From assembly GCA_024687655.1 (NCBI GenBank), contig JAILEN010000028.1:1-41707 (forward strand): 41,707 bases of DNA. The letters are read 5' to 3'. A program made the translations under genes and the position numbers. Numbering within the stretch: the first letter of the stretch is position 1; each line of letters opens with the position of its first letter. Source of the DNA: Lachnospiraceae bacterium. Lineage in GTDB: Bacteria; Bacillota; Clostridia; Lachnospirales; Lachnospiraceae. Positions 1 to 41,707 of this stretch are shown in pieces. Below the pieces are notes generated by a model. It did not search any database. It saw only the letters and a list, made by a program, of their open reading frames with translations, and was not told the DNA's origin.

Positions 1-45
1 AATATAGAAGCGGACAGTCCGGCAACCCAGATAACAACAAAAGAG

Positions 46-477
46 CTACAGCAACTGCTCCAACTCAATTTTTGCACGCATGGGGTCGGAAAGAATATAC
101 GAAGTGATATTCAAAAGATCATCCTTGGGAATAGAAACATACTTCCCTGAACGGGTAGTAAAAGACGTAGCTTCGAGAACTGCCTCACGGGTCTGCGCCA
201 AACGATCCTCAATACCGGAAAGTCGATTTTCCATTGCAGAGATCTGCTGTGTATAATCCGCGATCTCAGCTTCCGTCTCATCAATACGCTCCTTATTCTT
301 GGAATTGATATTACGAGGCGTGAAATCTGTAAAGACCTCCGCAGTCTCCTCCTTGATGACATCAAGAAACTTTTCAGATTCCAGAAGTCGGGTACGAACA
401 GCATCAAGACTCTCCTCTATGTCGGCCTTTTCAGCACGCAGTTCATCTTCATAGGACTTTAAGAAATCAACTATCAT
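46..477 (-). CDS. Coiled-coil protein, resembles the N-terminal sensor region of DegS-like histidine kinases
   Basis: Open frame with ATG at 477 and upstream SD (gaggagg); charged heptad-like sequence MIVDFLKSYEDELRAEKADIEESL...; TAG stop at 46-48. The ORF track start at 543 is probably too early. Confidence 0.55.
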   Translation of the reverse strand: MIVDFLKSYEDELRAEKADIEESLDAVRTRLLESEKFLDVIKEETAEVFTDFTPRNINSKNKERIDETEAEIADYTQQISAMENRLSGIEDRLAQTREAVLEATSFTTRSGKYVSIPKDDLLNITSYILSDPMRAKIELEQLL

Positions 478-557
478 AACCCGATCCTCCTCTTTATCGC
501 AGTCAAAGAATAGATCCCGCCTGTGAAATATGTATGTTATCACTGACTGTGATAAAC

Positions 558-1280
558 CTATAGGGGTGACTTCTTCGGTAAAGGTGCCTTCCTGGGATAC
601 TTCTTCGGAGTGGACTTTACCTTATCAATGATGAGCAGGGATCTCATGGCATCGGTAGAGTATAACTCATACTTTTGAATACGGGGATTCCCTCCCCCTA
701 AAATGGTTATGGCACCCGATGCCGCCGACAACTCCTCATCCACCGAATCAGTCTTATACGATATAAATGTACCACCGCTTTTTACAAAAGGCAAGCAATA
801 CTCACTGAGGGTAGAAAGATTTGCCACCGCACGGGATACACAAAGATCATACTTTTCCCGGTATGACTCATCTCTTCCGAAATCTTCAGCCCGACCATGG
901 ATGGCATCTATATCGGAAAGTCCCAGCTCTAAGATCACATCCTGCAGGAATAATATCCTCTTTTGAAGGGAATCAAAAAGTGTGATATGAAGATTGGGAA
1001 AAGCGATCTTTAGGGGTATGCCCGGAAAGCCTCCACCGGTACCCACATCGATGAGTCTGTACTCAGCAGAGGAGATATCCTCAAAAACAGAAATGACAGA
1101 CAGACTGTCAATGAAATGCTTGGTCACCACTTCCTCAGGTTCGGTAATGGCAGTAAGATTCATCACCTTGTTCTTCTCGATCAAAAGATCATAAAATGAC
1201 GAGAACTTCTGAAACTGATCCGGTGACAGGGATACACCATGCTCCTCCATATACTTTTGTAAAAGTGAAAGGTCTATCAT
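558..1280 (-). CDS. rsmG: 16S rRNA (guanine-N7) methyltransferase RsmG/GidB
   Basis: Motif [21 protein letters not shown]; located directly after mnmG. Confidence 0.95.
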
Positions 1281-3160
1281 TTTCTGTACCTCTGCTCCAG
1301 ATAAACCAAAAGCACTGAGATGTCTGCGGGAGATACTCCGGATATACGTGATGCCTGTCCGATGTTGTCGGGCCGGAGTGATGAAAGCTTCTGCCTGGCT
1401 TCGATCCTGAGTGACGATACATCATCATAATCTATATCTGCCGGTATCTTCTTTTGCTCAACTTTTTTAAATTTCTCTATCTGCTTTAACTGCCTGTCGA
1501 TGTAGCCCTGGTATTTGATATTGATATTGACCTGCTCCCTGACCTCATCGGACAGATCCGGTCTGTCGGGATCGATGGGCGATAATTTGTCATAATCAAG
1601 TTCCGGTCTGCGTATCAGCTCGGACAGTGAGACCCCGTTACTGATGGGTATGGAACCATAGCTTTCCAAAAGGGCATTGACTTCTTCTCTCGAACCTATG
1701 TTCACACCGGAAACTCGTGCAATCTCCTCTTCGATCTGTCGACGCTTTGTCTCAACGTGTTCATTTCTCTCATCGGAAATGAGCCCCACATCATGTCCGA
1801 TATTTGTAAGGCGAAGATCCGCATTATCCTGACGGAGCATCAGACGATACTCTGCCCTGGATGTCATCATACGATAGGGTTCATGACTCTCCTTTGTAAC
1901 CAGATCATCAATGAGAACTCCAATATAAGCCTGTGACCGATCCAGGATCACCGGATCACGACCCAGTAACTTCATGGATGCATTGATACCTGCCATGATA
2001 CCCTGGGCGGCTGCTTCCTCATATCCGCTGCTCCCGTTAAACTGGCCAGCCGCAAAAAGACCGTCGATATTTTTAAATTCCAATGAAAGCTTGAGCTGAT
2101 TGGCATTAATGCAATCGTACTCGATAGCATAAGCATTGCGGACTATCCTGGCATTTTCCAGTCCGGGAACCGTATGTATCATGGCATACTGAACTTCCTC
2201 CGGCATGGATGATGACATTCCGGAGATATACATCTCATTTGTATATTCTCCCTCCGGCTCGATGAAAAGCTGATGCCTCTCCTTGTCGGCAAAACGAACC
2301 ACCTTGTCCTCGATGGAAGGACAATATCTGGGTCCGGTTCCCTCTATGACTCCTGAAAAAAGCGGAGAACGATCTATATTATCACGGATGATCCTGTGAG
2401 TGTCCTCATTGGTATAGGTAAGGTAACAACTCACCTGATCACGACGTATGGACTCAGGATCTGTGGTAAAGGAAAAAGGAACGATCTTTTCATCCCCAGG
2501 CTGTTCCGTCATCTTGTCATAATCCAGAGTCTTTCCATCCAGCCTGGCGGGAGTACCCGTCTTGTATCGGTATATCTCCACTCCGTTATCGGAAAGTGAT
2601 GAAGTGAGATGATCGGCAGATTTCAGACCATTGGGTCCGGTGTGCTCGATCACATCACCATACAGGCATCTGGCTGCAAGGTATGTACCGGTACACAAAA
2701 TGACTGCCCGTGCATGATATGTCGCTCCCGAAACAGTCTTTACTCCCTGTATCACTTTCTCATCTGAGATCAAAAGCTCACTGACCTCAGCCTGACGGAG
2801 AGTGAGGTTTTCTTCTCTTTGAAGAGTCTTTCTCATCTCAAGAGAATACATGGCCTTGTCTGCCTGGGCACGAAGTGAATGAACCGCAGGTCCCTTTGAT
2901 CCGTTGAGCATACGTGACTGCAAAAATGTCTTGTCGATGTTTTTTGCCATCTGTCCACCCAGAGCATCAACCTCTCTAACCAGATGACCCTTTGACGTAC
3001 CTCCGATATTCGGATTACAAGGCATCATGGCAACCGAATCCATACTTACGGTAAATGCAATTGTCTTCAGTCCCAGTCTGGCACAGGCTAAAGCCGCTTC
3101 GCAACCTGCATGACCTGCACCGACTACAACTACATCATAATTTTCCTCAAGTTTTTTCAT
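1277..3160 (-). CDS. mnmG: tRNA uridine-5-carboxymethylaminomethyl modification enzyme MnmG/GidA
   Basis: [26 protein letters not shown]-binding motif, [23 protein letters not shown]; overlaps rsmG by 4 nt. Confidence 0.97.
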
Positions 3161-3177
3161 TATACTTCTTCCTAAAG

Positions 3178-3198
3178 ATCCTTCGCTATGCTCAGGAT
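3178..3198 (-). repeat. ATYCT-GA-GCNNAGC-GA-AGRAT repeat copy (mnmE-mnmG gap)
   Basis: Reverse complement ATCCTGAGCATAGCGAAGGAT, filling most of the 45-bp gap. Confidence 0.8.
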
Positions 3199-3205
3199 GA
3201 CAGAT

Positions 3206-4594
3206 CTATTTTCCCATACAAAACTTTGAAAAGATCTCATCCACCAGATCGTCGCTTATGGACTCTCCGATTATTGATCCCAGTGCACTATAGGCATCCA
3301 TCAAATCCACTGTATAAAAATCCTCCGGCAAACCGGAAGCTATTGACTCATTTACTCTTTTAACAGATCCGAGGGCATTTATAAGTTCGAACTTCTGTCT
3401 TTCGTTTGTAATATAGAGCCTGTCGGAATTTTCAACCTCACCTTTGAAGAACAAGCGGCTTATCTCGTCCTTAAGTGACGAAATTCCAAGCATATCTTTA
3501 CTTGAAAATGATATGATGCTCTTTTCCGAAAGGTTACCATCAAAGAATCCTCTGATATCATCCTCAGATACCACCTGGGTCAGATCAGACTTGTTTAACA
3601 GGACGATCACATTCTTATCTCTGATCCTCTCCATGATATCATGGTCATCATCATCCAATGCCTCAGAACCATCCACCACATAGATTATTAGTGATGCATC
3701 ATCTATCAGGGAAAGTGCTTTTTTCACTCCTATCTTTTCCACCGTATCCTCAGTATGTCTGATACCGGCAGTGTCCATGAGCCTCAGTGAAAAGTCACCA
3801 AAGGAAATCTTTTCCTCCACCACATCCCTTGTTGTACCGGGGATACTGGTGACAATTGCCGCTTCCTTATTCACCAATAGGTTAAATAAAGATGACTTTC
3901 CAACGTTGGGACGGCCCAATATCAGGGTACTGATACCGTCTCTTATGGTTGCTCCGTCATCTGCACTGTCTATAAGATCAGACAATACATCCTTCCATTC
4001 AGACAGCTTTTTTGAAAGTTCTTCCGAATAACCGGAAAGATCGTAATGCTCCGGATCATCCAGAGCCGACTCGATACGGGCTGTTTCAAAAAGGATCCCC
4101 TCACGAATGGAAGAAATCTTTGTGCTCATGGCACCCGACAAATGAGAAAGTGAGTTTTTCACAGCCATCTCATTTTCGGAGGATATGAGATCCATGACCG
4201 ATTCCGCCTGGGACAGATCAATACGGCCATTTAAAAAAGCTCTCTTGGTAAACTCACCGGGATCCGCAGGTCTGGCTCCATTTTTCAAAACACAGGATAA
4301 TACCCGACGCAATAAGAAAATACTCCCATGACAGGATATCTCCACCACATCCTCACGGGTATAGGTCTTCGGAGCAAAAAAAACCGACACCATCACCTCA
4401 TCGATCATATCCTCATCATCATAGATATGGCCGTAGTGAACAGTGTGTGATGGAACATCACAAAGCCTCTGTTTTCCCCTGTAGATTTTATCAGCCACCT
4501 CTATCGCTTCTGGTCCGGAGATCCTGATGACTCCGATGCCTCCCTCTGATGAAATGGGAGTCGATATTGCGGCTATGGTATCAAATTCATTCAT
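3206..4594 (-). CDS. mnmE: tRNA modification GTPase MnmE/TrmE
   Basis: GRPNVGKSSLFN G1 motif, C-terminal FCMGK, TIAAISTPISSEGGIGVIRISG N-terminus. Confidence 0.97.
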   Translation of the reverse strand: MNEFDTIAAISTPISSEGGIGVIRISGPEAIEVADKIYRGKQRLCDVPSHTVHYGHIYDDEDMIDEVMVSVFFAPKTYTREDVVEISCHGSIFLLRRVLSCVLKNGARPADPGEFTKRAFLNGRIDLSQAESVMDLISSENEMAVKNSLSHLSGAMSTKISSIREGILFETARIESALDDPEHYDLSGYSEELSKKLSEWKDVLSDLIDSADDGATIRDGISTLILGRPNVGKSSLFNLLVNKEAAIVTSIPGTTRDVVEEKISFGDFSLRLMDTAGIRHTEDTVEKIGVKKALSLIDDASLIIYVVDGSEALDDDDHDIMERIRDKNVIVLLNKSDLTQVVSEDDIRGFFDGNLSEKSIISFSSKDMLGISSLKDEISRLFFKGEVENSDRLYITNERQKFELINALGSVKRVNESIASGLPEDFYTVDLMDAYSALGSIIGESISDDLVDEIFSKFCMGK

Positions 4595-4608
4595 AAGAGA
4601 TAATATAA

Positions 4609-4641
4609 TAAAAAATGCCTGATCTGTAAAGACCAGGCATC
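4609..4641 (-). terminator. Rho-independent terminator between jag and mnmE
   Basis: Minus strand ATGCCTG...CAGGCAT hairpin followed by TTTTTTATTATA. Confidence 0.8.
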
Positions 4642-4658
4642 GTCATAAAGATCTGTTA

Positions 4659-5405
4659 TTACTTTTTAAGTGTGATAACTACGTGTCTGTAAGGCTCCTC
4701 GCCCTCACTGTGAGTAGTAACATACTCGTCATTCTGCAGAGCATAGTGGATAACCCTGCGCTCATAGGGATTCATGGACTCCAATGAAACCGGTCTCTTG
4801 TTTCTCTTTACCTTATAAGCCATGTTCTTGGCCAGATTCTCCAATGTCTCTTTTCTGCGACGACGATAATCCTCTGTATCGATTTTGACTCTGGTATACT
4901 CATCAACCCTGCGGTTAAGAGCCAGATTTGCAAGATACTGCAAGCTGTCGAGAGTGGAACCGCGCTTTCCGATGATAATGCCCATCTCAGGACCTGCAAG
5001 GTCTACATTGATGGTATTGTCATCCTCATCATAATCTGTGGTGATGGTAACCTCAAGCTCCATTGCATCAAAGACATCCTTCAAAAACTCCTCAACTGCC
5101 TTCTTTGCAGTCTCAGGATCCTCAAGCTTTTTATGCTCCTTTGGTGTCTTTTCTTCAAAAACATCTTCCTTAACCTCAACAGGCTCAGAAACAGGTGCTT
5201 CTTCCTTTACCTCTTCTTCTGCCTCGGGCTCCTCAGACTTGAGTCTGACTCTGATAACAGCCTCTTTGCTTCCGATACCGAAAAGTCCGCTGCTTCCCTT
5301 TTCTACAACCACATAACTGAGCTGATCACTGGTAACTCCAAGCTCAACCGTAGCCTGTGTCAGTGCATCCTCAACCGATCTTCCGGAAAATTCCTTTGCA
5401 CTCAT
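4659..5405 (-). CDS. jag: Jag/KhpB-like RNA-binding protein (Jag_N, KH, R3H)
   Basis: MSAKEFSGRSVEDALTQA..., GPEMGIIIGKRGSTLDSLQYL KH motif; ATG at 5405. Confidence 0.93.
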   Translation of the reverse strand: MSAKEFSGRSVEDALTQATVELGVTSDQLSYVVVEKGSSGLFGIGSKEAVIRVRLKSEEPEAEEEVKEEAPVSEPVEVKEDVFEEKTPKEHKKLEDPETAKKAVEEFLKDVFDAMELEVTITTDYDEDDNTINVDLAGPEMGIIIGKRGSTLDSLQYLANLALNRRVDEYTRVKIDTEDYRRRRKETLENLAKNMAYKVKRNKRPVSLESMNPYERRVIHYALQNDEYVTTHSEGEEPYRHVVITLKK

Positions 5406-5415
5406 TATATGCCTC

Positions 5416-6684
5416 CTAATCCTTCTTTTTTCCTTCATTAAATTCCCTGACCAGATTTGCCTTTGCAGCAAGTGATCCGGGCTTTGCGTTGTTACGGTAT
5501 TCCGCAGCCTTTTCCAGGATCTCTTCATTCTCTGTTGCGATAGAAGCTCTCTCGGAAAGACTCTTTCTGGTATTCATGGTGGCTGCCTGCATCAGCTGCT
5601 CACGACGGACACCGCGCTTTTCCTTTTTAGCCTGTGCTTTTTCCTTGTTCTTCTCGATGATGTCATCCAAGTCTATCTTATCAAAATGCCTGTTGAGCAA
5701 AAACTGCTGCCCGGCACGGATAAATCCACCGGTGAGCCAGTAGAGTCCCAGACCTGCAGGAACAGTAAATGTGATAAAAAATGACATCAGAGGCATCATG
5801 AGGTTCATGGTACGCATCTGCTGAGTCATCTGATCATTACCTGCTCCGTTGGTAGGCATCTGCAAAATGGTAAGATACTGGGAAGCAAGTGAAAGCAAAG
5901 GGATCAGAGCCGCTACAAAAAGAAGTAACCACTCATGTCCGAAAAAACTGGCCTTCATCTGGTTCCAGGGTGTATCTGAAATATTAAGTCCAAATAAGTA
6001 GTTGACCTGTAAAAGCTCGGACTGTGTAGTCGCAATAACATCCGATAGACTGGAAAATGCAGCTTTTAAGCTGTCCCATCCGCTGTCAGAAAGCTTGTAG
6101 ACCACATCAATGATGAATCCCTTCATCTGAACAGGATCGGTAGTAGTAAAATCTACCTTAACCGCACGAAGATTGGCCTCATTGTAAATAGTATCCATCT
6201 TCTGGGCATAACCGTCCACACCCATGATACCATTTACGAGATCTGTAAAAATGCTCTTAACGCTGCCGATATAAGCAGGTACATTATAAAATACACGATA
6301 CAAAGCAAAAAGTATCGGCATCTGGATAGCCATCTGAACACAGGATCCCATGGGAGAAACACCATATTTATCATAGATCATCTGGGTCTCTTCCTGCTGA
6401 GCCTGCATGGATGCCTGGTCCTTTTTCCCCTTATACTTAGCTTGAACAGCGTTGATCTCCGGCTGCATCTTTCTGGTCAGAACGGAAAACTGCTGCTGCT
6501 TGTAGGTAAGAGGCAAAAGGCAAAGATAAATAAAAACCGTAAATACGACGATGGTAAGAGCTACACTTTCTACTCCCATTACATTTGAGAAGAAAAGGTA
6601 GATCTTGTCCATGATCCAGCCAAGGGCCTTGGCAATAGGTCCCAGGATAGATCCGTCGTAAGCAGTCATAATAATTCCTGCCAC
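5416..6684 (-). CDS. yidC: Membrane protein insertase YidC/OxaI
   Basis: YidC family sequence (MGSCVQMAIQMPILFALYRVFYNVP); position between yidD and jag. Confidence 0.93.
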   Translation of the reverse strand: MAGIIMTAYDGSILGPIAKALGWIMDKIYLFFSNVMGVESVALTIVVFTVFIYLCLLPLTYKQQQFSVLTRKMQPEINAVQAKYKGKKDQASMQAQQEETQMIYDKYGVSPMGSCVQMAIQMPILFALYRVFYNVPAYIGSVKSIFTDLVNGIMGVDGYAQKMDTIYNEANLRAVKVDFTTTDPVQMKGFIIDVVYKLSDSGWDSLKAAFSSLSDVIATTQSELLQVNYLFGLNISDTPWNQMKASFFGHEWLLLFVAALIPLLSLASQYLTILQMPTNGAGNDQMTQQMRTMNLMMPLMSFFITFTVPAGLGLYWLTGGFIRAGQQFLLNRHFDKIDLDDIIEKNKEKAQAKKEKRGVRREQLMQAATMNTRKSLSERASIATENEEILEKAAEYRNNAKPGSLAAKANLVREFNEGKKKD

Positions 6685-6721
6685 AACAAAACCTCCATTT
6701 TATTCAATTAATAACTTCGGA

Positions 6722-6955
6722 TCACCAGTCAGCTTCCTCTACCCCGGGTACGGGATCAAAGCCTCCATGAGAAAAAGGATTGCATCGCAAAATACGCCAT
6801 GCAGTAAGAACCCCGCCTTTTATGGGACCGTGATGCTTGATCGCGATGATCCCGTAATTTGAACAGGTGGGACAATAAGGACACCTCGTAGTCTTAAGAG
6901 GTGACAGATACTTTTGATAAAGTCGGATCAAATATATCATAAAACGTCGGATCAT
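6722..6955 (-). CDS. yidD: Membrane protein insertion efficiency factor YidD
   Basis: YQKYLSPLKTTRCPYCPTCSNYGIIAIKHHGPIKGGVLTAWRILRCNPFSHGGFDPVP. Confidence 0.95.
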   Translation of the reverse strand: MIRRFMIYLIRLYQKYLSPLKTTRCPYCPTCSNYGIIAIKHHGPIKGGVLTAWRILRCNPFSHGGFDPVPGVEEADW

Positions 6956-6976
6956 AATAATCCCCCGCCTTTTTCA

Positions 6977-7315
6977 TCATAACAGTAATCCATGGTGAAG
7001 ATCAGCCAGCTTTATAAGGGATCTCTCTGTCTCGGAAAATGACATCCTCGCGGATCCCTGCCTGACTACGACTACCAGATCCCACCCAATGTGGAAATCC
7101 TCTTCATGTAGCCGATATGCTTCTCTTATCAGTCTCGCCAAATGATGTCTGACAACGGAATTACCAACCTTTTTACTGACTGAAATACCCAGTCTGTTTT
7201 CATCGAGGTCATTTTTCATGGCATATAACACAAGCCTGCCATCCGCTTTTGATCTGGCTCGTCTGTATACTCTTTTAAAATCGTCATTTTTTTTAAGACT
7301 CTCTGAAAACTTCAT
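6977..7315 (-). CDS. rnpA: Ribonuclease P protein component
   Basis: MKFSESLKKNDDFKRVYRRARSKADGRLVLYAM..., LGISVSKKVGNSVVRHHLARLIREAYR; ATG at 7315 preferred over the ORF track start. Confidence 0.93.
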   Translation of the reverse strand: MKFSESLKKNDDFKRVYRRARSKADGRLVLYAMKNDLDENRLGISVSKKVGNSVVRHHLARLIREAYRLHEEDFHIGWDLVVVVRQGSARMSFSETERSLIKLADLHHGLLL

Positions 7316-7337
7316 TAGTAATCCCATCAAAAAGAAA

Positions 7338-7358
7338 GACCACAAATAATGTGGTCTA
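7338..7358 (-). promoter_or_regulatory. Hairpin at rpmH stop, upstream of rnpA
   Basis: AGACCACA-aataa-TGTGGTCT perfect 8-bp stem; on the minus strand followed by TTCTTTTT. Confidence 0.6.
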
Positions 7359-7490
7359 AGCGGATAATCTCTTTCTTCCCTTTGCACGTCTTGCCGCTAA
7401 AACCTTACGACCACCTGCAGTTCTCATTCTCTTACGAAAACCATGAACCTTTGAACGCTGACGCTTCTTAGGCTGAAATGTCATCTTCAT
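7356..7490 (-). CDS. rpmH: 50S ribosomal protein L34
   Basis: Minus-strand translation [44 protein letters not shown]; not in ORF track (too short). Confidence 0.97.
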
Positions 7491-7534
7491 AATATTTACC
7501 TCCTTTTAGATTTTTGTGCATAGACACAAACGAC

Positions 7535-7563
7535 ATTATATAAAAATAATTTGAAAAAGTCAA
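7535..7563 (-). promoter_or_regulatory. Sigma-70-type promoter of rpmH
   Basis: Minus strand TTGACT-17 nt-TATAAT (complement of AGTCAA 7558-7563 and ATTATA 7535-7540). Confidence 0.75.
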
Positions 7564-7636
7564 CAAAAATCGTTAAAAAATGGCCAAAAATCAACATTCC
7601 ACAATATATCCACCATAATTATAATTCAACACAACA

Positions 7637-7783
7637 TGTTGATAAAATGTCATTATAATGTCAAAATCTCAAAGAATTATTAACAAATCCCCATAAAACC
7701 ACAGTTTTACTTATCAACAACAATAATGTTAATAATGTTGATAACTATAATAACATGTTCAAAATTGCTTTTTATGTTGATAA
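7637..7783. promoter_or_regulatory. oriC DnaA-box cluster, rpmH-dnaA intergenic
   Basis: Four 9-mers TGTTGATAA/TTATCAACA at 7637-7645, 7711-7719, 7736-7744, 7775-7783 in a very AT-rich gap between divergent rpmH and dnaA. Confidence 0.8.
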
Positions 7784-7880
7784 TTATTGTCATTTATAAT
7801 AAAATATAGCTTGGGTTTTTGACAGAGAAAGGGATACATAAAAGGATCATTTCCTTATTATATATACAGGGTTTTAGCTT

Positions 7881-9245
7881 ATGAATTTAGAAGAACAGTG
7901 GCCTCAGATACTTGAAGACATCAAGACAGATTATGAGATACAGGATGTTACCTTTAACAGCTTCCTGAAACCACTCAAGATCAAAAAAATAGAAGAAAAA
8001 GATTTGTATTTGGTATATTCAACTGACTCCAATGAAGTGGCACTTACATTTTTAAGGAGACGATACGAGACTCCGATCAGGGTTAAGATAGCAGAACTTA
8101 CCGGCGTTGAGTATACCATACATTTTGTTTTACCTGAAAAAGATCTTTCAGGGATGATCAAAAAGAATGATGTTCCTACTATTAAGATGGATGCATCATA
8201 CGAAAAGACAAATCTTAATCCCATCTATACATTTGAAACATTTGTCGTTGGAAATAACAACCGTTTTGCACAGACGGCCTGCCTTGCTGTTGCTGAGACT
8301 CCCGGAGAGGCATACAATCCTCTTTATATCTATGGAGGACCGGGACTGGGCAAGACACATCTGATGCATTCCATCGGTAACTACATCATCCAGCAGAATC
8401 CCAAAAAAAAGGTGCTTTATGTTACCTCTGAGGAATTCATGAATGTGGTTATCGAGTCTATTCGTGACAATCGAAATGATCCTACAGTCATGACAAAGTT
8501 CAGGGATAAATATCGCAATGTTGATGTTTTAATGATAGATGACATTCAGACTATTATAGGCAGAGAGAGTACACAGGAGGAGTTTTTCCACACTTTCAAC
8601 TCTCTTCACCAGGCAGGAAAGCAGATAGTGATCACATCAGACAGACCTCCCAAGGACATGAAGACACTTGAGCTTCGTATCCGTTCCAGGTTTGAGATGG
8701 GACTTATGGCCGACATAGGATATCCTGATTATGAGACACGAATGGCCATCCTCAGAAAAAAATCAGAAGAAAAGAATATCAATTTTAACGATGATATCTT
8801 AAACTATATAGCAGACAATATTAAGTCAAACATCAGAGAAATTGAGGGTGCTCTTAATAAGCTCATTGCATACAGAGCCATGGAAAAAGAAGAGATCACT
8901 CTTGCCATTGCTGAAAAGGAGCTTCAGAGTATCATTTCTCCTGACAAGCCAAGAGAGATCACTCCGCAGCTTATCATTGAGGTGGTTGCCGACCATTACG
9001 GTATCACTGTGGATCAGATGATTTCATCCAGCAGACAAAAGATGATATCCAGACCTAGGCAGATCGCCATGTATCTCTGCAGAGAGATGGTTGATACTCC
9101 TCTTAATGCCATAGGAGCTCTTTTGGGAGACAGAAATCACGCAACCATTATCCACGGAGCTAATACAATAGCCCAGGAATACAATGAGAGCCAGGATTTC
9201 AGAAACGAAGTTGATGCAATAAAAAAGAAGATCAGTCCTGTATAG
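7881..9245 (+). CDS. dnaA: Chromosomal replication initiator protein DnaA
   Basis: YGGPGLGKTHLMHSIGNY Walker A, MIDDIQ Walker B, C-terminal GDRNHATIIHG. Confidence 0.98.
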   Translation: MNLEEQWPQILEDIKTDYEIQDVTFNSFLKPLKIKKIEEKDLYLVYSTDSNEVALTFLRRRYETPIRVKIAELTGVEYTIHFVLPEKDLSGMIKKNDVPTIKMDASYEKTNLNPIYTFETFVVGNNNRFAQTACLAVAETPGEAYNPLYIYGGPGLGKTHLMHSIGNYIIQQNPKKKVLYVTSEEFMNVVIESIRDNRNDPTVMTKFRDKYRNVDVLMIDDIQTIIGRESTQEEFFHTFNSLHQAGKQIVITSDRPPKDMKTLELRIRSRFEMGLMADIGYPDYETRMAILRKKSEEKNINFNDDILNYIADNIKSNIREIEGALNKLIAYRAMEKEEITLAIAEKELQSIISPDKPREITPQLIIEVVADHYGITVDQMISSSRQKMISRPRQIAMYLCREMVDTPLNAIGALLGDRNHATIIHGANTIAQEYNESQDFRNEVDAIKKKISPV

Positions 9246-9268
9246 GTTGATTACTTTTTTAACATATC

Positions 9269-9286
9269 TGTGGATAGTGTTGATCA
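9269..9286. promoter_or_regulatory. DnaA-box-like pair in dnaA-dnaN intergenic
   Basis: TGTGGATAG followed directly by TGTTGATCA; one mismatch each from TGTGGATAA and TGTTGATAA. Confidence 0.6.
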
Positions 9287-9329
9287 TATGATACATGAGA
9301 ATGATCCGTTAACATACATCCACAGAAAA

Positions 9330-9358
9330 CTGACAATCATTTTTTAGTTTTCTATAAT
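9330..9358 (+). promoter_or_regulatory. Candidate dnaN promoter
   Basis: CTGACA (9330-9335)-17 nt-TATAAT (9353-9358). Confidence 0.55.
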
Positions 9359-9481
9359 GTATTGACAGTGATGATTGCTTTAAATAAGCCGTTTACAGAG
9401 CTTTTTAACTTTTTAACAGCCATTATTAATAATTACTACTAAATTATTACTATATGTATATATAGAAAGGAGATCACATTA

Positions 9482-10594
9482 ATGAAGATCACTTGTTCAC
9501 AGAGCGAATTGGTCAAGGGAGTCAATATCGTATCCAAGGCTGTACCCACCAGGACTACCATGGCTATCCTTGAATGTATTCTCATTGATGCTTCAAAGGA
9601 TCAGATAGTTCTGACTGCCAACGATATGGAGATAGGCATAGAGACTATTGTGGATGGAACCATCATCGAGCCGGGTATAATCGCTCTTGATGCCAGATTT
9701 TTCGGTGACATAGTCAGAAATCTTCCGAATAGTGATGTTACCATTAGTGTTGATGACAGATTCAAGACACAGATCACCTGTGAAAGCGCAGATTTCAACA
9801 TAACCGGAAAATCAGGTGAGGACTTTTCAAAGATACCTGCCATAGCCAGGAACAATCCTGTGATCATCTCCCAGTTTACTATGAGAGAGCTTATCAGACA
9901 GACCACATTTACCATCAGTGATCTGAATCAGGTAAATAAGATGATGACAGGTGAGCTTTTTGAGATATCCGGCGATATGCTCAAGGTAGTAGCTCTTGAT
10001 ACCTCCCGTATATCCATCAGAAATATCAGGCTTAAGAACAGTTATGAGGATAAAAAGGTAATAGTTCCCGCAAAGGCACTTAACGAGATATCAAAGATAA
10101 TATCCGGAAGTATCGAGGATATGGTGGAGATTTTCTTTACAGACAATCATATTATCTTTGAATTTGAAAAGACCACAGTGGTTTCCAGACTTATAGATGG
10201 TGAGTTTTTCAATATTGATCACATGTTCTCCGGAAACTATGATGCGAAGATGAAGATCAATAAGCGCAGCCTTCTTGATTCCATTAACAGATCTACTCTC
10301 ATGCTTGTAAAAGAGGCGGAAAAGAAGCCTATAGTTATGGACATTACTGACAATAACCTTACTCTTTCCATGAGCTCTTTCATAGGAAAGATGAAGGAAA
10401 ACATACCTGTTGAGAAAAACGGTAAGGATATCAAGATAGGTTTTAATCCCAAATTCTTTATGGATGCATTGAGAGTGATCGATGATGAGGAGATCACTGC
10501 ATACTTTGTTGATCACAGATCACCCTGCTTCATTAAAAATGAAGAGGAAAGCTATATTTACGTGATCCTGCCTGTTAATATCCAGGAAGCATGA
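9482..10594 (+). CDS. dnaN: DNA polymerase III beta clamp
   Basis: MKITCSQSELVKGVNIVSKAVPTRTTMAILECILIDA; SD aaaggag; follows dnaA. Confidence 0.97.
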   Translation: MKITCSQSELVKGVNIVSKAVPTRTTMAILECILIDASKDQIVLTANDMEIGIETIVDGTIIEPGIIALDARFFGDIVRNLPNSDVTISVDDRFKTQITCESADFNITGKSGEDFSKIPAIARNNPVIISQFTMRELIRQTTFTISDLNQVNKMMTGELFEISGDMLKVVALDTSRISIRNIRLKNSYEDKKVIVPAKALNEISKIISGSIEDMVEIFFTDNHIIFEFEKTTVVSRLIDGEFFNIDHMFSGNYDAKMKINKRSLLDSINRSTLMLVKEAEKKPIVMDITDNNLTLSMSSFIGKMKENIPVEKNGKDIKIGFNPKFFMDALRVIDDEEITAYFVDHRSPCFIKNEEESYIYVILPVNIQEA

Positions 10595-10595
10595 T

Positions 10596-10807
10596 ATGGA
10601 GACTGTAGAGATAAGAGAGGGTGAGGAGTTTATAAAGCTCGGTCAGGTACTTAAAAAAGCTGGGCTGGTCTCATCCGGAGTAGAGGCAAAGATGGTGATA
10701 CAGGAAGGAGAGGTTTCTGTTGACGGTGAGATTGATACACGTCGCGGCAGAAAGCTTTTCGGAGGAGAAGTTATCTCCTACAATGGAGAAGAAGTTAAGA
10801 TCGTAAA

Positions 10808-10811
<4 letters not shown>
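10596..10811 (+). CDS. yaaA: S4-domain RNA-binding protein YaaA-like
   Basis: FIKLGQVLKKAGLVSSGVEAKMVIQEGEVSVDGEIDTRRGRKL; dnaN-recF position. Confidence 0.92.
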
Positions 10812-13833
<3,022 letters not shown>

Positions 13834-13881
13834 AGACGCTAAAATAGTAAGGCATAAGTTTGACATATGGGAAGAGATCAT

Positions 13882-13907
13882 AAAAAGCATTGAAAGGCTT
13901 TTTAAGT
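13882..13907 (+). terminator. Terminator-like hairpin between gyrB and gyrA
   Basis: AAAAAGC-attgaaag-GCTTTTT then AAGTTTT, just upstream of the gyrA SD. Confidence 0.4.
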
Positions 13908-13920
13908 TTTAGGAGTAAAA

Positions 13921-16434
13921 ATGGACGAGAATAACATCGAAATCATAGAGGATGGCATAACCTTTAATACCGTTCAGGAGGTTGATCTTAAAAAAACAAT
14001 GGAGACCTCCTATATAGATTACGCCATGAGTGTTATTGCCTCACGTGCCCTTCCCGATGTAAGGGACGGATTAAAGCCGGTTCAGAGGCGTGTGCTTTTT
14101 TCCATGCAGGAGCTGCACAATATGCCGGACCAGCCTCATCGTAAGTGTGCCCGTATCGTTGGTGATACCATGGGTAAATATCACCCTCATGGTGACAGCT
14201 CCATCTACGGTGCACTGGTAAATATGGCCCAGGACTGGTCCACCAGATATCCCCTGGTGGACGGACACGGTAATTTCGGTTCCGTGGACGGCGACGGTGC
14301 GGCGGCAATGCGATATACAGAGGCCCGTCTTTCCAAGATCTCTCTGGCAATGCTGGCTGATATAGGCAAGGATACCGTCGATTTTATGCCCAACTTTGAT
14401 GAGACGGAAAAGGAGCCCACGGTACTTCCTGCCAGATATCCCAATCTTTTGGTGAACGGTACCACCGGTATTGCGGTAGGTATGGCTACAAATATACCTC
14501 CCCACAATCTTCGTGAGGTCATAGCCGCTGTTGATAAGATAATCGATAATCAGATTTTAGAGGACAGGGACACCGAGATCGATGAGCTCATGGAGATCAT
14601 AAAGGGACCAGACTTCCCCACAGGCGGGACTATCCTCGGTCATGCCGGAATAGACGAGGCATATCGTACCGGACGCGGCAAGATCAGAGTCCGTGCGGTA
14701 ACTGAGATAGAGCCCATGCAAAACGGCAAGAACCGCATTATCGTTACGGAACTTCCCTATAATGTAAATAAGGCCAGACTGGTTGAATATATCGGTAAGC
14801 TGGTAAGGGATAAAAAGCTGGACGGGATCACTGCCCTTCGTGATGAGTCATCTCGTGAAGGAATGCGTGTAGTCATCGAGCTTCGAAAGGATGTGAATCC
14901 CTCCGTTATGCTCAATCAGCTTTACAAGCATACCCAGCTTCAGGACACCTTTGGTGTGATCATGCTGGCTCTGGTTGACAACCAGCCCAAGATATTAAAT
15001 CTCAAGCAGATGCTTTCATACTATCTGGACCACCAGAAGGATGTGGTGACCAGAAGGACGAAGTTCGATCTCGCCGAGGCAGAGAAGAGAGCTCATATTT
15101 TGGAGGGTCTGCTCATTGCTCTTGATAATATCGATGAGGTCATAAAGATCATCCGCGGGTCCGAGACTGTTGCCATAGCCAGACAGGAACTGGAGAGCAG
15201 GTTTGGTCTTTCCGAGATGCAGTCAGCAGCCATCGTGGAGATGAGGCTTCGTGCCTTGACAGGCTTGGAGCGTGAGAAGCTTGAAGGTGAATATAACGAA
15301 AAAATGGCACTCATCGCGGAGCTCAAGGAGATTCTGGCTGATGAGAAGAAGCTCCTTACTGTTATCCGTAATGAGATAGATGTATATGCCGATAAGTACG
15401 GCGATGACCGCAGGACTTCCATCGGATATGATGTATATGATATTGATGCCGAGGATCTGATCCCGGTGACATCTACCGTGGTTACCTTTACTAAGGTGGG
15501 CTATATCAAGCGTATGAACGTTGATAATTTCAAGGCCCAGCACCGTGGTGGCAAGGGAATCAAGGGTATGGAGACCATTGAGGATGATTATATTGTGGAG
15601 ATGATGCTTACCACCTCTCATCATTACCTCATGTTCTTTACGAATTTCGGCAGGGTTTACCGGATCAAGGCCTATGAGATCCCGGAGGCCAGCCGGACTG
15701 CCAGGGGTACTGCCATTGTCAATATTTTACCCCTTATGCCGGATGAGAAGATCACGGCTATGATACCCATTAAGGAATACGGTGATGACGAGTATCTTTT
15801 CATGGCTACAAAATGCGGTATCGTTAAAAAGACAAAGATCTCGGAATATGAGAATGTCAAGAAAAACGGCCTGATCGCCATATCTCTTCGTGAGGACGAC
15901 AAGCTCATCGAGGTTAAAAAGGCTAAAAATGATGACGAGGCCATGCTCTTTACCAAGTATGGTCAGTGCATCCGTTTCAAGGTTGCGGAGGCCAGGACCA
16001 CGGGACGTGTATCCATAGGTGTCAAGGGTATGTCCCTGTCGGATACTGACGAGGTCATTGCCATGCAGATGACGTCTCAAGGTGAGAGTGTCATGATAGT
16101 ATCCGAAAAGGGTCTTGGAAAGTGCACACTTTTGACCGAGTTCCCCTCATATCATCGCGGCGGAAAGGGTGTCAAGTGTTACAAGATAACTGAAAAAACC
16201 GGAAATCTGGTGGGTGTCAAGGCAGTAACTCAGGAGGATGAGGTAATGCTCATCAATACTGAGGGTATAATCATCCGTATCAAGGTTGCTGAGACAGCGC
16301 TTTTATCCAGGATCACATCGGGTGTTAAGCTCATCGATCTCAAGGATGGCGTGGAGGTTGCCAGCATTTCCAAGGTCCGCAAGGAAGATATAGTTGAGGA
16401 AGAGATCGACGAGTCAGAAGTATCCGAAGAATAA
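13921..16434 (+). CDS. gyrA: DNA gyrase subunit A
   Basis: [42 protein letters not shown]; no intein. Confidence 0.97.
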
Positions 16435-16436
16435 AG

Positions 16437-16501
16437 ATTCTTCGGGCTAAAGCCCTCAGAATGACATCAATAATTATGTCATCCTGAGCGAAGCGAAGGA
16501 T
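16437..16501. repeat. Inverted pair of ATYCT-GA-stemloop-GA-AGRAT repeats
   Basis: Left copy 16437-16462 (reverse orientation, enlarged GGGC-TTTA-GCCC apex), right copy 16481-16501 ATCCTGAGCGAAGCGAAGGAT; ATGACAT/ATGTCAT inverted arms between. Confidence 0.85.
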
Positions 16502-16508
16502 CTGATAT

Positions 16509-17042
16509 ATGGAAAAGAAATTATCATTACCGTTAACTAAAGAAGATGCCCTTGATCTGCGAATAGGAGACTATTGTTTTCTGACCGGTGAGATGTATGT
16601 GGCTCGAGATGCAGCTCACAAGAGACTTTTTGAACTCATCGAAAAGGGGGAGGCTCTTCCCATAGAGATAGAAGGGGAGACCGTGTATTATATGGGACCT
16701 TCTCCGGCCAGGGAGGGCAGACCAATAGGTTCCGCCGGACCCACTACCGCAGGTAGGATGGACAAGTACACACCCACCCTTTTGGATATGGGACTTCGGG
16801 CCATGATAGGAAAGGGCAAACGTACTCCTGAAGTATATGAGGCCATGAAAAAAAACGGTGCGGTTTATTTTGCGGCCATAGGAGGAGCCGGAGCTTTGCT
16901 TTCCAAATGTATAAAGCGCTCGGATATAGTATGCTACGAGGACTTGGGAGCCGAGGCCATCAGGAGGCTTTATGTGGAGGACTTCCCGGTCATAGTGGTG
17001 GCGGACAGTCAGGGCGGTGTATTATACAAAGACATAGAATAA
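16509..17042 (+). CDS. Fumarate hydratase/tartrate dehydratase-type Fe-S hydro-lyase, beta (C-terminal) subunit
   Basis: YYMGPSPAREGRPIGSAGPTTAGRMDKYTPTLLDMGLRAMIGKGKR. Confidence 0.9.
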   Translation: MEKKLSLPLTKEDALDLRIGDYCFLTGEMYVARDAAHKRLFELIEKGEALPIEIEGETVYYMGPSPAREGRPIGSAGPTTAGRMDKYTPTLLDMGLRAMIGKGKRTPEVYEAMKKNGAVYFAAIGGAGALLSKCIKRSDIVCYEDLGAEAIRRLYVEDFPVIVVADSQGGVLYKDIE

Positions 17043-17057
17043 TGAGTCATTTTGATT

Positions 17058-17081
17058 TAGCGACATCACATGGTGTCGCTA
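17058..17081 (+). terminator. Hairpin downstream of fumarase beta subunit
   Basis: TAGCGACA-tcacatgg-TGTCGCTA followed by TTATATAAT. Confidence 0.5.
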
Positions 17082-17132
17082 TTATATAATCAAGACACTC
17101 ACAGGACAATATTATTCTTAGCGGACAATGTC

Positions 17133-17153
17133 ATTCTGAGCGTAGCGAAGAAT
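17133..17153 (+). repeat. ATYCT-GA-GCNNAGC-GA-AGRAT repeat copy
   Basis: ATTCTGAGCGTAGCGAAGAAT within TGTCATTCTGAGCGTAGCGAAGAATCT. Confidence 0.85.
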
Positions 17154-17205
17154 CTTTGCATTTTAGGATTTTTTAGTGCAATGATTCCCTTGAAAGGAAA
17201 ACCAT

Positions 17206-18051
17206 ATGAGAGAGATAGATGTATCGGTCGTCACAGAGGCCATCAGTGAAATGTGTATATCGGTGAACCATGAGCTTTCGGAGGATATGCGCGGCGCGCT
17301 GACGCGCGCAAAAGAAATGGAGACTTCACAAACCGGCCGACAGGTTTTGGATCAGCTGAATGAGAATTTAAAGATTGCCGGGGAGGAGATGATCCCCATC
17401 TGTCAGGATACGGGAATGGCAGTGGTATTTCTGGAAGTGGGCCAGGAGGTGCATTTTACCGGAGGATATATAGAGGATGCGGTAAACGAAGGCGTGAGAA
17501 AAGGATATACGGAAGGATATCTTAGAAAATCGGTGGTTTCCGATCCCATAGAGCGAAAGAATACAGGAGATAATACCCCTGCCGTGATCCATTACAATAT
17601 CGTTTCCGGTGATGAGGTGAGGATCACTCTGGCGCCCAAGGGTTTTGGAAGCGAAAACATGAGCCGTGTCTTTATGTTAAAGCCGGCTCAGGGGATAGAG
17701 GGCGTAAAGGATGCCATCCTCACGGCGGTTAAGGATGCGGGGCCCAATGCCTGTCCCCCCATGGTAGTGGGTGTCGGCGTAGGAGGAACTTTTGAAAAGG
17801 CGGCTGTTTTGGCAAAGCAAGCTCTGGCGGAGCCGGTGGGAAGCAGCACGGATAAACCACAGTGGGCTGCGGACCTGGAAAAGGAGATGCTTGATAAGGT
17901 AAACGGTCTGGGTATCGGACCTGCCGGACTTGGTGGTTCGGTGACGGCGATTTCCGTAAATGTCAAGTCATACGCCACTCACATAGCCGGTCTTCCCGTG
18001 GCGGTAAATATCTGCTGTCACGTAAACCGGCATATCACTAAGATAATATAA
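17206..18051 (+). CDS. Fumarate hydratase/tartrate dehydratase-type Fe-S hydro-lyase, alpha subunit
   Basis: PICQDTGMAVVFLEVGQEV, RITLAPKGFGSENMSRVFMLKPAQG, CPPMVVGVGVGGTFEKAAVLAKQAL. Confidence 0.9.
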   Translation: MREIDVSVVTEAISEMCISVNHELSEDMRGALTRAKEMETSQTGRQVLDQLNENLKIAGEEMIPICQDTGMAVVFLEVGQEVHFTGGYIEDAVNEGVRKGYTEGYLRKSVVSDPIERKNTGDNTPAVIHYNIVSGDEVRITLAPKGFGSENMSRVFMLKPAQGIEGVKDAILTAVKDAGPNACPPMVVGVGVGGTFEKAAVLAKQALAEPVGSSTDKPQWAADLEKEMLDKVNGLGIGPAGLGGSVTAISVNVKSYATHIAGLPVAVNICCHVNRHITKII

Positions 18052-18099
18052 ATCGTTACTTTGAGTATAGCTAATTTGAGCAAAGCTTTAACCCATATC

Positions 18100-18120
18100 A
18101 TCCTGAGCGCAGCGAAGGAT
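18100..18120 (+). repeat. ATYCT-GA-GCNNAGC-GA-AGRAT repeat copy
   Basis: ATCCTGAGCGCAGCGAAGGAT just upstream of the SD of the following kinase gene. Confidence 0.85.
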
Positions 18121-18137
18121 CTTATACAGGAGGCAAC

Positions 18138-19235
18138 ATGGAACTTAACTTACGTCCCCAAAATGAATGTACATACGATGCGGTATCCATAGGCGAAGTG
18201 ATGCTGCGGCTGGATCCCGGTGAGGGCAGGATCAGGACAGCCAGGAGCTTCAGGGTCTGGGAAGGAGGCGGCGAATACAATGTGATCCGTGGCCTGCGCA
18301 GATGCTTTGGCATGAAGACCGCTGTTCTTACGGCTTTTGCAGCCAACGAAGTGGGAAAGCTTATGGAGGATCTGATACTCCAGGGCGGCGTGGATACTTC
18401 TTTTATTGCATGGATGGCAACCGACGGCATAGGACGGATATGTCGCAACGGCCTTAATTTTACAGAGCGTGGTTTTGGTATCCGCGGTGCCATAGGCTGT
18501 TCAGACAGGGCAAATACCGCAATCTCCAAGGCAAAGGCATCAGATTTTGATCTGGAGTATCTTTTTGGAGAGCTGGGCGTCAGATGGCTCCATACCGGCG
18601 GCATCTATGCTGCACTTTCAGAGACTTCCGCAGAAACCGTGATCGAGGTGATAAAGACTGCAAAAAAATACGGTACGGTAGTTTCCTATGATCTGAATTA
18701 CCGTCCTTCCATGTGGGATGCCATCGGCGGGCATGAAAAGGCAATGGAGGTAAACAAGGAGATCGCAAAATATGTGGATGTTATGATCGGAAACGAGGAG
18801 GATTTTACCGCCTGCCTTGGCTTTTCCATTGAAGGAAATGATGAAAACCTTAAAGAGCTCAACATTGAAGGCTATGAAAAGATGATCGGTGAGGCGGCAG
18901 CGGTGTATCCTAATTTTAAGGTAGTTGCCACCACCCTTCGTACCGTAAAAACAGCCTCGGTCAATGACTGGTCTGCAATCTGCTGGGCAGATGGTAAGAT
19001 ATACAAGGGTATGGAACTTAAGGATCTGGAGATCATGGACCGGGTAGGAGGCGGGGACTCCTTTGCATCCGGTCTGATATATGGTCTGATGACCACCGGG
19101 GATCCGCAAAAGTCCGTTGATTACGGCGTTGCCCATGGCGCTTTGGCCATGACCACGCCTGGGGATACCACCATGGCATCAAAAAAAGAGGTGGAGGCCA
19201 TTATGTCCGGTGCCGGTGCCAGGGTAAAAAGATAA
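18138..19235 (+). CDS. PfkB-family sugar kinase, probably 2-keto-3-deoxygluconate kinase-like
   Basis: SIGEVMLRLDPGEGRIRTARSFRVWEGGGEYNVIRGL, C-terminal RVGGGDSFASGLIYGL PfkB signature. Confidence 0.85.
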   Translation: MELNLRPQNECTYDAVSIGEVMLRLDPGEGRIRTARSFRVWEGGGEYNVIRGLRRCFGMKTAVLTAFAANEVGKLMEDLILQGGVDTSFIAWMATDGIGRICRNGLNFTERGFGIRGAIGCSDRANTAISKAKASDFDLEYLFGELGVRWLHTGGIYAALSETSAETVIEVIKTAKKYGTVVSYDLNYRPSMWDAIGGHEKAMEVNKEIAKYVDVMIGNEEDFTACLGFSIEGNDENLKELNIEGYEKMIGEAAAVYPNFKVVATTLRTVKTASVNDWSAICWADGKIYKGMELKDLEIMDRVGGGDSFASGLIYGLMTTGDPQKSVDYGVAHGALAMTTPGDTTMASKKEVEAIMSGAGARVKR

Positions 19236-19251
19236 AGCACACTTTTTATAC

Positions 19252-19282
19252 TTGACTTGAAGTCAGCTTAAAGGTGTATAGT
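19252..19282 (+). promoter_or_regulatory. MerR-type promoter (19-bp spacer with dyad)
   Basis: TTGACT (19252-19257)-19 nt-TATAGT (19277-19282); spacer carries imperfect dyad TTGAAG-TCAG-CTTAAA. Confidence 0.6.
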
Positions 19283-19309
19283 AGTGTCATAGGAGGAAGT
19301 GGCATTGCC

Positions 19310-19348
19310 ATGAGCTTTAATAAAGGAGGAATATGGAATGGGGATTGA
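19310..19348 (+). CDS. Possible 12-aa leader peptide MSFNKGGIWNGD
   Basis: ATG at 19310 downstream of aggagga (19291-19297); stop TGA at 19346-19348 overlaps the next CDS start. Confidence 0.25.
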   Translation: MSFNKGGIWNGD

Positions 19349-20456
19349 TCTGAATACTATGCCAAAGCTTGGGTTTGGTCTTATGAGACTGCCTGAGACT
19401 GAAAAAGTGATCGACCACGATCAGGTCTGCAGAATGGTTGACAAATACATGTCAGCCGGCATGAATTACTTTGATACTGCCTATGTTTATCACGAGGGCA
19501 GATCGGAGGTGGCCGCAAGGGAGGCCCTTGTAAAAAGATACCCGCGTGAGAGTTTTATGCTGGCGACTAAGCTGCCGGGCTGGGAGGTCAAAAAGGAAGA
19601 GGATATAGAGCGGATCTTTTCCGAACAGTTAGAAAGAGCCGGTGTTGACTATTTTGATTTTTATCTTCTCCATTCCATAGAGGATGGGACTAATTTTGAT
19701 ATATATGAAAAATACGATTGTTTCTCCTGGGGCCTGAGGAAAAAGGAAGAGGGTAAGATAAAGCATTTTGGTTTTTCCTTCCATGGAAGTCCGGAGCTTT
19801 TGGAGAGGGTGCTTGACAGCCATCCCGAGATGGAATTTGTCCAGATACAGCTTAACTATCTGGACCGGACAAACCCGGTTGTCAGATCCCAGAGACTGTA
19901 TGATATTTTAAGTGAAAGAAACATACCCATTATCGTTATGGAACCGGTAAGGGGAGGCATGCTTGCCAAAATGGATCCGGAAATTGAGGCAAAATTTAAG
20001 GCCAGACAGCCGGATAAGTCCGTGGCATCATGGGCGCTCAGGTTTGTTGCGTCGCTTCCCGGAGTGATGACGGTGCTTTCAGGCATGTCAAATGAAGAGC
20101 AGATGGATGATAATATCCATACTTTCACAGACTTTGAGCCCATTACAGAGGATGAGCTTAAGATAATAAACGAGGTTACTGAGACTCTTTTGGGGATGCC
20201 GCAGATCGGATGTACCGCATGTAAGTATTGCTGCGACGGGTGTCCGCAGAATATCAGCATCCCGGATGTTTTCAGGACCATAAACACTTTAAGGAGATAT
20301 CCGGACGACTGGCGTTCAAAGAATTTTTACTCGGGACTCATACAAAGGAGCGGAAAGGCATCTGACTGTATCGCCTGCGGCCAGTGTGAGAGTGTCTGCC
20401 CTCAGCATCTGCCGATAATCGAACTGATGAAAGAGGCAGCAGGGATACTTGATTAG
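19338..20456 (+). CDS. Aldo/keto reductase with C-terminal 4Fe-4S ferredoxin domain
   Basis: PKLGFGLMRLPETE, NYFDTAYVYHEGRSE; C-terminal CTACKYCCDGCPQNISIP...CIACGQCESVCPQHLPI. Confidence 0.93.
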   Translation: MGIDLNTMPKLGFGLMRLPETEKVIDHDQVCRMVDKYMSAGMNYFDTAYVYHEGRSEVAAREALVKRYPRESFMLATKLPGWEVKKEEDIERIFSEQLERAGVDYFDFYLLHSIEDGTNFDIYEKYDCFSWGLRKKEEGKIKHFGFSFHGSPELLERVLDSHPEMEFVQIQLNYLDRTNPVVRSQRLYDILSERNIPIIVMEPVRGGMLAKMDPEIEAKFKARQPDKSVASWALRFVASLPGVMTVLSGMSNEEQMDDNIHTFTDFEPITEDELKIINEVTETLLGMPQIGCTACKYCCDGCPQNISIPDVFRTINTLRRYPDDWRSKNFYSGLIQRSGKASDCIACGQCESVCPQHLPIIELMKEAAGILD

Positions 20457-20504
20457 GCGATCTGCATGCCTGCAATGATTTAAAAGGGGAAGATAAAGTT
20501 TTCA

Positions 20505-20533
20505 TTGACAAAAGGCTGCTGTTCTTGTACAAT
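20505..20533 (+). promoter_or_regulatory. Sigma-70-type promoter of the tRNA pair
   Basis: TTGACA-17 nt-TACAAT. Confidence 0.75.
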
Positions 20534-20576
20534 ATCACTTGCGTTTATCGGCATGGTTGAGTGTTGATAATCATTC

Positions 20577-20664
20577 GGAGAAGTACTCAAGAGGCCGAAG
20601 AGGTGCCCCTGCTAAGGGTATAGGTCGGGTGACCGGCGCGAGGGTTCAAATCCCTCCTTCTCCG
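20577..20664 (+). tRNA. tRNA-Ser(GCU)
   Basis: GGAGAAG/CTTCTCC acceptor stem, long variable arm, GGTTCAAATCC T-arm, anticodon loop CTGCTAA. Confidence 0.93.
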
Positions 20665-20690
20665 TTTCGACGGTATACGTCGACATATAA

Positions 20691-20761
20691 GGTGCTGTAG
20701 CCAAGTGGTAAGGCGTGGGACTGCAACTCCCTGATCATCGGTTCAAATCCGTTCAGCACCT
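20691..20761 (+). tRNA. tRNA-Cys(GCA)
   Basis: GGTGCTG/CAGCACC acceptor stem, GGTTCAAATCC T-arm, anticodon loop CTGCAAC. Confidence 0.93.
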
Positions 20762-20772
20762 TGAAGTAACAA

Positions 20773-20808
20773 GTCGGAAAGTCCTAACAGGTCTTTCCGG
20801 CTTTTATA
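20773..20808 (+). terminator. Rho-independent terminator after tRNA-Cys
   Basis: GTCGGAAAG...CTTTCCGGC then TTTTATATTT. Confidence 0.75.
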
Positions 20809-20827
20809 TTTAGAGGAGAGAGTGGAA

Positions 20828-21460
20828 ATGTACAGATTGATCTCGATCATCATGGGTTATGCATTCGGAAATATACTGACCGCATGCATTGTGACCAAAA
20901 AACATAACGGCAGCAGCCCTTTTGAGATAGGAAGCGGCAATCCCGGTATGGCCAATGTCATGGCCCAGTGCGGCTTCAGGCCCGGAATATGCGTGCTTGC
21001 CGGCGATCTGATAAAAACCCTGATCCCCTGCCTTTTGTGTAGATTCGTGATATTTCCCGGGGAGACTGGTATGCTGGCCTGTCTGTATGCCGGTCTGGGT
21101 GTGGTCCTGGGACACAACTATCCCATCTGGCATGGCTTCAAGGGTGGCAAAGGGGTTTCCACAAGCTGTGCAGCCATGTTCTGCATCCATCCCCTGTGGG
21201 GCATAGCGGCCATGCTGGTTGGGATGTTTGTGGTATTCGGTACCAAGTATTTGTCCATAGGAGCGGCTTTTATACCGGTGGCCTTTATCCCGGCAGCCTG
21301 GTACTACGCCGGAAAAGAGGGGGCCATAGTATATGCGGTACTTAGCCTGGCCATGCTTTTAGCCCACAGAAAGGATTTTGTCCGCATCAGACATGGACAG
21401 GAGGAAAAGATAGACGTACCCATGCTGATAAAGAAAAAGCTGTCAAAGCAGGCTAAATAA
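20828..21460 (+). CDS. Glycerol-3-phosphate acyltransferase PlsY-like membrane protein
   Basis: IGSGNPGMANVM and GHNYPIWHGFKGGKGVSTS motifs, multiple TM segments. Confidence 0.88.
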   Translation: MYRLISIIMGYAFGNILTACIVTKKHNGSSPFEIGSGNPGMANVMAQCGFRPGICVLAGDLIKTLIPCLLCRFVIFPGETGMLACLYAGLGVVLGHNYPIWHGFKGGKGVSTSCAAMFCIHPLWGIAAMLVGMFVVFGTKYLSIGAAFIPVAFIPAAWYYAGKEGAIVYAVLSLAMLLAHRKDFVRIRHGQEEKIDVPMLIKKKLSKQAK

Positions 21461-21469
21461 AATGATATT

Positions 21470-21504
21470 TCGGAAGACCTGGATTTCGGGTCTTCCGATT
21501 TTTG
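21470..21504 (+). terminator. Rho-independent terminator after plsY-like gene
   Basis: TCGGAAGACC...GGTCTTCCGA then TTTTTGTT. Confidence 0.8.
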
Positions 21505-21544
21505 TTATAGAGGTGTATAATCGAAAAACAGGGGGTGATTACTT

Positions 21545-22528
21545 ATGAGGAACATCAAGAAGCTACTTTCAATCATTTTAGCATTTTCCATGGTGACAGG
21601 TATGATATTTTTTAATGCAGGAAAAGCGGAGGCAAAGCAGACCCTTTCTCCCCTACACGTAGAGGGAGTGGCACTGGCAGACAAGGACGGCAAAACTGTT
21701 CAGCTTCGGGGGCTTTCTACCCACGGCATGATGTGGTTTCCCCAGTATGTGAACAACGCCTTTTTCAAACAGATGCATAAGGAATGGGGCTGCAACGTTG
21801 TTCGGGCCGCTATGTACACCGAGGAATACAACGGCTACTGCACCGGCGGCAAAAAGGAAAGCCGTAAGCTGGTGAAAAAAGCCATCAAATACGCCACAGA
21901 TAACGACATGTATGTGATCGTGGACTGGCATATCCTGTCGGATAACAATCCCAACAAGCATACCAAGGCAGCCAAGGGCTTTTTTAAATGGGTCGCCAAA
22001 AAATACGGCAAGCAGAACAACATCATATATGAGATCTGCAACGAGCCAAACGGCGGCACTTCCTGGGCGGATATCAAAAAATACGCAAACCAGGTTATCC
22101 CGGTGATCAGAAAATACGATCCCGATTCGGTGATAATAGTCGGCACACCCACATGGAGTCAGGAGCTGGACAAGGCAGCAGCTGATCCTTTGGAGTTTGA
22201 TAATGTGGTATATACCCTTCATTTTTACGCCGCCACACACAGAGAGTGGCTGCAGGACACCTACACCAACGCCATCAATTCCGGACTCCCCGTATTTGTT
22301 TCCGAGTTCGGCATCTGCAGTGCGGACGGTAACGGCACCATAGACAAGGACTTTGCAAACAAATGGATCGATCTTTTGGATAAAAACAAGACCAGCTACT
22401 GCATGTGGAATATCTCCAACAAGGCAGAGGCATCATCCATTATAAAGCCCGAAGTAACGAAAACCAGTGGTTTTACCAAGTCGGATCTTACCACATCAGG
22501 AAAGTGGTTCATTAATAAGCTAAAGTAG
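21545..22528 (+). CDS. Secreted GH5-family endoglucanase (cellulase)
   Basis: Signal peptide MRNIKKLLSIILAFSMVTGMIFFNAGKAEA; LRGLSTHGMMWFPQYVN, YVIVDWHILSDNNPN, IIYEICNEPNG (acid/base E), PVFVSEFG (nucleophile E). Confidence 0.93.
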   Translation: MRNIKKLLSIILAFSMVTGMIFFNAGKAEAKQTLSPLHVEGVALADKDGKTVQLRGLSTHGMMWFPQYVNNAFFKQMHKEWGCNVVRAAMYTEEYNGYCTGGKKESRKLVKKAIKYATDNDMYVIVDWHILSDNNPNKHTKAAKGFFKWVAKKYGKQNNIIYEICNEPNGGTSWADIKKYANQVIPVIRKYDPDSVIIVGTPTWSQELDKAAADPLEFDNVVYTLHFYAATHREWLQDTYTNAINSGLPVFVSEFGICSADGNGTIDKDFANKWIDLLDKNKTSYCMWNISNKAEASSIIKPEVTKTSGFTKSDLTTSGKWFINKLK

Positions 22529-22547
22529 GCACGAAAGGAGTAACAAA

Positions 22548-23015
22548 ATGAAAAAACAGATCACAACTATCCTCTTAACGGCAGCACTGGTGATCTCATC
22601 CGTATGTCCGGTATTTGCAGCATCCACGCAGATCAAGACTACCGAGGATGCCCATTATGAGGAAGAGGACAACGGCAGCAGAAAGACAGCAACGACTATA
22701 TTCCCCACACTGGATTATTTTGGTGTGTTAGAGACAGAAAAGGACGCTGATTACTACAGGTTTGTGGCACCCAAAAAGGGAACCTACAGGATCTATTTTG
22801 CAGATTATTCATCTCAGGAGATAGGAGAGGGCTGGGACATCTATGTTCTCAATTCCAAGGGCAAGAAGATGAAGAACAAGCTTTCCAAGGGTGTTCAGAT
22901 CAGCAGCAGCATCGGCGTGTCCCTGAAAAAGAAACAGGAAATCTATATCAAAGTGTGCAGCGATGCGGGAGAGGTAGCAGGAGCAGATTATATTATAAAG
23001 GTAGTTGAAAAATAG
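22548..23015 (+). CDS. Small secreted protein with PPC-like beta-sandwich domain
   Basis: Signal peptide MKKQITTILLTAALVISSVCPVFAAS; KDADYYRFVAPKKGTYRIYFADYSS pattern. Confidence 0.7.
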   Translation: MKKQITTILLTAALVISSVCPVFAASTQIKTTEDAHYEEEDNGSRKTATTIFPTLDYFGVLETEKDADYYRFVAPKKGTYRIYFADYSSQEIGEGWDIYVLNSKGKKMKNKLSKGVQISSSIGVSLKKKQEIYIKVCSDAGEVAGADYIIKVVEK

Positions 23016-23016
23016 G

Positions 23017-23511
23017 ATGAACATAGGAAAAGACGTATTTATAGCTGACGGCGCCAGGGTTATCGGAGACGTGACCATCGGTGAGGGATCCAGTATATGG
23101 TTCAATGCCGTGGTCCGTGGTGACGAATATCCCATAACCATCGGCAGACACAGCAATGTTCAGGACAACGCCACCCTCCATGTGGGTGAGGGGTTTTCAT
23201 GTACCGTAGGTGACGAGGTCAGTATCGGTCACGGAGCCATCGTCCACGGCTGTGAGGTTGGAGACGGGACGCTCATCGGTATGGGTGCCATGGTCCTAAA
23301 CGGAGCCAAAATCGGTAAGAACTGTATCATCGGAGCAGGAGCTCTTGTGAGTGAAAACAAGGTGATACCTGATAATTCGGTGGTGATCGGCGTTCCCGGC
23401 AAGGTAGTCCGAGAGATGACTGAGGCAGATTTCGAGAGTCGTCGCAGAAATATCAATGTATACGTCAAGGCCGCCAAAGAATATTTGGACGGGAAATACG
23501 AGATAAGATAA
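23017..23511 (+). CDS. Gamma-class carbonic anhydrase-like hexapeptide-repeat protein
   Basis: Left-handed beta-helix repeats; SSIWFNAVVRGDEYPITIGRHSNVQDNATLHV, VSIGHGAIVHGCEVGDGTLIGMGAMVL. Confidence 0.92.
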   Translation: MNIGKDVFIADGARVIGDVTIGEGSSIWFNAVVRGDEYPITIGRHSNVQDNATLHVGEGFSCTVGDEVSIGHGAIVHGCEVGDGTLIGMGAMVLNGAKIGKNCIIGAGALVSENKVIPDNSVVIGVPGKVVREMTEADFESRRRNINVYVKAAKEYLDGKYEIR

Positions 23512-23518
23512 GTAAAGG

Positions 23519-23556
23519 ATCCGGTGCAGCCCGAGACAGCTTCACCGGATTTTACA
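23519..23556 (+). terminator. Terminator after carbonic anhydrase-like gene
   Basis: ATCCGGTG...CACCGGAT then TTTACATTTT. Confidence 0.65.
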
Positions 23557-23688
23557 TTTTATACAAAGGATTTTGTCATCTGTGACATAGTATTTATTTA
23601 CAAAAAGTCGTATCATGGCATTCGTAGGCCGAGGTTTTCCCGGCACTACACTAAGTAGGATCTCAGTTTTGAAAGGAGAAGGAACAAA

Positions 23689-24801
23689 ATGGCAAGCATT
23701 TCAATGAAAAATATTTGCAAGGTTTATCCCAATGGTTTTGAGGCTGTTAAGGATTTTAATCTTGAGGTACAGGATCAGGAGTTTATTATTTTCGTAGGAC
23801 CCTCCGGTTGCGGAAAGTCTACCACCCTTCGTATGGTAGCAGGTCTTGAGGACATCAGCAGTGGTGAGCTTCGTATCGACGACAAGATCATGAACAACGT
23901 GGAGCCCAAGGACCGCGATATCGCCATGGTTTTCCAGAACTACGCTCTTTATCCTCATATGTCAGTATATGATAACATGGCTTTCGGACTTAAGATCCGC
24001 AAGATGCCCAAGGAGGAGATCGACAAGCGCGTTCAGGAAGCAGCAAAGATCCTCGATCTTGACAAGCTTTTGGATCGTAAGCCCAAGGCTCTTTCCGGCG
24101 GACAGCGTCAGCGTGTTGCCATGGGTCGTGCCATCGTTCGTAACCCCAAGGTTTTCCTCATGGACGAGCCTCTTTCCAACCTGGATGCCAAGCTTCGTGT
24201 TCAGATGCGTACAGAGATCTCCAAGCTCCATGACAGACTTGGCGCTACCATCATCTACGTTACACATGACCAGACAGAGGCTATGACCCTGGGTACCCGT
24301 ATCGTAGTTATGAAGGACGGCGTGGTACAGCAGATCGACACACCTCAGAATCTCTACAACATGCCCGGCAACCTCTTTGTTGCAGGCTTCATCGGATCAC
24401 CTCAGATGAACTTCTTTGATGCCAAGATCGAAAAGAGTGGTGATGCAGTTACAGCTACAGTTGGCGGAGCAAAGCTTTCTGTTCCCGCTACCAAGGCAAA
24501 GGCCCTCATCGATGGCGGTTATGACGGCAAGACAGTTACCATGGGTATCCGTCCTGAGGATATCTACGATTCACAGATGATGATCGATGCCAACCCCAAT
24601 GCGGTTATCGAGTCCGTTATCCGTGTTTACGAGCTTTTAGGCGCAGAGGTGTTCCTGTATTTCGACTATGCAGACGCTCAGGTTACTGCACGAGTTGACC
24701 CCCGTACCACAGCCGGCGTAGGTGATACAGTCAAGTTTGCTCTGGATATGGAAAAGACCCACTTCTTTGACAAGGATACAGAGAAGACCATTACCAACTA
24801 G
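23689..24801 (+). CDS. CUT1-type sugar ABC transporter ATPase (MsmK/UgpC-like)
   Basis: FVGPSGCGKSTTLRMVAGLE, LSGGQRQRVAMGRAIVRNPKVFLMDEPLSNLDAKLR, C-terminal MGIRPEDIYD regulatory domain. Confidence 0.94.
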   Translation: MASISMKNICKVYPNGFEAVKDFNLEVQDQEFIIFVGPSGCGKSTTLRMVAGLEDISSGELRIDDKIMNNVEPKDRDIAMVFQNYALYPHMSVYDNMAFGLKIRKMPKEEIDKRVQEAAKILDLDKLLDRKPKALSGGQRQRVAMGRAIVRNPKVFLMDEPLSNLDAKLRVQMRTEISKLHDRLGATIIYVTHDQTEAMTLGTRIVVMKDGVVQQIDTPQNLYNMPGNLFVAGFIGSPQMNFFDAKIEKSGDAVTATVGGAKLSVPATKAKALIDGGYDGKTVTMGIRPEDIYDSQMMIDANPNAVIESVIRVYELLGAEVFLYFDYADAQVTARVDPRTTAGVGDTVKFALDMEKTHFFDKDTEKTITN

Positions 24802-24820
24802 TATAGTTTGCACATTTCCC

Positions 24821-24844
24821 CGTAAAGTAGTAAAATACTTTGCG
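24821..24844 (+). promoter_or_regulatory. Hairpin immediately upstream of PucR-like gene
   Basis: CGTAAAGTA-gtaaaa-TACTTTGCG (9 bp with one G-T). Confidence 0.4.
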
Positions 24845-24854
24845 AGGTGTGTGT

Positions 24855-25724
24855 ATGGACAAGGATGTAAAAGTTCTTTTAAAAAAGCTGAATAAAGAAA
24901 CCGGTCTGAGGCTGGAGATTGCCGAAGCAGACGTGGAAGATGATACCTCCTTACGTTTACAGGAATTACTGCTTTCTGTAAAAGACCACTCTCGTCGGGA
25001 TCTCTTTTGGCAGAATCTCCTCCTGGGGCAGTTGTCCCGGGAGGAAGCGATTCTGCTGTCCCACCGGTTTCATATGGATATGAGCGCCCCCAGGGTGCTC
25101 TTTCTTGTTGCCTTTTCGGAGCCGGCTGACGATATATCAGCATCTCTTTTAAAAAAGACTCTGGGAAAAAGGGATGAATATATCGAGCTGGACGACAGGC
25201 ATATAGTTATCTTAAAGGGATCCCAGGACATCGACCCGGGGGACGAGGCTTACAGTATGTCGGATCTCATACTTACAGAGGCCATGGTTTCCGCCGGTAT
25301 AGCCTATGACAGACCGGTTGACGACATATTTGAGCTGCCCGTCTGCCTGAAGCATTGTGAGGCGGCACTCAGGCTTTCCGCTCTTTTGCCCGGGGACGGC
25401 CGGGTCATTTCCTATGGAGATCTGAGCTTTGAAAAGCTTTTGTATTCCGTCAGTGAGGATGCGGCCCGGGAGTTCTTGTCGGAAAGTATTCCGGATGCGG
25501 ATCTTTTTGTTCTCGACAATGAAATGAAAAATACCATCAGGACCCTGTTTGAAAACGAGTTGAACATTGCCGATACAGCCAAGGCCCTGTTCATACACAG
25601 GAATACCCTAGTTTACAGACTTGAAAAATTTCAAAAACAGACGGGTTTGGATCTGAAGAGATTTGACGACGCGGTGATATGTCGCACGGCACTCATCCTT
25701 TCAGAGCTTTACGGAACGAAATAG
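24855..25724 (+). CDS. PucR/CdaR-family transcriptional regulator
   Basis: C-terminal HTH: ELNIADTAKALFIHRNTLVYRLEKFQKQTGLDLKRFDDAV. Confidence 0.85.
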   Translation: MDKDVKVLLKKLNKETGLRLEIAEADVEDDTSLRLQELLLSVKDHSRRDLFWQNLLLGQLSREEAILLSHRFHMDMSAPRVLFLVAFSEPADDISASLLKKTLGKRDEYIELDDRHIVILKGSQDIDPGDEAYSMSDLILTEAMVSAGIAYDRPVDDIFELPVCLKHCEAALRLSALLPGDGRVISYGDLSFEKLLYSVSEDAAREFLSESIPDADLFVLDNEMKNTIRTLFENELNIADTAKALFIHRNTLVYRLEKFQKQTGLDLKRFDDAVICRTALILSELYGTK

Positions 25725-25798
25725 GGTCTTATACTTTTATAATTTGAAAAAAAGTGGTATCATATAGTGGTTTCTGATACCAATGTTTGGGATATGAT

Positions 25799-27865
25799 AT
25801 GAACACAATACAGATAAAAGGTCGATTAAAAGCATATTTGCAGGCACCCCTTTATATGGGAGTGCTCTTTTTGGCGGGCTCTCTTATACTTCTCAAGGTC
25901 AATTTCAGGCTGGGTCTTTTTGCGGGGATAGTGTCACTCTGCTACGCCGTAGCCATTTACATAGCCTATCGCATCACCTGGAAAAAGCTTACGGACGAGA
26001 TCATCAATTTCGCAGTCCAGTATGGGACGGTACAAAACCGCCTGCTGGGCAAGTTCCAGCTGCCCTACGCCGTTATGGACGGAGAGGGCAAGATCCTGTG
26101 GATGAATGAGCGGTTTATGGAGCTTTCCGGCAAGGACAGGTCATACAGAAAGTCCATAAGCTCCATTTTCAGCGAGGTCACCAGGGAGAACATCGGCCGT
26201 ATCGAATCCGGCAGCTTTACCGTTCAGCTTACCTACAACGACCGTATCTATGACGCCATTTTGGAAAAGCTCCCTCTGGATGAGTATACCGAGGATTATA
26301 CCCCCATTACTGACAGCAAAAAGATGATCATAGAGGGCATAGGGGAGATCACCTCCATCATGCTGGTGGATGTGACGGAGCGTGAGACTCATAAAAAGCG
26401 GAACCTGGAGCAGCAAATGGTACCTGCCCTGGTGTATGTGGATAATTACGAGGAGGTCATGGAGTCAGTGGACGAGGTAAAGCGTTCCATGCTGGTGGCC
26501 ATGATCGATCGAAAGGTGAACCGCTATTTCAGAGAGATAGACGGCGTGGTAAAAAAGCTGGAGAGGGACAAGTACTTTATCATTTTCCAGAGCCAGTACC
26601 TCAAGACCCTGGAGGATGGCAAGTTCTCCCTTTTGGAGGACATCCAGACCATCAAGGTAGGCAATGACTCGGTATTTACCATCAGTATCGGCATCGGTAT
26701 GGGAGCTTCTTCCTACACCCAGTGCTCCGAGTATGCCAGGGCTGCCATAGGTATGGCCCTTGGCCGCGGCGGATCCCAGGTGGTCATCAAGGATAATCAG
26801 GATGTTTCCTACTATGGTATCCGTGGACGTGAGGTAGAAAAGAACACCAGGGTCAAGGCCAGGGTCAAGGCCCAGGCTCTCAGGGAGATGATGGAGACCA
26901 GGAGCAGGGTGCTTGTCATGGGACATTCCATCTCTGATGCGGATGCCCTCGGTGCTGCAGTGGGAGTATATGTTGCGGCAACGGCTCTCGGCAAGCCCTG
27001 TCAGATCGTTTTAAACACGGTGACATCCTCACTGCGTCCCCTGGTTGATATGTTTACCACAGATGCTGGATATCCCAGGGATCTTTTCATCAACTCAGAG
27101 GAGGCCCTCACCATAGTGGACAACAATACCCTGGTAATGGTGGTGGATACCAACAGACCCACCTATACCGAGTGTCCCCAGCTTCTCAACCGTGGCGGTG
27201 GCGTAGTGGTATTCGACCACCACAGGCACGGTAATGAAAAGATCAAAAATCCGCTGCTTTCATATATCGAGCCCTATGCATCCTCAGCTTGTGAGATGCT
27301 GGCCGAGGTTTTGCAGTATTTTGCAGATGGTATCACCCTTACCAATCAGGAGGCGGACTGTATCTATGCAGGTATTCTCATAGATACCAACAACTTTATG
27401 ACAAAGACGGGAGTCCGTACCTTTGAGGCAGCAGCTTTTCTTCGCAGGAGCGGCGCGGACGTCATCCGTGTCAGAAAGCTTTTGCGCGAGGATATGAGTG
27501 CATATAAGGCCAGGGCTGAGGTGGTGAGAAACGCCGAGGTTTACAGGAACGCATTTGCCATCTCCGTATGCGAGGCCAAGGAGGCAGAGAGCCCTACCAT
27601 CGTAGGTGCCCAGGCTTCCAACGAGCTTTTGAATATAGTAGGGATCAAGGCATCCTTTGTGCTTACCGAGTATCAGGGAAAGATATACGTCTCATCCCGT
27701 TCCATTGACGAGATCGACGTACAGCTCATTATGGAGCGTCTCGGTGGCGGCGGACACTTAAACGTGGCCGGAGCGCAGATAGAGGATGCTACCGTATCCG
27801 AGGTCAAGCGCAGGGTCGAGGATATTATAGATGTAATGATGGATGAAGGAGAGATAAAACTATGA
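25799..27865 (+). CDS. gdpP: Cyclic-di-AMP phosphodiesterase GdpP (degenerate PAS, GGDEF-like, DHH-DHHA1)
   Basis: Two N-terminal TM helices, VMGHSISDADALGAAVGVY, VVFDHHRHG, ERLGGGGHLNVAGAQ. Confidence 0.94.
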   Translation: MNTIQIKGRLKAYLQAPLYMGVLFLAGSLILLKVNFRLGLFAGIVSLCYAVAIYIAYRITWKKLTDEIINFAVQYGTVQNRLLGKFQLPYAVMDGEGKILWMNERFMELSGKDRSYRKSISSIFSEVTRENIGRIESGSFTVQLTYNDRIYDAILEKLPLDEYTEDYTPITDSKKMIIEGIGEITSIMLVDVTERETHKKRNLEQQMVPALVYVDNYEEVMESVDEVKRSMLVAMIDRKVNRYFREIDGVVKKLERDKYFIIFQSQYLKTLEDGKFSLLEDIQTIKVGNDSVFTISIGIGMGASSYTQCSEYARAAIGMALGRGGSQVVIKDNQDVSYYGIRGREVEKNTRVKARVKAQALREMMETRSRVLVMGHSISDADALGAAVGVYVAATALGKPCQIVLNTVTSSLRPLVDMFTTDAGYPRDLFINSEEALTIVDNNTLVMVVDTNRPTYTECPQLLNRGGGVVVFDHHRHGNEKIKNPLLSYIEPYASSACEMLAEVLQYFADGITLTNQEADCIYAGILIDTNNFMTKTGVRTFEAAAFLRRSGADVIRVRKLLREDMSAYKARAEVVRNAEVYRNAFAISVCEAKEAESPTIVGAQASNELLNIVGIKASFVLTEYQGKIYVSSRSIDEIDVQLIMERLGGGGHLNVAGAQIEDATVSEVKRRVEDIIDVMMDEGEIKL

Positions 27866-28311
27866 AGGTGATCTTACTTACAGATGTAAAGCCCCATGGA
27901 AAAAAGGGAGATGTGGTGGATGTTTCGGACAGCCTGGCCAGAAATGTTCTGATCAAAAAGAATCAGGCCGTAGAGGCGACTCCCCAGAATATGAACAACT
28001 TAAAGCTCCAAAACCAGCATGCTGACAAGGTTGCCGCTGAGAATCTGGCTTCCGCAAAGGAGCTTAAAAAGCAGATAGAGGAGTGGACAGTGGAGACCTC
28101 CATCAAGTCAGGAGAGGGCGGCAGAACCTTTGGTTCCGTTTCCTCCAAGGAGATCGCACAGGCTGTAAAGGATCAGTATGATACGGATATAGACAAGAAA
28201 AAGATAATCGTGTCTGAGCCCATCAAGAGTCTGGGCACACATGAGGTAAAGGTAAAGCTCCACCAGGAGGTGACAGCCACACTTCGTGTCCATGTGGCAG
28301 AGCAGTCGTAG
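27862..28311 (+). CDS. rplI: 50S ribosomal protein L9
   Basis: MKVILLTDVKPHGKKGDVVDVSDSLARNVLIKKNQAVEAT. Confidence 0.97.
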   Translation: MKVILLTDVKPHGKKGDVVDVSDSLARNVLIKKNQAVEATPQNMNNLKLQNQHADKVAAENLASAKELKKQIEEWTVETSIKSGEGGRTFGSVSSKEIAQAVKDQYDTDIDKKKIIVSEPIKSLGTHEVKVKLHQEVTATLRVHVAEQS

Positions 28312-28320
28312 GAGGGAAAT

Positions 28321-29661
28321 ATGGACGAGGTACAGATAAGTCGGGTCATGCCCAACTCCCTCAGTGCTGAGCGCTCTGTTATAGGTTCCATGATGATGGA
28401 TCGCGACGCCATCACTCAGGTGATGGAGATCCTTACGCCGGATGATTTTTACAATGCGCCCTTCAATGTTATCTACGAGGTTTTGCTCCAGCTGTATGAA
28501 GAGGGGAAAAGTGGCGATCTTGTGATCCTCCAGGACAGGCTCAAACAGAAGAATCTGCCGGGACAGTTTACGGATCCGGTATATCTGGCTGATATTATCG
28601 AGGGAGTCAGTGTTTCGGTCAACGCAGCGGAGCACGCCAAAATCGTCAAGGAAAAGTCCCTGTTACGTCAGGTTATCCGGACCAACCAGGAGATAGAGAA
28701 TGCCTGCTTCAAGGGCGAGGATTCTTCTGAGAAGATATTGGATGAGACCGAGAGGAGACTGAACGAGCTCATAAAGAATAAAGGTGTAGAGGCCGATGTT
28801 CCCATCAATGATATAGTGCAAAATGCTCTTTCTGCCATAGAGGCAGCCTCCAGGCAAAAAGGCAGGATCACCGGAATACCCACGGGATTTATCGATCTGG
28901 ACTACAAGATGGCGGGGCTCCAGCCCTCGGATCTGATCCTTCTGGCGGCGCGTCCCTCCATGGGTAAGACGGCGCTGGCTCTGAATATCGCCCAGTATGT
29001 GGCATTTCATGATAACCATTGCGTAGCTATTTTTTCTCTGGAGATGTCAAAGGAGCAGCTGGTCAACAGACTGTTTTCCCTGGAGTCCAGAGTCGATGCG
29101 CAAAAACTGCGTACCGGCAGTCTCCAGGAGAGTGAGTGGGAGCAGCTGGTAGAAGGTGCATCCAATATAGCCAGATCCGATCTGATCATAGACGATACGC
29201 CCGGTATATCCGTGGCACAGCTGAGGAGTAAATGCAGAAAGTACAGCAGGGAAAAGGATCTGAAGCTGGTCATCATAGACTATCTGCAGCTTATGACAGG
29301 TACGGGAAAGACCGAGTCCAGGCAGCAGGAGATCTCAGAGATTTCCAGATCCCTTAAGGGACTGGCCAGGGAGCTCAATGTCCCCATCATAGCACTGTCC
29401 CAGCTCAACCGTGGAGTGGAGCAGAGGGAGGACAAGCGTCCCATGCTTTCGGATCTTCGTGATTCGGGTGCCATCGAGCAGGATGCGGACGTGGTCATGT
29501 TCATATACAGGGATGATTATTACAACAAGGATTCGGACCGAAAGGGGATATCGGAAGTGATCATTGCAAAGCAGAGAAACGGCCCCATCGGTACCGTGGA
29601 TCTGGTATGGCTTCCCGAGTTTACCATGTTCAGAAACAGGGAAAAAGAACATAAGAAATAA
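28321..29661 (+). CDS. dnaB: Replicative DNA helicase DnaB
   Basis: PSMGKTALALNIA Walker A, VIIDYLQLM, LSDLRDSGAIEQDADVVMFIYRDDYY; no intein. Confidence 0.97.
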   Translation: MDEVQISRVMPNSLSAERSVIGSMMMDRDAITQVMEILTPDDFYNAPFNVIYEVLLQLYEEGKSGDLVILQDRLKQKNLPGQFTDPVYLADIIEGVSVSVNAAEHAKIVKEKSLLRQVIRTNQEIENACFKGEDSSEKILDETERRLNELIKNKGVEADVPINDIVQNALSAIEAASRQKGRITGIPTGFIDLDYKMAGLQPSDLILLAARPSMGKTALALNIAQYVAFHDNHCVAIFSLEMSKEQLVNRLFSLESRVDAQKLRTGSLQESEWEQLVEGASNIARSDLIIDDTPGISVAQLRSKCRKYSREKDLKLVIIDYLQLMTGTGKTESRQQEISEISRSLKGLARELNVPIIALSQLNRGVEQREDKRPMLSDLRDSGAIEQDADVVMFIYRDDYYNKDSDRKGISEVIIAKQRNGPIGTVDLVWLPEFTMFRNREKEHKK

Positions 29662-29663
29662 AA

Positions 29664-29691
29664 AAAGGACATCCCTTTCGGGATGTCCTTT
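29664..29691. terminator. Bidirectional terminator between dnaB and ferredoxin
   Basis: AAAGGACATCCC-tttc-GGGATGTCCTTT, perfect 12-bp stem between convergent genes. Confidence 0.85.
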
Positions 29692-29703
29692 GGTGTCAAT
29701 GGA

Positions 29704-29874
29704 TTAACCCTGGGAAATAGCTCCTGTAGGGCAAACACCTGCGCAAGTTCCGCACTCAACACAAGCACTCTCATCAATGTTGTACTGAGAATCGCCTGCA
29801 GAAATAGCGCCAACGGGGCACTCGGGCTCACAGGTACCGCAGGATACACAAGAATCACTGATCACATAAGCCAT
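29704..29874 (-). CDS. 2[4Fe-4S] ferredoxin
   Basis: Minus-strand translation MAYVISDSCVSCGTCEPECPVGAISAGDSQYNIDESACVECGTCAGVCPTGAISQG*; two CxxCxxCxxxCP motifs; not in ORF track (short). Confidence 0.96.
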   Translation of the reverse strand: MAYVISDSCVSCGTCEPECPVGAISAGDSQYNIDESACVECGTCAGVCPTGAISQG

Positions 29875-30024
29875 GATACATTACCTCCTAAATTAGTTTT
29901 CAAATACAATACAAATCCGTATCTTTTCAGATACAAATGCTATTTTAAATCATAAACCGTAATAATTCAAGTAAAAATCCTCAAATTGCGAAAGTTAGCA
30001 GGCTAAAACAGCGGATAGTTACAC

Positions 30025-30053
30025 TTGATAATTCTGAAAAATTAGTATATGAT
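30025..30053 (+). promoter_or_regulatory. Promoter of DUF1858 gene
   Basis: TTGATA-17 nt-TATGAT. Confidence 0.65.
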
Positions 30054-30086
30054 GTAGGCGAAAATAAACAGGAAAGGAGACGAAAC

Positions 30087-30323
30087 ATGGACGCTACATT
30101 GCAGGAAAAGACAGAAGGCACAGCTCAGGTATCAAAGGAAACTCTTATTGGCGAGCTTTTACAGATAGATCAGGACATTGCACCCATCCTTTTCGGTATC
30201 GGGATGCACTGTCTCGGATGTCCCGCATCACAGATGGAATCTTTGGAGGAGGCCGCCATGGTACACGGCATCAATCCGGATGATCTGGTGGACGAGATCA
30301 ACAGCTTTCTGGCAAGCAAATAA
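30087..30323 (+). CDS. DUF1858-domain (ScdA_N-like) protein
   Basis: TLIGELLQIDQDIAPILFGIGMHCLGCPASQMESLEEAAMVHGINPDDLVDEIN. Confidence 0.85.
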   Translation: MDATLQEKTEGTAQVSKETLIGELLQIDQDIAPILFGIGMHCLGCPASQMESLEEAAMVHGINPDDLVDEINSFLASK

Positions 30324-30356
30324 AAAAGTGGCCGGCTGATGCCGGCCACTTTTTTT
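30322..30356. terminator. Bidirectional terminator between DUF1858 gene and mecA
   Basis: AAAAAAGTGGCCGGC-tgat-GCCGGCCACTTTTTT, perfect stem. Confidence 0.9.
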
Positions 30357-30365
30357 ATAACTAAA

Positions 30366-31130
30366 TTATAACTGTGAAAGCGCCTGAAGGGCATCCTGGG
30401 GGATGATCATCTCTGAGATCTCCGTCAGGTGGCAATCCAACCCCAGGGTCTCTGGCAGGGGTGATGAGTACTCACTTAAGATATTGCACAGGCGGTTGAA
30501 AACCTCCGGCGTAGCCTCGTCCATGGAAAGAATGAGGCAGTACTCGTCGGTATAGAGCTTGAGGAGCCTGCTGCTGCCGGGATAGGTAAAATCAAAAGCC
30601 CGGGAAGCATCCACCGCATCATCCAAAGTATCAAAGCAGAAGGAACGAACCACATTTTCAAAGGGAACATCTGCCTCGGTGCTCTCGGAAGCGGCCTTTT
30701 TGGCATTTTTACCGGCAAAGAGCTTAAGAATGTCATTAGCGGTGTGGCTGTAGTCGATGGAGGGCAGGGGGCTTGTGAAGTCCTCAAGGGAAATATCATC
30801 ATAGTCCTCATAATCCTCATCCATATCCGAGGAAATATCCGAAAGGTCCGCAAAGCTGGAAAATCTGGTGTCCAGCTCATCGGGATAGGGCACCTTGGTA
30901 ACGATGAGTATGATGCCGTCTGCAGAAACCGGAATGGCCTCTATCACAAGAGGGATATCCTCCGCCTCAAAGCCATATTTGTAAGAGGCCCAGCGAAGCA
31001 TCTCCTTGAAGAGAGTGCGGGCCTTGGGGGTACCGTAGGCAAACTCCGAAAGTCGGATATTACGCTGCTCCAAGTCCTCCCGGCTAAGTGTGCACCGGAT
31101 TTGGTTTTCATTTATCTTTTCTATTCTCAT
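30366..31130 (-). CDS. mecA: Adaptor protein MecA
   Basis: MRIEKINENQIRCTLSREDLEQRNIRLSEFAYGTPKARTLFKEML...; C-terminal substrate-adaptor domain. Confidence 0.9.
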   Translation of the reverse strand: MRIEKINENQIRCTLSREDLEQRNIRLSEFAYGTPKARTLFKEMLRWASYKYGFEAEDIPLVIEAIPVSADGIILIVTKVPYPDELDTRFSSFADLSDISSDMDEDYEDYDDISLEDFTSPLPSIDYSHTANDILKLFAGKNAKKAASESTEADVPFENVVRSFCFDTLDDAVDASRAFDFTYPGSSRLLKLYTDEYCLILSMDEATPEVFNRLCNILSEYSSPLPETLGLDCHLTEISEMIIPQDALQALSQL

Positions 31131-31199
31131 ATATCAACCTTTATAAAAATACGCATATTTGTATTTACATTATAGAGTATAACCCGGTCCTAAGTAAAG

Positions 31200-31243
31200 T
31201 TAATAATTATTAAGAATTATTACAGAAATTTAATAATTATTAA
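31200..31243. repeat. Two identical 14-bp palindromes TTAATAATTATTAA
   Basis: 31200-31213 and 31230-31243, spaced exactly 30 bp, upstream of mecA. Confidence 0.75.
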
Positions 31244-31269
31244 CAAAGGTTAACAATGGCCTGAAACTA

Positions 31270-31298
31270 TTGAAAAGCAGATAGTTTGCTGATATATT
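31270..31298 (+). promoter_or_regulatory. Candidate promoter for intergenic RNA
   Basis: TTGAAA (31270-31275)-17 nt-TATATT (31293-31298). Confidence 0.5.
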
Positions 31299-31304
31299 AA
31301 GCGC

Positions 31305-31735
31305 GGATCAAAGATATGATCCTGTAAATGATAGCTGCATACCGACATTTTCTGTTCATCATATTCTAAATTCGATAGTCATTCCATCAAAGAGTTTATG
31401 AGAAGAAGGTTTTGGAGAGTTTTTATCAGGGATATACCTATATACCACGAGGTTCCTGCCTCCACACGGAAAATGGTAAAGAACTAGTGTAAAGAATAAT
31501 TTTACGCATCCTGGGGAGGATCGAAGTGACAAATGGTATGCCAGGCTGAGATGGGAGGTGGTATGAAAAACGTAAATAGCCGAGACTGACAGCAGTAATG
31601 TACGTATTGACACTGCTGTCGGAGAAACCGGTGTTTGTATCATTATTTGAGTAGTCTGTAAATAAGTTCATAGGGACTTAATAAAACGAATTCAGAAATC
31701 AGATGGGGGCAGGATACATATCCTGCTCCTGCTTT
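31305..31735 (+). ncRNA. Candidate structured non-coding RNA, family unknown
   Basis: Promoter upstream, series of inverted repeats (GGATCA/TGATCC, ATACCAC/GTGGTAT, GAGG/CCTC, GTGTAAA/TTTACGC, ATCCT/AGGAT, GACAGCAG/CTGCTGTC), outer TTCTAAATTCG/CGAATTCAGAA, terminator-like hairpin at the end; no convincing CDS. Confidence 0.4.
31706..31729 (+). terminator. Terminator-like hairpin ending the intergenic locus
   Basis: GGGGCAGGAT-acat-ATCCTGCTCC, 10 bp with one G-T; only a weak T tract. Confidence 0.45.
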
Positions 31736-31797
31736 ATGTTGAAGATAAGATGTGCTATAATGCCTTAATGAGCGAAACAAACTGAAGGAGATGCTTT

Positions 31798-33513
31798 ATG
31801 AACAAAAAAAAGAAACCTGCAAGCGGTCTGTATATAGCACTGGCTTTCGGCCTTCTGATCCTGACGGCGGGTCTGTTGATAATTGCCAAAAAATACGCAC
31901 CTACCCGGGAAAGGATGGAGCTTTCCGAGGTATATGAGAGCCATTTTGAAAATGAGGCAGCAGTCATTTTAAACGGGGAATACATGCCCACTGAGGAGAC
32001 GGACAGCTGTGCATACGGTGTGATACTTTCCGGGACACCCTATCTCCAGTTGGATTTTATTAAAAACAATATCGATAACCGCTATGTTTACGATGACAGC
32101 GAAAAAGTGCTTCGGTACACCACAGATACGGACATCATTTCCGTGAATATCGGTGATAATACCTACAGCGTGGGCCGTACTGAGGAGAGCATAGATGCAC
32201 CCATTATCGAGCAGGAGGGAGCCGGGGTTTATCTTGCGGTGCAGTTTGTCCAGAAGTATTCGGATCTCGGATATTCCGTGGAAAGTGACCCGGATCGTAT
32301 CATCATCCAGCTGGCGGGCTGGGAGAAAAAGACGGCTACCATCAAAAAGAACACCCAGATCAGACGGCTGGGCGGCCCCAAGAGCAAGATCCTGAAGGAT
32401 GTCAGTAAGGGTGATCACGTCATAGTTTTGGATGAGATAGGAAAATGGACCGAGATCATGACCGATGACGGGGTTATGGGCTACTGCCTGGATAAGTACA
32501 TCATTGACAAGAATACCGAGACAGTGGAAGCGGTTTTGCCCGAGAGGAGCTACAAGCATATCCTTATGAACGAAAAGGTTTCCATGGGCTGGGTCCAGAT
32601 CATGGACAAGCCGGGCAACGTCAGTATTGACAGCGTACTCAATAAGGCTGGTGACGGCATCAATGTCATCTCACCCACTTGGTTCAGACTCAGTGACAAT
32701 CAGGGTGGGATAGATAATATCGCCAGTTATGACTACGTCAACAAATGTCACGATATGGGCATACAGGTTTGGGGTCTGGTCAACAATTTCGACAATAAGG
32801 ATATTTCCTCCAATGCAGTTTTAACCTCCGCCTCCGCCAGGGATAATCTCATCAACAATCTGATCGGTGCGGCGGTGGCATACGATATGGATGGTATCAA
32901 CGTGGACTTCGAATTTCTTCAGCCCGCAGATGCAGATGGTTTTCTGGAGTTTATCAGGGAGCTTTCCGTAAAGTGCAGGAACAATGATCTGGTGCTTTCC
33001 GTGGATAACTACGTTCCCTCATCCTTCCATGCATTTTATGATTACGAGGAGCAGGGCAAATATGCGGATTACGTGGTGATCATGGCCTACGACGAGCATT
33101 ATTCTGGCAGCGATGATCCGGGCAGTGTGTCCAGTCTGGGCTTTGTGGAAAAGGCGGCGTCGGATATGCTGGAATATGTGTCGCCTGATCAGATAATCCT
33201 GGGCATGCCCTTTTATTATCGCCTGTGGATCACCAATGAAACTGGGCTTACCAGTTCCGTGATCCATATGGATGAGACGGACAGTATGCTGGAAAAGTAT
33301 GGAGCCACCACCAACTGGATTGATGAGGTGGGTCAGAGTTACGCAGAGTTTGACTATGAAGGATCGCATTATCAGACCTGGATCGAGGATACCAGATCTC
33401 TTGAGCTGAAGCTGCAGGTTATGGAGGAAAATAACCTGGCGGGAGCAGCCTTTTGGAAGCTGGGTCTGGAACCCGAGAGTACATGGGATGTGATCAACGA
33501 GTATTTGCAATGA
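31798..33513 (+). CDS. Membrane-anchored/secreted GH18-family hydrolase with bacterial SH3 domain
   Basis: N-terminal TM helix; SH3b-like TATIKKNTQIRRLGGPKSKILKDVSKGDHVIVL...; catalytic DMDGINVDFE. Confidence 0.9.
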   Translation: MNKKKKPASGLYIALAFGLLILTAGLLIIAKKYAPTRERMELSEVYESHFENEAAVILNGEYMPTEETDSCAYGVILSGTPYLQLDFIKNNIDNRYVYDDSEKVLRYTTDTDIISVNIGDNTYSVGRTEESIDAPIIEQEGAGVYLAVQFVQKYSDLGYSVESDPDRIIIQLAGWEKKTATIKKNTQIRRLGGPKSKILKDVSKGDHVIVLDEIGKWTEIMTDDGVMGYCLDKYIIDKNTETVEAVLPERSYKHILMNEKVSMGWVQIMDKPGNVSIDSVLNKAGDGINVISPTWFRLSDNQGGIDNIASYDYVNKCHDMGIQVWGLVNNFDNKDISSNAVLTSASARDNLINNLIGAAVAYDMDGINVDFEFLQPADADGFLEFIRELSVKCRNNDLVLSVDNYVPSSFHAFYDYEEQGKYADYVVIMAYDEHYSGSDDPGSVSSLGFVEKAASDMLEYVSPDQIILGMPFYYRLWITNETGLTSSVIHMDETDSMLEKYGATTNWIDEVGQSYAEFDYEGSHYQTWIEDTRSLELKLQVMEENNLAGAAFWKLGLEPESTWDVINEYLQ

Positions 33514-34559
33514 AAACTGATATAATAAGGATCGATCCGGAAAACATAGATGCCGCAGCCATGGAACGGGCGGCAGGGTATATCAGGAAAAAGGAGCTGG
33601 TGGCCTTTCCCACGGAGACAGTGTACGGACTGGGTGGTGATGCCATGGACACCGGTGCATCCAAAAGGATATATTCGGCAAAGGGCAGGCCCTCAGACAA
33701 TCCGCTGATCATCCATATAGCACAGACGGAGAGTCTATATGATATCGGGACGGATATTCCGGAGGCAGCCTTTGATCTGGCCGGGGCGTTTTGGCCCGGT
33801 CCCATGACTCTTATCATAAAAAAGAAAGCCGGGGTCCCTTATGAGACCACGGGAGGATTGGATACCGTGGCAGTGAGGCTTCCCTCGCACCCCATAGCCA
33901 GGGAGCTCATTAAAAAAAGCGGATGCTTCATTGCAGCTCCATCAGCCAACACCAGCGGCAGACCCTCACCCACAAAGGCATCTCACGTTATTGAGGACAT
34001 GGATGGTCGCATTGCCTGCATTATAGACGGAGGGACCGTGGAGATCGGACTGGAGTCCACCATCATAGACCTGACTGAGGACATTCCCACAATTTTACGT
34101 CCCGGAGCCATCACTTTGGCACAGGTTAAAAGTGTTACAGGTGAGGCGAGGATGGATCCGGGACTGGTAAAGGAAGACGAGACCACACGCCCCAAAGCAC
34201 CGGGGATGAGATACAGACACTATGCTCCCCGGGGAGAGCTTACAATAGTAGAGGGCGAGAGGCAGGCTGTGATAAGCAGGATACAAAAGCTGTGTGAGGA
34301 AAGCAAAAACGCAGGGCACAGGACTGCCGTCATCTCCAGCACCGAGAGTGCAAAGAATTATGAGGGTTACCGGGTCTTTGATATAGGGGCCCTAAGCCAC
34401 GAGGAAGAGATCGCTCACAACCTCTATGACATCCTCAGAAAGCTGGATGAAGAAGACATAGAGCAGATCTATTCGGAGTCCTTTGATACTCCAAATGTGG
34501 GGACGGCCATTATGAACCGGCTTCTCAAGGCAGCAGGACACAGACTTATCAGAGTGTAA
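33510..34559 (+). CDS. Threonylcarbamoyl-AMP synthase (Sua5/YwlC/TsaC)
   Basis: LVAFPTETVYGLGGDAMD, KGRPSDNPLIIHI, APSANTSGRPSPTKASHV; ATGA overlap with upstream gene. Confidence 0.95.
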   Translation: MKTDIIRIDPENIDAAAMERAAGYIRKKELVAFPTETVYGLGGDAMDTGASKRIYSAKGRPSDNPLIIHIAQTESLYDIGTDIPEAAFDLAGAFWPGPMTLIIKKKAGVPYETTGGLDTVAVRLPSHPIARELIKKSGCFIAAPSANTSGRPSPTKASHVIEDMDGRIACIIDGGTVEIGLESTIIDLTEDIPTILRPGAITLAQVKSVTGEARMDPGLVKEDETTRPKAPGMRYRHYAPRGELTIVEGERQAVISRIQKLCEESKNAGHRTAVISSTESAKNYEGYRVFDIGALSHEEEIAHNLYDILRKLDEEDIEQIYSESFDTPNVGTAIMNRLLKAAGHRLIRV

Positions 34560-34621
34560 AATACAATTTTATACAAAACTTACAGTTTTTTTAATAATAT
34601 GATAGACTTTTTGGTTGAAAA

Positions 34622-35089
34622 ATGAGAAAATACAAACGTGTGATATTTGCCGAGGGTAATGGGATCACCCGGGCACCCATGGCGGCAGAGATTTTTAAAA
34701 GCATATACAGCGGCGATGCGGAGATTTTATCCCGGGGGATCATAGTTCAGTTTTCCGAGCCCCTTAATCAAAAGGCACAGGCTGTGATGATCAGTAACGG
34801 TATAGATCTTACTGATTTTGAGTCCCAAAAGCTGGTGGCTTCGGACATTACCCTGGATACCATAGTTTTTACCATGGAGGCATCATCGCTTAAAAAGATC
34901 CTTGAGAGTATAGATACTGCCAATGAGGAGAATACATTCCTACTCACGGATTTTGTGGGAGAGGAGCTTCCCATCATGAATCCCTTTGGCGGGACTCTCC
35001 AGACCTACGGAATATGCTTCGAGATGCTTAAGACCACACTTAAAAAGCTTAATGACAGGCTTTGTGAGGATGATACCAAGGAGGCTTAG
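34622..35089 (+). CDS. Low-molecular-weight phosphatase/YwlE-like protein lacking catalytic residues
   Basis: VIFAEGNGITRAPMAAEIF aligns to VxFVCxGNxCRSPMAEAxF; IMNPFGGTLQTYG aligns to DPFGGSxxxY; located after ywlC homologue. Confidence 0.8.
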   Translation: MRKYKRVIFAEGNGITRAPMAAEIFKSIYSGDAEILSRGIIVQFSEPLNQKAQAVMISNGIDLTDFESQKLVASDITLDTIVFTMEASSLKKILESIDTANEENTFLLTDFVGEELPIMNPFGGTLQTYGICFEMLKTTLKKLNDRLCEDDTKEA

Positions 35090-35575
35090 GTGAGCGAAAA
35101 AAGAGAAGACTATTTAAGCTGGGATGAATACTTTATGGGCATTGCCTTTTTATCCGGCATGCGCTCAAAGGATCCCCACACTCAGGTGGGAGCCTGCATA
35201 GTGAGCCAGGACAACAAGATCCTGTCCATGGGCTATAACGGCTTTCCTCTGGGATGCTCGGATGATGAGTTTCCATGGAACCGGGACGGCGACCCCCTGG
35301 ACAATAAATACTTTTACACCACCCACAGTGAGCTCAACGCCATTTTAAACTACAGAGGCGGATCACTGGAGGGAGCCAAGTTGTATGTATCACTGTTTCC
35401 CTGCAACGAATGTGCCAAGGCCATCATACAGTCGGGGATCAAGGAGATCATTTACGACAGTGACAAGTACGAGCATACTCCCAGCGTCATAGCTTCCAAG
35501 AGGATGCTTGATGCTGCCGGGGTGACCTTCAAGAAATACGAGCATACCGGACGCACCATTACCATGGACGTATGA
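35090..35575 (+). CDS. dCMP deaminase (ComEB-like)
   Basis: SKDPHTQVGACIVSQDNKILSMGYNGFP, HSELNAI, SLFPCNECAKAIIQSGI zinc motifs; GTG start. Confidence 0.93.
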   Translation: MSEKREDYLSWDEYFMGIAFLSGMRSKDPHTQVGACIVSQDNKILSMGYNGFPLGCSDDEFPWNRDGDPLDNKYFYTTHSELNAILNYRGGSLEGAKLYVSLFPCNECAKAIIQSGIKEIIYDSDKYEHTPSVIASKRMLDAAGVTFKKYEHTGRTITMDV

Positions 35576-35814
35576 GAAAAAACAGAGAAGTATTTGAAAT
35601 GCTCACCCTCATCATGCAGTTGGGAATATCCATGCTGGTGCCCATCATGATGTGTACCCTGATCGGGGTGTGGCTCGGAAAAAGGGCTGAGTCCAACGTC
35701 ATCCCCGTGGTGGGATTCGTGATCGGTGCAGTGGCGGGCCTTGAATCGGTTTATAAGATAGTAAAAAAATATATCGATAAAAAGGATGATAAAAGCATTA
35801 AAAAGGATGAATGA
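35572..35814 (+). CDS. AtpZ/AtpI-like small membrane protein
   Basis: Two TM helices LGISMLVPIMMCTLIGVWLGKR...VVGFVIGAVAGLESVYKIVKKYI; first gene of atp cluster. Confidence 0.8.
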   Translation: MRKNREVFEMLTLIMQLGISMLVPIMMCTLIGVWLGKRAESNVIPVVGFVIGAVAGLESVYKIVKKYIDKKDDKSIKKDE

Positions 35815-36217
35815 AGCCCTGCCGGGGTTACTTTTGGGGATACTGATCTTCGGGATCGCAGAGGAGCTCATCGGCGTATGGTTCGTGGCTGACAAGCTGC
35901 GGTTTACCACAGGGGTTTTGATTGGGATTGGCTGTGCCGCAGGCATGGGCATCCACATAGCATGGATACTGGAGGAGTCAGTCAGGTTTGAGGGCACCGC
36001 CACCAAAAAGATGGCGTTTTTCTCGGCTCTCAGGTATGTATGCGTGGTTCTTGTATTTTTTGCCATGGTATATTTCAAACTGGGCAATTTCTATGCGGCT
36101 TTCATTGGGGTACTTAGCCTCAAGGCCAGTGCATATGCCCAGCCCATGCTGAAAAGATTATTAAATAAGGACTCTTCGGGCATGCGCCCTTTCGATGACG
36201 GAAATATACAGACTTAG
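35807..36217 (+). CDS. ATP synthase subunit I-like membrane protein
   Basis: Four TM helices; position before atpB; start may be 35786 or 35807. Confidence 0.75.
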   Translation: MNEALPGLLLGILIFGIAEELIGVWFVADKLRFTTGVLIGIGCAAGMGIHIAWILEESVRFEGTATKKMAFFSALRYVCVVLVFFAMVYFKLGNFYAAFIGVLSLKASAYAQPMLKRLLNKDSSGMRPFDDGNIQT

Positions 36218-36261
36218 GAAGTGCAGATCTACGATTCCTGGAAATAAGAGGAGGTGATAGA

Positions 36262-37032
36262 GTGGGAAATGTGGTAGTGATGTCATCCATGCCATCCGCT
36301 GATGACATTGACTTTATGATACATGGACTGTTCAAGTACAAGTACTTTGGTCATGAAGTCTGGATCACCACATCGCATGTGTGTATTCTGATCGTTATGC
36401 TGGCACTCATAATCTTTGCGCTCATTGTGAACCGCAAGATGAAAAAGGCAACGGAGGTGCCGGATGATTTTCAGAATGTGATCGAGGTCATAGTGGAGTT
36501 TTTGGATAGCATCGTGGAAGGAGCGATGGGATGGAGCGCTCCGAAGTTTCGGAATTATATAGGTACCCTGTTTTTATTCATACTGGTATCCAATATTTCC
36601 GGCATCTTCGGCCTGCGGCCCCCCACGGCAGATTATGGGACGACACTGGCCCTGGCTCTTATTACGTTTACACTGATACATTTCAATCAGTTTAGGCACA
36701 ATTCCCTTAAGAGCATCTGGGTGGATATGTGTTCACCTCTGCCACCCTGGCTTCCGATCTGGTTCCCCATCAACCTTATCAGCGAGATAGCGGTACCCAT
36801 TTCCATGAGTCTGCGTCTTTTCGCCAATGTGTTGTCGGGCACCATCATCATGGCACTGGTATACGGACTCCTCAAGTCCATCGCCTATGTCTGGCCCGCA
36901 GTACTTCATGTGTACTTCGACCTTTTCTCGGGAGCCATTCAGACATACGTTTTCTGTATGCTGACCATGACATACATCGCACAGCAGATGGGAGATCCCC
37001 CTCCTGCAGTAGCGGAAAAAACAACAAAGTAA
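36262..37032 (+). CDS. atpB: F1Fo ATP synthase subunit a
   Basis: PINLISEIAVPISMSLRLFANVLSGTII conserved helix; GTG start after gaggaggtg. Confidence 0.96.
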   Translation: MGNVVVMSSMPSADDIDFMIHGLFKYKYFGHEVWITTSHVCILIVMLALIIFALIVNRKMKKATEVPDDFQNVIEVIVEFLDSIVEGAMGWSAPKFRNYIGTLFLFILVSNISGIFGLRPPTADYGTTLALALITFTLIHFNQFRHNSLKSIWVDMCSPLPPWLPIWFPINLISEIAVPISMSLRLFANVLSGTIIMALVYGLLKSIAYVWPAVLHVYFDLFSGAIQTYVFCMLTMTYIAQQMGDPPPAVAEKTTK

Positions 37033-37035
37033 CAA

Positions 37036-37146
37036 AAACGCATTTCATGCGTTTATGTTAAACAAGGATGCACACGACACGGCACGGAAAGCCGCCTTCA
37101 GCGGCTCCGTGTCGGCGCAACAGAAAATGAGTCCATTCATTTTCTG
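37036..37146 (+). promoter_or_regulatory. Three tandem hairpins in atpB-atpE intergenic
   Basis: AAACGCAT-ttc-ATGCGTTT; CGACACGG..AGCCGC-cttca-GCGGCT-CCGTGTCG; CAGAAAATGA-gtccat-TCATTTTCTG. Confidence 0.7.
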
Positions 37147-37147
37147 A

Positions 37148-37432
<285 letters not shown>

Positions 37433-37446
37433 AAAAGGAGTTTTAG

Positions 37447-37965
37447 ATGGAAAGATTATTTAATCTTGACATTCAGCTTCTTGCAGACGCAACGCTTCTG
37501 ATAATAGCCGTTCCCTTCCTGTTCATCCTGCTTTCGTACCTTTTGTTCAATCCGGTACGTCAGTTCATGAACGATCGTAAGAACCGCATCGCCAACAACA
37601 TCAGCGATGCCATTGAGGACAGGGAAGAGGCAGAAAAGCTCAAGGAAGAATACGAAAAGAAGCTGAAGGATATCGACAAGGAAGCGGAAAAGATCCTTGC
37701 AGAGGCGAGGTCCAAGGCGCTTTCCAATGAAAACAGGATAATCAGTGATGCCAAGGAGGAAGCAGCAGCCATCATCGCAAAGGCCAGAGAGGATGCAAGA
37801 CTCGAGGCCAAGGCTGTGGAGGATGAGATGAAGCAGCAGATGATCGCCGTAGCGGCACTCATGGCACAAAAGGTAGTGACCAAGAACATCGACACTACCA
37901 TTCAGGCGTCGCTTGTGGATGACACATTAAAGGAAATGGGTGGTTTTTCATGGCAAAGCAGGTAG
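37447..37965 (+). CDS. atpF: F1Fo ATP synthase subunit b
   Basis: N-terminal TM then long charged helix, FNPVRQFMNDRKNRIANNISDAIEDREEAEKLKEEYE. Confidence 0.95.
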   Translation: MERLFNLDIQLLADATLLIIAVPFLFILLSYLLFNPVRQFMNDRKNRIANNISDAIEDREEAEKLKEEYEKKLKDIDKEAEKILAEARSKALSNENRIISDAKEEAAAIIAKAREDARLEAKAVEDEMKQQMIAVAALMAQKVVTKNIDTTIQASLVDDTLKEMGGFSWQSR

Positions 37966-38489
37966 AGACCGTATATGGCGATGCACTGTTTGAGCTGTCC
38001 ATGGAACAGGATAAGGTGGATGTCTTTTACGATGAGGTCAGATTTCTGATAGAGGTACTTGATGATAACAAGGACTTCATGGCAATGATGACACATCCCC
38101 AGATCCCTCAGGATGAAAAGCTTCAGACGGTTGACGCCATATTCAAGGGTAAGATCTCGGATGAGATGATCGGCCTGATGCGTATGATCGTGGAAAAAGG
38201 ACATTTTTCCGATATACGAGCTGTTTTTTCATATTTTGTCGGCAGGGTCAAGGAATACAAGAACATAGGCGTGGCCCATGTGTCCACTCCCATGGAATTG
38301 ACCGCAGACGAAAAGGACAGGATCGAAAAAAGACTTTTGGAGACCACAGATTACAAGTCCTTTGAGATGGATTATAAGGTGGATGAGGGACTCATCGGCG
38401 GCATGGTGATCCGCATAGGAGACCGTGTGGTGGATTCCTCCATCAGGACCAAGCTTTACAATCTGTCAAGAGAACTAAGTCGCGCATAG
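37950..38489 (+). CDS. atpH: F1Fo ATP synthase subunit delta
   Basis: AKQVETVYGDALFELSMEQ, C-terminal DEGLIGGMVIRIGDRVVDSSIRTKLYNLSREL. Confidence 0.95.
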   Translation: MAKQVETVYGDALFELSMEQDKVDVFYDEVRFLIEVLDDNKDFMAMMTHPQIPQDEKLQTVDAIFKGKISDEMIGLMRMIVEKGHFSDIRAVFSYFVGRVKEYKNIGVAHVSTPMELTADEKDRIEKRLLETTDYKSFEMDYKVDEGLIGGMVIRIGDRVVDSSIRTKLYNLSRELSRA

Positions 38490-38516
38490 GCAATCAGTTT
38501 TATAGGAAGAAGGTGA

Positions 38517-40034
<1,518 letters not shown>

Positions 40035-40052
40035 GAAAGGCGGTAACGCAAT

Positions 40053-41707
<1,655 letters not shown>

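Follow-up and report, generated by a model that had tools for sequence, protein, structure and literature searches.

A predicted catalytically dead, tsaC-linked form of YwlE in the Lachnospiraceae

Why would a gene for a phosphatase-fold protein be kept directly after tsaC/ywlC once the residues of catalysis are gone? The question is raised by an ORF in the window analysed here, by which we mean the whole stretch of 41,707 nt taken from contig JAILEN010000028.1 of a Lachnospiraceae bacterium. We found that this ORF belongs to a YwlE form that is widespread in the Lachnospiraceae, under selection and predicted to be catalytically dead, the existence of which is established by sequence, and we weighed what such a protein could be doing beside tsaC.

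A degenerate active site in a retained fold

The ORF encodes 155 aa in an intact frame from ATG to stop (Table 1). Its product matched Pfam LMWPc (PF01451) with 43.7 bits, where the cut-off is 23.2, so that the homology is far above chance. The AlphaFold2 (AF2) model of the protein reached a pLDDT of 95.7 and a pTM of 0.91, and its best Foldseek matches were the YwlE structures 4pic, 4kk4, 4kk3 and 4etn (TM about 0.86, E 4e-12). Lying after tsaC, the gene is the positional orthologue of YwlE, in the ywlC-ywlE-atp slot to which the first-pass annotation had assigned it.

Codon reading agreed throughout with the active-site substitutions pointed out in that annotation. The position of the catalytic nucleophile Cys is occupied by Glu11 (GAG at 34652), that of the second P-loop Cys by Thr16 (ACC) and that of the P-loop Ser by Ala18 (GCA); Arg17 (CGG) is kept, and residues 12-15 are likewise non-canonical, with G-N-G-I where T-G-N-T is expected. 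The Thr at P-loop position PX5 sets phosphoarginine specificity in YwlE/PtpB (PMC8001253), and the corresponding residue here is Ile15. The codon at 34979, where the general acid Asp of the D-P loop is expected, is AAT (Asn120). The C(X)4CR(S/T) signature of active LMW protein tyrosine phosphatases (LMW-PTPs) and their D-P loop Asp are both absent. Catalytic residues lost from a retained fold, as seen in sequence and predicted structure, mark the protein as a predicted pseudophosphatase, which is what the first reading had proposed.

Table 1. Features at and around the LMW-PTP-fold gene, in positions of the window
Feature	Coordinates	Strand	Evidence
tsaC/ywlC, Sua5-type threonylcarbamoyl-AMP synthase; directly upstream; fusion partner in some relatives	33510..34559	+	PF01300, PF03481
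LMW-PTP-fold protein, YwlE positional orthologue, predicted catalytically dead	34622..35089	+	ORF, Pfam, AF2, Foldseek
Degenerate P-loop, residues 11-18, E-G-N-G-I-T-R-A (canonical C-T-G-N-T-C-R-S)	34652..34675	+	
beta2-alpha2 loop, residues 37-51, S-R-G-I-I-V-Q-F-S-E-P-L-N-Q-K (family consensus SRGLVVLFPEPxNxK(A))	34730..34774	+	
Former acid loop, residues 120-124, N-P-F-G-G (Asn120 in place of the general acid Asp)	34979..34993	+	
dCMP/cytidine deaminase-family gene, directly downstream, same ywl-atp gene order	35090..35575	+	PF00383

The tight placement between tsaC/ywlC and the dCMP deaminase gene was also found as described: 62 nt separate the ORF from the end of tsaC, and the GTG start of the deaminase is the next base after the ORF, with atpI and atpB following. 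MecA (PF05389) is encoded at 30366-31130 on the minus strand, and its proximity, noted in that annotation, gained no support as a functional link. A gene for a glycosyl hydrolase family 18 protein with an SH3-like region (31798-33513) overlaps the start of tsaC by 4 nt and, because of this overlap, may lie in the same operon. The second LMW-PTP of the same genome (L001, 578-1066, G000:C168) has the canonical loop CHGNICRS, in which PX5 is Ile, and is probably, judged by these motifs, the genome's active tyrosine phosphatase.

Active-site state and McsB across the family

Homologues were detected by protein search in 76/150 sampled Lachnospiraceae genomes, with the frame intact in nearly all of them, and close homologues occurred in named records of Roseburia, Lachnobacterium, Petralouisia and others. 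Two more genus genomes (L089 and L091) had the same Glu/Thr/Ala/Asn state as our protein; four further members had Ala at the Cys position and kept DPYGG, and no sister strain within the genus had an intact CX5R at the locus. Fixation in the clade, which the first-pass annotation had raised, was found for the predicted dead state as such, throughout the genus and, with variation, in much of the family; within the genus the exact E/T/N state was seen in three genomes. Its sharing among genus members and the strong constraint led us to reject sequencing error or recent decay.

Outside the family the active site was complete: 56/56 orthologues from the order's other families kept Cys, Arg, Ser and Asp, 27/27 sequences that we read in further orders of the class had an intact P-loop, and the P-loops of both sets were of the CTGNTCRS type. 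Among the 87 Lachnospiraceae orthologues beside tsaC, the Cys was missing from 62, residue 11 being S in 31, C in 25, D in 12, A in 11, E in 5 and G in 3. The acid Asp persisted in 45/87 and CX5R in 17/87, and some of these 17 proteins may, from their motifs, still be enzymes; the full C-x-G-N-x-x-R pattern together with the Asp was present in 8/87. The active-site state required no fewer than 12-13 changes on the TsaC tree, where a deep group of 71 rows mostly had no Cys. As read from the alignment and this tree, loss of the Cys, often with loss of the acid Asp, is a property of most Lachnospiraceae copies and of a deep part of the tree.

The arginine kinase McsB, which B. subtilis has, was found (PF00217) in 54/56 outgroup genomes of the order, which shows that the search works; the 14 named control genomes, unexpectedly, gave no match. 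Within the family it was present in 15/80 sampled genomes with the LMW gene and in 20/74 without, and it was not found by profile or protein search in any of the eight genus genomes (0/8, drafts 53-88% complete). Strong McsB matches came from seven family genomes. All seven had complete P-loops, and six of them kept the expected kinase motifs; those of the G207 McsB were partly altered. Eight family genomes with weak matches had broken P-loops, and in most of these genomes the kinase motifs were altered, for example to NGDDH and FPTN/YPTN. A largely intact McsB occurred in 7/8 family genomes with a complete P-loop, whereas it occurred in 0/72 of the others (Fisher p 2.5e-9, kinship ignored), and the independent pairs on supported branches for P-loop and McsB state numbered three, all concordant but too few to support a phylogeny-corrected test. 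This co-occurrence pattern suggests that phosphoarginine signalling decayed in the Lachnospiraceae, writer and eraser together, with the fold of the eraser kept. We also observed McsB-like Lachnospiraceae proteins (L234-L241, L247-L266) with NGDDH, FPTNVGTG or YPTN in place of NEEDH and CPTN, in genomes where YwlE is broken or absent; from their altered motifs these could possibly form a pseudo-arginine-kinase group.

The protein could instead be a pseudophosphatase reader, in which Arg17 and the P-loop amides bind a phosphorylated or other anionic ligand and its presence is reported to TsaC or another partner. Arg17 was kept in 80/80 closer named relatives despite A, C, D, G, T or E at position 11, and in 70/87 of the wider family, and the near-invariant loop described below lines the mouth of the former pocket. 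The 80 named loci were found through the F44/P47/N49 pattern, which makes conservation of those residues there circular, and what we counted from them was limited to residue 11, Arg17 and the acid position. Against a reader, the Arg was lost in 17/87 family sequences, and the acidic residue at position 11 (17/87, including the protein studied here) would clash with a phosphate. An acidic residue 11 always occurred together with Arg17 in the family set (17/17 versus 53/70, p 0.035), which suggests an internal salt bridge and argues against phosphate binding by our protein. The former phosphate site is probably filled by its Glu11 in a pair with Arg17, and therefore the protein probably binds no phospho-ligands. 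Reading of phosphoarginine, a role suggested in the first-pass annotation, was further disfavoured by the negative McsB searches of the eight genus genomes and by the lack of an intact McsB in any family genome with a broken P-loop. We consider a reader function improbable.

Selection, a near-invariant loop and the link to tsaC

The dN/dS values calculated by NG86 were 0.03-0.11, similar to those of tsaC. Many pairwise dS values were saturated and only unsaturated pairs were used, the least saturated giving 0.054 (G000-G154), 0.097 (G000-G155) and 0.034 (L093-L086). These values indicate purifying selection and uphold the earlier view that the gene is not a decaying pseudogene; neither a broken frame nor relaxed constraint was found. 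A slowly decaying, functionless relic of YwlE would fit the degenerate active site and the absence of the gene from 74/150 family genomes, but it is contradicted by the dN/dS values, by a new near-invariant loop, by the intact frames of the homologues and by the depth of Cys loss in the tree, and we regard it as very improbable.

This loop corresponds to residues 37-51. In LMW-PTPs the beta2-alpha2 loop forms a wall of the active-site cleft, and the AF2 model placed residues 37-51 between beta2 and alpha2, beside the former active site. In the family F44 and P47 were conserved in 87/87 sequences, E46 and N49 in 85/87 and K51 in 84/87. The mean entropy of P-loop positions 11-18 was 1.87 bits in the Cys-less proteins versus 0.04 in the active outgroup, and that of positions 37-51 was 0.74 versus 1.99 bits. 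In these alignments the conservation is inverted, the P-loop now being variable and the beta2-alpha2 loop nearly fixed. The motif VVLFxEPxNxK was already present in family members with an intact P-loop, and because of this the loop is probably older than the loss of catalysis. Four nearly invariant charged or polar residues of the loop, Arg38, Glu46, Asn49 and Lys51, could in principle replace the Cys nucleophile in an enzyme of changed chemistry, and some members keep CX5R. However, the acid loop is also variable, and we know of no catalytic precedent for Cys-free chemistry in the LMW-PTP fold, so that such an enzyme appears a very long shot.

The second conserved feature is the position of the gene. 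It lay within 150 nt of tsaC, or was fused to it, at 71/74 loci, 13 of these being in-frame fusions that came from several lineages, and the gene downstream varied among rpiB, upp and dcd. Nearly all of the 74 family genomes without the LMW gene, which make up about half of the sample, kept tsaC, so that TsaC, as judged by gene content, does not in general need the LMW protein. The 30 best matches read from these 74 genomes were all an unlinked canonical paralogue; of 30 tsaC loci that we read there, most had rpiB, upp or dcd directly after tsaC. In the genome G034 the tsaC-LMW-dcd-atp region was present twice, on separate contigs (L004, L033), probably because of a mixture of strains in the draft.

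A natural TsaC-LMW fusion from G104 was modelled by AF2 with a pLDDT of 94.2 and a pTM of 0.89 over 508 aa. Such values are high for a protein of several domains and suggest that the domains have a defined arrangement. Fusions were also seen with other neighbours. TsaC is fused in frame to uracil phosphoribosyltransferase (Upp) in G057 (L296), where the LMW gene is absent, and, outside the Lachnospiraceae but within the order, YwlE-type phosphatases that retain an intact P-loop are fused to RpiB (L126, L132, L144), Upp (L141) or TsaC (L142). The TsaC-Upp, YwlE-RpiB and YwlE-Upp fusions mean that adjacency alone makes fusions, and fusion to TsaC, considered as strong functional proof, was downgraded after they were found.

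These fusions with other neighbours, together with a tsaC-ywlE order that is ancestral in the class and the nearness of MecA and the atp genes in the window, would also fit an independent binding or adaptor protein, acting for example on ATP synthase, dCMP deaminase or Clp adaptors and having merely inherited its place after tsaC. The link to tsaC at 71/74 loci, kept while the downstream gene changes, speaks against such an adaptor, which we hold to be unlikely.

The most telling features are, in our judgement, the near-invariant RGxVVLFPEPxNxK loop and the family-wide tsaC link, in-frame fusions included. The reading that we prefer, and to which we give about an even chance, is that a YwlE orthologue turned non-catalytic and its RGxVVLFPEPxNxK face was kept for a second function, most likely docking on TsaC. 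In the order's other families the position behind tsaC is taken by a YwlE-type enzyme whose motifs are complete, and McsB accompanies it. Loss of arginine phosphorylation in the Lachnospiraceae would have removed the need for catalysis, and a second, earlier-acquired function on the RGxVVLFPEPxNxK face would have been kept, most likely as a structural or regulatory subunit docked on TsaC/Sua5. A more specific version, in which McsB was lost or degenerated and YwlE became a dedicated non-catalytic regulatory subunit of TsaC, docked through RGxVVLFPEPxNxK and repeatedly fused to it, is more tentative; we think it somewhat less probable than not being the case.

Relation to known systems

If docking on TsaC is correct, a signalling enzyme was repurposed after the death of its pathway, in a family that ranks among the commonest of gut bacteria and in which intact ancestors can still be found alongside intermediate and dead forms, and an enzyme of t6A tRNA modification gains an unrecognised partner. 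Lachnospiraceae genes annotated as tyrosine phosphatase beside tsaC are predicted to be mostly not phosphatases. No earlier description of a dead, tsaC-linked YwlE family was found in the open-access literature, which misses most subscription papers.

The closest known system is YwlE itself (B. subtilis 4kk3/4etn, G. stearothermophilus 4pic), which has the same fold (TM 0.85-0.86) and the same slot after tsaC/ywlC. In contrast to YwlE, the protein studied here is without the Cys nucleophile, the canonical GN, the Thr at PX5 and the acid Asp, its family has the near-invariant RGxVVLFPEPxNxK loop, and no McsB was found in its genus. With the bacterial LMW protein tyrosine phosphatases (Wzb, YfkJ, PtpA; PF01451) it has the fold and the family profile in common, but here the catalytic signature is broken and the location is the tsaC operon. 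Multi-domain t6A enzymes are known, and the Sua5/TsaC synthases 6f87 and 9d3h and the modular TsaN 8ide were matched by the TsaC-Sua5 part of the fusions; the combination of Sua5 and LMW-PTP domains was absent from the PDB entries among the matches listed. Loss of the catalytic Cys from a retained phosphatase fold has a eukaryotic counterpart in the pseudophosphatase MK-STYX, which belongs to a different phosphatase class and to different organisms, whereas the form described here extends through much of a bacterial family and lies beside a tRNA-modification gene.
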